From an uncultured archaeon (GTDB lineage: Archaea > Altiarchaeota > Altiarchaeia > IMC4 > SCGC-AAA252-I15): 64,000 nt of DNA. The notes beneath the pieces were generated by a model. That model saw nothing but the letters and a program-made list of their open reading frames with translations. It was not told the DNA's origin and did not search any database. Made by a program: the position numbers and the translations under genes. How positions within the stretch are numbered: the first letter of the stretch is position 1; each line of letters opens with the position of its first letter. The stretch spans positions 1 to 64,000 of the forward strand of contig CABMCB010000018.1 in NCBI GenBank assembly GCA_902384455.1, given 5' to 3'. Shown here piece after piece: positions 1 through 64,000 of this stretch.

Positions 1-1276
1 CCGCCATGAGGGAGGAAAGACAGGGACGCACGTAACTACAACATTGAATTTAGAGACGCTGTGGGATATCTACACTCCGCGTGTGTCAGAAGTCACAGAA
101 ATAATCCACGACCATCCGGGATTAGCGTGGGATTACACTCAAAAAGGTTGGACTGCTTGTGTCGTGTCAAACCAGGAGGCTACTTTAGGGATAGGCGATC
201 AAGGAGCAAGCTCGGCGGTGATAGAAGGCAAAGCCGCCTTGATTATGTCTTTGGGCGGCGTCAACTGCGTTCCACTGTCCACTGACACTTACGGAATGAA
301 TGACGCGGAAAAAACAGAGTTTCTAGCCCAGTTTGCCGCAAGGGGGTCAGTAGGCTTCGGAGTCGTAATGTTCGAAGACATCCCGGGGAGGCTCTCGCAG
401 CCGGTTGTTTCTAGGACTCGGCAGATATTGACTGAATTGGATAAGGTGAGGGACGGAGCCGCCGAGGTTCCTGTTTTCCACGACGACAGGGACGGAACCA
501 AAGGCATCGTGCTTACTGCCGCAATAAACTCCTGCAGGGCGACAGGCCGCGCGCTTAAGGACGCTAATGTGGCTATAATAGGCGCTGGAGCCGCCGCGGA
601 CGGCATACACGAGATTCTTGTGGCAGCTGGCGTGCCGAGAGAGCATATTATCGTGTGCGACAGCGATGGACCGCTTTACGCAGGCAGAGAGGGAATAAAA
701 GGAACATACAAGGAAGGCATGGCCATACCGACTAAAGCACGCACTGTCAAACAAGCCTGCGACGGCAGGGACGTTATTATAAGCGTAGCCAAAGTGGGCG
801 CGCTACTTCCGCAAGACTTGGAAGGAGCAGCCAAAGACTTCATTTACTTTGGGTTGGAGAATCCTTCACCAGCTGTTTTAGTTAAAGACGCTCGTAGGAT
901 GGGTGCGGCAGTGGTAGTAACTGGTTCCGGCGCCGACAAGACGCCGCAAGCCAACAACATGTACGTGTTCCCGGGAACCGTGAGAGGCTGCCTTGAGGTT
1001 CGCGCCAGAAACATCGAACCAAAGGATTACGTGAACGCAGCCTTTGATTTGGCCATGCTTGTTAATGACGAGGACATCAAGAGGGGGGTTATTCTACCTC
1101 CTCTTGGACCGGAATCCACTGCCACTATCGCTGCGGGAATAGCCACGTCTATTATGGAGAGGGACGCAGCTCGCCTTGATGTTGAGCCAATAGACATTCA
1201 AGAGAGAGTGCGTAAAGACTTGGAGAGGATTCAAGAGACGGCTGAACGTGAAGCTAGGAGATACAAGCCTTCATAG
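1..1276 (+). CDS. NAD(P)-dependent malic enzyme, 5' partial
   Basis: Oxidative decarboxylation of malate to pyruvate, linking the C4 and C3 pools in the cytoplasm. The core matches the family: YTPRV near the start, the catalytic-lysine segment VIEGKAALI, PVFHDDRDGT, the dinucleotide fold IIGAGAAADGI, and NNMYVFPGTVRG near the C-terminus. A TTG at 44 gives 410 residues, but the frame is open from base 2 through that TTG. The upstream residues (EGGKTGTHVTT) fit the N-terminal segment that normally precedes the YTPG motif, so the true start probably lies left of the window. Odd points are YTPR for the usual YTPG and GIGDQG for the usual GLGNIG. It converges on the alkyltransferase gene. A malolactic-type relative is possible. 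Confidence 0.85.
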   Translation, partial: RHEGGKTGTHVTTTLNLETLWDIYTPRVSEVTEIIHDHPGLAWDYTQKGWTACVVSNQEATLGIGDQGASSAVIEGKAALIMSLGGVNCVPLSTDTYGMNDAEKTEFLAQFAARGSVGFGVVMFEDIPGRLSQPVVSRTRQILTELDKVRDGAAEVPVFHDDRDGTKGIVLTAAINSCRATGRALKDANVAIIGAGAAADGIHEILVAAGVPREHIIVCDSDGPLYAGREGIKGTYKEGMAIPTKARTVKQACDGRDVIISVAKVGALLPQDLEGAAKDFIYFGLENPSPAVLVKDARRMGAAVVVTGSGADKTPQANNMYVFPGTVRGCLEVRARNIEPKDYVNAAFDLAMLVNDEDIKRGVILPPLGPESTATIAAGIATSIMERDAARLDVEPIDIQERVRKDLERIQETAEREARRYKPS

Positions 1277-1295
1277 ACGAACGCACTCTACAGCC

Positions 1296-1772
1296 TTAAT
1301 GCTCTAACCTAAGAAGCCTCTTCTTCCACATCATCCCAAGGTTATATCCCCCTAGCCCTTTCGCCGCGACGACCCTATGGCATGGCACTATTATCGGCGT
1401 GTGATTAGCCTTAAGCGCCTGCCCCACAGCACGAGGCCTTAAACCAGTTTTTTCTGCTATATGGCCGTACGTGCGGGTTTCTCCTGACGGTATTTTTCGG
1501 GTTTCCGCCCAGACTTTCTTTTGCTTCGGGGTGGCTGCGGAGGGGTCTAAGTGAAAGCTGGAGAAGTCTGTCTTTTTCCCGTTGAAATAGAGGGAAAGCA
1601 ATTTTGCCGCGGGCAGAGATTTAACGAAAACAGCGTCAGGCACGTCCGTTAGGATGGCCGCCTTAGCTTCCTGCTTAGTCTTCTTCGGCAGTATCACCTT
1701 AACTACGCCTTCTTCGCTTTCAGCGACCGCTCCCGTGCCCCACGGGGAATCGTAGTAGGCGGTCTTCTTCAC
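1296..1772 (-). CDS. ogt: Methylated-DNA--[protein]-cysteine S-methyltransferase
   Basis: Suicide repair enzyme that moves the alkyl group of O6-alkylguanine onto its own cysteine. At 158 residues it has the usual size of a bacterial/archaeal Ogt. The acceptor motif PCHRVV puts the active cysteine at residue 131. The C-terminal end [17 protein letters not shown] and the wHTH segment ([17 protein letters not shown]) are typical. Its start overlaps the stop of the reductoisomerase gene by four bases (ATGA), so the two are probably translationally coupled, although no functional link is obvious. Confidence 0.92.
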
Positions 1773-2761
1773 GTTTTGGCTTGAACGAAAAGCTTCCTCA
1801 GGCGTCCGCCGACTTTTTCTATGGGTTCATTTGGTCCGTCTGCGCGTGCTTTGTTGAGGATGGGTTTGCCTTTTTTGTTTTCGTTCATCCACTCTTTGGC
1901 GAACTTGCCGGTCTGTATTTCCTTTAGAATCTTGCTCATCTCCTTTTTAGTCTGCGGGGTGATGATGCGTTTTCCGCGGGTGCGTCCGCCGTATTCTGCT
2001 GTGTTGCTTACGCAAGTCCACATGTACTCTATGCCGCCTTTCTGGATTAAGTCGGTTATGAGTTTGACTTCGTGAAGGGTTTCGAAGTAGGCGATTTCAG
2101 GCTGATAGCCGGCTTCCACAAGGGTTGCGAAGCTGTTTTTGATTAGCTCAGTGAGTCCGCCGCACAAGTCTACTTGTTCGCCGAAGAGGTCTGTTTCAGT
2201 TTCCTCTTTGAACGTGGTTTCTATGACTCCTGCGCGCGTCGCGCCCAGCGCCTTGGCGAGGGCAAGTACTTTCGCCTTCGCCTTGCCGGTGTAGTCCTGG
2301 TGCACCGCGATTAACGCTGGAGTGCCGAATCCGTCCTCATAAGTCTTTCTGACGAGCACCCCAGGCCCCTTGGGCGCGACCATGACGACGTCCACGTTTT
2401 TTGGCGGCTTAATCCACCCGAAATGAATGTTGAATCCGTGGCTGAACATGAGGGTGCTGCCTTTCGTAAGGTTCTTCTTGATTGACTCGTCGTAGACGCT
2501 CTTCTGCAATTCGTCGGGAATGAGTATGTGGACTATCGACGCGTTCTTCACTGCGTCTGCGACCTCAAAAACCTTGAATCCGTCCGCCTTAGCGGTCTTC
2601 CAGCTTTTCCCGCCTTTGCGTAGGCCTATTATGACGTTTACTCCGCTGTCGCGGAAGTTTAGTGCTTGGCCGCGTCCTTGGTTTCCGTATCCTATGACTG
2701 CGAGCGTCTGCCCTTTTAGGGCGGTGAGGTCTGCGTCCTTGTTTCCGTAAACTTTAGCCAT
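1769..2761 (-). CDS. ilvC: Ketol-acid reductoisomerase
   Basis: Converts acetolactate or acetohydroxybutyrate to the dihydroxy acid with NADPH and Mg2+, the second common step of branched-chain amino acid synthesis. The 330-residue class I enzyme has the Rossmann motif [10 protein letters not shown] (residues 22-31). Basic residues follow it (GLRKGGKSW), as in NADPH-preferring forms. The acidic metal-site helix segment [11 protein letters not shown] and the C-terminal [13 protein letters not shown] segment are present. No other ilv or leu gene lies in the window, so it is isolated from its pathway and instead coupled to ogt. The start is set by the first Met before MAKVYGNKD, close after the upstream gene. 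Confidence 0.95.
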
Positions 2762-2795
2762 CCTATGAGAACCCCCTTTTTTAGAAAGGTATAAG

Positions 2796-3932
2796 CTATT
2801 TTGCTGAGTACTTAAAAGTCTGACCGCTTTTGCGCCGAGACAGAAGTTGTTTGTCGTAGAGCGCCTTAAGCTCGCGGGTGACGCGCTCAGGCTTCTCCTT
2901 TATTTTCCGGGCCACGTCCTTGGGGGAAAGCTCTGCGTTCACCCTAAGCACGCTCATTATTTCGCGCTGAATCGTGGTTAACGAGGCGACTGGTGCGGCT
3001 TCTACTTCTGCGAAGCCGTGCTCCTCCTTTAGGAAGTCTTTGCATTCGTCGCAGTAGTACTGGTTGTCTACGGTCCAGTTGAGCCACCGGATTTTTCCGC
3101 AGCAGAAGCATACGCTCTCCAAGGGGAAGGAGCTTGGAGTGAGCGCCGGTGACTGAGGCACCTCAATTGATACGCCGCTTTCAAGGGGCAATGCAGGCGC
3201 CTGACCTAATTCAGGCAAACCGGAATCCGGCATCATAGGCTGCGGACCCGGCGGAATGAAACTGAACATGTCTTGGGAGCCAGCCTGCATTCCGACGTCT
3301 TGCATTTGAGGCTCGCAATTGAACCGCCCCCCGTCAAGGGGCATAGAAGGAACCGAATTCAATATGTCGCCGCCTAACGCCGCGGAACTCTCTTCGATAA
3401 AGGGCATTTCCGCCGGCTTTTCGACTTTAGGCTGAACTACGGACTCATCTTCGCTGAAACGCGCCTGAAGAGTCTGAGTGAAATACCCCGCCTCAGCCGC
3501 ATCAGACGCGCCGTAAGGCACATCAATACGAATGGTGTCGTAAGGGTGTATGTCTATGTCGTAAGTCAGATAATACTCAAACACGCGGCTTTCACCAGCC
3601 AAAAGGCACGCTGCGTCAGTAAGCTCCCCCAAAAGGTCATAACCCCTCGTCACCCCATAATGCCTGCGGCCGGCAAGCATAGGTAGGTCTTCCTTGGTTT
3701 TATTGCGCAGCTCCACCGGGTCCAAAAAGCGCACAAGCCTTAAAGACGGCTTGACGAACTGGCTTTTTTTGCCGCGATTCACAACCTTAAGCTCAAGTTT
3801 GCCCGCGTCTTTGTCGTAAACTAAATTTTCGACCTTTATTGACGCCTTCCGCGCACGGCGTTTCTGGTATATGACGGCCGCCGTAGCAAGTGAGGCAGCG
3901 GCGCTAAACCATTTAAGGTCGTCAAAATTCAT
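2796..3932 (-). CDS. Membrane-anchored protein with Zn ribbon and C-terminal winged helix
   Basis: I do not recognise this family. The 378 residues show a short N-terminal hydrophobic segment (about 7-22) followed by basic residues (KRRARK), as in a membrane anchor with cytoplasmic remainder. A beta-rich domain of about 150 residues follows, then a Pro/Met/Gly-rich linker (about 170-270). A treble-clef or ribbon-like Cys cluster comes next (C275-x2-C278 and C294-x2-C297), then a winged-helix-like end (about 318-378, [22 protein letters not shown]). The order suggests a membrane-tethered DNA- or RNA-binding protein; that role is inference. It is flanked by ilvC and the BioD/DRTGG gene on the same strand. 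Confidence 0.7.
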
Positions 3933-4033
3933 TCTGGGGATTCACACGGGGGTGGTGGGTAAAGAAAGAATAGAGAGGGGGAGTATAAAAATTATTTAAG
4001 GATTACGGCGGGCGAAGCCTTCTTATGCGCGCG

Positions 4034-5113
4034 TTATAGTTTGGGCAGGGAGAATGCGGCGGAGAATTCCTTGAGGTTTATGTGTTTTCGCAGGTGGTTT
4101 TTGAAGTACGCGAGCTTTTCTTTGTCTGTTATGCTAAGGCGGGTCAAAAGGTGTTCCGTGATTTGCACTGTCTCGAAGGTGTTTTGAGGCACGAGTATCG
4201 TGGGGATGCAGCATTGCTGGGCTCTGGCCAGAACCTGCGATGTGGGCGGAACGTTTCCTGTAAGTATTAGGCATTGAGTGGGCGTCTCCATCGCGGTCAT
4301 AAGCAAGTCGCTTCTGTCTGCGCCGGTTATTACCGCTTTGTTGACTGTCCTGCGGAAGTACTTCATAGCATAAGCGGGAGACATAGCTCCCACCACGAAT
4401 GAGCCGACCGTCCGGTCAAGACAGTTTTGGCCGGTGAGCACTTGGCCTCCAAGCCGCTCCAGTATGGCGGAAACTGACACCAGCCTCAATTTGGGGTCCT
4501 GCGGCAAAACGCCCAGGACGCTTATTTTCTTGGATTTCAAAAAGGGCACGATGGTGCCTTTGACGTGAGCCATCTGGTTCTTGGGCACGTCGTTTATTAT
4601 TACGCCCGCAAGAAGGTTCTTTCCGAACGACTGTATGAGCTTCTGCGCAGAAAGTATCCTATCAACCACATAGTCGTTGTCGTAGCGGGAAACCAAGAGA
4701 ATGCGGGCCTTAAACTGCAGTGCGATTTCGGCTTCCGAGAGTCCTGCCATTAGGCCGCCTCCTGTGGTTCCTGCGCCTTCTATTAGTACGACGTCTTTTC
4801 CTTTGGATATGCGGGAGTATGCTTCAGTCAACGCTTTTTTGGGGTTCTTTTTTCCCGTAAGTACTCCTTGGATTAGGTCGGGTGTCAGGCGTATTGGGGA
4901 TATGTCTGATGTGTCGGCGGTGAGTTTTAGGAGTTTTTTGACTTGGGATGCGTCTTGGTCGACTAGTTTGCCGTTTTCTTCTATCAGCCGGTTGCCCAGT
5001 GGCTTCATGTATCCTACGGAGAGTTTTCGTTCGGTCAGAAGGTGGCTTAGGCCCAGCGAGAATGCGGTTTTCCCCGAGTATTCCTCCGTGGAGGCGATAA
5101 CTATTGGCTTCAT
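4034..5113 (-). CDS. BioD-like P-loop / DRTGG domain protein (Pta N-terminal-like)
   Basis: 359 residues in two parts. The N-terminal BioD/CobB-like P-loop domain (residues 1-200) has the nucleotide loop EYSGKTAFSLGL and VLIEGAGTTGGG. The DRTGG domain (about 210-320) contains VITGADRSDLL. This pair forms the N-terminal half of long bacterial phosphotransacetylases, where it is thought to be regulatory. The catalytic PTA domain is absent, so it should not be called a phosphotransacetylase. It is divergent from acetyl-CoA synthetase with only about 200 bp between them, so a role in sensing or regulating acetyl-CoA metabolism is plausible but inferred. Confidence 0.8.
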   Translation of the reverse strand: MKPIVIASTEEYSGKTAFSLGLSHLLTERKLSVGYMKPLGNRLIEENGKLVDQDASQVKKLLKLTADTSDISPIRLTPDLIQGVLTGKKNPKKALTEAYSRISKGKDVVLIEGAGTTGGGLMAGLSEAEIALQFKARILLVSRYDNDYVVDRILSAQKLIQSFGKNLLAGVIINDVPKNQMAHVKGTIVPFLKSKKISVLGVLPQDPKLRLVSVSAILERLGGQVLTGQNCLDRTVGSFVVGAMSPAYAMKYFRRTVNKAVITGADRSDLLMTAMETPTQCLILTGNVPPTSQVLARAQQCCIPTILVPQNTFETVQITEHLLTRLSITDKEKLAYFKNHLRKHINLKEFSAAFSLPKL

Positions 5114-5138
5114 GGGGCGTAACCTATTAGTGGGGGCG

Positions 5139-5149
5139 TATAAATAACA
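5139..5149 (-). promoter_or_regulatory. TATA-like element for the BioD/DRTGG gene
   Basis: Read on the minus strand this is GTTATTTATAC, centred about 31 nt upstream of the ATG at 5113. That spacing fits an archaeal promoter giving a leaderless or nearly leaderless mRNA. The facing acs gene has its own A/T-rich box near 5243-5256 and a possible SD (GGTTGATG) just before its ATG. Confidence 0.5.
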
Positions 5150-5314
5150 GGCGTAGTTAGCGGCTTTTTAGGGGTGTTGTGGGGCTTTTTCTTGGGGGGA
5201 GTGTGGTGCATGCGGAAATATCGGCAAACGCCGAATTTTTTGGGATATTTTTAAGTCAATGACCTTATCATTAAAATCTCGAATCATACACAGGCAACGT
5301 GTGGTTGATGTAAA

Positions 5315-7279
5315 ATGACAGACAAAACAATTCATTCTATGATGGATGAGAAGCGAAGGTTCGCTCCTGCAGAATACAAGCTGACTCCGGCTCACGTCAA
5401 GAACAAGGAAGAGTACGACAGGATGTACGAGGAGTCCATTAAGAACCCGGAGTCATTCTGGACTAAGCAGGCGGAGGAAATCGCCTGGTTTTCTAAGTTC
5501 AAGAAGGTCCGCACTTGGGACCACAGCAAGATTAAGTCCACCTGGTTTGAGGGAGGAAAGCTTAACGTTTCATACAACTGCCTTGACCGCCATTTGAACG
5601 GCCCCCGGAAGAATAAGGCGGCGATAATCTGGGAGGGGGAGCTTCCCGGCCACAACAGGACGCTTACTTACCAGGAGTTGCACAGGGAAGTGTGCCGTTT
5701 CGCAAACGTCTTGAAGAAGAAGGGCGTCAAAAAAGGCGACCGCGTCTGCATTTACCTGCCCATGATTCCCGAGCTGCCGATTGCCATGCTTGCGTGCGCA
5801 AGAATCGGAGCCATCCACAGCATAGTGTTCGGAGGGTTTTCAGCCGAAGCTTTGCGCGACAGGATTCAGGATTCCACCGCATCTATGGTCATAACCTCCG
5901 ACGGAAGCTATCGCCGAGGAAAAGTCATCCCGCTTAAGGACAACGCAGACAAGGCCATCGTAGACTGCCCGACAGTCAAAAGCATGATCGTCGTCCAGCG
6001 AGCCAACGCCCCAACGTCGATGAAGGAAGGCCGCGACAGCTGGTTCCACGATGAGATGAACGCGGACGACATAAAGAATTACTGCGAGCCGGAGCACATG
6101 GACGCCGAGGACCCGCTGTTCATCCTCTACACGAGCGGGACGACGGGGAAACCCAAAGGCGTGTTGCATACGACAGCAGGCTACCTCCTTTATGTCACTT
6201 TGACGACCAAATACATTTTCGACGTCCGCGAAGAAGACACGTTCTGGTGCACCGCAGACATAGGCTGGGTCACAGGACACAGCTACATCGTGTACGGCCC
6301 GCTGTCTAACGGAGTTTCTTCGCTCATGTTTGAGGGCGTGCCAAACTTCCCCAAGCCCGACCGCTTCTGGGAGGTCGTCGAGAAATACAAGGTAAACGTA
6401 TTTTACACTGCGCCAACCGCGATACGCGCCATGGCCAAAGACGGCGACCAGTGGCCAAACGGCCGCGACCTGTCTAGCATACGTCTTTTGGGCAGTGTTG
6501 GTGAGCCGATTAATCCTGAGGCATGGATTTGGTATCATAAGGTCATCGGGAAGGAGAAGTGTCCGATTGTGGATACTTACTGGCAGACTGAGACCGGCGG
6601 AATCATAATTACTCCCATTCCTGGCGTCCACACGCTTAAGCCCAGCAGCGCCAACAGGCCGTTCTTCGGAGTTCAGCCGATTGTGGTGAAGGAGAATGGA
6701 CAGCCCGCCGACGTAAACGAGGGCGGATATTTGTGCATCAAGGAGCCTTGGCCGGGTATGATGAGGACGGTTTACGGGGACCACCAGCGTTTCGTAGACA
6801 CTTACTGGACTACGTTCAAGCCGTATTATTTCACGGGCGACGGAGCCCGCATGGACGAAGACGGCGACTTCTGGCTTATGGGCCGAGTCGACGACGTCAT
6901 AAACATCGCAGGCCACCGCCTGGGCACAGCCGAAGTCGAGTCGGCGCTGGTTACGCACCCTAAGGTCGCTGAGGCCGCAGTCGTTCCTATGCCCGACGAC
7001 ATAAAGGGGCAGGGATTGTACGCTTACGTCATCCTTAAGGAAGGCAACAAGCCGTCCGACGAACTCAAGAAGGAGCTGGAGAACGTGGTGCGGAAAGTCA
7101 TCGGTCCCATCGCTAAGCCGGATAAAATCCAGTTCGCTGACGCTTTGCCGAAGACGCGAAGCGGGAAGATTATGCGCCGCATACTGAGGAAGATTGCGGA
7201 GGGCGCAAACGAAGTGGGCGACACGACGACTTTAGCCGACCCGCACGTGGTTGAAGTCCTGCTTAAAGGAAGGCAGTAA
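5315..7279 (+). CDS. acs: Acetyl-CoA synthetase (AMP-forming)
   Basis: Activates acetate with ATP and CoA through acetyl-AMP. The length of 654 residues is normal for Acs. The adenylate-forming signature [11 protein letters not shown] is at about 272-282, [10 protein letters not shown] at about 420-430, [16 protein letters not shown] and the hinge [13 protein letters not shown] at about 510-535. [11 protein letters not shown] at about 611-621 contains the catalytic lysine that is acetylated in regulated family members. The [12 protein letters not shown] region suits acetate rather than bulkier acids. An OFA-type transporter gene follows after 3 bases, so uptake and activation of a small carboxylate may be coupled. 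Confidence 0.96.
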
Positions 7280-7282
7280 GGG

Positions 7283-8485
7283 TTGGCGAGAATGAACCGT
7301 TGGAGCGTCGTATTAGGGGCAGTTCTGATTCAGCTTTGCTTGGGAGCAATATACGCCTGGAGCATATTCGTAGAGCCGCTGAAAAAGACTTTCGGATACA
7401 GCCAGACTGAAACGCAGATAATATTCTCCGTAGCATTAGCGTCTTTCGCCTTGATGATGATTCTTGCGGGCCGCTGGCAGGACTGCCACGGACCAAAGAA
7501 GATTGCGACTTTGGGCGGAATAGTGCTTGGCGTAGGATACCTTCTTGCCGGGCAAACAGGCGGAAGCTTCATTGAAATAGCCGCGACAGTAGGACTTGTT
7601 GGCGGCGCAGGAATAGGGCTTGCTTACGTGTGCCCTATCGCCGCGTGCGTCAAGTGGTTTCCGGATAAGAGAGGGATGGTTTCTGGTTTGGCTGTTGCGG
7701 GTTTTGGCGCGGGCGCACTTGTGTTCGCAAAGTACGGCGCAATGTGGATTACGTCCGCGGGAGTGCTATCAACGTTCACTTACTTCGGCGTAATATTCCT
7801 TCTTGCCGTCGTCTTTGGCGCCCAGCTTCTTAGGAACCCGCCTGAAGGATACAAACCAGAAGGCTGGAATCCGCCGGCTACGGCAGCCAAGGCGAACGGA
7901 ATAAACTTAGGGGGAAAGGAGATAATCCACACCCGCCAATTCTGGACTCTGTGGCTGATGTTCATGTTCGCAGCTACCGCCGGCCTCATGGTGATAGGAA
8001 ACCTAAAGCCGTTTGGAGTATACTCTGGGTTGGACGCCGCAACAGCAACCACAGCAGTGGGAGTGCTCGCGCTCGCAAACGGCGCAGGACGAATACTTTG
8101 GGGCACCGGCTCAGATAAACTCGGCAGAAAAAACTCGCTGGCAATAATGATGCTCCTTCAGGGAGTGATGATGCTTGCGCTCATGAAAATGGGAGCAACA
8201 CCGCTGCTTTTGACGATAGCCGTAATCTGGGTGGGCTTCAACTTCGGAGGAAACTTCGCCCTATTCCCCTCAGCAACAGCAGACTACTTCGGAACCAAAA
8301 ACGTAGGAATAAACTACGGCCTCATCTTCACAAGCTACGGAGTAGCAGGAATAGTAGGCCCAATACTCGCAGGAAGCGTCTTCGACAAGACAGGAAGCTA
8401 CCTATGGGCATTCATACCAGCAGGAACAGCATGCTTGATTGCGGCCGGATTAGCTTTGACGTTAAAGGCACCGACAAAGAAATAA
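7283..8485 (+). CDS. MFS transporter, oxalate/formate antiporter (OFA) family
   Basis: A 400-residue multi-pass carrier with about 12 hydrophobic segments and the OFA-type opening RWSVVLGAVLIQLCLGAIYAW-like arrangement. It has the loop motif AGRWQDCHGPKK after segment 2 and GTGSDKLGRKNSL in the second half. OFA members move small carboxylates such as oxalate, formate or lactate. Placement 3 bases after acs suggests acetate or a related acid here, which is inference. Start: TTG at 7283 is listed, but the ATG at 7292 (MNRWSVVLG) is the more natural start. The end (7900-8485) is strongly A+C-rich compared with the beginning. Confidence 0.85.
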   Translation: MARMNRWSVVLGAVLIQLCLGAIYAWSIFVEPLKKTFGYSQTETQIIFSVALASFALMMILAGRWQDCHGPKKIATLGGIVLGVGYLLAGQTGGSFIEIAATVGLVGGAGIGLAYVCPIAACVKWFPDKRGMVSGLAVAGFGAGALVFAKYGAMWITSAGVLSTFTYFGVIFLLAVVFGAQLLRNPPEGYKPEGWNPPATAAKANGINLGGKEIIHTRQFWTLWLMFMFAATAGLMVIGNLKPFGVYSGLDAATATTAVGVLALANGAGRILWGTGSDKLGRKNSLAIMMLLQGVMMLALMKMGATPLLLTIAVIWVGFNFGGNFALFPSATADYFGTKNVGINYGLIFTSYGVAGIVGPILAGSVFDKTGSYLWAFIPAGTACLIAAGLALTLKAPTKK

Positions 8486-8497
8486 GGGAGGATAAGT

Positions 8498-9013
8498 CTA
8501 AGAGAATTTCTCCAAGATGTAGAGGGTCTCGTTTTTTACTATGAGTCCATCTGCGAGATGATCAAACAGATTCCGATCGCCGAGTTCGGGGTATTTCTTT
8601 CTTATCGAGTTAAATTTTAGGATATTCTCGTCGCCCAAACTATTTCTTGGTGAATATGGGATAAAGTAGTAGCTTTCTTTTTTCCATATTCTTTTTCCGA
8701 ACAGAACGTAGTACGATTCAACAACCTCCTCAGGTTTCTTTAACTGTATCCGCGAACTGTTGACCCCAATCTCTTTGAACACCGGCACATACGTCGAATT
8801 GATGTATCTTTCCACAACCACGGCGGCATCTTCAGGCCCCCGAACTTCGTCCGGGAATTTGGTTAAGGGAAAATAATGGTCTTGTTTCATGCACACATAG
8901 CCCACGGGGCACGGGCTAAAATCTAGTTTATCTTTTGTGTCAACGGTTTCGATTGAAAAATAAACGGCCAGTATGCAAAGCAGGAGGGTTTGAGCGATAA
9001 CCAACCTTTTCAT
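8498..9013 (-). CDS. Hypothetical exported or membrane-anchored protein
   Basis: A 171-residue protein I do not recognise. The N-terminus is a signal/anchor segment (KRLVIAQTLLLCILAVYFSI) with no lipobox. The mature part has two cysteines early (CPVGYVC) that could form a disulphide outside the cell, three NxS/T sequons and no repeats. It ends convergent with the transporter gene and begins just downstream of the small gene that closes the ATP synthase operon, so it may be co-transcribed with it. Confidence 0.6.
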   Translation of the reverse strand: MKRLVIAQTLLLCILAVYFSIETVDTKDKLDFSPCPVGYVCMKQDHYFPLTKFPDEVRGPEDAAVVVERYINSTYVPVFKEIGVNSSRIQLKKPEEVVESYYVLFGKRIWKKESYYFIPYSPRNSLGDENILKFNSIRKKYPELGDRNLFDHLADGLIVKNETLYILEKFS

Positions 9014-9020
9014 TACAGCA

Positions 9021-9314
9021 TTATCGTCTTGTTTGTCCGCCGCCCATGTGGCGGTAGTCTCCTGCGAAAGGTAGGCGGCCTCCTCCGCTTGAGTCTATTT
9101 TGCGTGTGCGCTCTAGGTCTTGGAGGATTCTTTTTATGTCTTCCTTCTTTTTCGCTGCGGGCTTCAGTTTGAGGTCTTGGTATTTTCCGTAGAGGTCTTG
9201 GAATTCGGCGTCTGCGGTGTATCGTTCGGCATATTTCCTTATTTTTTCGTCGAATGCTGCTGCGTCGTCGAATGCGTCAAGCAGTTCCTTGGCTATGTAG
9301 TGGGAAGCGAGCAT
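9021..9314 (-). CDS. Small unknown protein at the 3' end of the ATP synthase operon
   Basis: 97 residues, mostly helical and charged, with a Lys-rich middle (KLKPAAKKKEDIKRIL) and a Gly/Arg-rich tail (SSGGGRLPFAG, MGGGQTRR). It starts 4 bases after the stop of atpD, on the same strand and with no promoter between, so it belongs to the E-F-A-B-D operon. It is not one of the standard A-type subunits (A-F, H, I and K are all accounted for elsewhere). It could be an assembly or regulatory factor or an unrelated passenger. Confidence 0.65.
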   Translation of the reverse strand: MLASHYIAKELLDAFDDAAAFDEKIRKYAERYTADAEFQDLYGKYQDLKLKPAAKKKEDIKRILQDLERTRKIDSSGGGRLPFAGDYRHMGGGQTRR

Positions 9315-9318
9315 TGTG

Positions 9319-9954
9319 TTAAGTTCTTTGTTTTGTCTTTTTAACCATCTTAAGCCGGAAGAAGTTTTCGCGCTCCATCTCCTCCAGGCGCATCCGGATG
9401 TATTTTTGGGTCGCCTTAAGGCGCGGAAGCACTATGTACTCCAGTGCGTTCACGCGGCGCTTAGTCTTCTTTATTTCAGCGGAAAGCCGCCTTAAAGTTT
9501 CCTCGCGCTCGGCAAGAACAACGGACTTGCGCAAAGCCTCGTTGAATTCCTTGTGGGCGGCATCGATGTGGCTTTCGGTCACTGCGAGGCTGTAAGAGGG
9601 GCGGTTGGGGTTTCTGCCGAATTCCACGTCTATTTTGGGCACTCGCACTCCCATGATGTTTCCGTAGCTGATTATTGGCTTGGGCATGGGGGGCGCGGCG
9701 TCCGCGGCGTCTTCAACGGTCGCTATTCCAGATAGAGCTTCTGCGGCTGCGAGGTCCCTCAATCCTTTTTCAAGAGTATCTGAAACTTCGCCTCTTATTC
9801 CGCGCGCCGCTTCCGCGCTCTCAAAGAACTCCAATACGAGTGCGTCGCGCTTTTCCTTAAGCAGCTTGTGGCCTTTCTCGGCTATTTTGATGCGCTTCTT
9901 CATTGAGAGGAGTTCCATCCTTGTGGGGTGGACTCCTTCGACTATGTCGGCCAT
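9319..9954 (-). CDS. atpD: A-type ATP synthase subunit D
   Basis: Central-stalk rotor subunit that couples ring rotation to the A3B3 head. The 211 residues show the two long coiled-coil arms of the family. The N-terminal VHPTRMELLSMKKRIKIAEKGHKLLKEKRD and a C-terminal TKRRVNALEYIVLPRL helix are hallmark segments; the middle is a short Ala/Pro-rich hairpin. The start abuts the stop of atpB. Confidence 0.93.
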   Translation of the reverse strand: MADIVEGVHPTRMELLSMKKRIKIAEKGHKLLKEKRDALVLEFFESAEAARGIRGEVSDTLEKGLRDLAAAEALSGIATVEDAADAAPPMPKPIISYGNIMGVRVPKIDVEFGRNPNRPSYSLAVTESHIDAAHKEFNEALRKSVVLAEREETLRRLSAEIKKTKRRVNALEYIVLPRLKATQKYIRMRLEEMERENFFRLKMVKKTKQRT

Positions 9955-11436
9955 CTATTTTTTCTTTGAGGCCGCCTTTGTTTTTGCGGCGGCTTTTTCT
10001 TTTGTTTTCTGCGCATTCTTTTGCGGCTCTTGCGGGAGTTTTGTTTCTTCAGTTTTTTTCCTGTAGGCGGGATGGTATTTGTCTATGAATTCCTTCCTTA
10101 TCCGCTTCAGGTCCCGTTCGGAAAGTATTGACAGGAGTTCCCAGCCGAGGTCGAGAGTCTCCTTGATGCTTCGGTCTTCCTCGCGCTCCTGATTTATGAA
10201 CTCGTCCTCGAAGCGTTCGGCGAACTCAAGAAACTTCTTGTCCCTCTCAGACAAAGCCTCCTCCCCGACGACAGCAACAAGGTCCCTTAGGTCGCGGCCT
10301 TCCGCGTATGCGGCGTACATTTGGTTGCTTACTTCTTTGTGGTCTTCTCTTGTTCGGTCTTTTCCTATTCCTTGGTTCATGAGTCGCGAGAGGCAGGGTA
10401 GTACGTCGATTGGGGGGTAGATTCCTTTTCGGTGCAGGTTTCTTCCGAGGACTATTTGGCCTTCCGTGATGTATCCTGTTAGGTCTGGTATTGGGTGCGT
10501 TATGTCGTCGTCCGGCATCGTTAGGATGGGGATTTGGGTTATTGTGCCGGGTTTTCCTTTGATTCGGCCTGCTCTTTCGAATGTCATTGATAGGTCTGTG
10601 TAGAGGTATCCGGGGTATCCTCTTCTGCCGGGTACTTCTTCGCGGGCGCTTGATATTTCACGCAGTGCCTCGCAGTAGTTTGTCATGTCTGTGAGTATGA
10701 CGAGTATGTTCATTCCGCATTCGAACGCCAGGTATTCTGCGACTGTTAAGGCTATTCTGGGCGTGATTATGCGTTCTATTGTGGGGTCGTCTGCGAGGTT
10801 TAGGAACATTACTATTCGTTCGAGTGCGCCTGTTCTTTCGAAGTCGCGCTGGAAGAACTGCGCCTCCTCCGCGGTGATTCCCATTGCGGCGAACACTACG
10901 GCGAACTCTCCGCCTTCAGTTAGCACCTTCGCCTGACGCGCAATCTGCGCCGCCAACTCGTTGTGCGTAAGCCCTGCACCGGAGAAAAGCGGGAGTTTTT
11001 GGCCGCGAACCAGCGTGTTCATTGCGTCTATCGCCGATATTCCGGTCTGGATGAATTCGCGGGGGAACTGTCTTGCGGTGTGGTTCATGGGGTACCCGTT
11101 TATGTCGAGGCGGACTTCAGGTATCACTTCTGGTTTGCCGTCGCGGGGGCGCCCTGCGCCCGAGAATATTCGGCCGAGCATCGTCTTTGACACCGGCACC
11201 TTGAATGTTTCACCTAGGAAGCGCGCCTTGGTGACTTGCGTGTCCAAGCCGTCGGTTCCCTCAAAGACTTGTACGACGGCCTTGTTTGTTGAGGCCTCAA
11301 GGACTTGGCCTGTGCGGCGTTCGCCTGTGGAGAGTTCTATTTCCACGACTTCGCCGTAGGCTACGCCGCTTACGTTTTCCACTATCATGAGGGGGCCGGA
11401 CACTTCTCCTACCGAGCGGTATTCTTTGACTGCCAT
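9955..11436 (-). CDS. atpB: A-type ATP synthase subunit B (non-catalytic)
   Basis: Regulatory nucleotide-binding subunit of the hexameric head. Its 493 residues include the degenerate P-loop region [20 protein letters not shown], where catalytic subunits have [19 protein letters not shown] and [18 protein letters not shown] are typical of B subunits. The last 35 residues are a Lys/Ala/Glu-rich tail ([12 protein letters not shown]...[11 protein letters not shown]), longer than in many homologues. It lies directly between atpA and atpD. Confidence 0.96.
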
Positions 11437-13188
11437 TTACTTTGCCTCCTTGGGTTTCAGTTCTTTCTTCATTTTTGCGGCTACTGCCTCCATTTCTTTT
11501 GGGAATTTTTCTTCGGGGACGTATTTGAGGCGGGCTATGTCGTCTATCACTGATACCGCGGAAATATCTTTTGGGTCCATTCCTGAGTCGAGCGCGGTCA
11601 TCGCCGTCTTGTAGAATGACATTACTGTGGAGAGTAGTCCGTGTTGTTTTTTGAGGCTGCAGAATGTGTCTACTTCGTGGAATGCGTTTTGCTGGAGTAT
11701 GTCTTCACGTATCATCCGGGCGATGTCGAGTACCACGCGTTCTCTTGCCGGCAGCGCGTCGGGTCCGACAAGCTGCACTATCTCCTGCAGTTCGGATTCT
11801 TTCTGTAGGATAGTCATCGCTTCGTTTTTGAGCGTCATCCAGTCCGGCGCAATTTCCTTGGTGAGGTACGGAGTCAGGTGGTCCACGTAGAGGCTGTAGC
11901 TTGTCAGCCAGTTGATGCTTGGGAAGTGCCGTCTGTCCGCAAGCTTGGCGTCCAACGCCCAGAATACCCGCGTAACCCTCAACGTGTTTTGAGTGACTGG
12001 CTCGGAAAAGTCTCCGCCGGGGGGACTGACCGCGCCGATGATTGTGGCCGATGCCAACTGCTCCTTGCTTCCTAAAGTTACGACGCGGCCTGCGCGCTCA
12101 TAAAACTCCGCAAGACGGCTCGCAAGATACGCGGGGTATCCTTCTTCGCCGGGCATCTCCTCAAGGCGCCCTGAAATCTCACGCATGGCTTCCGCCCAAC
12201 GGCTTGTGCTGTCTGCCATTAATGCGGCGTCGTATCCCATGTCGCGGTAGTATTCCGCAAGGGTGATTCCGGTGTAGATTGATGCTTCGCGGGCTGCGAC
12301 AGGCATGTTGCTTGTGTTCGCGATCAGCACTGTGCGCTCCATAAGTGGCGCGTTGTTTTTGGGGTCCTGAAGGTGCGGGAACTCCTCAAGAACCTCAGTC
12401 ATCTCGTTTCCTCGCTCCCCGCATCCCACATAAACTATGACTTGAGCGTCGCACCACTTCGCAAGCTGATGCTGGCTGACTGTCTTGCCGCTCCCGAACG
12501 GGCCGGGAATGGCCGCTGTTCCCCCTTTAGCCAACGGGAAGAATGTGTCGAATATTCGCTGGCCTGTGACCATGGGCACTTCAGGGTATAGTTTGCGGAC
12601 GAATGGGCGCGGCTTTCTGACAGGCCACGTCTGATACCCTTTGACTTCAAAGTCTTTCTTGCCGTCCGAGACCACCGCCACAGTGTCTTCAACCGTGATT
12701 TTCCCTTCCGCGACCGACTTAACGGTCCCGGAAACACCCACTGGAACAAGAATCCTGTGGGTTACCACCTTAGTCTCAGGAACAGTACCGACCACATCAC
12801 CCGCAGTCACCTTCTGGCCCTTCTTCACGACGGGGGTAAAATCCCACTTCTTCTTCTTGTCAATAGGCGAAACAACAAGCCCCCTAGTAATGTATTCCCC
12901 GGCCTGCTCCTTGATTACTTCAAGAGGCCGCTGTATTCCGTCGTATATGCTTTTGAGAACGCCCGGCCCCAGTTCGACTGAAAGGCTTCTTCCTGTTCCT
13001 TCGACCGGCTCCCCGGGCTTAAGTCCCGCAGTCTCCTCGTAGACCTGAATGCTCGCTATTTCGCCTCTAAGGCGGATGATTTCCCCCATAAGCTGCTCGT
13101 CTCCGACGCGGACTACCTCGTGCATTCTCTTGCCCCGCATACCGTTTGCCTCCACGAGCGGCCCTGCTATGCGCGTGATGACTGCCAT
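11437..13188 (-). CDS. atpA: A-type ATP synthase subunit A (catalytic)
   Basis: Catalytic subunit that makes or splits ATP in the head. The 583 residues carry the Walker [14 protein letters not shown] at about 230-242. The non-homologous region typical of A-type enzymes precedes it. The catalytic-glutamate segment [11 protein letters not shown] and the [23 protein letters not shown] block follow. It is arranged E-F-A-B-D with very short intergenic gaps, the standard order for this part of archaeal operons. Confidence 0.97.
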
Positions 13189-13189
13189 T

Positions 13190-13492
13190 TTAGTGTTTAG
13201 GTTGAATGTCGAATCCCACTGCTTCGCGCACTAGTTTGTTTACTACGTCCTGGCTTCCTCCGGATAGGTCCGGGAGTTCTATGACTATTAGGCCGTGTTC
13301 CCTTAGGTGTTGGATTTCGGCGGGGATGTTTTGCGCTACGCTGTGGGATATGAAGAGTATTCTTGTTTCTCCCGGAATCTGTTTTATTGCCGCCGTCACT
13401 GATTCTTTGTCTGAGGGTGCGACTGCCTTTGAGTCCTTCAGTCCCGCCAGCCGGTATCCGGTGACTGTGAGTGAGTCTCCTATTAGGTGCAT
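13190..13492 (-). CDS. atpF: A-type ATP synthase subunit F
   Basis: A 100-residue central-stalk subunit with a small Rossmann-like fold. The opening [15 protein letters not shown] and the block [16 protein letters not shown] are characteristic of subunit F. It lies between E and A with 1-base gaps on both sides, which fits tight translational coupling. Confidence 0.93.
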
Positions 13493-13493
13493 T

Positions 13494-14033
13494 TTATGTG
13501 AAAAGTGTTTTTGCTATTTCCGCCTTCTGCGCCTGCTTTACTCTTGCGAGGTATGCGGTTAGGGTGTTGTCTATTCTGACTACGCCGTCTTTGCTTTCCA
13601 CAACGACTCCGAAGTCGGATAACGCCCTTTTTTCCGCCTTAATCAGGTGGGCGTACGCGGGGTCGACGTATACTACTGCGCCCGGAATCTGCTTCAGCCC
13701 TTCGTCCGCAAGCGCTTTCAAGTACTTCTTTTTGTCCGCCTCAGACGCCTCAAGGACGGTCTTCTTCGCCTTATCAAACGCCTCGTCAATAAGCCGATTT
13801 TTCGCGGACTCCACAGTCTCCTGAGCCGAAAGCCTGGTTGCGGCGCGAATCCTCTTGGAAACCTGCTCAACACCCTTGCTCCGGCTTCTGGCGACCTCAG
13901 TAATAACGGCGTCGGCCTCAGACTTGACTTCGCCCTCGAATAGGGCAATGGAGGCGTCCGCTTCCTTGCTTATGGCCTCAGCTTCTTTTTTTCCGGCAGC
14001 CCTGATTTTGGCTTCTATCTCCGAGACTCCCAT
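13494..14033 (-). CDS. atpE: A-type ATP synthase subunit E
   Basis: Peripheral-stalk subunit that pairs with subunit H and holds the head against the membrane part. A long N-terminal helix rich in Ala, Glu and Lys (EIEAKIRAAGKKEAEAISKEAD) leads to a C-terminal globular domain ending KAEIAKTLFT. An upstream start at 14096 is possible, but ATG 14033 (MGVSEIEAK) starts the family core and leaves the 14034-14114 interval as the divergent promoter shared with atpI. It is the first gene of the minus-strand operon; the length becomes 179 residues. Confidence 0.9.
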   Translation of the reverse strand: MGVSEIEAKIRAAGKKEAEAISKEADASIALFEGEVKSEADAVITEVARSRSKGVEQVSKRIRAATRLSAQETVESAKNRLIDEAFDKAKKTVLEASEADKKKYLKALADEGLKQIPGAVVYVDPAYAHLIKAEKRALSDFGVVVESKDGVVRIDNTLTAYLARVKQAQKAEIAKTLFT

Positions 14034-14065
14034 TGTAGAAACGACAGTAAGTAAGTATGAAGCCC

Positions 14066-14080
14066 TCTTTTTAAAATACC
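14066..14080. promoter_or_regulatory. Divergent A/T-rich box between atpE and atpI
   Basis: CTCTTTTTAAAATAC lies about 41 nt upstream of both the atpE start (14033, minus) and the atpI start (14115, plus). Because TTTTAAAA reads as a TATA-like element on both strands, it may drive both halves of the ATP synthase. No other A/T-rich box is visible in this 80-base gap. Confidence 0.4.
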
Positions 14081-14114
14081 GCCTCCTACTTATCACTTAT
14101 TTACCTACCTCAAA

Positions 14115-16049
14115 ATGTTCAGACCAGCCCGCATGAAGAAGATGACGGCCGTCGTCTACGGCGGAGACATCGACGATGTTCTTTCCGGCCTTGGGGGCCT
14201 TTCGGCGGTGCAGGTTTATGATGCTGGAGAGTCTTTGGGAGGGGAGGAGGCGTACGGCCGAATTACCCATGTTTTAAGGAGGGTTAGTTCTTTCGTTTCC
14301 GACTGGAGTAAGCCGGAAAGCGTCAGGAGTCCTGCTTTGGGCGACGGTGTCGTCAAGGAGGCTGAAGACGCCTTAAGTACGGCGGAGGAGGAGAGTAAGG
14401 GGGTTGCTTCCAGGTTCGAAAACGCCGCCCAGCGCATCGCGCAACTTGAGGCTGTACAAAAGCAGCTTCGTCTTCTGAAGGAGATGGGACTGAATGCTGC
14501 GTGGCTTAAGGAAGGCAGGTCTCTTTACGTTAAGAGCGGGTTGATTGATGCGGCGGATTTAGCGTTGCTTACTGGCGTATTGGATGACCGCACTAAAGGC
14601 GGATTCATCATCCAGTCGTCGGGCGAAGAGCGCTTGCTTGTTGTGGCCGCAGTCGCATCATCCGACCGACAGCACCTTGACCACGCTTTTTCAGCTGTAC
14701 GCTTCGAGCCCCTTAACATCCCTTCCGACGCATCAGACACGTCAGAAGCCGTCAAAAAAACTGAAAAAGAAATTAAGGAAACCCAGAAGGAATACGCTGA
14801 AGCCGAAGCCGCGCTTACCGCATTCCGCCGCTCAAAAGCCCCGCAGCTTTTCGGCCTAAAATCGGCGCTTGAATTCGAGCATAAACTGGCCGAAGCCAAA
14901 AGCAAGATGGGAAGCACAAAACACCTTAGGATAATTAAGGGGTGGGTTCCGTCAAAAAAAGCGGAAGCAGTAGAAGAAGCAATCAAGGCGGCGACGAAAA
15001 AAGCGTACATCCTACGCTTCGAAGACCCCGCCAAAGAAGAGCTCGTGCCCACTTCGCTTGACAACCCAGGATTCACAAAACAATTCGAATCAATAACAAG
15101 GGAATTCGGCCTCCCATACTACGGCGAAGTGGACCCCACTTTGTTCATCGCATTCAGCTTCCCCCTGATATTCGGCATGATGTACGGCGACGTAGGCCAC
15201 GGCTTGATTATTGCGTTGGCGGGTCTTTTTGTCCGCAGGCGGACTGGCGGCCTTAACATGGGGACGGTCATCTTGCTTTGCGGGGCTTCAAGCATGGTTT
15301 TCGGCGCGCTTTACGGGAGTTACTTCGGGAAGGAGGATTTTATTCACGGACTCTTGTTTTCGCCTTTGGAGTTAGTCAAGGAAGGCAAGACTAAGACTGT
15401 CGTAGGCTACGCGCTCGCTGTGGGGGTAATCCAGATGGGCTTGGGCCTCGTGCTTTCTACCGTGAACCGCGCCTCGAATTTGGGTTTGAAAAACACCGCG
15501 TTAGGTTCGCTTGGCAGGGCGCTTCTTTTCGTGGGCGTAGTGTCCTTGATTACAGTGCTCTTCGGGTTTCCCATCCCAGCATTCACTTTGGTTTCCGCTA
15601 TTCCGCTGCCCTTAATCGGGCTTATAGGCGTCGTCCTACCGATAGGGCTGATTACGCTTGAGGAAGTAATCCACGCAAGCCACCACCACCCGTCGTTAAT
15701 GGGATTGGCCGGGGCGGCAGGAAACGGCGCGTTCGAAGCCGCAGACAGCATGATAATGTTCCTGTCGAACACAATAAGCTACAGCAGAATATTCATCCTA
15801 GTCCTAATCCACGGCCTCGTATCCGAAGTCATATTCACCATAGGAAAACTGGTGTCAGCCATTCCGCTGGTGGGCGCCGCACTCAATCTCGCGGTAGTAA
15901 TCGGAGGCACAGTGGCGCTTCTTCTTGCGCTTGAAGGCCTGGTCGTATACATACACACTATTCGTCTCCACTACTACGAGTGGTTCACCAAATTCTACAC
16001 CGCAGGCGGCATAGAATTCACCCCCTTCACCCTAAGAACGCTCAGATGA
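14115..16049 (+). CDS. atpI: A-type ATP synthase subunit I (a-subunit)
   Basis: Membrane stator containing the ion half-channels. The 644 residues comprise a cytoplasmic N-terminal half with two coiled-coil arms (about 80-290) and a C-terminal half with about eight membrane segments. The essential arginine lies in SYSRIFILVLIHG near residue 560, next to the ring-facing helices. Here it is transcribed away from E-F-A-B-D instead of sitting in the same operon. Composition alternates at least four times along the gene between G+T-rich and A+C-rich codon use. MKKMTAVVYGG at 14133 is an alternative start. Confidence 0.95.
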   Translation: MFRPARMKKMTAVVYGGDIDDVLSGLGGLSAVQVYDAGESLGGEEAYGRITHVLRRVSSFVSDWSKPESVRSPALGDGVVKEAEDALSTAEEESKGVASRFENAAQRIAQLEAVQKQLRLLKEMGLNAAWLKEGRSLYVKSGLIDAADLALLTGVLDDRTKGGFIIQSSGEERLLVVAAVASSDRQHLDHAFSAVRFEPLNIPSDASDTSEAVKKTEKEIKETQKEYAEAEAALTAFRRSKAPQLFGLKSALEFEHKLAEAKSKMGSTKHLRIIKGWVPSKKAEAVEEAIKAATKKAYILRFEDPAKEELVPTSLDNPGFTKQFESITREFGLPYYGEVDPTLFIAFSFPLIFGMMYGDVGHGLIIALAGLFVRRRTGGLNMGTVILLCGASSMVFGALYGSYFGKEDFIHGLLFSPLELVKEGKTKTVVGYALAVGVIQMGLGLVLSTVNRASNLGLKNTALGSLGRALLFVGVVSLITVLFGFPIPAFTLVSAIPLPLIGLIGVVLPIGLITLEEVIHASHHHPSLMGLAGAAGNGAFEAADSMIMFLSNTISYSRIFILVLIHGLVSEVIFTIGKLVSAIPLVGAALNLAVVIGGTVALLLALEGLVVYIHTIRLHYYEWFTKFYTAGGIEFTPFTLRTLR

Positions 16050-16699
16050 AGCAACCCACACGGACAAATACTTCTGAACAAACAGGCAGCGGCACAAAAG
16101 TCCCCGACACTTCAGCGTCTGAAATACAGCCTCTTGAAATTGCGCCGCATTTACGCGAGATAGAGGCCGGATTCCTTAAAGAAAGACGGGTCATCAAAGA
16201 CGCCCTCATCAACCTCGTCCCGCAAGTTAGACGCATAGGTGTTGACGCAGTACTCCCCATCCCCACAAGCGGAGACCACGCAGCATACGCCTTAACCGCA
16301 GTCTGGAAGGCCCTGCACCCGGAAGACAGAATACCCAAAATAATCCCATCGGAAAAGAACCCGTACAAAGGAGGATTCACCGTCGGCCCAATTCAGCCCG
16401 GAATTAAGGCGCTGGTCATCGACGACGTCGTAAGAGACGGAGGCGCATTCCAAAGCTTCACCGAAGAACTGCGCAGGACGAATCCCACTGTAAGCGCGAC
16501 CACAGCAACACTATTTTCGTACCATCAGGCCTTATATCGCGCCGAGCTCACAGGGAAAGACGGCGACAGCATAGGGTTCTGGCACAAAAAAACGCAGCCT
16601 GAAGAGAAAGCCCTCATAAGAAAACTAATTGACGGCCTCGCGCAGGAAATAAAGGCGGAAGCAGACGTAAAGGGGAAGACGGACGGTTCTTTGGTTTGA
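16046..16699 (+). CDS. Phosphoribosyltransferase-like protein
   Basis: A 217-residue protein starting in an ATGA overlap with the atpI stop, which fixes the start at 16046. The segment IKALVIDDVVRDGGAFQSF matches the PRPP-binding loop of type I phosphoribosyltransferases, where two acidic residues precede a small-residue loop. Upstream VDAVLPIPTSGDHAAYAL resembles the usual beta-strand and loop before it. The substrate base cannot be read from the sequence. Coupling to atpI is positional only. Confidence 0.65.
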   Translation: MKQPTRTNTSEQTGSGTKVPDTSASEIQPLEIAPHLREIEAGFLKERRVIKDALINLVPQVRRIGVDAVLPIPTSGDHAAYALTAVWKALHPEDRIPKIIPSEKNPYKGGFTVGPIQPGIKALVIDDVVRDGGAFQSFTEELRRTNPTVSATTATLFSYHQALYRAELTGKDGDSIGFWHKKTQPEEKALIRKLIDGLAQEIKAEADVKGKTDGSLV

Positions 16700-16778
16700 C
16701 TGACTCACTTTGAAGATTACTTCTTAATGGAGGCGCGTCAGAGGATAGTTATTCTTGGGGTTCCAATAATTTAGCAGC

Positions 16779-17999
16779 ATGCCAGTTGTCGTCTCTGGAG
16801 AATCTGACCGCAATGCGCCTATTGCTCTGCCTCAGTCTCTTCCTTACCTGAACCGGCTCGGACGATTACACGGCGAATTCTACTTGGGCATTTTGGATAC
16901 CGTTTTGTCTGATGCCCCGCCAGAGGGCAAACAGGCTCAAATTAGGCAGCAGATTGGTTCGGTTCCAGCGCCCATGAGGACGGTATACTCGGAAGGGTTC
17001 AGTCGGCTAACTGAGAGGATGGGTGAGAACGCCTCGATTATAAGGGCACATCAAGGCGGAGAGGCGGCTTTCCTTCTTGGCTATTTGGCTAGAGCTCAGG
17101 GTAAGACTGAGGATGATGTGGCGCAGATAATGGCTGGAATATCTATGGCGAGTTATCATGAGCCTTATCCTGGCGTGCCGGTAGTTGAAGTTAAGACGCC
17201 CCTTTATGAGGGAACTCTGGCAAAGATTGGGGTCGTACCCCCGTCTGCACCGCATATCGCAGTCATCGGTGACGAGGGCGAGCCTTCATTCCTTCTGATG
17301 AGGCAGGACCTCATCAACCGCCCAGCTAATAGAAGTAGCGTGAAGCATGAGCTGCATCACCTTATGTGGGAGTTCCTCGACAGGTCAGGATTCCTACGGC
17401 AGGTCAACGAAGAATCCCCGGAAAGGGCTGCGGGTTTTTCCCGGTTCAGGAGCGAATTCGCCGCATACATCATAAGCGAGGAGGACATGATGGACAAGTC
17501 GCCTAAAGTCTTAGTCTACAGCGACGACCCGGAAGTACTGTCTTTGGCAGTCCAGACTAGGGATTACGCTGGACTGTGCATGAAGATGGCAAGGCGCAAA
17601 GGAATACCCCCGACAGACTTCATGTACGCGGCAGTATCATCAAGGTCCTTCGAGGAGCTAAGACAGACCTGCGCCAGACTGACTCCTCTTACGATGACAG
17701 ACGACAGGCCTTGCGCAGACGACGACGTAATTGAGGTCTTATTCAAGAACCGCAATAGACCGGGAATAGCCGACGTTCAGAGACAGCTAGTTGCCGACAC
17801 AGGAATGGTCGCTTCAGCCGAATCATTGGGCGAATATCCGAACCAGCTAGTAAGAGACGGGCTTTCAAGAAGGCAGAGCAAACCAATGATCCGCAAAGAC
17901 ATAGACGATTTCGCAGTATTCTGCCAAGAAGTATTCCACCAAACAATCGACAAGCAAAGAATAATCCAACGGTGGGGCCCCATATTATCCGAGAGATGA
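16779..17999 (+). CDS. Hypothetical protein with HExxH zinc-peptidase-like motif
   Basis: I do not recognise this 406-residue protein. H190-E191-x-x-H194 (KHELHHLMWEF) matches the zincin motif, and E226 in FRSEFAAYI, 32 residues later, could be the third ligand as in gluzincins. There is no signal peptide or membrane segment, so it would act in the cytoplasm. The rest is a mix of helices with no repeat. It could equally be an inactive metalloprotease-like fold. It sits between the atpI unit and the atpK gene on the same strand. Confidence 0.6.
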   Translation: MPVVVSGESDRNAPIALPQSLPYLNRLGRLHGEFYLGILDTVLSDAPPEGKQAQIRQQIGSVPAPMRTVYSEGFSRLTERMGENASIIRAHQGGEAAFLLGYLARAQGKTEDDVAQIMAGISMASYHEPYPGVPVVEVKTPLYEGTLAKIGVVPPSAPHIAVIGDEGEPSFLLMRQDLINRPANRSSVKHELHHLMWEFLDRSGFLRQVNEESPERAAGFSRFRSEFAAYIISEEDMMDKSPKVLVYSDDPEVLSLAVQTRDYAGLCMKMARRKGIPPTDFMYAAVSSRSFEELRQTCARLTPLTMTDDRPCADDDVIEVLFKNRNRPGIADVQRQLVADTGMVASAESLGEYPNQLVRDGLSRRQSKPMIRKDIDDFAVFCQEVFHQTIDKQRIIQRWGPILSER

Positions 18000-18053
18000 A
18001 TCTCCAATAAAGGAACCAACAAGGGTTTAAGAGAAAAACCACACATACTCTGC

Positions 18054-18062
18054 CTTTTTATG
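18054..18062 (+). promoter_or_regulatory. TATA-like element of atpK
   Basis: CTTTTTATG is centred about 29 nt before the ATG at 18087. The spacing supports ATG 18087, not the earlier TTG at 18075, and suggests a leaderless transcript for the c-subunit gene. Confidence 0.5.
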
Positions 18063-18086
18063 GCGTTTTACTAATTGTTTGGTAAT

Positions 18087-18305
18087 ATGGTCGCAATAGA
18101 GATTGGCAAGGAATTTTCAGCCGCAGTCGCCATCGGACTATCATCCATGGCCGCCGGCTACGCTATTGCCGGAACGGGCGCGGCAGCTGCGGGCGCAGTC
18201 GCCGAGAAGCCGGAGGTAAGCGGAAAAGTCCTGCTTTTCGTGGCGCTCGCCGAGGCGATAGCAATCTACGGCCTCGTCGTGTCGTTGATGATACTGTTCC
18301 AGTAA
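18087..18305 (+). CDS. atpK: A-type ATP synthase subunit K (c-ring), copy 1
   Basis: Single-hairpin proteolipid of 72 residues that forms the rotor ring. Helix 1 is Ala/Gly-rich (AAVAIGLSSMAAGYAIAGTG). Helix 2 has the ion-binding glutamate in FVALAEAIAIYGLVVS. The residue after the Glu is Ala and helix 1 has no Gln, so a proton-type site is more likely than a sodium site (inference). The second copy at 55761-55979 shares an identical last 28 residues. A hairpin with a T-run follows the stop. Confidence 0.93.
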   Translation: MVAIEIGKEFSAAVAIGLSSMAAGYAIAGTGAAAAGAVAEKPEVSGKVLLFVALAEAIAIYGLVVSLMILFQ

Positions 18306-18332
18306 GGCAGCTTTTTGCATCGACGTTTGATG

Positions 18333-18359
18333 CGGCCTTAAGTTTAGGGCCGTTTTTTT
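18333..18359 (+). terminator. Hairpin plus T-run after atpK
   Basis: CGGCCTTA (18333-18340) pairs with TAGGGCCG (18345-18352), allowing one G-T pair and a 4-base loop, and is followed by seven T residues. It lies between the convergent atpK and CBS genes and probably ends atpK transcription. Confidence 0.6.
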
Positions 18360-18389
18360 CATGCCCGACGTTTCCTTAACTTGAGAAGT

Positions 18390-18881
18390 CTATCCTCGGC
18401 CGTGTTTGTCTATGGGCGGGGGTGAGCGTTCGTAGTCTGGGCGGCTGTATTCTTTCTTTATTCTGTGGGCTCTGGCGTGGCGTATTTTGTTGAGTAGGTT
18501 GCTGTATGAGACTAGGCCTATTATGTTTCCTCCTTCTACGACGGGTAGGCGACTTATGTTGTTTTTCAGCAGTACTTCTGTGGCTTCGTCTATGCTGGAG
18601 TCGGCGTCTATTGTGAGTAGGCTGGTGGTCATTATGTCGCGGACGATTGTTTCGTCTGGGTTTCTGCCGACTGCTAGTGTCCGCTTAAGAAGGTCTCTTT
18701 CGGTTATTATGCCGGATACGTCGGCGAATGCGGGCGTGCATTTGGGGCATCCGACTGCCGAGCATTTGACGAGCAAGCTGCCGATTGAGTATTCGCTCAT
18801 CATTTTCGCCGCCTTCCTCACGTTCTCTGTGCAGTCGATTGTTATTATGGGAGAAGCCATGACCTCGCGTGCTGTGGTCAT
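18390..18881 (-). CDS. Two-CBS-domain protein with an inserted cysteine cluster
   Basis: 163 residues forming a CBS pair: REVMASPIITID... with GIITERDLLKR, then VRDIMTTSLLTID... with LPVVEGGNIIGLVSYSNLL. CBS pairs usually bind adenosine nucleotides and regulate partners. The first CBS carries an insertion with C40-x4-C45-x2-C48 (CPKC), not part of the standard fold and suggestive of metal binding. The tail after residue 135 is basic and Pro-rich. No partner domain is fused, and the regulated target is unknown. Confidence 0.82.
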   Translation of the reverse strand: MTTAREVMASPIITIDCTENVRKAAKMMSEYSIGSLLVKCSAVGCPKCTPAFADVSGIITERDLLKRTLAVGRNPDETIVRDIMTTSLLTIDADSSIDEATEVLLKNNISRLPVVEGGNIIGLVSYSNLLNKIRHARAHRIKKEYSRPDYERSPPPIDKHGRG

Positions 18882-18918
18882 CGTGGTAGCAAATTACCTC
18901 CGTGAATTTAAAAACGTT

Positions 18919-19953
18919 TTAAATGAGCAGCCAGCTGCTTTGAGGCACGCTTAAACCGTATGCGGCGTTTACCGCCGCTGCGCGAATGTTTTCCACTTCC
19001 ACTTCCTTGAAGTGCAGGTAGCCGGCCAGCCGCCCCAACCCGAACTGGTTTTCCGAATACGCTTTCCTGTATTCGCCGTGTATTAGGCGGCGAAGCCCTG
19101 CTTCCAGTTGAGTAAGAGGACCTCCCGCCTCAGGCATAAGCCCCGTCAAGCGCCTGCCCAGGTGAGTGTCTTTGAATGCCGCAACCCATTCTCCTTCGTC
19201 TGTTATGCCGCTTTTGAACAAATGCTGGGGCACGTTCACATAGGCGGGTATTACCACCGCATCAAGAGAGTAACCAAGACGCAGCGCCCTAATGTAGTTT
19301 AAGACGTTTGTCTTGTCTATCTCAAGGCCGGTGAGATTTCGCGCCGTTTTACCGTCTGAACCCGAAAGATTCGCAGCCTCCTTCCACAGGAGACTGTAGT
19401 ACAGCCGGTCCAAGGGAAGCGTCGTAGGAGGCATACCGTTCCTGTTTGCGCGGCTTCTGACCGACTCCTCCATAGCTCCGTAATAGATAGTTCCGTCAAG
19501 CGCTTTGGCGGCCTCCTCGATTGTTTTCGCTTCGTTTAATGCCGTGATTCGGCCGGAAATTTTTTCGGTTAGAGCGGCTTTAGGCCATCTTGGCTGGGGC
19601 GTGCGGCCTTGGTGTATCGCCACGAAGGCGTCCTTTAGGTATTCCACTTCTATGCGGCGGCTTCTTGCGGTGAAGTAGGGTTTTACTTTGTCGGGGGCTA
19701 TGTCTTCTACGAAGCGGGCGGCTGCAGCAAGGTCTTCTATGAATGCGGCTTCCAACGCGTAGGCGTCAGCTTTTGCTGAAGGTATTTTGGTTCTGTACGG
19801 AGTTCCCTCAAGCGCCCGGATGAATTCCGCCATGTTGGATGAGTCCGCAAGCGCCTTTTGCGATTGGGCGGATAGAATCTGGCTTCTTCGCGCGGAAACG
19901 CGGGTTGAAGCATACGAGTACGTTATTACTTGGTTGGGGGATAAGGCACCCAT
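18919..19953 (-). CDS. atpC: A-type ATP synthase subunit C
   Basis: Funnel-shaped subunit linking the central stalk (D/F) to the K ring. The 344-residue all-helical protein opens with SYASTRVSARRSQILS and contains FIRALEGTPYR. It carries the three-fold repeated helical pattern of the family, with RSRRIEVEYLKDAFVAIHQG and LDRLYYSLLWKEA. It is last in a secF-secD-atpH-atpC unit, one base after atpH. Confidence 0.85.
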   Translation of the reverse strand: MGALSPNQVITYSYASTRVSARRSQILSAQSQKALADSSNMAEFIRALEGTPYRTKIPSAKADAYALEAAFIEDLAAAARFVEDIAPDKVKPYFTARSRRIEVEYLKDAFVAIHQGRTPQPRWPKAALTEKISGRITALNEAKTIEEAAKALDGTIYYGAMEESVRSRANRNGMPPTTLPLDRLYYSLLWKEAANLSGSDGKTARNLTGLEIDKTNVLNYIRALRLGYSLDAVVIPAYVNVPQHLFKSGITDEGEWVAAFKDTHLGRRLTGLMPEAGGPLTQLEAGLRRLIHGEYRKAYSENQFGLGRLAGYLHFKEVEVENIRAAAVNAAYGLSVPQSSWLLI

Positions 19954-19954
19954 T

Positions 19955-20263
19955 TTACCGTATTTTCGCGAGTATGACGCCGACTGCGGCGTCCATATTC
20001 AGGCGGGCTTTTTTTTCCACGCGCTTGGATTCCGCTTCAGCCTCCTTGCGTATGGATTCGGCGTCGGCTTCCGCTTTTTTCTTGGCGGACGCCTCTTTGG
20101 CGTCCCATTCCGCCTTGGCTTTGATTTCCGCCTGGTTTATTGCGGCCGTTTTTCGGCTTTTTGTTTCTTCTGTTTTTCGGCGGGATTTCTCTCGTTGCGC
20201 TTCTATTTGCGCTGTGACTTCAGCCTCCACCTTCTTGAGGTATTCGAGGTCGTTTGAGGTCAT
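19955..20263 (-). CDS. atpH: A-type ATP synthase subunit H (peripheral stalk)
   Basis: 102 residues, almost entirely a charged right-handed-type coiled coil (EAEVTAQIEAQREKSRRKTEE...AEADAESIRKEAEAESKRVEKKA). This fits the long helical partner of subunit E. It starts directly at the stop of secD and is followed by atpC after one base. Position next to atpC supports the call; as a low-complexity helix the sequence alone would be ambiguous. Confidence 0.75.
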   Translation of the reverse strand: MTSNDLEYLKKVEAEVTAQIEAQREKSRRKTEETKSRKTAAINQAEIKAKAEWDAKEASAKKKAEADAESIRKEAEAESKRVEKKARLNMDAAVGVILAKIR

Positions 20264-21862
20264 TTACCTGTTTTTGACGAGTATTTCTATTGTTTTGGCG
20301 TAGGCGGGCCGTGTTATGAAGACGCCTAGTAGTACGCCGAGTGTTGTGGTGAATGCGAATCCTTTGAGCATTCCTGCGCCTATTGAGAGAAGCGGGAGCA
20401 TTGCGGATATCATTGTGGCGGCTGACACCATGATGATGAATATTGCGCGTCTTATGCGTTCGCCGACGTTGATTATTTTCTCGTGCATCTTCCCTTTCTT
20501 GAGGGTTTCGTCGGTTATGACTATTTGGTTGTCGACTCCTGTTCCTACTGCGGCGATTATTCCGGCTATTGCGGGCAGGTCGAGGTTCCAGTTTATGATG
20601 GCTGCGGCTCCTAGTATTATTATTATTTCGCAGAATCCGGCTATCATTATGGGTATGACTATTACCGGCTGGCGGTAGCGTATCAGAAGTACCAGTCCGA
20701 CTGTTATGAATCCGATTATGGCCGTGAAGAAGCTGTATCTTAGGAACTTGTATCCCAGTGTTGGGGGCGTTGTGGTGCGGGATTCTATCGCCAGTTTTGC
20801 GGGTAGGTTTCCGCTTGTCAGAAGCACCTGGTTCTTCTGTACTTCGGCGCGGGCGGCCTCTATTGTGGTGGCGCCGCCTGTGATTTGGGCGTTGTAGACG
20901 CATTCGCCTTTGGTGTCGAAGTTTAGGCGGGGGCTGCTTTGGAGTCCCGTCAAATCCTGAATCCACTCTTCATACGTCTTGTTTCCTTGCGTCTTGCGCT
21001 CCACAACGAACCCTGAGTCGGCAACGTAGTTTCTGATTGACTCCGGAAGGTGGTCTTCGTCGTCGCCCATTATGACCCGGTAGAAGCCAGCTTTCTTAAG
21101 CTCCAAAAGCTGCTTCAGAGTCGCGTTTATGTCGCCGTCGTAAGCTACTACCGGAATGGCGCTGCGGTTCTCTAAGACGTCTAAGGCAGTGCCTCCGTAG
21201 TATATGTCGCTTTGGGTTCCTACGCTGCTTATGTTTCCTAGAATGAGGTACGTGCCCGAACTGAAAAGTATGGTTGTGTTGACTGGGCGGTCAATGTATA
21301 TGTCCACTGGCCGGCCGAACTTGCCTGAACCGACTTCTCCGAATCTGCATGCGCCCTCTTTGGTGTGTATGACGGATACGGCCCACTCGTAGCCGGATGT
21401 GGTGCGGCCTATCTGTGTTCCCGTGGGCTTGAGGTCGACTGTTATTTCGTCTCCGAGCACCGCCAGTTGTCCGTCTATGCGTTCTTCGAATCGGGCTTGG
21501 CGGCGCAGTATGTCTTCTATTTGGCCTAGTTGTCCGGGGCTTAGGCCGGCTACTTGGACGATTATGTATTGGTCTCCCCAGGGTCTAACTGGTATGTCTT
21601 TGAGTCCGAAGCTGTTTAGCCGGCTTTCAAGTATTCCTTTCTCCACCGCCATTGTGCTTGCGTCCAGCTGGTTTTCCAGGCGCAGCTGCAGCTGAGTTCC
21701 TCCGACGAAGTCGAGGCCGTAGTCGAGGCCGTTTCCGAATCCTATTGGTTGGTCGGGGTTTAGGCGGGGTATGTTTGAGGCCAGCAGTAGTGAGAGTAGT
21801 GTTATGATGAGTGCGAATCGTACCTGTAGGCTTTTGAGGACTATGTTTACGGGTAGTTTCAT
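20264..21862 (-). CDS. secD: Protein-export membrane protein SecD
   Basis: Membrane partner of SecYEG that uses the ion gradient to pull exported chains outward. The 532 residues have one N-terminal membrane segment, a large external domain (including GLDYGLDFVGGTQLQLRLE, the D1 motif, about 45-60) and a C-terminal block of five segments with AIIAAVGTGVDNQIVITDE. No SecA is expected in archaea. The last bases touch the start of atpH, giving a mixed export and ATP synthase operon. Starts in an ATGA overlap with secF. Confidence 0.95.
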   Translation of the reverse strand: MKLPVNIVLKSLQVRFALIITLLSLLLASNIPRLNPDQPIGFGNGLDYGLDFVGGTQLQLRLENQLDASTMAVEKGILESRLNSFGLKDIPVRPWGDQYIIVQVAGLSPGQLGQIEDILRRQARFEERIDGQLAVLGDEITVDLKPTGTQIGRTTSGYEWAVSVIHTKEGACRFGEVGSGKFGRPVDIYIDRPVNTTILFSSGTYLILGNISSVGTQSDIYYGGTALDVLENRSAIPVVAYDGDINATLKQLLELKKAGFYRVIMGDDEDHLPESIRNYVADSGFVVERKTQGNKTYEEWIQDLTGLQSSPRLNFDTKGECVYNAQITGGATTIEAARAEVQKNQVLLTSGNLPAKLAIESRTTTPPTLGYKFLRYSFFTAIIGFITVGLVLLIRYRQPVIVIPIMIAGFCEIIIILGAAAIINWNLDLPAIAGIIAAVGTGVDNQIVITDETLKKGKMHEKIINVGERIRRAIFIIMVSAATMISAMLPLLSIGAGMLKGFAFTTTLGVLLGVFITRPAYAKTIEILVKNR

Positions 21863-22968
21863 TTTTTCTTATGGGTTTTTCTTTCCAGGAAGTACCATCT
21901 GAGTAGTCCTGTGTTTGTGAACCATGTGCATATTATGTCGCCGAACAGGCCGAATATTAGGACGCTGCTTATGCTTTTTAGGGTGGCTATTTGGGTGAGC
22001 GTTGATGAGACTATGTAGACGACGACCATTACTACGATGGTGCATGTGGTCATTGTTAGTCCTGTGACTACTGCGTCGTCCATTATTTCCATTATTTCTC
22101 CGCCTTTGCGTTTGACTACGCGGGTGGTGAGCATTATGTCTGTGTCCACGCTGTATCCGATTATCATGAGTAAGGCGGCTAAGCTTGATGGTTCGAGGGG
22201 TATGTGGAATATGCTCATTGCGCCAAGCGATATGGCCGCGTCGGATACTGCGGATTGCATTACTGCTATGCTTGGGATTATTTCGCGGAAGGCGATGAAC
22301 ACGACGATTCCCATGAGGATGAATGATATTATGAGGGCCTTTATTCCTTGGTCGCGGAACGTCTGTCCGAGTGTTGCGCCTACTGTGCGGAGGTTGAAGT
22401 TTTTGTATTTGACTGTTACGGGTATGTCTGAGTTGTAGTAGAAGTCTAGGGCGCTCTTTAGTTCGTCCCGGTTTATGTCTATGGCCGTTACCGTCATGTT
22501 GGGTTGCGCGTATGAGACGTCGACTTTCGCCTTAAGTCGCGTGTTTAGTTTGTCGGTTAGGTCTCCGGATGGTTCGTGGGGTACTGTGGCGACGGCCGAG
22601 TCGAATTCCTGAAGGTCCCCCAGTATCGGCTGAAGCAGTCCCACGACTTCGGTGTCGTTGACTGTGGATGTGGTGATTATAGTCAGCTTGTTTTTCCCGG
22701 AGTCTACGTCGAAGCCCTCGTATACTTTTAGTTCAGAGAGGCCTGCGTTGGTGAAAGAGGACTCTATGCTTTTGAGCCCCGCGTCCCCCAGCGGCTTGTC
22801 CGTGAGAATTTCCATCAGCATTCCGCCCTTGAAGTCTATGCCGAAGTCTAATCCGTGAAACGCAACAATCAGTATTGACAGTATGGTGAAGATCGGCGGG
22901 ATGGCAGTCAGCAGCTTGTAGGGGACAACTTTCGTCAAACGCGTGTATAGCCCCTCAGACGAAGACAT
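21859..22968 (-). CDS. secF: Protein-export membrane protein SecF
   Basis: 369 residues with a first membrane segment, an external domain opening with HGLDFGIDFKGGMLMEI, and a C-terminal five-segment block containing LMIIGYSVDTDIMLTTRV. These are the SecF counterparts of the SecD motifs. It is first in the minus-strand unit secF-secD-atpH-atpC. Its ATG lies about 26 nt from a palindromic TTTTAAAA that could also serve coaD on the other strand. Confidence 0.95.
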   Translation of the reverse strand: MSSSEGLYTRLTKVVPYKLLTAIPPIFTILSILIVAFHGLDFGIDFKGGMLMEILTDKPLGDAGLKSIESSFTNAGLSELKVYEGFDVDSGKNKLTIITTSTVNDTEVVGLLQPILGDLQEFDSAVATVPHEPSGDLTDKLNTRLKAKVDVSYAQPNMTVTAIDINRDELKSALDFYYNSDIPVTVKYKNFNLRTVGATLGQTFRDQGIKALIISFILMGIVVFIAFREIIPSIAVMQSAVSDAAISLGAMSIFHIPLEPSSLAALLMIIGYSVDTDIMLTTRVVKRKGGEIMEIMDDAVVTGLTMTTCTIVVMVVVYIVSSTLTQIATLKSISSVLIFGLFGDIICTWFTNTGLLRWYFLERKTHKKK

Positions 22969-22989
22969 AGGTAATACTTAAGGGCAACG

Positions 22990-22997
22990 TTTTAAAA
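22990..22997. promoter_or_regulatory. Shared TATA-like palindrome between secF and coaD
   Basis: TTTTAAAA is centred about 26 nt from the secF ATG (22968, minus) and about 28 nt from the internal coaD ATG (23022, plus). Both distances match archaeal TATA-to-leaderless-start spacing. One symmetric box may fire in both directions. Confidence 0.5.
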
Positions 22998-23021
22998 ATG
23001 GTTAATACAGGGGTTTTATCC

Positions 23022-23471
23022 ATGCTAAAGAAGGTAATTGTAGGCGGAACATTCGACGGCCTCCACGCAGGCCACCAGCGCATACTTACGGTTGCGGCCG
23101 AAGTGGGTGAATCTGTTATCGTGGGGCTTACGTCTGATGAATTCGCGGGGCGTTTCAGAACCAGATCTCCGTTGCCTTATGCGAAGCGGAAGGCGGCTTT
23201 GGAGAAGTTTCTTGGCAGGTTTAAGAAGCCTCATGAGGTGGTCAAGATTCAGGACAGTTATGGTTTCGCCACTTTGATGGAGGATTTGGAGGCTATTGTG
23301 GTCAGCGAGGAGACTCTTCTTAGGGCTGAGGAAATCAACCACATCCGCTTCAAGAAGGGTCTGCCTAAGCTTGTCATAGTGGTCATTCCTCTTGTTGTCA
23401 CAGGAAACGGCGAGCCAATATCCACGGAGCGCATCAAAAAGGCGGCGGGACGCGGGAAGAAGAGCAGATGA
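23022..23471 (+). CDS. coaD: Phosphopantetheine adenylyltransferase (archaeal type)
   Basis: Transfers AMP from ATP to 4'-phosphopantetheine, the penultimate step to coenzyme A. It has the nucleotidyltransferase motif GGTFDGLHAGHQRIL, with the HxGH-type signature near the start, and the ISTERIKK segment near the end. The start was chosen at MLKKVIVGG (149 residues) from the TATA spacing and family core; ATG 22998 would add eight residues. The stop overlaps the start of coaB by four bases. Confidence 0.9.
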   Translation: MLKKVIVGGTFDGLHAGHQRILTVAAEVGESVIVGLTSDEFAGRFRTRSPLPYAKRKAALEKFLGRFKKPHEVVKIQDSYGFATLMEDLEAIVVSEETLLRAEEINHIRFKKGLPKLVIVVIPLVVTGNGEPISTERIKKAAGRGKKSR

Positions 23472-24109
23472 AAGTTGTCGTTTCTGCGGGCCCCACCCGG
23501 GAGTATTTGGATGACGTGAGGTTTTTGAGTAACGGGAGCAGCGGCAAAATGGGTTATGCGATGGCTGCGGAAGCCGCCAAACGCGGGTTTGATGTTGTGG
23601 TTGTTTCAGGCCCTGTTTCTGTTAAGCCTCCCGCAGATGTTCGCGTCGTATCAGTGTCTTCCGCCGAGCAGATGCATAAGGCTGTGATGAAGGAGGTTAA
23701 AGACGCTGATTATTTCATTTCTGCGGCCGCTGTTTCAGATTTTATGCCGGCGGTTAGGGTTGGTGGGAAGAGGAGTAGCGACGGCGTTTGGACTCTTCGT
23801 CTTGTTCCCACAGTCAAGATTGTTTCGGAGGTTGTTAAGCGTTTTCCTCGCGTTAAAGTTGTGGGCTTTAAGGCGGAGCATGGAGTTTCACAGAAGGAAT
23901 TGTTAAGCAGGGCCGGGCGGAGGTTGAGGGAGTATGGGTTGCCGTGGATTGTTGCCAACGACGTTTCAGTTAGCCCTTTTGGAGGAGACTTTACCAAGGT
24001 TTGGGTTTTGGGGGCTGACGGGTCTGTTACTTCCTTTTGCGGAAGGAAACGGGCGGTTGCGTCTCGGGTTTGGGGGGTTCTTCTTTCGGGGGCTCCTCGG
24101 CGGAGATAG
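23468..24109 (+). CDS. coaB: Phosphopantothenate--cysteine ligase (CoaB domain only)
   Basis: Couples cysteine to 4'-phosphopantothenate in coenzyme A synthesis. The 213-residue protein opens with VVVSAGPTREYLDDVRFLSN and GSSGKMGYAMAAEA, the CoaB signature. AAAVSDFMP and VPTVKIV follow; the latter matches the LxxTPKI region of CoaBC. There is no CoaC decarboxylase domain, which must be encoded elsewhere. It is in an operon with coaD. Its last 83 bases overlap tail-to-tail with the next gene on the opposite strand. Confidence 0.88.
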   Translation: MKVVVSAGPTREYLDDVRFLSNGSSGKMGYAMAAEAAKRGFDVVVVSGPVSVKPPADVRVVSVSSAEQMHKAVMKEVKDADYFISAAAVSDFMPAVRVGGKRSSDGVWTLRLVPTVKIVSEVVKRFPRVKVVGFKAEHGVSQKELLSRAGRRLREYGLPWIVANDVSVSPFGGDFTKVWVLGADGSVTSFCGRKRAVASRVWGVLLSGAPRRR

Positions 24110-25967
24110 ATTCTGTTTCGCTTAGCATCTGAGTGAGCGTTTTGACGCCCAAACCGAACTGCTCCTGGTTCAGCATGAGGATTAGAAGTATGCAAAATCC
24201 TACCGCGAAGTTTATGTACTTGTTGTGTTCCCCCAGCACAATCTGGCTTACGCTCGCCTGCGGATGAAGCATCACCAAAAACGAAGTCAAAAACAGCAGA
24301 AGACCCATGAGGAAGAGCATGTTTTGCCTAAGATTCTTGCGCGGATGGTATATGAGGATTATAACTCCGACCGAAACAAGGATGAGGTAAAGGTAGGCGA
24401 CGTTGGACGTAATCGTGTATCGCCCCACTGAAGCAAGAAGAGTCAGAAACATGACTAACGCCCCGAAGTGGCTTTTGTTGTTAATGATAATTTCAACCAT
24501 CTTGCGGGGCAAACGAATCAAGTGAACAAACAAGTCGACAACACCAGCAAACCTCATCTTCTCCCGATAATTGCGGTAAATCAAAACAACCGCCGAAAGC
24601 AAAACGCTCGCCACAAGAAAATTAAGCGGCGTATTGTTGGGGTCCCGATAGAAACCCATGAAAAGGCTAATTGACTCAGCCAAAAGAATGAAGAACAAAG
24701 CATCAACCTTATTCCTCCAAAACGAAACGAAAAAAGCCTGAAACACATTAGAAGGCAACTTAGCGCTCTTAATAGGAGCCTGCTTCTGGGACTTCTCCAC
24801 GATTTTACGCTCCAAATCAAGAATCCGCCTGCGGCCAGCAGAATTAATCCGGTACACAGCCGAATCCATCCCCTTGTCTTCAATCGTAATCCAATTGTTC
24901 GCCTCAAGGCTTATGGCCCAACTGTCTATCGTTTCAGGTTCGACAGAAAGCAGCCGAGACGCACCTTTCCGGTCTATGACGTTCAGGTTAAGAAGAAGCG
25001 CCAAAAGCTCGTTTCCTGCGATTTTACTGCTTAACACGGCAGTCACCGTCTGCTCTCCCTGCTCAGAGGGCCCCTCAACTTTTTCCCCCTTCTTCTTAAC
25101 AACTTCATGAAGCCCCTCTTTGACTTCTTTAGCTGCCGCCTTAGAAGGCGCTAACGATGCGGCAGAATCAGCCGCCTTGGACGCGGCAGTAATGGGAGCT
25201 TCCACCGCAGCCTTAATCTCCTTATGCTCTGCCGCAGTAGTTTTGCCGCCACCTTCTTCTTTGACCTGCGCCGCATGCTTTTTCTGGGGCGCACTTTTGG
25301 GCTTTGCGCCAAATACGCCCTTAATGCGCGCAAGAAGCGAGGGCCGCACTTTCTTTTCTGCCATGCCCGCAGGAAGGAGCTTTTCTTTTGAGCCTTCAAT
25401 CAGCAGTTCTTTTGGGGCTGAAATAAAGACTTTCTTTTCATTTACGGCCGCCTTTTTTGGTTTCTGCGCGGCTTCTTCTGCTGCGGCTTTTTCTTTTTTT
25501 GACTCTTTTTTTTGCGTGAGGTCTATGGGGGTTTCTACTGCTTCCGTTGGGAAATCCCTGAAGTGATTTGCCGGCTTTTTCTGCAGTCCCGAGAAAAGGT
25601 GGCTTATTCTTGTGGAGAATGACGCGCTTGATGGCTTGGCTTTGGGGGCGGGCGGCATTTGTTGCTCGGCCTTTTTTTCTTCTTCTTCTTTTGCCTCTTT
25701 TTTCTTCGGCTTTTCCTCGGCGGGCTTTTTGTTTTTTTCCGGCGGCTTCTCTTTCTTTGATTCTGGTTTTTGCGCCGTAAGAAGCGGGGTTTCAAGCGCT
25801 TCTTCGGGGAAGTCTCTGTAGCCGGCGGGTTTTTTGCCAAACTGGGGGATTATGTTTCTAAGACGCGCAGATATGGGCGCAGAGGGCCTCTTTGGCTTGG
25901 TTGCTTTAGAAGATGGTTCCGCCTGTTTTTTGGCGTCCTTTTTTTCGGCGCCCTCTCCCGCAGCCAT
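24027..25967 (-). CDS. Repeat-rich membrane protein with internal winged helix
   Basis: 646 residues, not a family I recognise. The N-terminal 300 residues are Lys/Ala/Glu-rich and disordered. They hold two copies of a motif (KKPAGYRDFPEEALETP and KKPANHFRDFPTEAVETP), each followed by QK(P/K)ESKKEK, and a third weaker basic stretch. Residues about 325-390 resemble a winged helix (DRKGASRLLSVEPETIDSWA). About six hydrophobic membrane segments fill 420-620, and the tail is Glu/Pro-rich. It could be a membrane-bound DNA-binding or scaffold protein. The 3' end overlaps coaB by 83 bases. Confidence 0.7.
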   Translation of the reverse strand: MAAGEGAEKKDAKKQAEPSSKATKPKRPSAPISARLRNIIPQFGKKPAGYRDFPEEALETPLLTAQKPESKKEKPPEKNKKPAEEKPKKKEAKEEEEKKAEQQMPPAPKAKPSSASFSTRISHLFSGLQKKPANHFRDFPTEAVETPIDLTQKKESKKEKAAAEEAAQKPKKAAVNEKKVFISAPKELLIEGSKEKLLPAGMAEKKVRPSLLARIKGVFGAKPKSAPQKKHAAQVKEEGGGKTTAAEHKEIKAAVEAPITAASKAADSAASLAPSKAAAKEVKEGLHEVVKKKGEKVEGPSEQGEQTVTAVLSSKIAGNELLALLLNLNVIDRKGASRLLSVEPETIDSWAISLEANNWITIEDKGMDSAVYRINSAGRRRILDLERKIVEKSQKQAPIKSAKLPSNVFQAFFVSFWRNKVDALFFILLAESISLFMGFYRDPNNTPLNFLVASVLLSAVVLIYRNYREKMRFAGVVDLFVHLIRLPRKMVEIIINNKSHFGALVMFLTLLASVGRYTITSNVAYLYLILVSVGVIILIYHPRKNLRQNMLFLMGLLLFLTSFLVMLHPQASVSQIVLGEHNKYINFAVGFCILLILMLNQEQFGLGVKTLTQMLSETESISAEEPPKEEPPKPETQPPVSFRKRK

Positions 25968-25986
25968 AAAAGGAATTAGGGGTCGC

Positions 25987-25996
25987 TGAATATAAC
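25987..25996 (-). promoter_or_regulatory. TATA-like element of the repeat-rich membrane protein gene
   Basis: GTTATATTCA on the minus strand is centred about 26 nt before the start at 25967, in the 66-base gap after the Top6A stop. The spacing suggests a leaderless mRNA. Confidence 0.45.
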
Positions 25997-26033
25997 TGAG
26001 GAAAAAGCGACCGTACGCTTCCTGAAGGCCGCC

Positions 26034-27125
26034 TTATGGCAGCAGGTTGCCGCTGTTGATTTTCTCTGGTAGGTATTCTTCGGCTACGAACTCCAAGCTT
26101 TTGCTGGCGAGCGCCTGCTGCTCAATCCTCACGCCTTTGTCCGTCATGAGTTTGAGCTGCTCGCGCCACTCCTTCTTCTGGAACCACGGGTACATCAATA
26201 GCTCGTTTATTCTCTTCTTGTCCAGGTCCTTCAGCTTCTCCGTCACCTTCTCCAGGCCGTAAGTGTCTATGTCCGTCATGGTCATGCCGACGTACCTGGC
26301 TTCGGGGGTTCCAAGCCGGAGGCTTTCGTGGGCTAACGCCATGCTTCCTGCTTTAACGACGCTATAAATGTAGTACCCCCATGGGTCTCCGTCTGTGAAT
26401 ACGATTATGGGGAGCTTCTTTTCCTTGTGGATTCGGTTCACCAGGCGGCGGCATCCGCGGGCGGCCTGACCTTTGGTGGAAATCATGATGCAGTTGTTTT
26501 TAGTGTGGTATTTCTCTTCGACTAGGCGGTCGAACATGGCGGCCGTCTCTATGACTAGCACGTATTCTGCTTTCACGTCCTTGAATTTGTAGTGCTCGAC
26601 TATGCTTGGTATGGCTAGTCCGCTTCTGCCTAGTTTGTTGCAGTCTATGAAGTCTCCGCTGTCTTCTATGACTATGTTTCCTATTATCGTCCCTTTGTCG
26701 TCGGCCTTGAGGTGGAGTTCTTCCCTTAGCACTTCGAGGCTTGTTTCCAGGTCGACGATAAGCGGGTCGCTTTCGCTTTGGTCTTCGAAAGTGTTTTCCT
26801 TTGTGTTGGCGATTGTGTGCTTCAGCTGGTAATACAACTCTCTGATGCTGGCGGTCTTGTCGCGTTCCACAAGCTCCTTCGCCTTGCCGGCGATAATCAT
26901 CGTCTGCATGAACTTTCGGCTGTGAGCGAGGTTCAAGAAGTTTCTGCTGCTCTTCTTGTCGCCCAGACGCAGAAGATTCTCAGTCTTGTCGAAGACTACG
27001 TTGTTTAGGCCGCGCTGCGGCACCTTCATTTTTGGGGCTTTGCCGGCGTGTACGTCTGCTGTTATTTCCTCGCCTAGTCCCTTGAGTTTTGATACGACTT
27101 CCTTCCTTCGTTTTTGCATGTCCAT
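26034..27125 (-). CDS. top6A: DNA topoisomerase VI subunit A
   Basis: Cleaving subunit of the type IIB topoisomerase that relaxes and decatenates DNA with ATP. The 363 residues include the Spo11-type catalytic tyrosine region SIRELYYQ (Tyr98/99). The TOPRIM residues lie in VFTDGDPWGYYIYS, with an earlier VIEDSGDFIDC. It sits directly after top6B (3-base gap), the usual archaeal pair. Confidence 0.96.
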   Translation of the reverse strand: MDMQKRRKEVVSKLKGLGEEITADVHAGKAPKMKVPQRGLNNVVFDKTENLLRLGDKKSSRNFLNLAHSRKFMQTMIIAGKAKELVERDKTASIRELYYQLKHTIANTKENTFEDQSESDPLIVDLETSLEVLREELHLKADDKGTIIGNIVIEDSGDFIDCNKLGRSGLAIPSIVEHYKFKDVKAEYVLVIETAAMFDRLVEEKYHTKNNCIMISTKGQAARGCRRLVNRIHKEKKLPIIVFTDGDPWGYYIYSVVKAGSMALAHESLRLGTPEARYVGMTMTDIDTYGLEKVTEKLKDLDKKRINELLMYPWFQKKEWREQLKLMTDKGVRIEQQALASKSLEFVAEEYLPEKINSGNLLP

Positions 27126-27128
27126 TGT

Positions 27129-28781
27129 TTAAGCCTCCTTGTCCTCCACGAAGGTTTCCTGCGGCAGCTCCTCTTCAGAGCCCTCCTCCATTTCCTGCTC
27201 CAAATCCTCCATGCGCAGTTTCTCGCGGATGAGGTGGTCGAGGGCCTTAAGCAGCTTGGGGGAATCCCCGTCTTTCTCTATCAGCCTTGCGAGCGCCGGC
27301 GCCAGCTCTGTGCTGTACTTGAGTAGGGTGTTGAGTTTCGCCTCCTTCTCTATCTCATGACGCATGTGGCTGTGGTATAGCTGGAACTTTCTGCCTACGT
27401 CCATCAAAGCGAACCTTATTTCCTTGACGACTTCCTCGTCTGAGGCCACACTTTGCTTTCCTGCGCTAGTATAGGGGACGTGGGTGGAAACGAGGTTTAC
27501 GACCAAAGTCACGGGGCTGTTTTCGAAGTCCTTTATGTCGTAGCGCTTCCAGTCGATGCTTTGGACGGCTTCGGTCAAGGCGCACCCTCCCGCGTCAAAC
27601 AACAGCGGCGCGCGGTTGGCGAACCTCATGACCTCGGACTTGGTCTGGCCGTCGCCAAGTATCCGCCCTGCTTTTCCGCCGTATGCTATGGCGACTTCCA
27701 CCTGGAAGGGTATTCCGCCCGAGTGAACAGTCGGCTTTCTTGTGACGACGGCCTCGAATTCGGGTTCGAGCACGTTGAGTATTGACTTGCGGATTATTTC
27801 CTCCCCCAAAGGAGACAGTCCTTCTGTGGGCGGAGCCATGAACTCCACTTTTTCGAAGGCTTTTACTATTTCTTCGGCTTCCGCCCACTGGAGCCTGTGG
27901 GGGTTCTTTTTCATGTCGAAGTTTACGAGCTCCTGGATTTCCGCGACTTTCGCCGCGCTTATGCGGGAGAAGTCGCTCATCAAGAAGCTGCTGACGCGCC
28001 TTGCCTCAGTCACCTTCGCTAGCGTAATGAACTGGTCCACATCCATCCCCTTAGGATGCTGCTTTTGAGGCTGAGGCGGCTTTATGACTGTGTTTGTGGC
28101 GCGGTTGAATATCGTCTTCCTGCCTTCAGGGTCGATGAACACTATTTTGGCGTGCGGGTTGGCGACTGCTGTGCGCCGTATGTACTCGTAAGGGCCGCCT
28201 TCGCGCAAAGTGAACTGGACTCCTTTGACTTCGCCTTCAAGTTCGGTTCCCCGCCAGTACTCCGAGTATGTGCCGGTTTCGATTATGTCGGCTTTGTTTT
28301 TTGAGACGTCTATGAGGAGCTTTATGTCGTTGACTGTGCCGTCGCCGGTGCTTGTGCGTATGCGCATGGGCTTGCCGGTGGTCATCTGGCAGTACAGGGT
28401 TACTCCCGCGACGCCTATTCCCTGTTGGCCCCTTAGTTGCACGTTTCTGTGGAATTTTGTTCCCGCAAGCATCTGGCCGAATACGCCTTCTATGTGTTTG
28501 CGCGGTATGCCTGGGCCGTTGTCTTGGCATATGAAGCGGTAGTGGTCTTCGCCCATTTGTTTGATTTCGACTGTGACTTCGGGCAGTATTCCGGCTTCTT
28601 CGCATGCGTCTAGGCTGTTTGTGACTACTTCGTGTATTATGGTGGTGAGGCTTCTTAGTTTGCCGGCGTATCCGAGGTGGGCTTTGTTTTTCCTGAAGAA
28701 TTCGGTTACTGAGACTTCTCTGAACTCCTCGAACAGTTTGTCTGCGCTTTTGACTGGTATCGTTTCTTCTGCTTCCGCCAT
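27129..28781 (-). CDS. top6B: DNA topoisomerase VI subunit B
   Basis: ATPase subunit of topoisomerase VI. It has the GHKL fold motifs EVVTNSLDACEEAG (N box), CQDNGPGIPRKHIEGVFG (G1) and RGQQGIGVAGVTLY (G2). A transducer domain follows, then an acidic tail (EQEMEEGSEEELPQETFVEDKEA). The length of 550 residues is within the family range. The gene overlaps nothing and feeds into top6A. Confidence 0.96.
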   Translation of the reverse strand: MAEAEETIPVKSADKLFEEFREVSVTEFFRKNKAHLGYAGKLRSLTTIIHEVVTNSLDACEEAGILPEVTVEIKQMGEDHYRFICQDNGPGIPRKHIEGVFGQMLAGTKFHRNVQLRGQQGIGVAGVTLYCQMTTGKPMRIRTSTGDGTVNDIKLLIDVSKNKADIIETGTYSEYWRGTELEGEVKGVQFTLREGGPYEYIRRTAVANPHAKIVFIDPEGRKTIFNRATNTVIKPPQPQKQHPKGMDVDQFITLAKVTEARRVSSFLMSDFSRISAAKVAEIQELVNFDMKKNPHRLQWAEAEEIVKAFEKVEFMAPPTEGLSPLGEEIIRKSILNVLEPEFEAVVTRKPTVHSGGIPFQVEVAIAYGGKAGRILGDGQTKSEVMRFANRAPLLFDAGGCALTEAVQSIDWKRYDIKDFENSPVTLVVNLVSTHVPYTSAGKQSVASDEEVVKEIRFALMDVGRKFQLYHSHMRHEIEKEAKLNTLLKYSTELAPALARLIEKDGDSPKLLKALDHLIREKLRMEDLEQEMEEGSEEELPQETFVEDKEA

Positions 28782-28801
28782 GATAAATTGCCTCTAAATA
28801 G

Positions 28802-29335
28802 TTACGTGGGGGGATTAATAAATGGTGGCTCTCCGCGCCGTCTCTCGCTTGCGGTCTTCTCCAGGAATCGGTATACTCCGCTGTGGGGCGCGCCTTCAAG
28901 AAGAAGCTCCACGCAGTGGACTGCTGAATCGACGGCTTCGTAACCGCCTATTAGGGCTACTGTCTTGCCGTATACTGAGACCAGCGCCCCCGAGTCTTTT
29001 TCTATTATCTTGCGGGTTTTGCCTTCTTTCCCTATTATGCGGCCTTTAATGCGCAGGAGCGATTTTTCCGACAGGTCAGACAGCGACATCACGACGATTG
29101 TCGTGTCGTCTGCAAGGAGGGTCATAGCGTTTTTTGGAGAGAATCCTCGGGCTATAGCCTGAACTATGTTCTGGGCCTTAAGCGCGCCCAACCCTTCGCC
29201 TTCGACCGTAACAGCGTTGTTTTCAATGTTGATGGATGTGCCGGTGCTCTTTTCAATGTACCTCTTAGTCTTGCCTCCTTCTCCTATTAGGGCGCCAACG
29301 CGTTCTTCCGGTATCAGGACAAAATCCATACGCAT
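28802..29335 (-). CDS. KH-domain RNA-binding protein, PNO1/Dim2-like
   Basis: Probable ribosome-assembly factor. It has two KH domains with GxxG loops: LIGEGGKTKRYIEKSTG near residue 20 and IIGKEGKTRKIIEKDSG near 100, the arrangement of archaeal PNO1/Dim2 homologues that act on small-subunit rRNA maturation. A GTG at 29350 gives five more residues; MRMDFVLIPEERV at 29335 fits the homologous start better. It precedes top6B on the same strand, possibly in one unit, and its promoter region is shared with the divergent radical SAM gene. Confidence 0.88.
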   Translation of the reverse strand: MRMDFVLIPEERVGALIGEGGKTKRYIEKSTGTSINIENNAVTVEGEGLGALKAQNIVQAIARGFSPKNAMTLLADDTTIVVMSLSDLSEKSLLRIKGRIIGKEGKTRKIIEKDSGALVSVYGKTVALIGGYEAVDSAVHCVELLLEGAPHSGVYRFLEKTASERRRGEPPFINPPT

Positions 29336-29352
29336 AGTTATGGTCGCCACCG

Positions 29353-29360
29353 TATTTTAA
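29353..29360 (+). promoter_or_regulatory. TATA-like element of the radical SAM gene
   Basis: TATTTTAA is centred about 30 nt before the ATG at 29386, consistent with a leaderless transcript. It also lies about 21 nt from the divergent KH gene start at 29335, so bidirectional use is possible but the spacing is short. Confidence 0.45.
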
Positions 29361-29385
29361 TCCAGTCCCGAAAGCACTAACCGAC

Positions 29386-30402
29386 ATGCCCCACGAAGCC
29401 GCGCTGTACGAGAAAAACGAGGGCAACGCAGTCCGATGCAGGCTCTGCGCCCACAGGTGTTTGGTACAGGAGGGGAAGCGCGGGGTCTGCGGCGTAAGAG
29501 GGAATGAAGGAGGCAAACTTTACGCCTTGTCTTACGGCAAAATTATTTCAAGCGCAATAGACCCAGTTGAAAAAAAGCCGCTCTTCCATTTTCTCCCCGG
29601 CACCCGCATATACAGCATAGCGGGGGTAGGATGCAACTTCAGATGCAAATTCTGCCAAAACTGGGAAATAAGCCAGCACCTTAGGCTCGGCGGAGACATA
29701 ACAGGCGAAGAGACGACGCCCGAGGAAGTTGTGGAGGCGGCCGCGCAAACCCAATGCAAGAGCATTGCGTTCACTTACACTGAGCCCACAATTTTCCATG
29801 AGTTCAACGTGGACGTCATGAAGCTCGCAAAAAAGAGGGGTTTGAAGACGGCGTACGTAAGCAACGGATTCATAACCCCTGAGGCGGTTACCGAATTGTC
29901 TGGTCTTCTTGACGCGGTGAACGTTGACATCAAGGCATTCACAAATGATTTTTACGTGAAGATTTGCGGCGCCACCCTTGAGGGGGTCCTTGAGGGCTGC
30001 AGGCAGTACAGGAAAAACGGCGTCTGGCTGGAGATTACTACGCTTGTGATACCAGGCCAAAACGACGACGACGCGCAGCTGACAGGCATCGCCAGGTTCA
30101 TTGCCGAAGAGCTTGGAGCGGATGTCCCGTGGCATGTGACCGCGTTCCACCCGGACTACCAGATGAAAGACGTTCCTGCTACACCTGTTGAAGCGCTTCA
30201 GAAGGCGTACGACATAGGCAAGAAGGCGGGGTTGCGCTACGTCTACGCCGGAAACATCCCTCACACTGAAGCAGAAAACACTTTATGCCCCAAATGCCAA
30301 ACCCTCCTCATAGAACGCGACTATTACGCCATAAAGAAAAACGCTCTTAAAGTCGGCGCGTGCCCCCGCTGCAGCACGAAAATAGCGGGCGTATGGAAAT
30401 AA
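29386..30402 (+). CDS. AmmeMemoRadiSam-system-type radical SAM enzyme
   Basis: 338-residue radical SAM protein of the PflA-like subgroup. The 4Fe-4S cluster motif is GCNFRCKFCQNWEIS (CxxxCxxC). An N-terminal Cys set CRLCAHRCLVQEGKRGVCG and a C-terminal set CPKCQ...CPRC probably hold extra zinc or iron sites. In the usual system it is found with Memo and AMMECR1 genes. Neither is adjacent here, and the reaction is not known from sequence. NVDIKAFTNDFYVKICGA and PGQNDD are other family-typical blocks. Confidence 0.88.
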   Translation: MPHEAALYEKNEGNAVRCRLCAHRCLVQEGKRGVCGVRGNEGGKLYALSYGKIISSAIDPVEKKPLFHFLPGTRIYSIAGVGCNFRCKFCQNWEISQHLRLGGDITGEETTPEEVVEAAAQTQCKSIAFTYTEPTIFHEFNVDVMKLAKKRGLKTAYVSNGFITPEAVTELSGLLDAVNVDIKAFTNDFYVKICGATLEGVLEGCRQYRKNGVWLEITTLVIPGQNDDDAQLTGIARFIAEELGADVPWHVTAFHPDYQMKDVPATPVEALQKAYDIGKKAGLRYVYAGNIPHTEAENTLCPKCQTLLIERDYYAIKKNALKVGACPRCSTKIAGVWK

Positions 30403-30428
30403 GGCGCATGCCGGCAGAATAAGGCACG

Positions 30429-30435
30429 TATTTTA
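30429..30435 (+). promoter_or_regulatory. TATA-like element of cca
   Basis: TATTTTA is centred about 28 nt before ATG 30460, favouring that ATG over the TTG just before it and suggesting a leaderless transcript. Confidence 0.45.
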
Positions 30436-30459
30436 CGTCCTTTCCCCTATTTCAGGTTG

Positions 30460-31812
30460 ATGGAGAATCTTCTTGCTCGCATTCTAGAAAAAATAACCCC
30501 CACACAGGAGGAAAGAAAAAAAGAAGCCGCGTTAATCGAAAATATTATGCGGGAGATAAGACACGCAGAACCGGAAGGAGAACCTCTGCTTGTGGGGTCG
30601 CTCGCCAAAGACACGGACCTTAGCGGAAACAAAGACATAGACATATTCGTAACATTCGACCCCAGCGTCCCAAGAAGCGACCTGGAAAAACGCGGCCTAA
30701 AGATGGGGAAAAAGGTCGTGAAGGCATTGGGCTCAGAACCCGAGATAGACTACGCAGAACACCCCTACGTGAAGGGAGTCTTAGAGGGTTATGTCGTCGA
30801 AATTGTGCCTTGCTACAGGGGCCCGAAGATTCAGTCTTCCGTCGACCGCACACCCTACCACACCCAGCACATCAAGAAGAAGCTTTCTGAAAAGCCGGGT
30901 CTTAGGGAGGACATTCGCCTGATGAAGCAGCTCATGAAGGCGTGCGGCGTCTACGGCGCGGAAAGCAAAGTAGAAGGATTCTCAGGGTACCTCACGGAAC
31001 TCATCGTAATCCACTACGGAGGATTCCTTGGAACAGTGGAAGCCGCATCCAACTTATGGAAATACGGGCTCGCAATAGACTCCGAAAAGCACTGGGACAA
31101 GCCAGAAAACCTGAAGCATTTCTTCCCAAACTCGCCCTTAATCGTCGTAGACCCCGTCGACAAGGACCGAAACGTCGCGGCGGCGGTGAGCAAGCAGAAG
31201 ATGGCGGAATTGATGGTCGCATGCAGGGACTTCCTCACAAAACCATCTGAAGAATCGTTCTTCCCAAAGAAAGAGCATCCGCCCACGAAGGAGGCGCTTA
31301 AGGCCCGCATCAAAGAGAGGGGGACTCTTCTTGTCGCCGTTGAAATCACCCACCCTAAACTCAACGAAAACATGCTTTACAGCCAGCTGCGCAGGACGCT
31401 TGTGGGACTTGAAACGCACATAAAGGAATTCGACTTCACCATATTCAAAACTGACGTCTGGACTGACGAAAAAACAAAAAGCGCTTTGCTTCTTGAGATG
31501 ACCGTGTGGGAGCTTCCGCAAGTAATGCGGGTGTACGGGCCGCCTGCGGACAGCAACAAGGAGGACCAGCTGAAGTTCTATGAAAAATACAAGGCGTATC
31601 GTCCTTACGTCAGCGAAGGCCGTTGGATGACTGATGCGCCGCGCCCGGTGAAAACGGTTCAGAAGGCGGTGGAGTTTGCGTTGAATGAACGGCGGGGGTT
31701 TGGGAAAAACCTGCAGGACGCCCAGTTAAAAACGCATTACTTGGAAGATGTCCTCAAATTGTCTGAAGACGACGGGTACAAGATGTTTCTAGGGAAATTC
31801 CTCAGAGCATGA
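30460..31812 (+). CDS. cca: CCA tRNA nucleotidyltransferase (archaeal class I)
   Basis: Adds CCA to tRNA 3' ends without a nucleic acid template. About 450 residues, as in archaeal enzymes. The catalytic site follows the class I pattern: LLVGSLAKDTDLSGNKDIDIFV, with Gly-Ser at about 46-47 and Asp59/Asp61 as metal ligands. The C-terminal half includes WDKPENLKHFFPNSPL-like and IVVDPVDKDRNVAAAVS segments typical of the family. Start taken at ATG 30460. The stop overlaps the next gene by four bases. Confidence 0.95.
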   Translation: MENLLARILEKITPTQEERKKEAALIENIMREIRHAEPEGEPLLVGSLAKDTDLSGNKDIDIFVTFDPSVPRSDLEKRGLKMGKKVVKALGSEPEIDYAEHPYVKGVLEGYVVEIVPCYRGPKIQSSVDRTPYHTQHIKKKLSEKPGLREDIRLMKQLMKACGVYGAESKVEGFSGYLTELIVIHYGGFLGTVEAASNLWKYGLAIDSEKHWDKPENLKHFFPNSPLIVVDPVDKDRNVAAAVSKQKMAELMVACRDFLTKPSEESFFPKKEHPPTKEALKARIKERGTLLVAVEITHPKLNENMLYSQLRRTLVGLETHIKEFDFTIFKTDVWTDEKTKSALLLEMTVWELPQVMRVYGPPADSNKEDQLKFYEKYKAYRPYVSEGRWMTDAPRPVKTVQKAVEFALNERRGFGKNLQDAQLKTHYLEDVLKLSEDDGYKMFLGKFLRA

Positions 31813-32459
31813 CAGTCGCACAAAACATAGCGCAAATACGCTCGGCCGTAGAAGCGGCCTGCCTGCGAGCAAAAAGAAACCCGAGTGAAGTTCTAATAGA
31901 GGCCGTAATCAAAAACAGAGCCGACGACGAAATAAAGAAGGCAATCGACGCTGGCGTCCGAATCGTAGGAGTAAACCGCATACAAGACGCTGAAACAAAA
32001 TTCCCGCATCTGCCCGCAAACGTTGAGAAACACATCATAGGCCCCATTCAAAGCAACAAAGCAGGGAAGGCCGCCGAGATTGCGGACGTAATCGAAAGCT
32101 TGGATAGGATTAAGATTGCAAAAATACTCAACGACCACGCGCCCCGCACCCTGCCTGTTTATGTGGAAGTGAACGTCGGAAGCGAACCGCAAAAACACGG
32201 AATAAAACCAGAAGAACTCCCGCAATTCCTTACCGATCTCAAACCCCTAACAAACCTGAAAATAATGGGCCTTATGACGGTCGCCCCACTTGGCCCGCCT
32301 GAAAAAACCCGCCCAATCTTTAAGGAACTCCAGCAACTCGCACACGCGCACAACATCACCGGCCTTAGCATGGGAATGACAGACGACTATGTTACCGCAG
32401 TCGAGGAAGGAAGCACGCTTGTAAGAATAGGAAGAGCACTGTTTGACGACAAAAACTGA
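31809..32459 (+). CDS. YggS/PLPBP-family pyridoxal phosphate-binding protein
   Basis: 216-residue PLP-carrying TIM-barrel protein thought to maintain vitamin B6 and amino acid balance. The PLP lysine is expected at K35 in EAVIKNR, matching the AVSKTKP region of homologues. HIIGPIQSNKAGKAAEIAD, GLMTVAPLGPPEKTRPIF and GLSMGMTDDYVTAVEEGSTLVRIGRALF are hallmark segments. It is coupled to cca by an ATGA overlap. Confidence 0.92.
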   Translation: MTVAQNIAQIRSAVEAACLRAKRNPSEVLIEAVIKNRADDEIKKAIDAGVRIVGVNRIQDAETKFPHLPANVEKHIIGPIQSNKAGKAAEIADVIESLDRIKIAKILNDHAPRTLPVYVEVNVGSEPQKHGIKPEELPQFLTDLKPLTNLKIMGLMTVAPLGPPEKTRPIFKELQQLAHAHNITGLSMGMTDDYVTAVEEGSTLVRIGRALFDDKN

Positions 32460-32511
32460 CGAGTTACTTCTGAGCAGGGGTATTAAGGCACCACGTACGG
32501 GATGATTTACT

Positions 32512-32823
32512 TCAATTCTTTTTCAATTCCTCGAACAGTTGATGTACTAGTTTAGCATAGTCGGCATTAAGCTCAGTATAACTCAGGTCACTTCCGTCTT
32601 TGGGCGATAACGCAAGTTCATGCATTGAACCCATTCCACCCGGAATCGCATTTTTTATCTCCTTTAAAATAGCAGCCCTTTCGTGAGGATTCGACCCCTG
32701 CTCTAGTTTTTCTCTTCTCTCAGATAAGAATTTTTTCCAAAATTGTATTGTCTTATTTTCCTTTCCTTTTTCTAGTAACAACTCGATTTTTTTGATAAGA
32801 GTGACAACTTCTTCTTTTTTCAA
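32512..32823 (-). CDS. Small hypothetical helical protein
   Basis: 103 residues starting at a TTG; lysine/glutamate-rich and probably all-helical (KKEEVVTLIKKIELLLEKGK). I do not recognise it. The DNA is more A+T-rich than its neighbours, especially at third positions, which may mark later acquisition. It lies downstream of the secY terminator and is read in the same direction, with its own A/T box near 32841-32850. Confidence 0.55.
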   Translation of the reverse strand: MKKEEVVTLIKKIELLLEKGKENKTIQFWKKFLSERREKLEQGSNPHERAAILKEIKNAIPGGMGSMHELALSPKDGSDLSYTELNADYAKLVHQLFEELKKN

Positions 32824-32858
32824 TTTAATACCGACACTCAGTATTAAAAAGAATTATT

Positions 32859-32873
32859 AAAAAGCCCCGCTTT
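32859..32873 (-). terminator. Hairpin with T-run ending the RNAP-ribosomal-secY operon
   Basis: On the minus strand AAAGC-GGG-GCTTT is followed by further T residues. It lies about 120 bases beyond the secY stop, after the duplicated secY tail, and probably terminates the superoperon. Confidence 0.5.
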
Positions 32874-32960
32874 ATTCTTTCCCGAAGAATTTTCTGAACG
32901 CTAGCGACCTTCGGTCGCTGCGCCCACGGACTTCGTCCGTAGGGCATTGGGTTCATGTCT
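32874..32960 (-). pseudogene. Partial duplicate of the secY 3' end interrupted by two hairpins
   Basis: Read on the minus strand, GACATGAACCCAATG (DMNPM) is followed by about 44 bases and then by TTCAGAAAATTCTTCGGG AAAGAATAA (FRKFFGKE-stop). The intact secY end encodes DMNPMFRKFFGKE at 32993-33031. The inserted bases hold two perfect hairpins with 3-base loops: a 7-bp stem AGCGACC/GGTCGCT and a 6-bp stem ACGGAC/GTCCGT. No ORF of use is present. Confidence 0.7.
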
Positions 32961-32989
32961 ACGGATTCTTTTAGAAAAAAATTAACTGA

Positions 32990-34375
32990 CTACTCTTTCC
33001 CAAAGAACTTTCGGAACATAGGATTCATATCAGCCATTTGTTCCCGCTGGATGTCTTCGTACATGCGGTATAGTATGCCGACGGTAAGGAGTATTCCTGT
33101 TCCGCTTCCAAGGGCCCCGACGAATTCTGCGAGAGACGCGAGCAATCCGATTGCGACGCTTGAGATGATTGTTATTTGGGGTATGTACCTATCGAGCATT
33201 CTTTTGACTACGCGTTCGTCGCGGCGGAAGCCGGGAATCTGTAGGCCGCCTTGTTGTATTTGTTTGGCGACTGCTTCTGAGCCTAGGTTTGTGGTTTCAA
33301 CCCAGAATTTTCCGAATAGGATGCAGAGTGCGACGAACACTGCGAGGTAGATTACCATATGGAGGATTATCAGGGGGTCGAATATTCTCATCCATGAGCC
33401 GGGGCTTAGTATTCCGTAGAGGTCTCCTATGGTGACGTATGTCGTGAAGTAGTAGACTATTTTCTGGAACATGGTTAGGCTTGCGTACGATACTCCTTCC
33501 TGGAGTCCTGCGACGTTTGCGAGCATCCTCACGTTCATCAAAAGCGCAGAAGCTAGTATGACTGGGATGTTGCTTACGTAGAAGAATTTTATAGGGAACC
33601 TTCCTCCGACGCCGCGGATTCCTCCGTAAGATAGTGGAATCTCCATCCTCAAGCTTTCGCAGAAGACGACGATCAGGAAGACTATGATTGTGGCGATTAC
33701 GGGGAATATGAGTGCGAACTCGAATTTGCCGCCCATAAGCTGCTCAATGAAGTTTGGGATGTAACCGGGGAAAGTGCCCGCCTCAGTCCTGATGAAGTTC
33801 AATGAGCCGGTTATTATCTGGTGGGACACGCCGCCCGCGATGAACAAGCTTATTCCGCTTCCTATGCCCCATTTGCTGACGACCTCGTCAAGGTACATCA
33901 AAAGAATGCTTCCCAAGGCAATCTGGAATATGGTGAAAAATATAAGAGCCTGACCAGTAACCATCTGAGTGGCATAAACCAAAGCAGCCGCCTCAAAGAA
34001 AGCTACTACTACAGTAAGAATCTTCTGGGCCCCCTGAAACAGCGCCTTGCCTTCCGGCTTACTCAAGTCTATGTCCACCATGTCGGCGCCCACCATCAAC
34101 TGCAAAATAATTGACGCAGTGACTATGGGGCCTATCCCGGCCGACACTATTGAGCCGATTGAGCTTGCGAATATGGTTGTTAGTTGGTCGAATCCGCGGA
34201 TTTTCTCTCGCAAAGTCTCGGGCGACACCCCGTAGGGGTATATTACGCCCATGATGAAGAACAAGAGCAATGCGACGGCAGTCCACTGGAGCTTCTGCTT
34301 GAACGGAACCCGGCCTTCGGGCATCCGCACTTCAGGCAGATACTTTATGAACGGCCTCAGGAACTCCAGGTTCAT
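32990..34375 (-). CDS. secY: Preprotein translocase subunit SecY
   Basis: Central pore of the Sec translocon: ten hydrophobic segments over 461 residues. The opening (LEFLRPFIKYLPEVRMPEGRVPFKQKL) and the plug-region segment with ASSIGSIVSAGIGPIVTASI are typical of archaeal SecY. FRRDERVVKRMLDRYIPQI and the short tail MADMNPMFRKFFGKE follow. It is last in the RNAP-ribosomal superoperon, as at the end of the usual spc operon. A copy of its last 13 codons lies just downstream. Confidence 0.97.
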   Translation of the reverse strand: MNLEFLRPFIKYLPEVRMPEGRVPFKQKLQWTAVALLLFFIMGVIYPYGVSPETLREKIRGFDQLTTIFASSIGSIVSAGIGPIVTASIILQLMVGADMVDIDLSKPEGKALFQGAQKILTVVVAFFEAAALVYATQMVTGQALIFFTIFQIALGSILLMYLDEVVSKWGIGSGISLFIAGGVSHQIITGSLNFIRTEAGTFPGYIPNFIEQLMGGKFEFALIFPVIATIIVFLIVVFCESLRMEIPLSYGGIRGVGGRFPIKFFYVSNIPVILASALLMNVRMLANVAGLQEGVSYASLTMFQKIVYYFTTYVTIGDLYGILSPGSWMRIFDPLIILHMVIYLAVFVALCILFGKFWVETTNLGSEAVAKQIQQGGLQIPGFRRDERVVKRMLDRYIPQITIISSVAIGLLASLAEFVGALGSGTGILLTVGILYRMYEDIQREQMADMNPMFRKFFGKE

Positions 34376-34386
34376 TGTTTGGTTGT

Positions 34387-34863
34387 TTACGATGTTTCTT
34401 CGGCTGAATCCGCTTTTTCAGTCGGAGATAGTACTGTGACGCTGCCGCCTGCGGCCTCCACTTTTTCGACTGCTTTTGCCGAGGCTGCGTTTACTGTCAC
34501 CTCTATTTTTTGGGTGACTGCGCCTGAGCCGAGTAGTTTTCCGTATCCGAGGTCTGTTAGGTTTATGCGGATTTTGTCGCCGGTTTTTTCTGCGTGTTTT
34601 GCGGCGACAAGTAGGGGTATTTGCCGGCATAGGTCGCCGACGTTGATTGCTTCAGTTTCGAATAGTATGTTTGTGTGGCGTTTGAATCCTTTTCCGCCGA
34701 AGTATCCGGGCATGAATTTGCTGACGTGCATCCACTTGTGTTTTTTGCTGCCGGCCATTCCGTGGCCTCCTCTGCTTCCGGCTCCCCGGTGTTTTTGGGT
34801 GTTGCCGTAGCCGCAGCTTCTGGTGCCGCGTTTGCTCTGGTTTTTTCGGTCTTTCTGGGCCAT
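34387..34863 (-). CDS. rpl15: Large ribosomal subunit protein uL15
   Basis: 158 residues with the family's basic glycine-rich start (RGTRSCGYGNTQKHRGAGSRGGHG) that threads into 23S rRNA. The C-terminal KIEVTVNAASAKAVEKVEAAGGSVTVL domain follows. It lies between uL30 and secY as in most archaeal and bacterial spc operons. A short acidic tail (PTEKADSAEETS) extends past the core. Confidence 0.95.
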   Translation of the reverse strand: MAQKDRKNQSKRGTRSCGYGNTQKHRGAGSRGGHGMAGSKKHKWMHVSKFMPGYFGGKGFKRHTNILFETEAINVGDLCRQIPLLVAAKHAEKTGDKIRINLTDLGYGKLLGSGAVTQKIEVTVNAASAKAVEKVEAAGGSVTVLSPTEKADSAEETS

Positions 34864-35367
34864 TTATAGCATCCTCTCTATGAGTTCGGCTATTTTGGCG
34901 CCTCTGTATCCTAGTGCGCCGCCGATGCTGTAGGGCTTTTTGATTCCGCCTTTGTCGAATCCTTTCTTTGGCGGGTTGAGTCTTATTACGGGTATGATGC
35001 CTTCGACGTCCTTGAATGAGGCTTTGTTTGAGGATAATGCGGCTGCGTAGTCTTTGATTGTCGCGTACTTGGAGTGCGCCTTCATGTAGGCGTCGTCAAG
35101 CGCTTTTCTTCCTGCGGATTTTCCTCGCGTAGACAGGACTTTTTCCACTATGTGGGCGTCCACTTCTCCCCATGTGACGTAGTCGTTGACTTTAATCAGC
35201 ATGCCCCTCGTGGAGTCGTTGTATGGTATGAATGTGGCGTGGTTCTTGTGGTTTAGGTTCATGAGCATGAGGGTATCCTCTATGTCGCCTTTAACATGGA
35301 CGCTGCCGCGGACTCTCACCACCGCAACCATCTTCCCGTTCAATGATTCTCTGGATGACATACTCAC
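34864..35367 (-). CDS. rpl30: Large ribosomal subunit protein uL30
   Basis: 167 residues; VAVVRVRGSVHVKGDIEDTLMLMNL is the conserved uL30 core, followed by the archaeal/eukaryotic extension ending LGYRGAKIAELIERML. It starts in an ATGA overlap with uS5 and ends at the uL15 start. Confidence 0.95.
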   Translation of the reverse strand: MSMSSRESLNGKMVAVVRVRGSVHVKGDIEDTLMLMNLNHKNHATFIPYNDSTRGMLIKVNDYVTWGEVDAHIVEKVLSTRGKSAGRKALDDAYMKAHSKYATIKDYAAALSSNKASFKDVEGIIPVIRLNPPKKGFDKGGIKKPYSIGGALGYRGAKIAELIERML

Positions 35368-36074
35368 TCAGTTGGAACTACCGGTTTTACCTCTCCGACA
35401 ACAACACCCAACTTCTTCTCCTGATCGGAAAGAGTCTTCGGGTTGTTGGTGTTCTTTAGGGCGTCATACACGGCGAAAGCGAAGTTGATGCTAGTGCGGG
35501 TGTGGCCGGAAGTCTGAACGTACACGTCCTTGATTCCGGACAACGCAATAATCTTGCGCGCAATCTCACCCGAAACGATGCCGGTCCCCTTAGGCGCCGG
35601 CTTAAGAATCACGGTGACGCTGCCCGCCTTACCTTCAACAGTAAAAGGAACGCTGTGGTGACCGCCGCACATGCACTCCCAGCTGCCGCACCCACGCTTG
35701 ACTTCAATGAGAGCAAGCTTAGCGCGCTCAATGGAACTGCGGATTGTAGGCCCAGCCTCCTTCCCCTTGGAAGTGCCCACACCCACGTATCCGTCACCGT
35801 TCCCTATTGCCGTAACAATCCTGAACTTAAGCCTGCGCCCGCTGTCCGTAACACGCTGGACGCGGCCGACGTCAAGTATTTCCTCCGACGTTGTGGGAAG
35901 CAGCTTGTCTACGATTTCGACTTCCTTGATTGGTTGCTGGCTTCGTATTACGTCGTGGATGCTTGTTATCTGGCCTGTTCTGACTTGGAGGCCGAGTTTT
36001 GTGCGCGGCTTCCATATTACAGGCTCTTCTCCCGCCCCTTCGCCGGTGGCCCATGGATCTGTTTCGGAGTTCAT
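35364..36074 (-). CDS. rps5: Small ribosomal subunit protein uS5
   Basis: 236 residues. The dsRBD-like N-terminal domain (DVGRVQRVTDSGRRLKFRI...GDGYVGVGTSKGKEAGP) and the C-terminal domain (VILKPAPKGTGIVSGEIARKIIALSGIKDVYVQTSG) are both present. The N-terminal 30 residues are a loose acidic lead. Coupled by overlaps to uL18 upstream and uL30 downstream. Confidence 0.96.
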   Translation of the reverse strand: MNSETDPWATGEGAGEEPVIWKPRTKLGLQVRTGQITSIHDVIRSQQPIKEVEIVDKLLPTTSEEILDVGRVQRVTDSGRRLKFRIVTAIGNGDGYVGVGTSKGKEAGPTIRSSIERAKLALIEVKRGCGSWECMCGGHHSVPFTVEGKAGSVTVILKPAPKGTGIVSGEIARKIIALSGIKDVYVQTSGHTRTSINFAFAVYDALKNTNNPKTLSDQEKKLGVVVGEVKPVVPTE

Positions 36075-36601
36075 TCTGCTGATACTGATTTTTGAGTTAG
36101 GATTTTCTCCTTGATTTTAGCGACGTCTTCTGTTAAGTGCGTTTTCCTGTATGCGTCAATTATTTTCCCGCTTGTGCGGTCGTCGGACGGCAGCGCCTCC
36201 TTGTCGTGCGGGACGTTCAGTCCGCCTTCGACTGCGCCTTTTACCACAGCATACAGGCGGTTGCCTTTGATGCTTCGGCTTAAACCCAAGTCGATTATTG
36301 CTTCCTCCACTTGAGCGTTCTTGGCGCGAACCGCAATCAACAACCCCACAAGGTAAGCCGTAGGCGAGTTCACCAGCGCGTTGCTCCAACCCAACTTCCT
36401 TATGTCGTCTGAAGACGCCTGAGCGAGAACAACGTCTCCGGCCCTCTCGTAGTTGATTATTTGAGCGCGAATGTGGTGGCCTGTGCGCCTAATCACCAGC
36501 CGGGGCATTCCTCCCTTGAGGGAATTAAGGCGGTGCTTGTAGTTAGTCCGCCCGCTCCTTGCCCGCCGGTAGCGCACCACGTAAGTAGGTCCAGTTGCCA
36601 T
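36071..36601 (-). CDS. rpl18: Large ribosomal subunit protein uL18
   Basis: 176 residues binding 5S rRNA: YVVRYRRARSGRTNYKHRLNSLKGG and PRLVIRRTGHHIRAQIINY are archaeal uL18 signatures. The longer C-terminus (GLNVPHDKEALPSDDRTSGKIID) is also seen in archaeal and eukaryotic members. It follows eL19 in the standard archaeal order. Confidence 0.96.
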   Translation of the reverse strand: MATGPTYVVRYRRARSGRTNYKHRLNSLKGGMPRLVIRRTGHHIRAQIINYERAGDVVLAQASSDDIRKLGWSNALVNSPTAYLVGLLIAVRAKNAQVEEAIIDLGLSRSIKGNRLYAVVKGAVEGGLNVPHDKEALPSDDRTSGKIIDAYRKTHLTEDVAKIKEKILTQKSVSAE

Positions 36602-36606
36602 GTTAA

Positions 36607-37047
36607 TTACTCTTTAGTTCTAGCATGCTGCTCGCGCAAGTGGCGCCTGCTGTGGAACAGGTTCCCCTTAGCCTGCAAATACATGCTGCGATACGTATTA
36701 GCGTCAATTTCCCCTTCAGCCTTCATCTTCCTCAACTCCTCCCTAAGAGCCCGAATCTTCTGCATCCACGCGGACTTAGGCTGCTTGCGCGCCTTCTGCG
36801 TCCCCGTCCTCTTAGCGCTGCCCTTATAACGACCAGACGCCTTCCGCCCAGCCCGCTCTCTAACGCGGCCGCGGCTGATGCTTCTGGCTGGCGCGGCGTA
36901 TATTGAGCCGTCTTTGATGAGAGCTCTGACGTCGTCCCGCGTTATTGCCTCGGAGATTTCATCGAGCTTTTCAACGTCAAACCTAATGCGGTTGACTCCG
37001 GCCTTCAATAACTCTGAAGCGAGACGTTTTTGGCTTGCGAGATTCAT
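36607..37047 (-). CDS. rpl19e: Large ribosomal subunit protein eL19
   Basis: 146 residues; LASQKRLASELLKAGVNRIRFD, ARSISRGRVRERAGRKASGRYKGSAKRTG and the long basic C-terminal helix (KIRALREELRKMKAEGEID) are the family hallmarks. Found only in archaea and eukaryotes, it supports the domain assignment of the window. Starts in a four-base overlap with the eL32 stop. Confidence 0.96.
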   Translation of the reverse strand: MNLASQKRLASELLKAGVNRIRFDVEKLDEISEAITRDDVRALIKDGSIYAAPARSISRGRVRERAGRKASGRYKGSAKRTGTQKARKQPKSAWMQKIRALREELRKMKAEGEIDANTYRSMYLQAKGNLFHSRRHLREQHARTKE

Positions 37048-37802
37048 ACTTCACCTCGTCTGGGATTTAAGACGACGATTTTCTTGGCGTTTGCCGCCTT
37101 GATTATTTCATTGCGTTTTTTGCGGCCGACACTTGCGGCTATGATTGCGCCGTCCTGTTTGGGCTTGAGTTTTGCCAGGTCTTCGGTGGTTTTCACGAGT
37201 ATTGGGACGTAGCCGGCAGGCGTAAGTCCCCGGAATTCTTCTGGCTTCTTGTAGCCGATGGAGGGCATCAGGGGTTTTCCGCGTTTTCCTTCAAGCTGCT
37301 TGCTGTCTATTCCGCGCGGAGTCCTCCATCTTTCCTTCAGCTGCGGCTTCTTCCACAACTCTGGCCCTATGAAGCGCGGCTTCTTCTTTTTGGCGAGATT
37401 GACTTCGGCGAATGTTTCTGCGTCTTTCCCTTCGAATTTGCGAGCGTGAACTTCGACTATTTTCTCTACGGGAGGCTTAAACGGAACCTTGACTTTCTTC
37501 TCCTTCTTTACCGGCTTCTTCTCCTTTGGCTCAGCCTCAGCTTCTGCGGCAACACCTTCGGAAGACTCTTCTTCAACAGACTCTTCTCCCGCTTTTACTG
37601 CTTTTTTCGCCTTCTTCTTTTCAGCGGGCTTCTTGGGCGCCGCCTTCTCCTCATGCTTGTGAACGTGCTCCTCCTTCTTTTCTTCTGCTGGCGCAGGCTC
37701 CGCAGGTTCGGCATGCTTGTGGGCTTCGGCTTTTGAGGCCTCCTTTTTGCCTTCGGTTTTTGCCGATCCCTTGTGGGCGTGCGATTCTTTTTCTTCTGCC
37801 AT
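37044..37802 (-). CDS. rpl32e: Large ribosomal subunit protein eL32 with long N-terminal extension
   Basis: The C-terminal part (about 145-252) is the eL32 core: KPRFIGPELWKKPQLKERWRTPRG, GKPLMPSIGYKKPEEFRGL and a KKIVVLNPRRGEV-like end. Ahead of it lies an extension of about 130 residues rich in Lys, Glu, Ala and Pro with clustered His (SHAHKG, EAHKHAEP, EHVHKHEEK). Start chosen at MAEEKESHAHK (37802), just past the uL6 stop; an upstream ATG at 37844 would run into uL6. Total 252 residues, far longer than most archaeal eL32. Confidence 0.92.
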   Translation of the reverse strand: MAEEKESHAHKGSAKTEGKKEASKAEAHKHAEPAEPAPAEEKKEEHVHKHEEKAAPKKPAEKKKAKKAVKAGEESVEEESSEGVAAEAEAEPKEKKPVKKEKKVKVPFKPPVEKIVEVHARKFEGKDAETFAEVNLAKKKKPRFIGPELWKKPQLKERWRTPRGIDSKQLEGKRGKPLMPSIGYKKPEEFRGLTPAGYVPILVKTTEDLAKLKPKQDGAIIAASVGRKKRNEIIKAANAKKIVVLNPRRGEV

Positions 37803-37815
37803 TATCTTTAAACCT

Positions 37816-38364
37816 TTATTTGACTGGCACTCCGTTGCGTTCAATCAGGTATATGCCGTCTTGGAATACCCGGTGGTCTCTGTCGAGGATGCGAGTCGCC
37901 TGCTCTATGTTGGCGGCTGTTTGGCCGACTGATTCCCTGCCGTTTCCTGTGACTGTGAGTATCTGGCCTTTAACTTCTACTTTTGAGTCGCCGATTATTT
38001 TCGCTTTCCGCGGGTTGTGTTCGCCGAGGAAGTTTTCGATTACCAGCTCTTTCCCCTGCGTCTTGATTGTCATGGGGAAGTGGCTGTAGACGAGCTTGAG
38101 TTTGGACGTGTAACCGTCCGTGACGCCGGTAATCAGGCTTTTGATGTGCGATGACACCGTTCCTGCCACAGCCCGCGTGTTCTTTTTGCTTGCCGCAGAC
38201 TTGATTGTGATTTTACCGTCTTTTGACGCGAACTTAAGGCCGGTACCCATGAATGTGCGCGAGACCGTCCCCTTCGGCCCTTTCACCGAGACGGTGTCTC
38301 CCGTGACTGTGACTTCAATGCCCTGCGGGATTTCCACTTCCATTGAAAGCGCGTTGGATGCCAT
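37816..38364 (-). CDS. rpl6: Large ribosomal subunit protein uL6
   Basis: 182 residues. Start at MASNALSMEVEIPQGIEV (38364), five bases after the uS8 stop; a longer frame to 38499 overlaps uS8 and is rejected. The two repeated uL6 folds are visible: GDTVSVKGPKGTVSRTF, then the second domain with FPMTIKTQGKELVIENFLGEHNPRKAKI. Order uS8-uL6-eL32-eL19 is standard for archaea. Confidence 0.95.
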   Translation of the reverse strand: MASNALSMEVEIPQGIEVTVTGDTVSVKGPKGTVSRTFMGTGLKFASKDGKITIKSAASKKNTRAVAGTVSSHIKSLITGVTDGYTSKLKLVYSHFPMTIKTQGKELVIENFLGEHNPRKAKIIGDSKVEVKGQILTVTGNGRESVGQTAANIEQATRILDRDHRVFQDGIYLIERNGVPVK

Positions 38365-38369
38365 GTTGT

Positions 38370-38759
38370 TTAGTAGACGTATGCGAGCAGTTTTCCGCCC
38401 AAGTTTTTCTCGCTTGCTTCGCGGTGGCTCATCACGCCGTTGGACGTTGAGACGACGAGCGTACCCACAGCAAAACTTGGCAGGAAGCGTTTCTCCCATT
38501 TGGAAAACTCGGCGGCCTTAACCGGGAAGCGTGGCCGGACTATGCCGCAGTCGTTAATCTTTTTGTTGAGGCGTATTTTGACGCCGCCGCCGTGGTTGTT
38601 TTCGTATGGTTCGGCGGACTCCACGTATCCTTCCTGCGCGAACACACGGAGGATTTCCATAAGAAGCTTGCTTTTCGGCTCTACCGTGAGCTCAGAAGCC
38701 CCGATTCTCTCGTGGTTCTTTATGTCCGCGATGGCGTCGTTAATTATGTCGTGCCTCAT
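38370..38759 (-). CDS. rps8: Small ribosomal subunit protein uS8
   Basis: 129 residues of normal length; the N-terminal INDAIADIKNHERIG and the C-terminal VVSTSNGVMSHREASEKNLGGKLLAYVY are diagnostic. In most archaea uS14 and uL5 precede it; here uS12 does, separated by 38 bases. Confidence 0.96.
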   Translation of the reverse strand: MRHDIINDAIADIKNHERIGASELTVEPKSKLLMEILRVFAQEGYVESAEPYENNHGGGVKIRLNKKINDCGIVRPRFPVKAAEFSKWEKRFLPSFAVGTLVVSTSNGVMSHREASEKNLGGKLLAYVY

Positions 38760-38797
38760 TTTAATCGTAAATTGTTACGAGTAAGTATGAGGACCTG

Positions 38798-39226
38798 CTA
38801 GCGCTGAGGTTTCTCCTTCCTGTGGTGGACTAGCATATCCAAGCTTACGTCGTTGACTTTGATTACTTTGTATCGGACACCTGATAGGTCTCCCATACTG
38901 CGGCCTTTCCTGCCGCCGATTCCTTCTATGGTGACTTCATCGTGCTCTTCGATGAATGTGATGGCTTTGTCTCGGGGGGCGAATGCGGTGCATTGCCTGC
39001 CGTTTTTGATGAGCTGAACCCGCACACACTTGCGGATGGCTGAGTTGGGCTGCTTCGCTTCTATTCCGACCTTCTCAAGGACTATTCCTCTGCCTTGCGG
39101 GGCGCCTTCTAGGGGGTCGTGCTTTTCCTTCAGGTGCAGTATCCGGCGGCTGTAGTCCGCTTTTTTCCAGCGGAGCATGTGCCGGTCGTCCCTCAGTTTT
39201 TTAGCTGCGAATTCTCCGTTACCCAT
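38798..39226 (-). CDS. rps12: Small ribosomal subunit protein uS12
   Basis: 142 residues, decoding-site protein. [21 protein letters not shown] contains the conserved KxPNSA loop, and [20 protein letters not shown] is typical of archaeal forms. It follows nusA as usual, but uS7 and elongation factor genes, which normally come next, are missing. Confidence 0.96.
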
Positions 39227-39288
39227 TTTTTAGCGTGCAAAAGATAATGTTTTCAGCCTTTAAAAATAAAAGGCCGGTTGTTTTTCCG

Positions 39289-39711
39289 TCAGTACGCTGA
39301 CGTGACGTTTAGTTTTATGTTGTGATGTCTTTCCGCCAGCTCCTTGATGACCTTGAGGCGTATGCCCCCCAACCCCATTATTCGGCCGCGGTCGTGCCTG
39401 CTTAGTTCGACGTTGAACGAACCGTCTGTTTCTTTTGTTATGCGGCGTACGCTTGCGGGTTTGAGTATGTTTCGCATGAATTTTTCCGGGTCGTCCGACG
39501 ATTCGAACACCCATACGGTCCGGTTGAGTTTGGAGCGGACTTTTTCTATTGCGGCTCCGCCTTTGCCGACCGCCAGCCCCAAGTCGCCTTCGCGCACAAG
39601 GAACGTGGTCGTATCCTCTTCTTGAAGGCAGTCTATTGCTTTGACGCCCGTGAGATGCTCAAAAGTCGACAGTAACGCTAAGGCATTAGGATCCAGCCTT
39701 ATGCGGCCCAC
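39289..39711 (-). CDS. nusA: Archaeal NusA-like transcription factor
   Basis: 140 residues consisting of two KH domains only, as in archaeal NusA (no S1 domain). The first has LAVGKGGAAIEKVRSKLNRTVWVFE; the second has RGRIMGLGGIRLKVIKELAE. It is placed between eL30 and uS12, its conserved archaeal position. An inverted repeat CGTCAG-TACG-CTGACG (39287-39302) overlaps the stop codon. Confidence 0.93.
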   Translation of the reverse strand: MGRIRLDPNALALLSTFEHLTGVKAIDCLQEEDTTTFLVREGDLGLAVGKGGAAIEKVRSKLNRTVWVFESSDDPEKFMRNILKPASVRRITKETDGSFNVELSRHDRGRIMGLGGIRLKVIKELAERHHNIKLNVTSAY

Positions 39712-40008
39712 CTACTCCACCTCAGCGAGGTTGAGTCCCCCTGCGTCCAGTACGGCAAGCGCCGACACTGGGTATGGGTTTACGGTCAACCCGCCGAGTT
39801 CGCGCGATGACAGTTGGATGGTCTTTAGTGGGATGCCGGCTAGTCGGCTGTAGTAGGCAAGCGTGTCTTGAACTTCTGTTGGGCAGTTGTTGGATAGTAC
39901 TACAAGCTTGGGTTCGCCTGTAAGAAGTGCTTCAGTTGTCTGCCTGGTTCCGTAGAGGATTTTTCCTGAGCGTACCAGATTCCCTAAGGCTTCTTTGAGT
40001 GTCTTCAT
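39712..40008 (-). CDS. rpl30e: Large ribosomal subunit protein eL30
   Basis: 98 residues of the L7Ae/L30e family: GKILYGTRQTTEALLTGEPKLVVLSNNCPTE and the end VNPYPVSALAVLDAGGL are typical. Located directly after rpoA2 and before nusA, as in most archaeal RNAP operons. Confidence 0.94.
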   Translation of the reverse strand: MKTLKEALGNLVRSGKILYGTRQTTEALLTGEPKLVVLSNNCPTEVQDTLAYYSRLAGIPLKTIQLSSRELGGLTVNPYPVSALAVLDAGGLNLAEVE

Positions 40009-40011
40009 TTT

Positions 40012-43583
<3,572 letters not shown>

Positions 43584-43593
43584 TTTTTTGGCC

Positions 43594-45399
43594 TCATGCT
43601 TTGTCTGTTAGGTTCAGTTGCGGGTAAATACACATTCCCATTAGCTCGTTTATGAGCAGCTTAAACGCGTACGCGACTTCCACTGGATACGTCGGAATGT
43701 CGCCGCACTGCGGGCAGTAAATGCGTTTGTTCACGTAATCAACCTCCGCTACTAGGCCGCATTCGCTGCAAATGTGGATTATGACTTTGTCGGACTCGTC
43801 CAAGAGGCGGTCCTTAAGCATCATGCTTGCGCCGTGCCCGATTAAACAGTCTCGCTCCATCTCTCCGAAACGCAAACCACCCTCGCGGGCTCGCCCCTCG
43901 GTCGGCTGACGCGTAAGCATCTGAACCGGACCGCGGCTTCTGGCGTGCATCTTGTTTGCGACCATGTGGTGGAGCTTCTGGTAGTATATGACGCCGATGA
44001 ATATGTCGGCCTCTATTTTCTGGCCGGTTTCGCCGTCGTAGAACGCTTCTTTTCCATTGTGCCTGAAGCCGTGCTTCTCAAGGTCTTCCCTCAGGTCGTC
44101 TTCGCGTTCCCCCTTGAATATGGTGCTGTTGATGAAACGCCCCTCCATGCTGCCGACCTTGCCGCCTATCATCTCTAGGACGTGGCCGACCGTCATACGA
44201 GACGGGATTGCGTGCGGGTTTATTATGAGGTCTGGGACTGTGCCGTCCTTGGTGAAAGGCATGTCTTCATGCGACACTATGAGGCCGACGACTCCTTTTT
44301 GCCCGTGGCGGCTGGCGAATTTGTCTCCCAATTCGGGAACTCGCAGGCTTCTGACTCGGACTTTAGCTAGCTTGTTTTTCTCCAACGTCTCAGTTAGCAC
44401 GACGCAGTCCACAACTCCGGATTCCATGTGGCGGACTGTGGTGGACGTTTCACGGCGCATCTCCTCGATGAGGCCGTAAGGTCCGATTTCCTCTAGGAAG
44501 CGCGGGGGGCTTGTCTTCCCGATTAGGACTCCTCCGCTTCCGACGTAAACTTCGGGCAACGTCAGGCCGTCAGGCTCCAAGTTGCCGTATGTCTCCTCGC
44601 CTTGAACGCCTTCAACGTTTTCGGTGGGAACCTCAAACTTGTCTTTCTGGCCGCTTGGGTACCCGCGCTCTTCGCTCGTGTACGTGCGATAGAATGTGCT
44701 GCGACCTAGGCCGCGCTCTATTGAGCTTTTGTTGAGTATGATGGCGTCCTCCATGTTGTAGCCTTTGTAGCTCATGACCGCCACGACGAAGTTCTGGCCT
44801 GCTGGGCGGTTGTTGTAGTCGAGTACGTCTGTAACGTCGGTCTTGACTAGGGGAGACTGCGGGTAGTGGAGAACGTTTGCCCGGCTGTCGAAGCGCTGGA
44901 AGAAGTTGGACGAATAGAGCCCTAACGTCTGCTTGGACATGGCTGCCGCCATTGTGACTCTGGGGCTGCTGTTGTATTCAGGGTAGGGGGCGAATCCGCT
45001 GCTTACTCCGAGTATGACGCTGGGAGTCACTTCCAGGTGAGTGTGCTCTTCCGTGAGTTTGTCCAAGTAGAGGGATACGTAAGCGTTTTCCTCTTCTTCG
45101 GCGTCCAAGTACTCTATGATTCCCTGCTTGATCAGGTCTTCCCAGAGTATTTTCCCGCTCCTAAGCTCCTTAACCTGTTGCTCAGACAAGAGGGGCTTGC
45201 CGTCTTTGACTACTATGAGGGGGCGAAGCACCCGACCTTTGTCGGTATAAATCTGGACTTCGTTGTTTTCCTCCGAGTAGGTGATTGCAACAGAGTAGTT
45301 TATTTCTCCGCGGCGGCGGAAGTCGCGCAGACGCCCAACCAGCTTCTGAGGCTGACTGTGCTCGCCAATTAATCGGCCGTTAAGGTATACGCCAGTCAT
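43594..45399 (-). CDS. rpoB1: DNA-directed RNA polymerase subunit B' (C-terminal half of RpoB)
   Basis: 601 residues. [45 protein letters not shown] and [18 protein letters not shown] are the conserved hybrid-binding and clamp blocks. The C-terminal zinc ribbon is [22 protein letters not shown]. The split from B'' occurs at the site common in methanogens and some DPANN archaea. Confidence 0.98.
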
Positions 45400-45404
45400 T
45401 TTAG

Positions 45405-46838
45405 TTATACGCCAAATTCGTGAAGGTATTTCTCGACGGCTTTCTCGTCGATTTCAGGTGAAATGACAGAGCCCACTGCTAGGTTCTTTACGAGCCCGCA
45501 GTTCTGCCCTTCAGGAGTCTCGTTGGGGCATATGCGCCCCCACTGCGTCGCGTGAAGGTCTCGAGCTTCGAAGTGCGGGTGACTCCGTGACAGGAGACTT
45601 GATACGCGGCGGCGGTGGGCAATTGACGCCAGGTGGTTGGTTCTGTCCAATACTTGGCTTACCCCGCTTCTTCCGCCGGTCCAGTTTCCTGTCGCAAGAG
45701 CGTAGTTGATTGACTCAGTCAGGTTGTTTGAGCGGACAGCAGTCTTGATGTTGACTTGCCTGTGCCGAGCATGCTGCTTCTCCAGCTGGTACTTGATGTC
45801 GCGGCTGATTTTGTTGAAACTGACTCTGAACAACTCCTGCATGAGGTCTCCGGCAAGGCGCAACCGCTTGTTGCTGTAATGGTCCTTGTCGTCCGGCTCC
45901 CTCTTATCCAAATCAAGGTCTATGACCTTCTGCGCCATAATGGCAAGATACCTCGCCTTGGCCTTCCGGTCATCCTCGGTGTTGCCTATGTGCGGGAGAA
46001 GGAAATTGTTTATGACCTGGTTGGCTCGAGTCGCCTGATACTGCTTGGCGTGGCCTGCGCCGGCCCGCTTACCCAAGTAATCGAATGCTTCCGCGCCCTC
46101 CATGTCCTTTAGTTCAAGGTTGAGTGTGACTTCGAGCTTGGCGTCGTCGTCGAACTGGTCGAGTATCTCGTCGGTGGTCATCCCCAACGCCTTCATTAGT
46201 ATTGTGAGGTTGATTCTGTTGGGTATGCCGGGGAAAGTGACAAACAAGCTTCCGCTTCCTGCGGTCTCCCTTTTTTCCACCGTCACGCGGCTTCTGAAGC
46301 CCTGCCTAACTGAAAAGACCTTTGCCACAACAACGTCTTTCCCGGCTATAGTCTCCTTTGTGGTGACTATTCTGTTGGGAGCAAGGTCCTCGACGATAAT
46401 GAGGCTTCTCTCGGTCCCGTTTATTATGAAGTATCCGCCCAAATCCTCAGGGTCTTCGCCGGATTCGATCAACTCCTGACGAGACAACCCATGAAGCATG
46501 CAGATGTTGGAGTCCAACATTACCGGCAGATAACCCACCTCCACCTCAACGGACTCGCCATTCTGCTTGAACTCCAAAAGAATTGGAGCGCTATAAGTAA
46601 GGTTTCTAAGACGGCACTCAAAAGGCGACCGGGGAACAGGCCCCTCACCGGACTCGTTCACACGGGGACTCCCCACGCGAATCTTGCCCAACTCAAGAGC
46701 ATAATCAGGAATATCAATCTCCAACGCGCCTTTCTCGTCAATGACCTCCTGAAGGCCGCGTTCTATAAGCCAGTTGTAGCTGTCCAGTTGAAAGCGAGTC
46801 AAATCCTCGCGTTTAACGAAATCTTGTATGCTAAGCAC
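45405..46838 (-). CDS. rpoB2: DNA-directed RNA polymerase subunit B'' (N-terminal half of RpoB)
   Basis: 477 residues covering protrusion and lobe. [40 protein letters not shown] and [33 protein letters not shown] are diagnostic. The gene ends before RpoB' after five bases and follows rpoH. Confidence 0.98.
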
Positions 46839-46849
46839 TTTTTTACCCC

Positions 46850-47068
46850 TTACAATACTACACGATAGTAGAAGCTTTTGCCGACACCCTGAGTGTTGCG
46901 GGAAATGCGAATCAAATCCCCGGACTTAGGTTCAAGGGCGGCTACCGCCGGATCAGTCTTCCTTATTTTAGGAAATTCCTCCGGGGAAGCCGAATACTTA
47001 TCAAAAACCTTTTTGGCTTCTTCAGGAGACAAAATTTCATGTTTCGGCACCAGTACGTTATCAATCAA
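46850..47068 (-). CDS. rpoH: DNA-directed RNA polymerase subunit H (Rpb5-like)
   Basis: 72 residues matching the archaeal Rpb5 C-terminal domain: NVLVPKHEILSPEEAKKVFDKY, followed by KIRKTDPAVAALEPKSGDLIRISR and SFYYRVV. The start is a TTG; an ATG seven bases upstream is out of frame and quickly stops. A G-rich stretch ahead could serve as an SD. It is the first gene of the superoperon, as is usual in archaea. Confidence 0.95.
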   Translation of the reverse strand: MIDNVLVPKHEILSPEEAKKVFDKYSASPEEFPKIRKTDPAVAALEPKSGDLIRISRNTQGVGKSFYYRVVL

Positions 47069-47107
47069 ATTGCATACCCCCCGCTAAGAGAAACAAAGTA
47101 AGCCAAT

Positions 47108-47132
47108 TATTAGTCTTGACTAATATATAAAT
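47108..47132 (-). promoter_or_regulatory. Palindromic operator-like site overlapping the rpoH superoperon TATA box
   Basis: TATTAGTC-TT-GACTAATA (47108-47125) is an 8-bp perfect inverted repeat. On the minus strand it follows directly on the A/T box ATTTATATAT (47123-47132), between it and the expected transcription start near 47102. The placement is that of a repressor site. It is also upstream of the divergent glycan cluster. Confidence 0.55.
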
Positions 47133-47255
47133 GTATTTATTTTAGCAATCTCACGCAAATCGTACCCCGCGCGCCCTCAGCCAGTCGATTAAGACCAAAT
47201 TATCCTTAAAGGAGCTTATTTTATCACGCACCCCCATATAAAAGGCGTTAACTCA

Positions 47256-48554
47256 ATGACGACCATAATACTCGGCGGAGGACTCGCCGGCCTCTCTCTC
47301 GCACACTTCCTAAAAGACGATTCGATAGTGTTGGAGAAAGAGGAGCAGACAGGCGGCTTATGCAGGAGCTTCCAGCTGAACGGCGTGTCCTACGATGTCG
47401 GTCCGCACATTATGTTCTCAAGAAACCACGTGGTTCTTGATGAAATGGTTTCTCTGGTTGAGACAAGCAGAATAAAGAGGTCCAACAAGATTTTTCATAA
47501 AGGCCGTTTGGTGAAGTATCCTTTTGAGAACGATTTGGCTGCGCTTGAGCCGGCGGAGCGCGATTATTGCCTTAAGGAGTTTTTGAGCAACCCTTATGAG
47601 GGTTATGGCGCTGGGAACATGCTCCATTTTTTCCTTAAGACGTTTGGCGAGGGGATTACGAAGCTGTATCTTCAGCCGTATAACGAGAAGATTTGGAAGT
47701 TCGACCCCGCTTTCATGGACACCCAGATGGTTGAGCGCATCCCCAAGCCGCCTAAGGAGGACATCATAAAGTCCGCGCAGGGTGTGGAGACTGAGGGCTA
47801 CGTTCATCAGCTTTACTTTCATTATCCGAAAAAGGGGGGGATACAATGCCTCGTTGATGCGTACAGGAATCTCGCTTCTAAGAAGGCGAAGATAGTCAGT
47901 TCCGTGAATATTCGCAAGATAGGGAAGGATAAGGGCGGTTGGATTGTTGAGACGGACAAGGGACGTTTCAGCGGGAAAACACTAATCAACTGCATGCCGC
48001 TGCACGAACTATTCCAGTACATTGAAGCGCCCGACGAGATAAGGAACACCCTTAATGAACTGAAATACAACTCCCTCTACACGATAACTGTGCAATCCAA
48101 GAAAGACAACGCCGGCGACAACTTCGCGCTCAACTTCGCAGACAAAAACGTCGTATTCCACAGGATTTCAAAGCTGAATTTCCTCGGGAAAAACTACTGC
48201 CTGCCAAAAGGCGGCTCCACAATAATTGCGGAAATAACATACCGACCCGAAAGCTACCTGGCAGGATTCACCGACGAGGAAATTAAGCAGAAGGTGCTGG
48301 ACGACCTTGAGGCCTTGAAGTTGGTGAAGAAAACGGACGTCACTGCGGTAGAGCTTAGGAAGTTCAAGTACGCATACGTTATATACGATTTAAGCCACAG
48401 GAAAAACGCTGCCAAAGTACTGCAATACCTAAAGGGTATTGGCATACGGTGCTGCGGCAGATTTGCCGAATTCGAGTATCTTAACATGGACCAGACGATA
48501 GAGCACAGCCATAATTTGGCCGACGAATTCAACGGGGTGTCTCATGGCGGATAA
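47256..48554 (+). CDS. FAD-dependent oxidoreductase, UDP-galactopyranose mutase/protoporphyrinogen oxidase-like
   Basis: 432 residues with an N-terminal FAD-binding motif (IILGGGLAGLSLAHFL) and EKEEQTGGLCRSFQLNGVSYDVGPHIMF. This combination is common in amine-oxidase-like flavoproteins of sugar clusters related to UDP-galactopyranose mutase. PYNEKIWKFDPAFMDTQMVERIP is a further shared block. No membrane segment. Start of the glycan cluster; the substrate is unknown. Ends overlapping the glycosyltransferase by 11 bases. An A/T box (ATATAAAAGG, 47235-47244) is close upstream. Confidence 0.78.
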   Translation: MTTIILGGGLAGLSLAHFLKDDSIVLEKEEQTGGLCRSFQLNGVSYDVGPHIMFSRNHVVLDEMVSLVETSRIKRSNKIFHKGRLVKYPFENDLAALEPAERDYCLKEFLSNPYEGYGAGNMLHFFLKTFGEGITKLYLQPYNEKIWKFDPAFMDTQMVERIPKPPKEDIIKSAQGVETEGYVHQLYFHYPKKGGIQCLVDAYRNLASKKAKIVSSVNIRKIGKDKGGWIVETDKGRFSGKTLINCMPLHELFQYIEAPDEIRNTLNELKYNSLYTITVQSKKDNAGDNFALNFADKNVVFHRISKLNFLGKNYCLPKGGSTIIAEITYRPESYLAGFTDEEIKQKVLDDLEALKLVKKTDVTAVELRKFKYAYVIYDLSHRKNAAKVLQYLKGIGIRCCGRFAEFEYLNMDQTIEHSHNLADEFNGVSHGG

Positions 48555-49242
48555 AATCACGGTTTCTGTTGTTATGCCGAGTTTTAACGAGGAGGAGGCT
48601 ATTGGGCGGATGATTGAGAGCATCAGGGAGAACACTAAGGATTTTGAGACGGAGATTTTGCTTGTGGATTCCAGCAAGGATAGGACTCCTGAAATCGCAA
48701 GGCAGATGGGCGCCAAAGTTATCGTCCAGCCGCCTCAGGGCCATGGAGTGGCGTTGAGGACTGCCATATCCAGTGCTTCAAACGACGTTATTATCACATC
48801 GGACTGCGACAACACTTATCCTATGGAGTACATCCCCAAACTGGTTGATTTAGCGGTTAATGAGGGGTACGACGTGGTTTCCTGCAACAGGCTGACTAAG
48901 GAATTGGGGAAGCAGATGCCTTTCACAAACAAAGTAGGGAACACCTTGTTTGCGACGTTAGTCCGAGTTCTGTATGGAGTGAAAGTTCACGACGTAAGCA
49001 CCGGAATGTTCTGCCTGCGCCGCGACGCAGTAAATAAGATGACGTGGGAAACCAACTACTCTTTCCCGTGCGAGCTGATACTAAAGTCTGCGCGCGCAGG
49101 ACTCAAACACAAGGAAATAGACATCCCGTATAGGATAAGAATCGGCGAAGTCACCCTGAACAAGTGGAGAAGCGGGAAAGCTTACATCCTGTGCATTTTC
49201 AAATATAGGTTTAATCTCCCCATTAATCCCAAGAAGCTTTAA
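48544..49242 (+). CDS. Family 2 glycosyltransferase (polyprenyl-phosphate type)
   Basis: 232 residues with the GT-A fold signatures: VVMPSFNEEEAIGRMIESI, LLVDSSKDRTPEIA and ITSDCDNTYPMEYIPKLVD, the DxD-like metal site. It resembles dolichyl-phosphate mannosyl/glucosyltransferases, lacking C-terminal membrane helices. It probably moves a sugar onto a lipid phosphate or glycan in this cluster. Confidence 0.85.
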   Translation: MADKITVSVVMPSFNEEEAIGRMIESIRENTKDFETEILLVDSSKDRTPEIARQMGAKVIVQPPQGHGVALRTAISSASNDVIITSDCDNTYPMEYIPKLVDLAVNEGYDVVSCNRLTKELGKQMPFTNKVGNTLFATLVRVLYGVKVHDVSTGMFCLRRDAVNKMTWETNYSFPCELILKSARAGLKHKEIDIPYRIRIGEVTLNKWRSGKAYILCIFKYRFNLPINPKKL

Positions 49243-49252
49243 AGAGTATACC

Positions 49253-50197
49253 ATGAAAATCCTGGTGACTGGGGGCGCGGGTTTTGTGGGAAGCCACCTT
49301 ACGGAGCATCTGCTTAAACTGGGCCACAACGTCGTTGCAGTCGACGACCTAAGCCTGGGAACCCTTGAGAACATACGTGGATTCGAAAAAAACCCGAGGT
49401 TCACTTTCATTAAGCTAAACCTTCTTGCCAAAAAACGCACAGAAGAACTTTTCAAAAAAAACAAATTCGACTGCGTATTCCACCTGGCCGCAAACTCCGA
49501 CATACAAAAAAGCAGGCTTTACCCCAGCATCGACCTCAAGAAGACTTTCATGACGACGTACAACGTGCTGGAGTGCATGAGGTCTGCGGGGGTTGAGCAA
49601 ATCGTTTTCACGTCCAGCTCCGCGATATACGGGGAGACCGACCAGCGAATACACGAAGATTTAGGCCCTCTTCTGCCCACGTCCTTTTACGGGGCGGCGA
49701 AACTAAGCTCTGAAGGATTCATCAGCGCGTTCTGCGTTAACTACGGCATAAAGGCGTGGATACTCAGGTTCCCAAACGTTGTGGGAGAGCGGGCTACTCA
49801 CGGCGTAGTCTACGACTTCGTCCGGAAGCTGAAGAAGAACCCGAAAGAACTTGAGATACTAGGAGACGGCAAACAGGAGAAACCCTACGCATACGTCAAA
49901 GACATCGTCGAAGGAATCATATACGCATGGAAACACTCCAACGACGACATCAACATCTTCAACCTTGGCACGCAAACCACCACCACAGTAACCAAAATAG
50001 CCCAAACACTCGTAACGGAAATGAACCTGAAAAACGTGAAGTTCAAGTACACCGGAGGAGACAGAGGATGGACCGGCGACGTGCCAAAATACCAATACGA
50101 CCTAACCAAAATCCACAAACTAGGCTGGAAAGCCAAACATAACTCCGACCAAGCAGTACGCACCGCAATAAAAGCCATCCTCAAAAACGGAAGATAA
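49253..50197 (+). CDS. NAD-dependent nucleotide-sugar epimerase/dehydratase
   Basis: 314-residue extended short-chain dehydrogenase: ILVTGGAGFVGSHLTEHLL is the NAD-binding motif, and the catalytic Tyr and Lys are in SFYGAAKLSSE after TSSSAIYGE. Closest in pattern to UDP-glucose 4-epimerase or UDP-glucuronate enzymes; the exact reaction is not readable. It may modify the heptose or another hexose made in the cluster. Confidence 0.85.
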   Translation: MKILVTGGAGFVGSHLTEHLLKLGHNVVAVDDLSLGTLENIRGFEKNPRFTFIKLNLLAKKRTEELFKKNKFDCVFHLAANSDIQKSRLYPSIDLKKTFMTTYNVLECMRSAGVEQIVFTSSSAIYGETDQRIHEDLGPLLPTSFYGAAKLSSEGFISAFCVNYGIKAWILRFPNVVGERATHGVVYDFVRKLKKNPKELEILGDGKQEKPYAYVKDIVEGIIYAWKHSNDDINIFNLGTQTTTTVTKIAQTLVTEMNLKNVKFKYTGGDRGWTGDVPKYQYDLTKIHKLGWKAKHNSDQAVRTAIKAILKNGR

Positions 50198-50202
50198 AAA
50201 CA

Positions 50203-51498
50203 ATGAAGGCCGTAATACTTGCGGGAGGGAAGGGAACGCGCCTGGGGGAACTAACCCGCAACGTACCCAAGCCGATGGTTAAAATAGGCGAAAAAACCCT
50301 TCTTGAACACAACATAAACCTCCTTACGAGGTACGGCATCAAAGACGAAATCATAATAACCACAGGCCACCTCGCAGACGCCATCGAAGACCACTTCAAA
50401 GACGGAAAAGAATACGGCGTATCAATAACTTACTACCGCGAGGAAACGCCGCTTGGGACGACAGGCGCACTCAAGGAACTTGAAGGCAAACTCACCCACG
50501 ACTTTCTGGTGCTCTCAGGAGACGTCCTGACGAACATGGACCTCAAACGGCTCATCGAATACCACAAGAAGAAAAAAGCCACCGCAACCCTTGTCCTGCA
50601 CCCAAACGACCACCCCTACGACAGCGACCTTGCGGAAATCGACGACGAAGGCAGAATCACCGCATTCATACCCAAACCCCACGACGACGGCAGACTCCAC
50701 AAGAACCTCGTGAACGCAGGACTCTACGTTCTGTCGCCCAACGCGCTTGGGCATATTCACCGCGGTAAAGGCGACTTTGGGAAAGACCTATTCCCCCGCC
50801 TAATCAAAACCGAACCAATATACGGCTACGTCACCACCGAATACATTAAGGACGCCGGAACGCCACAACGCCTTGAAGAAGTCACTGCGGCGTACGTAAG
50901 CGGAAAATCCGAGCGACGAAACCTGGAGCACAAGCAGAAGGCGATTTTCCTGGATCGAGACGGCGTAATCAACAAGGAAATAAACCTGCTCCACCGCAAA
51001 GAAGACTTTGAGCTTCTGCCCGGCTCGGCCGAAGCAATAAAGAAAATCAACCAATCAGACTACCTCGCCATCGTGGCGACTAACCAGCCGGTTGTGGCCA
51101 GAAACCTGTGCAGCATCGAGGACGTGAAGGGGATACACATGAAGATGGAGACGCTTCTTGGGGAAAAAGGCGCCTACGTTGACGCCGTATATTTCTGCCC
51201 GCACCACCCCGACAAAGGATACCCGGAAGAGAACCCGGCATACAAGATTGAGTGCTCATGCAGGAAGCCTAAGACCGGGATGATTGACGAAGCGGTTGCG
51301 GCATACAACATAGACCGCCATGAGTCATACATCATAGGAGACTCCCAACGCGACGTTCAATGCGGGAAAAACGCGGGACTCACCGCAATAGGCATAAGAA
51401 ACGCGTCATCAAGCCAACCCGTCAAAGAAGCGGACCACGTCTTCGAAAGCCTTAATGACGCCGTAGACTTCATCCTCGACAAAAAAAAACAAAGCTAA
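50203..51498 (+). CDS. Fused sugar-1-phosphate nucleotidyltransferase and HAD phosphatase (HddC-GmhB-like)
   Basis: 431 residues, two enzymes in one chain. Residues 1-235 are a nucleotidyltransferase (AVILAGGKGTRLGELTRNVPKP; metal Asp107 in LSGDVLT). Residues 246-431 are a histidinol-phosphatase-type HAD (FLDRDGVIN with D251/D253; GDSQRDVQCGKNAG) with the GmhB zinc loop CPHHPD...CSCRKPKTGM. In the GDP-heptose route GmhB removes the 7-phosphate and HddC activates the 1-phosphate. The fusion joins the last two steps, between the epimerase and kinase genes. The nucleotide used (GDP or other) is uncertain. Confidence 0.85.
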   Translation: MKAVILAGGKGTRLGELTRNVPKPMVKIGEKTLLEHNINLLTRYGIKDEIIITTGHLADAIEDHFKDGKEYGVSITYYREETPLGTTGALKELEGKLTHDFLVLSGDVLTNMDLKRLIEYHKKKKATATLVLHPNDHPYDSDLAEIDDEGRITAFIPKPHDDGRLHKNLVNAGLYVLSPNALGHIHRGKGDFGKDLFPRLIKTEPIYGYVTTEYIKDAGTPQRLEEVTAAYVSGKSERRNLEHKQKAIFLDRDGVINKEINLLHRKEDFELLPGSAEAIKKINQSDYLAIVATNQPVVARNLCSIEDVKGIHMKMETLLGEKGAYVDAVYFCPHHPDKGYPEENPAYKIECSCRKPKTGMIDEAVAAYNIDRHESYIIGDSQRDVQCGKNAGLTAIGIRNASSSQPVKEADHVFESLNDAVDFILDKKKQS

Positions 51499-51502
51499 GC
51501 TG

Positions 51503-51509
51503 ATATAAA
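51503..51509 (+). promoter_or_regulatory. TATA-like element before the HddA-like kinase gene
   Basis: ATATAAA is centred about 28 nt upstream of ATG 51534, in the 35-base gap after the fusion gene. It suggests an internal promoter giving leaderless kinase-gmhA transcripts. Confidence 0.45.
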
Positions 51510-51533
51510 CAGAAAACAAATAGACGACCGCCA

Positions 51534-52523
51534 ATGATAATCACAAAAACGCCCTTCCGCGTCAGCTTCGTCGGAGGAGGCTCCGACGTAAAAGAATTCT
51601 ACGAACAAAGCCCCGGAGCGGTACTATCCACCACCATAAACAAATACATGTACATAAGCTCCCACCGCTTCTTCGACGTAGACAAAATACGAGTCAAATA
51701 CTCCAAAACAGAAACCGCATCAAACGTAAACGAAATAGAACACCCCATAGTACGAGAAGTACTCAAAAAATTCAAGATAGAAGGCGCAATAGAAATAAGC
51801 TCAAACGCCGACGTACCCGCAGGAACAGGACTCGGCTCATCCTCATCATTCACCGTAGGCCTGCTGCACAACCTATACGCACGCCAAGGCAAACACACCA
51901 CAAAAGAAAAACTCGCAGAAGAAGCATGCGACATAGAAATAAGCCGCCTAAAGGAACCAATCGGCAAACAAGACCAGTACGCCGCCGCCTTCGGCGGACT
52001 CAACGTCCTCACATTCAGCCCGACCGGCAAAGTCGCAGTCGAACCCATCCACTTAAAAAAAGACACGTTCGAAGAGCTCCAGAAAAACCTCCTCATGTTC
52101 TACACCGGCGACCAAAGAAAAACTTCCGCCATACTTGAAGAGCAAAAGAAGAACATGCAGTCCGAAGACAAAGTAGAAACGCTCAAGAAAATGGTGGCGC
52201 TCGTAGGGGAACTCAGAAACGCACTATACAACGGAGACCTCAACGAATTCGGACAACTACTCAACCAAAACTGGACGCTAAAACAAAAACTCGCCTCCAA
52301 AATAACCAACCCACAAATAAACGCCCACTACGAAAAAGCCCTCAAAAACGGCGCACTAGGCGGAAAACTACTGGGAGCAGGCGGAGGAGGATTCTTACTC
52401 TTCTACTGCGAAGAAGGAAAACAAGACAAACTAAGAAACGCCCTCACCCCACTAAGAGAACTCACATTCAAATTCGACACAGAAGGAAGCAAAGTAATCT
52501 ACGTAGGTGACGAATATGACTGA
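51534..52523 (+). CDS. GHMP kinase, D-glycero-D-manno-heptose 7-phosphate kinase-like
   Basis: 329 residues of the GHMP family: ATP motif VPAGTGLGSSSSFTVGLL near residue 95 and the C-terminal LLGAGGGGFLLFYC. It has the RVSFVGGGSDVKEFYEQ opening seen in HddA and related sugar kinases. In the pathway HddA phosphorylates C1 of heptose 7-phosphate. The call rests on family pattern plus GmhA and GmhB-like neighbours. The gene is strongly A+C-rich. Confidence 0.82.
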   Translation: MIITKTPFRVSFVGGGSDVKEFYEQSPGAVLSTTINKYMYISSHRFFDVDKIRVKYSKTETASNVNEIEHPIVREVLKKFKIEGAIEISSNADVPAGTGLGSSSSFTVGLLHNLYARQGKHTTKEKLAEEACDIEISRLKEPIGKQDQYAAAFGGLNVLTFSPTGKVAVEPIHLKKDTFEELQKNLLMFYTGDQRKTSAILEEQKKNMQSEDKVETLKKMVALVGELRNALYNGDLNEFGQLLNQNWTLKQKLASKITNPQINAHYEKALKNGALGGKLLGAGGGGFLLFYCEEGKQDKLRNALTPLRELTFKFDTEGSKVIYVGDEYD

Positions 52524-53094
52524 CCCAGAAAAAGAAGCAGACAAATACCTCAAAAAAGTAGCCGACACCATAAACAAAATCGACCGCAAAAAAATAGCCC
52601 AACTAACAGACCTAATGCTCACAACATACCAAAAAAACGGCACAATCTACATATTCGGAAACGGCGGCTCAGCAGCAAACGCAAGCCACATGACAGGCGA
52701 CATAATCAAAGACTACTCATACGGCCGAAAAAAACGGTTCAAAGCCATCTGCTTAAGCGACAACACCCCCGCTTTGATGGCTTACGCCAACGACGTCTCG
52801 TATGAGGACGTGTTCGTGGAGCAGCTTAAGAATTTTCTGGATAAAGACGACTTGGTGATAGGCATCTCAGGCAGCGGAAACAGCATGAACGTCGTAAAGG
52901 CGCTGCTTTACGCCAAAGAGAAAGGGGCGAAAACAGTGGCCTTCTGCGGGTTTGACGGCGGAAAAATAAGGGGAATCGCAGACCTCGCCCTGCACGCTGA
53001 AATCAATGACATGGAAGTGTCTGAGGACGTGCACCTAGCCCTCGCCCACTGCGCAAAGCGAATTATCTCAAAGAAAATTCCGCCGGAAAAATAA
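52516..53094 (+). CDS. gmhA: Phosphoheptose isomerase (GmhA-like SIS protein)
   Basis: 192-residue sugar isomerase: converts sedoheptulose 7-phosphate to D-glycero-D-manno-heptose 7-phosphate. FGNGGSAANASHMTGD and GISGSGNSMNVVKALLYAK are the SIS signatures. Aligned to E. coli GmhA, the zinc ligands H61, E65, Q172 and H180 correspond to H58, D62, E170 and H178, so metal chemistry is plausible with conservative changes. Start at ATG 52516 (overlapping the kinase stop by eight bases), not GTG 52507. Composition changes from A+C-rich to balanced near 52750. Confidence 0.85.
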   Translation: MTDPEKEADKYLKKVADTINKIDRKKIAQLTDLMLTTYQKNGTIYIFGNGGSAANASHMTGDIIKDYSYGRKKRFKAICLSDNTPALMAYANDVSYEDVFVEQLKNFLDKDDLVIGISGSGNSMNVVKALLYAKEKGAKTVAFCGFDGGKIRGIADLALHAEINDMEVSEDVHLALAHCAKRIISKKIPPEK

Positions 53095-53109
53095 CTCCTT
53101 CCAGTCCGA

Positions 53110-54021
53110 CTAACTTTGTAGGTACACCCACTTGAGCACGTCAGTTGACGTGACAATGCCCAGAACATTCTCTTCCTCCACTACGGGAAACCCGCCGAAA
53201 CCTGTCTCGTGAATCAAACGCGGCACAACAGACAAATCATCGTCAGGACTAACCGTAACAGGCTCAGACATGACCTCGCTGACGCGCGTAGACAAATTCT
53301 CCTCCGCGTTCACTCCCCTGAAATTACCCTTCTCAAGAAACTTCAGGACGTCAAAGACCGTCACAATGCCCGTCAGACGGCACTCCTGGATAACAGGAAG
53401 CCGCCTTAAACCATTTCTCACCATAACGCGGCTGACGTCAGACAACATCATTCCGGGAGTGGCCTCAATCAGCTTTGTGTTCATCACATCACCTACGGTA
53501 ACGCCAAAGTCCTCGCCGGAAGGCAAAATGTCGCGCTCAGTCACAATCGCCTCAACCCTCATGCTCTCAACGCTGTCAACCACAGGCAAACAACTGGTAT
53601 GCTTAGTGACAATAAAACGGATGACGTCCGAAACAGACTCCTTCCTCGTGACAAAACTCGCCTCAGACATAATCTTAGTAATAGGCGCATTAATCGCAGA
53701 AAGAAAATTCCCCCTATAATCCTCCTCAATAATCCTATACTTAGGCCCACCACCCAAGAAATCCAAAATACTAATCGCAGTAACAAGACCCAAAAGACGA
53801 TTAGTACCCGCATCAGTAACAGGCAACCGCCTAAAATCATGCTGACGCATAAGACGCGCAGACTCCAAAACAGACGAAGTAGGCCTTACCGAAACAACCT
53901 TCGTCTCGGCAACCTTCAGCACGTCGCTCTCCTTAATGTGCTTGTGGTGCGCTTTGGCCTCGTGAGCCCCCCGGTCAACCTTGCTCCTGTTGTCTGAAAA
54001 AGACGTTGGATTAGACTTCAT
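53110..54021 (-). CDS. Four-CBS-domain regulatory protein
   Basis: About 303 residues containing four CBS units: VVSVRPTSSVLESARLM, ASFVTRKESVSDVIRFI, LIEATPGMMLSDVSRVM and PVTVSPDDDLSVVPRLI, each with a following LPVV or FPVV strand. Two CBS pairs usually bind adenine nucleotides. The first 30 residues are basic and His-rich (AHEAKAHHKHIKESD). Start chosen at MKSNPTSFSDN (54021), after the aldolase stop. Co-directional with the ADTH synthase gene, so it may sense energy for that enzyme (inference). Confidence 0.85.
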   Translation of the reverse strand: MKSNPTSFSDNRSKVDRGAHEAKAHHKHIKESDVLKVAETKVVSVRPTSSVLESARLMRQHDFRRLPVTDAGTNRLLGLVTAISILDFLGGGPKYRIIEEDYRGNFLSAINAPITKIMSEASFVTRKESVSDVIRFIVTKHTSCLPVVDSVESMRVEAIVTERDILPSGEDFGVTVGDVMNTKLIEATPGMMLSDVSRVMVRNGLRRLPVIQECRLTGIVTVFDVLKFLEKGNFRGVNAEENLSTRVSEVMSEPVTVSPDDDLSVVPRLIHETGFGGFPVVEEENVLGIVTSTDVLKWVYLQS

Positions 54022-54041
54022 TTTGAAAATGAAAACACCCC

Positions 54042-54803
54042 TTACTTCTTGCTGTGAACCAACTCGCAAAGCTTGCGAGTCATCGCTGTCACATCATCAG
54101 CCTGAAACACGTTCCTGCCAATGCTAACGCCGGCAGCACCGGAATCCATAGCATCGCGAATCATCTGGAACAAAGCCTCGTCGCTGTCCACCTTAGGACC
54201 CCCCGCAATCACCACGGGAGCAGGACAACCCTCGACAACCTCCCTAAACGACTTCTTGTCGCCAGTATAAGGGCACTTAATGATGTCAGCGCCCAACTCA
54301 GCGCCCAAACGAGCCACATGCTTAACATACTTCACGTCAGTCTCACTCTTAACGTTGCGGCCGCGCGGGTACATCATTGCGATAAGAGGCATGCCGTATT
54401 CAGCGCAGTCCTCAGCAACCCTCCCCAAATCAAAGAGCATCTGGCTTTCGTTGTCTGCGCCAACGTTAATGTGAACGCTCACAGCGTCAGCCCCAAGCCG
54501 AACAGCCTCCTTGACGGTGCTCGCTAAAACCTTAGTGTTAGGGTCAGGACCGATGCTAGAACCAGCCGAAAGATGAATGATAAGACCAATGTCGTGGCCG
54601 TAGCCGCGGTGCCCATACTGCACCATGCCCTTATGCACTAGGACGGCATTAGCGCCCCCCTCCGCTATCTTGTTGATTGTCGCCGGAAGGTCCTCAAGAC
54701 CCCTGATGGGGCCGACTGTTACTCCGTGGTCCAAAGGCACAATAACGGTTTTCCCGCTCTTGCGGTCGATTATGCGCTCAAGGCGGACTTTCTTGCCAAT
54801 CAT
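54042..54803 (-). CDS. 2-amino-3,7-dideoxy-D-threo-hept-6-ulosonate (ADTH) synthase / class I aldolase
   Basis: 253-residue DhnA-type TIM-barrel aldolase. [37 protein letters not shown], the Schiff-base Lys region [15 protein letters not shown] and [15 protein letters not shown] closely follow the ADTH synthase group of methanogens. That group starts the alternative aromatic pathway and is related to fructose-bisphosphate aldolase. Which activity dominates here cannot be told. Start at [12 protein letters not shown] (54803), about 28 nt from a TATA-like box at 54825-54838. Confidence 0.85.
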
Positions 54804-54824
54804 ACTTAAACACCCCCGCTGGGA

Positions 54825-54838
54825 GGTTAATATTATCA
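54825..54838 (-). promoter_or_regulatory. TATA-like element of the ADTH synthase gene
   Basis: TGATAATATTAACC on the minus strand is centred about 28 nt before the ATG at 54803, a leaderless arrangement. It also supports choosing that ATG over the upstream one at 54839. Confidence 0.45.
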
Positions 54839-54954
54839 AACCACGCCCTTAAAACCCGCTTTAGAGGCATATGCGGCATTTCTACCGGCAGCAAAAAACA
54901 AAACACAAAAATCCGCTAAAAACGCCGTATACACCGGGTTTTACGTTCTTTTAA

Positions 54955-54977
54955 CGCCGTTTTCCTTAAAAACGGCG
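54955..54977. repeat. Inverted repeat in the divergent promoter region
   Basis: CGCCGTTTT-CCTTA-AAAACGGCG is a 9-bp perfect stem with a five-base loop. On the plus strand it runs straight into GTTTTATAGG, the likely TATA element of the H1-like-tail gene. It could be a regulator site or a transcript hairpin. Confidence 0.5.
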
Positions 54978-55005
54978 GTTTTATAGGAATGCTCCAAATA
55001 CCTTA

Positions 55006-55557
55006 ATGGTGGTTGGTGTGAAGAAAACGAAAAAGATTCAGAAGACTTCTCGCTCCTTGGGAAAAAAACCATCCGCTAAAAGCACCCCAACGAAGCCCAC
55101 CAAACCCCCGGCCAAGCCGAAAAAGACGACTGCCCCAAAGAAACCAGTAAAAAAGGCCAAGTCAGCCGTCAAAAAGCCAATAAAGGCGGCGCCTAAAAAA
55201 CAGTCTCCACCAAAGAGGGCAGCACCAACAAAGGCTGCCGCACCAAAAACCGCTGCGCCTAAAACAACGTACGGCGGGCCATCTACGCTTTCAGTGCCTA
55301 TCACTCACCCGTCTGACGTAGTGGTGATGGGCGAAGTCGTAACCCCCGCCAGCATCAAATCCTTGACTAAGGAGGCTAAACGTAAGATGCGGTTCACCAT
55401 AGACGACGTCAACATAGTCGACATCATACCCCATCAGGATCCAAACAATCTCTTCGTCAAGATTGCCGTAATAGACCGAGTCCAAGAAGAGGCCGTCAAA
55501 ATGTTCCCTAAATCGGCAGTTAGGCGTCTGAACAAGATAACCTTGGAAATCCGTTGA
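55006..55557 (+). CDS. Protein with histone-H1-like Lys/Pro/Ala tail and small C-terminal domain
   Basis: 183 residues. The first 90 are almost wholly Lys, Pro, Ala and Thr, resembling the tails of histone H1 and bacterial H1-like proteins. The last 90 form a compact alpha/beta domain (SVPITHPSDVVVMGEVV...NLFVKIAVIDRVQEEAVKMFPKSAV) that I do not recognise. A DNA- or RNA-binding role is suggested by charge only. ATG 55006 lies about 24 nt after a TATA-like GTTTTATAG. Confidence 0.7.
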   Translation: MVVGVKKTKKIQKTSRSLGKKPSAKSTPTKPTKPPAKPKKTTAPKKPVKKAKSAVKKPIKAAPKKQSPPKRAAPTKAAAPKTAAPKTTYGGPSTLSVPITHPSDVVVMGEVVTPASIKSLTKEAKRKMRFTIDDVNIVDIIPHQDPNNLFVKIAVIDRVQEEAVKMFPKSAVRRLNKITLEIR

Positions 55558-55648
55558 TTGACGTAAAGAGCGCTTATTTGTTTATATGGCGGCTGCTCCT
55601 AAGGGGATTATGAGGGGGCTCCGCTCGCTCACAACATAAAAACTCTCT

Positions 55649-55699
55649 GTCCGCGACCTTCCGCCGAGTCAAACTGTGACGTCGGGAGGCGGGGCGGAC
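55649..55699. repeat. Nested stem-loop between convergent genes
   Basis: GTCCGC (55649-55654) pairs with GCGGAC (55694-55699), CCTTCC (55657-55662) with GGGAGG (55684-55689), and GTCA (55668-55671) with TGAC (55677-55680). The intergenic interval 55558-55760 holds nothing else recognisable except a TATA-like TTTATATGG at 55581. It could be a terminator shared by the converging transcripts or a small structured RNA. Confidence 0.45.
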
Positions 55700-55760
55700 G
55701 GATTAATAATCAAATAAACGACGACCCCCTCACCAATCTCCTTTTTGCAGTTTTTTGGGG

Positions 55761-55979
55761 TTATTGGAATAGAATCATCAGGGAGACTACGAGTCCGTAT
55801 ATTGCTATGGCTTCTGCTAGGGCGACAAATAGTAGGACTTTTCCGCTTGTTTCGGGTTTTTCTTTTACTGCGTTTGCGGCTGCGGATCCTGTGGCTGCTA
55901 TTGCGTAGGCTGATGCCATGGCGGCCATTCCTATTGCGAGTGCGGCGCATATTTCCTTGCCTACGTCTATTGAGACCAT
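55761..55979 (-). CDS. A-type ATP synthase subunit K (c-ring), copy 2
   Basis: 72 residues starting at MVSIDVGKEICAALAIGM (55979). The last 28 residues are identical to copy 1, including the Glu of LAEAIAIYG. Helix 1 differs (CAALAIGMAAMASAYAIAATG versus AAVAIGLSSMAAGYAIAGTG). Both copies carry a complete ion site. It lies 36 kb from the other ATP synthase genes, two bases after a 44-residue membrane peptide gene. The earlier ATG at 56066 would overlap that gene and is rejected. Confidence 0.9.
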   Translation of the reverse strand: MVSIDVGKEICAALAIGMAAMASAYAIAATGSAAANAVKEKPETSGKVLLFVALAEAIAIYGLVVSLMILFQ

Positions 55980-55981
55980 GC

Positions 55982-56116
55982 TTATTTTGCTCTGTTTTTG
56001 ATTTGTTTTGGGCGGGATTCTAGTTTGTCGTGGAAGTTGTATATGGTGCGGGTTATGCCTGCCCATATGGCGAATCCGAAAAAGGCGATTAGTCCCAGTG
56101 CGAGTATGCTTGCCAT
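55982..56116 (-). CDS. 44-residue single-span membrane peptide upstream of the second c-subunit
   Basis: Too short for standard ORF cut-offs. Translation is MASILALGLIAFFGFAIWAG (residues 1-20, one membrane span) followed by ITRTIYNFHDKLESRP and a basic tail KQIKNRAK. The stop is two bases before the c-subunit ATG, so both must share a transcript. The codon pattern and tight spacing argue that it is real. Function unknown; a ring-assembly or c-subunit insertion helper is one possibility. Confidence 0.7.
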   Translation of the reverse strand: MASILALGLIAFFGFAIWAGITRTIYNFHDKLESRPKQIKNRAK

Positions 56117-56195
56117 TATAGTCTTTATAGTTCTCTCATATTGTGTTTATAAATAGTTTATATATAAGTTATGTAGAATATTTATTGTATATAGA
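56117..56195. promoter_or_regulatory. A/T-rich divergent promoter region
   Basis: This 79-base gap is nearly all A and T. TTTATATATAAG (56157-56168) lies about 33 nt before the AbrB-PhoU start on the plus strand. CTATTTATAAAC read on the minus strand (56143-56154) lies about 33 nt before the small peptide start. It is the most A/T-rich stretch in the window. Confidence 0.5.
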
Positions 56196-57134
56196 ATGCT
56201 TGAGCACAGGAAGCTTCAGATTACTGGGGGAGCGACATACACAATAAGCCTCCCTAGGCAGTGGGTCATCAAGAACAAACTGAAAAAAGGCTCTGAACTT
56301 ACGGTTATAGACCTGACCACCAACGACCTTCTAATCAGAACTCACACCCAGAAAGACGAGAGAACCGCAACCCTTGACATATCCGGCGAAGAGGACGCCG
56401 GCTACATAATCCGCAGATTCATAACAAAATACATTCAGGGGTACACTACAATCGCTTTCATCGCGAATCCTAAAATCACTCCCACCGCCCGCAAAATACT
56501 TAAGGAAACCGCCGTCTTGCTCATAGGCCTTGAGTTGTATGACGATTCGGCTACTGAGGTCACTTTTCGGGTGCTTTTGAGGGAGGATATTTCAGTTGAT
56601 GAGTCGGTTAGTCAGATGGCGGATTTGTGTTTTTCGTCTGTGGAGGAGGTGGGGGAATTTTTGAGTAATCCTTCTTCTGATGTTGCTTCAAATGTCGCTC
56701 AAAGGGAGGTTGAGGTTGACAAGTTTTATTTCCTTGTCCTTAGGCAGCTTGCGACCACTGCCGGCATCCCCAATACCACGTGGATTCGGGCGGCGACCGC
56801 GATTGAGAGGGCTCACGATCAGATTGAGCGGATTGTTAAGCTTGCTTCCGACGTAGACAAGACGGCGTTGAGGAAGAATCAACGGATAAAGGACGCTTAC
56901 GGCAGGCTTCGCCGCCTTTATTCTGACGCCTCAGACTCGTTGAAGCGTGTTGATGCGGTCAAAGCCAACCGCGTCGTCGAAGAGGTTACTGCGTTTGAGC
57001 AGTCTCAAAGCAAACAGCTTGATGAAATAATCAAGCAGAAGGAGGACCCCCGAAGCATATTGATTTACGACGGATTCTATAGGCTTGCCGCCCACATAAG
57101 CGACGTGGGCGAAGCCGTTGTTAATTTGACTTGA
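56196..57134 (+). CDS. AbrB-type DNA-binding domain fused to PhoU domains
   Basis: 312 residues. The N-terminal swapped-hairpin segment RKLQITGGATYTISLPRQWVIKNKLKKGSEL (about 5-35) is AbrB/SpoVT-like. The remainder is two PhoU-like helical bundles (SVSQMADLCFSSVEEVGEFL..., VDKFYFLVLRQLAT, RAATAIERAHDQIERIVKLA). Archaeal proteins of this kind are taken as phosphate-uptake regulators. No pst or pho gene is in the window. Composition switches sharply near 56525. Confidence 0.85.
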   Translation: MLEHRKLQITGGATYTISLPRQWVIKNKLKKGSELTVIDLTTNDLLIRTHTQKDERTATLDISGEEDAGYIIRRFITKYIQGYTTIAFIANPKITPTARKILKETAVLLIGLELYDDSATEVTFRVLLREDISVDESVSQMADLCFSSVEEVGEFLSNPSSDVASNVAQREVEVDKFYFLVLRQLATTAGIPNTTWIRAATAIERAHDQIERIVKLASDVDKTALRKNQRIKDAYGRLRRLYSDASDSLKRVDAVKANRVVEEVTAFEQSQSKQLDEIIKQKEDPRSILIYDGFYRLAAHISDVGEAVVNLT

Positions 57135-57136
57135 TT

Positions 57137-57991
57137 TTAGCGCATGAGTGTTGCGCTTCCTCCTCCGCCTGGCATTTCATGTAGGCGTTTGATTCTTTCT
57201 TTGGCTGGGGGGTGGGTTGAGAATAGGTTTATGAAGTTCGTTCCTCCGAATGGGTTGGCGATGTACATGTGGGCGGTGGAGGGGTTTCCTTGCTTTGGGT
57301 GGGTGCGTACGTTTGAGTCGATTTTTTCAAGCGCGGATGCGAGCCATTGGGGATTTGTGAGTTGCGCGCCTCCTTCGTCTGCGGCGTATTCGCGGCTTCT
57401 GCTTATCGCAAGTTGGATTAGCATGCCGGCAATCGGGGCGAGTATTACGGCAACGAGAGCTAGGGCGTTTCCGCCTCGGTCTTCTCTGTCGCTTCTGTTC
57501 CACATGAAAGCGTAACCCAGGTAACTTAGTACGCCTGCCATTACTGCGGCTATTGTGGATATGAGCACGTCCCTGTTTTTCACGTGCGTCAGCTCATGCC
57601 CTATGACGCCTTCAACTTCCTGCGCAGTGCAGGCGGAAAGTAGTCCTGTGTGGACGACTATTGCTGCGTGCCCCGGCCCTCGGCCTGTGGCGAATGCGTT
57701 TAGTGTGGGGTCGTTTACTATGTAGGCTTTTGGCGTTGGGATGTTTGCTTTGCGCGCTACTTTTTCCACTATCTCATTCAGCTGCTTGTACTGAGCGGGG
57801 TCTGCGGGCTGGGCATGGGTCATTGCAAGAACAATCCTGTCGCTGAACCAGTACGTCAGGATGTTCATCAGGCCGCCTACTATTAGGCCCATGAATGCGT
57901 AGTTTTTTCCTCCGACTAGTGTGAATGCGGCGATGACGACGCCCATAAGTAGCGCCATCAGGAAAGTCGTTTTAAGCATGTTCCAGGCCAT
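57137..57991 (-). CDS. htpX: HtpX-family membrane zinc metalloprotease (M48)
   Basis: 284 residues; membrane quality-control protease. HELTHVKNRD gives the zinc motif (H132, E133, H136) and the third ligand Glu is in SREYAADEGGAQLT. About four membrane segments: two at the N-terminus and two after the zinc motif. An SD (AGAGGTGA) is near the ATG and a TATA-like CCTTAAGACA lies about 31 nt upstream. Converges with the AbrB-PhoU gene with a two-base gap. Confidence 0.94.
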   Translation of the reverse strand: MAWNMLKTTFLMALLMGVVIAAFTLVGGKNYAFMGLIVGGLMNILTYWFSDRIVLAMTHAQPADPAQYKQLNEIVEKVARKANIPTPKAYIVNDPTLNAFATGRGPGHAAIVVHTGLLSACTAQEVEGVIGHELTHVKNRDVLISTIAAVMAGVLSYLGYAFMWNRSDREDRGGNALALVAVILAPIAGMLIQLAISRSREYAADEGGAQLTNPQWLASALEKIDSNVRTHPKQGNPSTAHMYIANPFGGTNFINLFSTHPPAKERIKRLHEMPGGGGSATLMR

Positions 57992-58054
57992 TTTGGTTCA
58001 CCTCTTTGTGTGAGATGTCTTAAGGTGAATGGGAATATAAAAATGGCTTGTTGG

Positions 58055-59167
58055 TTATAGTTGTATTTCTGCGTATACTCTTCGGTCTTCTTCTTCGTGG
58101 AATTCTATTTTGGAGTTGTTTGTTGGGTCTTGGCTCCATTTGCGGGCTATTCTGCGCATGAGTATTTCGCCTTTTGCTGCAAGCGGTCCGAGGCTTACTC
58201 GTGTTACTCCCGCTTCTTTGGCTTCTTCTATTACGTGGTACGTGAGTTGTTCGCCTGTTGTGGGCTGGCCTTGGGTTTGTGCGCCTCTCGCGCTTGGTTC
58301 TATGTATAGGGCGTGGCCGTAGTATGTTTTGCCGGTTATTTTTCCGGCGGTGAATCCTGCGAGGTATCCTCTGTGGTATACGCCCCATTTCATTCCTGCT
58401 TCCCGTATTTCTTTTCTGTCTTCGGATGGTGCTCTTGCTTCTTGGATGAAGGCGTCTATCATGTAGTCTGGGACGGCGTCTATTCTTTGGAGTGTGATTT
58501 GATTTGGGTGGTCTATCGGCGGTTGTGGCCCGGTGGGTCTTACGCGTAGGTCGCAGAGTGGTCTGTCGTCTTCGCCTTTGGAGAATATGAGTCTGAAGGG
58601 GCTGTTTGGTTGGTCGGCACCTGTTGCGTTTCTGAATCTGTCGGCGTATCCGTCGGGCATTCCGTCGAGGTCCGCTCCTGCGAGGCCGTTTTTCTGCGCT
58701 TCGCCTGCAAGTGCGCCTGCGAGTCCTCTGAGTGCCGCTGCTTCAACGGAGTTTGCCTGCTCGCCGCCTCCTCGTATCACGTATAGTTCGCTTACGCTGT
58801 ATACGCCGTAGTCGCCTTTGTTGAATGGGTTGGCGATTACGTGTCCTACGGTTTCGCCGTCGTGAACGGCTTCAAACGCAATTCCTCCTTCTTTAATCTG
58901 CGGGGGGCCTTCTCCCCAGCGTCTCATTACTACGCCGTACATGTTTGGGGGTATTTCCGCAGGCGCTGCTGTTAGGGGATGGATTGTGACTTGAGGTTGA
59001 GCTGATGTTTGCGCTGGCATTAAGGGTGGGGGTTCTGCAGCGTTAGGTGGGCGTGTTTCTTCTATTAGAGGGGGTTCCGGCGGGGCTTGAGCTTCTTGTT
59101 GAGGGGGGACTTCTCTTTGTTGTCTTTCCTTCTGCAAGTCTTCAAGAATGCGTTTAATATTGCTCAT
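58055..59167 (-). CDS. Probable tandem GNAT-like acetyltransferase with Pro-rich N-terminus
   Basis: 370 residues. The first 70 are Gln/Pro/Glu-rich and disordered. Two GNAT-like halves seem to follow: about 75-200 (ETVGHVIANP...VYSVSELYVI) and about 220-370 (GYLAGFTAGKITGKTYYGHALYIEPSARG, then GEQLTYHVIEEAKEAGVTRVSLG, resembling the acetyl-CoA loop and helix). Residues after the first half diverge, so only the second may be active. Assignment is from pattern only. It is divergent from another GNAT-like gene. Confidence 0.55.
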   Translation of the reverse strand: MSNIKRILEDLQKERQQREVPPQQEAQAPPEPPLIEETRPPNAAEPPPLMPAQTSAQPQVTIHPLTAAPAEIPPNMYGVVMRRWGEGPPQIKEGGIAFEAVHDGETVGHVIANPFNKGDYGVYSVSELYVIRGGGEQANSVEAAALRGLAGALAGEAQKNGLAGADLDGMPDGYADRFRNATGADQPNSPFRLIFSKGEDDRPLCDLRVRPTGPQPPIDHPNQITLQRIDAVPDYMIDAFIQEARAPSEDRKEIREAGMKWGVYHRGYLAGFTAGKITGKTYYGHALYIEPSARGAQTQGQPTTGEQLTYHVIEEAKEAGVTRVSLGPLAAKGEILMRRIARKWSQDPTNNSKIEFHEEEDRRVYAEIQL

Positions 59168-59235
59168 GATATTATAGCCCCGTGGTTATTACCGGGAGTT
59201 TAGAACGGAAATAAATAGAGAACGGGCTTTTTGTG

Positions 59236-59242
59236 TTTTATT
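59236..59242 (+). promoter_or_regulatory. TATA-like element of the second GNAT-like gene
   Basis: TTTTATT lies about 28 nt before ATG 59267. This argues for that ATG over the TTG at 59231 and for a leaderless mRNA. Confidence 0.4.
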
Positions 59243-59266
59243 GTAGTCTTGGCTGTAGTTAATTGC

Positions 59267-60169
59267 ATGGCCAGTGTAGTGGACAAGCGCAATTACGCCG
59301 AGGAAGTCAGGGAGACCAATAGATTCCTTGGCGGAGGGCTTGTTTCGTCGGCTGACTTGATGACTTTGGCTGTGGACCGCAGGGTCATGAAGGAGATTGT
59401 CTCGGCTGCGAAAGTAGTGCATATGAACGAGTTTGGTGAAGGGGACGGGCCCTTAGACTCCGTCTATGACAGGTTCAATCTCGTTTATGAGGGTCCGCAG
59501 AGGAAGTTGTGGTATTTAGGCCGCGAGGGAGCTAGGACTGAGTTTACGCTTTATACGGGTGAGACTATGGCGCATCTTTCTTGTAGGATGAGCAATTTTT
59601 TTCCTAATGACTTGTTGGCTGGGTTGCTTGAGATGAAGGCTGGCGGAGGCAGTCAGGCGGATGTTTTCGGTGCTTTTCGCGGGTATTATAGTGAACGGGG
59701 TAGGGTGGCTCCTAAGTATGAGGATGCTAAGTTGTCGCTTGTCACAGTAAAGGTGGGAGACGGTGATCCTAATAATGTAAGGGTTGACCCTAAGTTTCCT
59801 GATGGGAATGTTTTCCTTATTTTCTCTGAGGCTGAGCCTTACTTGAGGGGTATGCAGGTTACTGGTTTGCTTTTGGATTCTGCTGTGGCGCATTTTAAGG
59901 GAGTGGGTTATTCGCCTAAGTATGCTGTTGGTTATGCTAGGATGGCTAGGTTCTCTGAGGTTAGCGGGCAGACGTCTACAGCGACTGCAGATGAGGCGAT
60001 GGAATATCTGGAGCGTTATGGTGATTCCGACTGGAGCGTCAGGTTCCATAGGAACATCGGCGGGAATGTTCTTTGCGCTTTGCCGGGGTTTGCAGTTGAC
60101 CCTCAAAGCAGGAACGCCGGCGTCTTGGTAGTCTACGACTTAGGGGAGCGACTTAAGGCTTTGCCGTAG
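59267..60169 (+). CDS. Hypothetical protein with GNAT-like C-terminal half
   Basis: About 300 residues with no signal or membrane segment. The C-terminal half (from DGNVFLIFSEAEPYLRGMQVTGLLLDSA through YSPKYAVGYARMA, WSVRFHRNIGGNVLCALPGFAVD and AGVLVVYDLGERL) follows the strand order of an N-acetyltransferase whose acyl-CoA region ends in an RFHRNIG-type helix. The N-terminal half (TNRFLGGGLVSS, LAVDRRVMKEIVSAAK) is unfamiliar. The first residues of the TTG-start version are hydrophobic but poorly supported. Confidence 0.5.
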   Translation: MASVVDKRNYAEEVRETNRFLGGGLVSSADLMTLAVDRRVMKEIVSAAKVVHMNEFGEGDGPLDSVYDRFNLVYEGPQRKLWYLGREGARTEFTLYTGETMAHLSCRMSNFFPNDLLAGLLEMKAGGGSQADVFGAFRGYYSERGRVAPKYEDAKLSLVTVKVGDGDPNNVRVDPKFPDGNVFLIFSEAEPYLRGMQVTGLLLDSAVAHFKGVGYSPKYAVGYARMARFSEVSGQTSTATADEAMEYLERYGDSDWSVRFHRNIGGNVLCALPGFAVDPQSRNAGVLVVYDLGERLKALP

Positions 60170-60188
60170 TTCACAGGGCCTGAATTTT

Positions 60189-61529
60189 TTACGCCGCGTT
60201 TTGTGTTGGGTTGTTTATTTTTCCTATGAATAGTATGTTGCCGGTGTCTGTTTGTTGTATTATGTAGATGAAGGGGCGGTCTGCGCGGAATATTGGTGTT
60301 GGTGCGGGCATTGCGCTTGTGAGTCCGACTATGACTGCGGTTGCTGCGGCTGCTTCTGTGCCTTCTTCGTTGACTTCGACGTATGCTTGGTGTATTACGT
60401 CTGTTATTGAGAGGTTTCTTGTTCCGTCCATGCCTGAGAAGTCGGCGTTTGAGGTGAATGCTGTTGGCATTCCCATGCTGCTTAGTTGCTGGGGCAGGAA
60501 GTATTTTGTTTCAACTTTGAATTTAGGCAGGTACACGTCCACGCGGCGTTCGTAGATGGAGTTTCTCCATTCCGAGATTTTCTCTGCGCTGATTTCTTTC
60601 TCAAATGCGGGCATATCGCCTTCTTTGGGCAGGAGTATCAGCATGGAGATTTCTTTTCCTTCGTAAGGCAGCTCCAGGATTTGTGTGCCGCTTATTTCGG
60701 CGTACTTGAACTTCGCTTTTTCCCCTGTTTTTTTCATCAAAGGAGCTTTTACTTTTGCGGTTGCGTTGACTTTGAAGTCTTCCTGCTTCGTGTTTGTTTC
60801 GTTGAACTGCAGCACCCATTTGCCTTTGAAGTAGATTGCGTTGGTGAGCACAAGGCGCGTCATAGGCGTCAACGCTCCCTGAGGTATAAGGTCCTTGATT
60901 TTGTCGTTAGTCTTGTTTTCCACCCACGAGTTGATTATCTGCCTTGACCCTTCCGCGTTTGACACGTAGTCCATCGGCCTTGATTCTCCGCCGTACGAGT
61001 TTTGGATGATGCTTGTGTATTCGGGGAGGAATGGGTAATTGTTCTGCGGCCAAATGGCGTTTGCCGTGGACAGCCGGTAGTCTTTGGAGCCGGCGTTTAT
61101 TTGGTCTTGGATTTGTTTGAATGAGTTTCTTCTTGCCGCATCGTCGGAGGGAATGCCGAGGACTTTTTGCATTTCAGACGCCGTCTTTCCTCTTGCGCCT
61201 TCGTATGTCATTGAGAGCGCAGTTTCTATGCTCCAGGGCGAGAAGAATATGTTTCCGCCATCGTTCTTGAGGATTTCTTTGTAGAGGTTTATTGCGAACC
61301 TGTTGTTGGCTTCAACAAGAGAGGCGGCCTGCGTAGAAGGCACTGTAGTTGTTGGGTTTGAGGTAATTAGAGTTGTGGTGGTTGAGGAGGATTGAATGGA
61401 AATAACGGACGTGGTGGTCGAGGCTTCTTGTTGCGGGGTGGTTGTGGTGGTCGTCGGGTTTGGGGTGTTGTCTATGCATCCTGCAGCCAGTACTGTGAGC
61501 GCAATTAGGAGTAAGGCCGTTTTTTTCAT
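60189..61529 (-). CDS. Secreted lipoprotein serpin (serine protease inhibitor)
   Basis: 446 residues. A lipobox LAAGC gives lipid-modified Cys18, followed by a Thr/Ser-rich tether (24-68). The serpin body starts near 70 with NRFAINLYKEIL and NIFFSPWSIETALSMTYEGARGKT. The hinge EEGTEAAAAT (388-397) is the inhibitory consensus. Aligned in the antithrombin register, P1 is near Thr404 (GLT-SAMP), which would favour elastase- or subtilisin-like targets. A TATA-like GGATTTATAAG (read on the other strand, 61554-61564) is about 30 nt upstream. Confidence 0.93.
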   Translation of the reverse strand: MKKTALLLIALTVLAAGCIDNTPNPTTTTTTPQQEASTTTSVISIQSSSTTTTLITSNPTTTVPSTQAASLVEANNRFAINLYKEILKNDGGNIFFSPWSIETALSMTYEGARGKTASEMQKVLGIPSDDAARRNSFKQIQDQINAGSKDYRLSTANAIWPQNNYPFLPEYTSIIQNSYGGESRPMDYVSNAEGSRQIINSWVENKTNDKIKDLIPQGALTPMTRLVLTNAIYFKGKWVLQFNETNTKQEDFKVNATAKVKAPLMKKTGEKAKFKYAEISGTQILELPYEGKEISMLILLPKEGDMPAFEKEISAEKISEWRNSIYERRVDVYLPKFKVETKYFLPQQLSSMGMPTAFTSNADFSGMDGTRNLSITDVIHQAYVEVNEEGTEAAAATAVIVGLTSAMPAPTPIFRADRPFIYIIQQTDTGNILFIGKINNPTQNAA

Positions 61530-61593
61530 TGTGTTAAGTTAGTCCGAAAGGGAGGATTTATAAGCGCTGGTTTTTCTGCGGCTTACGCCGAAT

Positions 61594-62844
61594 TTACTCG
61601 GGTTTCCGAACCACCACAATTGTCTCCCTCACAGGTCTTTCTTTTGTGATTCCGTGTACGTCGCACCAGCGTGCGTTTGCTACAAGCAGTGCTTCTGGCT
61701 TGAGGCCTGCGTTTTTTGCTAGTTCTGCGAGTATTGTGTCTACGTCTACTGTTTGGTTTGGTAGGCAGGCGTTTCCTACGACGAGGCTTGCGGGTGCGCC
61801 GGGTGCTAGTGTGCGGGATATCTCCTTGAGGACGCGGTACATGTCTGTGAAGTATCCTTCTATTACTTGGGGGTTGTGTGTTTTGGTTTCGGGTATGTTT
61901 CTGGATTTTTCTATGACTTCGGTTACGAGGGGTAGGGGTGGCATGTTTTTTTCGTGGGCTTCTGCGTTGACGTGGCTTTTGAGGCTTTTTTTGCGGTAGC
62001 TTTTGAGTTCTCCTCCGTCTCCGACAAGCAGTGCGAGTTCTAGGGCGTATAGTTTGGTATAGTCCACGTAGTTTAGGTAGGGTGGGCTTGTTATGCAGGC
62101 GCCAAATGAGTTGTCTTCAGCAGGTAGGGCGCGGGCGTCCGCTACTTCGGCGCGGGATTCCGGACCTTCTTTTATGTGTTCTATGTCTCGTTGCATATGC
62201 TTTAGTTTCTGCTTCAACAGGTGTCTGACTGGCGGAAGGTGTTGTTTTTCCTTGATTTTTAGTACGCCTCCATCGCGCTTGAGGTTGCTTGATTGGAGCG
62301 CGATTGAGATGAGTGCGAGCATCATGAAGTTGCGGATTTTTTCGTCTTCGACGGCGAGTATTCTTTCTCGGAAGAACATTAGGTCTTCGCGGGCGTAGCG
62401 TCCTACTGCGCGGTGTGTGTCTAGGAAGTCTATTCTGGGGAATTTTTGTGTGGGTGTGCCGAATTTGACGGATAGTAGTTTGCGGCATTCGTCGGCTAGT
62501 TTTGTTGTGTCGTATCCTGTTTGTAGTTTTGTGTTTGCGACGAAGACGCCGAGCGGCAGTATGTCTGTTCCAACGGAGGGAAATCCTGCGTCGCGGGAGG
62601 CGAGTAGTGTTGTTCCTGTGCCGCAGAATGGGTCGAGCACGGGTAGGTTTGCGGTTGGGGGGTATTCTTTTAGTAGGGTTGTGACGAGGTTTGGGCTGTA
62701 TCCTTCTTTGTAGTAGAACCAGCGGTGTAGGGGTATTTGTTTGTTTTCTTGGAATGTAACTTGGCTTTCGAGGTCGAATCTGGGTGTGAGTAGTTTTTCG
62801 TATTCTGATTTTTTGGCGAGGCTTTCCAGTAGTAGGTTGCGCAT
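61594..62844 (-). CDS. Orphan DNA methyltransferase (N4-cytosine/N6-adenine type)
   Basis: 416 residues. The AdoMet-binding motif DPFCGTGTT is at 71-79 and the catalytic TSPPY at 252-256, with about 180 residues between. Motif I precedes motif IV, unlike the beta-class order. No restriction enzyme or specificity gene is adjacent, so it may be a solitary or epigenetic methylase. A member acting on RNA cannot be ruled out. A TATA-like element at 62869-62877 sits about 29 nt upstream. Confidence 0.85.
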   Translation of the reverse strand: MRNLLLESLAKKSEYEKLLTPRFDLESQVTFQENKQIPLHRWFYYKEGYSPNLVTTLLKEYPPTANLPVLDPFCGTGTTLLASRDAGFPSVGTDILPLGVFVANTKLQTGYDTTKLADECRKLLSVKFGTPTQKFPRIDFLDTHRAVGRYAREDLMFFRERILAVEDEKIRNFMMLALISIALQSSNLKRDGGVLKIKEKQHLPPVRHLLKQKLKHMQRDIEHIKEGPESRAEVADARALPAEDNSFGACITSPPYLNYVDYTKLYALELALLVGDGGELKSYRKKSLKSHVNAEAHEKNMPPLPLVTEVIEKSRNIPETKTHNPQVIEGYFTDMYRVLKEISRTLAPGAPASLVVGNACLPNQTVDVDTILAELAKNAGLKPEALLVANARWCDVHGITKERPVRETIVVVRKPE

Positions 62845-62885
62845 TGTCCTTATCTTCTTGCGTGAAAGTCTATAAGGAGAGGAGT

Positions 62886-63749
62886 ATGTTTTGGCTTACG
62901 AGGTTTGATGCTTTGCGCCTGCTTGCGGCGAGGAGGGCTTGTGTGCCGTATGCTGAGGTTTCTTTGGATTTGGGTATGACTCGTTCGGTCGTTGATATGG
63001 AGGATGCGGGTGTTTCGCTTCCTGGGGGTGTGGTTGTCGGTTGGGATGAGGTTGAGGCGATTTCGACCTCCGTTTTGTGTCATACTGTTGAGGATGGCGT
63101 CGTCTATAAGGCGCAGTTTTTCGCGGCGGACACTAACAGGATGTACCGTCTTATCGCGTCCAAGGAGGGTTGTCCTCCGACCGCGGAGATTGGTAGTGTG
63201 CGGATGCATCGCGTCAAGGAGATGGATCCTTGGACTGACGCGCGAATGAAAGTTCAGGAGGTTACGCCTGTTTTTGGGCGATGCCTTGATACTTGCACTG
63301 GCCTTGGTTATTCGGCGATTAATTTGGTTGATGCTGGTGCGGCGGAGGTTGTTACTGTGGAGCGCGACCCTAATATGGTCAAACTTCAGGACGTGAACCC
63401 GTGGAGTGCGGGACTGAATAATTTGCGGGTCAAGAGGGTTGAGGGAGATGTTTCCTGCGTCATAAAGACTTTCGGTGACGCGTCGTTTAGCCGTGTTCTG
63501 CATGATCCGCCGCGGGTTAGTCTTGCGGGGGAATTGTATGGCCGCGTTTTTTATGGCGATTTGTTTAGGGTGCTTTTGCCGGGCGGTTTTTTGTATCATT
63601 ACGTTGGTTCTCCGGGGAACAAGTATCGCGGTAGGAATGCTGTGCGCGGCGTCATTGATAGGCTGAAAGAGGCGGGTTTTTCTGATGTGAGGGAGGTTTC
63701 GGCTGCGTTGGGTGTTGTTGCGAGAAAGGATGGTTTTGTGCGCGGATGA
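62886..63749 (+). CDS. COG2521-type archaeal SAM-dependent methyltransferase
   Basis: 287 residues from ATG 62886, which follows an SD-like AAGGAGAGGAG; the TTG at 62844 gives an unsupported extension. The family blocks are CLDTCTGLGYSAINLVDAG (AdoMet loop), VTVERDPNMVKLQDVNPWS, LHDPPRVSLAGELYGRVFYGDL and YHYVGSPGNKYRGRN. Members are widespread in archaea with no established substrate. The gene is strongly G+T-rich. Read away from the DNA methyltransferase. Confidence 0.82.
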   Translation: MFWLTRFDALRLLAARRACVPYAEVSLDLGMTRSVVDMEDAGVSLPGGVVVGWDEVEAISTSVLCHTVEDGVVYKAQFFAADTNRMYRLIASKEGCPPTAEIGSVRMHRVKEMDPWTDARMKVQEVTPVFGRCLDTCTGLGYSAINLVDAGAAEVVTVERDPNMVKLQDVNPWSAGLNNLRVKRVEGDVSCVIKTFGDASFSRVLHDPPRVSLAGELYGRVFYGDLFRVLLPGGFLYHYVGSPGNKYRGRNAVRGVIDRLKEAGFSDVREVSAALGVVARKDGFVRG

Positions 63750-63767
63750 TTCTATTGTCTGCCTGCG

Positions 63768-64000
63768 TCACTTTAGTTTCATTTTTGTGATTTCGGGTTC
63801 TTTTGGTGGTTCGAGGGGTTCTTCTTTTTCTACGAGTTTCAGCTGGCCTTTTGTTATTAGTTTGTTTGGGTCTTCTATGTGGAAGTATTGGCGGAATTTT
63901 GGCGTCGTGTATATTTCCTTTGTTTTTCCTTTTTTGCGCCGTAGTATCAGCTCCATTTCTTCTAGCCGGTCTAGGTAGGTGTATGTTCTGTTGCCGCGTA
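63768..64000 (-). CDS. Segregation and condensation protein B-like, C-terminal fragment
   Basis: The frame is open to the right edge, so the ATG at 63956 is internal. The visible 76 residues contain YTYLDRLEEMELILRRKKG, then TKEIYTTPKFRQYFHIED. This matches the end of the second winged helix of ScpB, where a Gly/Arg-rich loop precedes a TTxxFxxYF strand and helix. A Glu/Pro/Lys tail follows. The upstream part lies outside the window; a ScpB call is likely but needs it. Confidence 0.6.
   Translation of the reverse strand, partial: RGNRTYTYLDRLEEMELILRRKKGKTKEIYTTPKFRQYFHIEDPNKLITKGQLKLVEKEEPLEPPKEPEITKMKLK

Follow-up and report, generated by a model that had tools for sequence, protein, structure and literature searches.

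The nearest characterised relatives of the kinase, isomerase and phosphatase analysed here are found in heptose systems of the Campylobacter jejuni type. Campylobacter makes GDP-alpha-heptoses, and its UGM-like mutases, found in some C. jejuni GDP-heptose clusters, have been assigned to heptofuranoses (PMC10680097). Heptose-making enzymes and heptose in glycans have already been reported from archaea. NDP-beta-heptose enzymes were described by Tang et al. 2024 (as summarised in PMC11461863 and PMC11573728), and D-glycero-D-galacto-heptose was modelled in the pili glycans of Thermoplasmatales after the known glycan of T. acidophilum (PMC12448462). The enzymes of Tang et al. supply an activated heptose in archaea, but of the beta anomer and by way of an HldE-type kinase/nucleotidyltransferase. 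Searches of open-access literature yielded nothing on point about archaeal gmh genes and no paper on point about an HddC-GmhB fusion.

The locus described here is part of a 64,000 nt window (the whole stretch of DNA analysed) on contig C18 of a 2.41 Mb genome that is 92% complete. It has the four enzyme folds and the predicted order of chemistry of the C. jejuni set (Cj1424, Cj1425, Cj1152 and Cj1423), but differs from the C. jejuni-type system in that the last two enzymes are fused, the SIS isomerase carries E68D and Q175E, and the kinase falls in a separate clade.

The operon and its enzymes

Six plus-strand genes (47256-53094), with gaps or overlaps of no more than about 35 bases, form an operon that is flanked on one side by archaeal rpoB′ and rpoB″ (43594-46838) and on the other by minus-strand genes (53110-54839). 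Its members are:

47256..48554, plus strand: UGM-like flavoprotein, candidate NDP-sugar pyranose/furanose mutase, 432 aa (Pfam GLF/Amino_oxidase)
48544..49242, plus strand: GT2, dolichyl-phosphate hexose transferase-like, 232 aa (NF041391 216 bits, cut-off 375; AglJ model 116 bits)
49253..50197, plus strand: SDR NDP-sugar epimerase-like protein, cassette member, 314 aa (Pfam Epimerase 183 bits)
50203..51498, plus strand: fusion of a nucleotidyltransferase and a GmhB-type HAD phosphatase, 431 aa (Pfam NTP_transferase 141 bits, plus HAD hydrolase)
51534..52523, plus strand: GHMP sugar kinase, B type, 329 aa (Pfam GHMP kinase N and C domains; closest to heptose 7-phosphate kinases among characterised proteins)
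52507..53094, plus strand: SIS sugar-phosphate isomerase, B type, 195 aa (Pfam SIS_2; fold of GmhA, with the changes E68D and Q175E)

The scores of rpoB′ and rpoB″ exceed the archaeal curated cut-offs, so the organism is an archaeon, as had been supposed from the sequence. An origin of the cassette by chance or artefact was ruled out by the strong family matches and by the position of the operon beside rpoB on one contig. The last three genes of the operon, encoding the fusion, the kinase and the SIS protein, are the three neighbouring plus-strand genes of the original prediction, which had them supplying all four steps of an activated-heptose pathway; this holds at the level of enzyme family and not beyond it. 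The nearest PDB structures to the UGM-like flavoprotein are eukaryotic UDP-galactopyranose mutases, and the closest structure to the epimerase-like protein is 8rdg.

The presence of phosphatase and nucleotidyltransferase in one chain was confirmed by Pfam, AlphaFold and Foldseek. The nucleotidyltransferase (NTase) occupies residues 1-232 and the phosphatase residues about 240-431, and the AlphaFold model shows two well-formed, confident domains (mean pLDDT 92, pTM 0.90). As predicted, the folds match HddC-type NTases and GmhB: Foldseek returned sugar-1-phosphate nucleotidyltransferases for the first half, including HddC (5xhw/6jq8), MurU and GDP-mannose pyrophosphorylases, and GmhB (2gmw/3l8e) for the second. 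Against the NCBIfam GmhB model NF006506 the fusion scores 160.6 bits, strong but under the cut-off of 178, and by family search, on which all genome-wide statements here rest, it is the only convincing GmhB of the genome (163 bits; next best 22.5). In an alignment of 27 fusions, the relatives of the window protein are 43-53% identical to it along its whole length. All 27 keep the NTase signature as well as the DRDG motif, the CxH..CxC zinc loop and RKP, and D251, D253, C332, H334, C351, C353, R354 and K355 of the GmhB half are likewise invariant. Among the nucleotidyltransferase models scored, the NTase half is not closest by sequence to HddC (87 bits), scoring 125 bits to MurU and 170 bits to mannose-1-phosphate guanylyltransferase, and the nucleotide and sugar are therefore not readable from homology. 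A possible analogue, for which the open-access literature gave no confirmation and on which nothing here is built, is a fused sugar-bisphosphatase/cytidylyltransferase of CDP-fructose synthesis.

The window kinase scores 165 bits to the NCBIfam HddA model (strong, but under the cut-off of 600) and 169, 135 and 134 bits to characterised HddA/WcbL. Residues R13, D22, SSS118-120, Q162 and D163, which WcbL requires, correspond to R9, D18, GLGSS, Q146 and D147 of the window protein, with R9, D18, Q146 and D147 invariant in alignment A1. The kinase-B profile gave 201-240 bits to heptose kinases versus 97 to fucokinase and 83 to galactokinase, and its scores ruled out a fucokinase, galactokinase or mevalonate kinase identity. 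The window kinase lies outside the clade of characterised HddA/WcbL, in a B-type clade (96/88) apart from 3k85, 4n3o and 4usk, and a roughly ten-residue stretch of heptose kinases is missing from kinase-B.

GmhA is the nearest relative of the window SIS both by sequence and by fold, with 90 bits to characterised GmhA and 117 bits to the NCBIfam GmhA model TIGR00441, strong but under the cut-off of 209. A grouping of kinase and isomerase with hexose enzymes or with other SIS/GHMP families, which would have counted as a refutation of the original prediction, was thus not found, heptose kinases and phosphoheptose isomerases being nearest. The zinc-binding and catalytic residues H64, E68, Q175 and H183 of GmhA (B. 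pseudomallei numbering) are H, D, E and H in the window SIS (the swapped residues being its D65 and E173), while T120 and D61 are G and N. Zinc-loop and catalytic residues had been described as intact in each part, which is correct for GmhB, NTase and kinase but not for the SIS, where E68, Q175, T120 and D61 are replaced. Among 65 B-type SIS proteins, E68 is changed to D in 64, Q175 to E in all 63 that align there, T120 to G in 61 and T170 to M in 59; H64, D98, S119 and S121 are kept. A-type GmhA proteins keep D61, E68, T120 and Q175 in 12/12 and have none of the swaps, and the two types split cleanly in the SIS tree (100/100). The window SIS is swapped at two key positions of the metal site, and on these residues it is no canonical GmhA. 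Crystals of the Q175E variant of B. pseudomallei GmhA contained sedoheptulose 7-phosphate poised before reaction, and the D61A and H64Q variants retain 6% and 14% of the activity (PMC5705639), so that the B-type swap is unlikely to be neutral; the paired E68D/Q175E change could preserve SIS function.

The window isomerase and kinase make up a subfamily of their own (B type), seemingly uncharacterised and with a heptose as its probable product; the open-access literature yielded no functional study of it. Since active-site differences are fixed across the subfamily of both enzymes, D-glycero-D-manno-heptose, the product named in the original prediction, is not established.

Canonical genes elsewhere in the genome

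The same genome carries a canonical GmhA on contig C63 (184 bits to B. pseudomallei GmhA, and 208 bits to TIGR00441, just under the cut-off of 209) and a canonical HddA on contig C11 (219, 217 and 203-205 bits to WcbL/HddA). These A-type proteins match characterised enzymes far better than the window SIS and kinase do, and with them present elsewhere, the window locus may encode another pathway, distinct from theirs.

Genes at 3757-11415 of C63 (L003) were named by sequence inspection, with transaldolase and transketolase also identified by family search. They encode GmhA, ribulose-phosphate epimerase, a split transketolase, DAHP and dehydroquinate synthases, transaldolase, a Gmd-like dehydratase and a reductase-like SDR, a run suggestive of an archaeal route to heptose or 6-deoxyheptose. 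The DAHP and dehydroquinate synthase-like genes (L003 6199-8285) occur besides an archaeal-type 2-amino-3,7-dideoxy-heptulosonate synthase in the window (54042-54839, above the curated cut-off), and the genome seems to have both. On C11 (L012), the canonical HddA gene (9405-10421) has a glycosyltransferase gene on one side and a methyltransferase-like gene on the other, and a multi-spanning flippase-like protein is encoded about 4 kb away (3923-5491).

Transketolase and transaldolase are present in this genome, so sedoheptulose 7-phosphate can be made; with canonical GmhA and HddA elsewhere and the fused GmhB in the window, some heptose route is likely in this archaeon. Heptose synthesis might then begin with two steps by the C63 GmhA and C11 HddA and end with two by the window fusion, the window SIS and kinase serving otherwise or being redundant. 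Both canonical enzymes exist (184 and 203-219 bits) and the search turned up no convincing GmhB besides the fused one, but the fusion travels with SIS-B and kinase-B rather than with the A-type pair, and a second GmhB may be missing from a genome that is 92% complete, making this division of labour decidedly improbable. A role of the enzymes in the beta (HldE) branch, with ADP-heptose as product, is scarcely credible. NDP-heptose enzymes are published for archaea, but family search gave no convincing HldE-type homologue in this genome: the best matches reach 86 bits for the kinase domain (cut-off 181) and 51 bits for the nucleotidyltransferase domain (cut-off 345), on which basis the branch was ruled out. 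The corresponding window enzymes are a kinase of GHMP type and a member of the NTP_transferase family.

Distribution of the cassette

Bacterial and archaeal genomes were scanned with kinase-B, and the counts that follow refer to the best 80 loci. These are mostly bacterial and come from Bacteroidota, Bacillota, Pseudomonadota, Verrucomicrobiota, Spirochaetota, Woesearchaeota and others. The NTase-GmhB family is found at 60 of the 80 and an actual fusion at 55, the SIS at 58 in one count and B-type SIS at 60 in another, fusion and SIS together at 48, relatives of the SDR epimerase at 43 and a UGM-like flavoprotein beside the cassette at about seven. The cassettes of a Woesearchaeota genome (L069, PFNQ01000013), Lachnospiraceae (L121/L122) and Bacteroidales (L070) have fusion, kinase and SIS as in the window, and cassettes of this kind often have its epimerase and sometimes the flavoprotein too. 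The fused relatives at 55 loci ruled out a fusion unique to this archaeon, and the view of it as an archaeal peculiarity has to be given up; the fusion is ordinary in bacteria, and the interest lies in what the B-type subfamily makes. Ten cassette genomes had no GmhB at the locus; eight of these have one elsewhere, and in two none was found in the genome either.

Longer fusions (595-722 aa) make up 25 of the 55. Four long ones were scanned with Pfam: L070 (8082-9998) consists of NTase, GmhB and a PRK/uridine-kinase-like third domain, and the extra part of L104, L125 and L132 had no Pfam match. At the kinase-B cassette of L058, a 771 aa protein (3246-5561) joins an NTase to a B12-binding radical SAM module, and at L141 (11921-13918) an NTase without GmhB is fused directly to a UGM-like flavoprotein. 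A GmhA-GmhB fusion occurs in the A-type set of another archaeal genome (L063 8595-9626).

In the kinase tree, the window groups with Woesearchaeota, Spirochaetia, Bdellovibrionales and Bacteroidota (100/98, 8 rows), and in the SIS tree with a similar group (100/99, 5 rows). The fusion tree joins the window weakly to L069 (81/71), and the argument for transfer rests on the kinase and SIS trees. As both proteins cluster with Bacteroidota and a Woesearchaeota, their phylogeny points to a cassette likely transferred between domains. Occurrence is patchy, since only 6/29 genomes of the same class have any such kinase, A or B.

Candidate products

The sequence tells directly which folds are present, that fusion and kinase have their catalytic residues, and that the genes form an operon and a conserved cassette. 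From these we infer the order of the steps, the alpha anomer, heptose, the nucleotide and everything after the NDP-sugar. The operon (47256-53094) would be a horizontally spread sugar-activation cassette in which the SIS protein isomerises a ketose phosphate, most likely sedoheptulose 7-phosphate, the GHMP kinase then phosphorylates the sugar at C1, the GmhB half of the fusion removes the far-end (C7) phosphate and the NTase half couples the sugar to a nucleotide. The epimerase and the UGM-like flavoprotein would then alter the NDP-sugar, perhaps into a furanose, before the GT2 would hand the sugar to a lipid carrier. A variant alpha-heptose (HddA/HddC-like) activation cassette, possibly yielding a furanose form and probably serving surface glycans, is on balance the reading we favour.

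Heptose is supported by the isomerase, kinase and phosphatase half, all of them nearest to heptose enzymes, and by the near-constant presence of a GmhB-type phosphatase with the cassette. A transaldolase-family gene is contiguous with the B cassette in two archaea (L058; L163/L174), and in a third (L055) TAL-GmhB lies about 6 kb from it. The transaldolase-family proteins linked to B cassettes at L058 (9668-10321) and L163 (660-1334) are divergent, with SLF[YW]GR in place of SPF[ILV]GR. Against heptose stand this divergence of the cassette-linked transaldolases, the SIS changes (E68D/Q175E and the other fixed ones), the scores of the NTase half (170 bits to mannose-1-phosphate guanylyltransferase versus 87 to HddC) and the two cassette genomes without GmhB. 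A genome with both an A and a B set also counts against it, because two routes to one sugar would be surprising. On the side of heptose, the only SIS_2 protein in each of five archaea is of B type (two of these genomes are 98-100% complete), leaving no canonical GmhA to stand in. A missing supply of sedoheptulose 7-phosphate in B-only archaea was dropped as a possible refutation, since transketolase and/or transaldolase occurs in 12/12 archaeal genomes searched and does not discriminate.

The same isomerase-kinase-phosphatase-nucleotidyltransferase logic might be applied to another ketose phosphate, for example to a hexulose phosphate or to a pentulose 5-phosphate, from which an activated aldopentose would result, with the flavoprotein making a furanose. 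The fixed active-site differences between the SIS clades (100/100), the ten or so residues absent from kinase-B, the UGM-like flavoprotein in the operon and the side-by-side A and B sets, expected if their products differ, all fit such a route. We consider it rather unlikely, as isomerase, kinase and phosphatase half are nearest to heptose enzymes, a GmhB-type phosphatase is nearly always present and transaldolase is linked in archaea; on a pentose version of the cassette, searches of open-access literature yielded nothing on point. We put forward only tentatively, as possible but not probable, that the B cassette is an uncharacterised cross-domain route to an activated sugar other than D-glycero-D-manno-heptose, with a GmhA-fold isomerase whose metal site is re-wired. 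The sugar made, perhaps a furanose, would in that case be a component of surface glycans in archaea and bacteria that has gone unrecognised.

Whichever sugar is made, the cassette separates two co-existing isomerase and kinase subfamilies that homology annotation tends to name alike, as GmhA and HddA, and thanks to its fixed active-site changes three proteins would suffice to put the question of substrate to a direct test. If the favoured heptose route is correct, an alpha branch with HddA/HddC-like activation would be added to archaea, for which the literature covered here gave only beta-branch enzymes and one glycan heptose.
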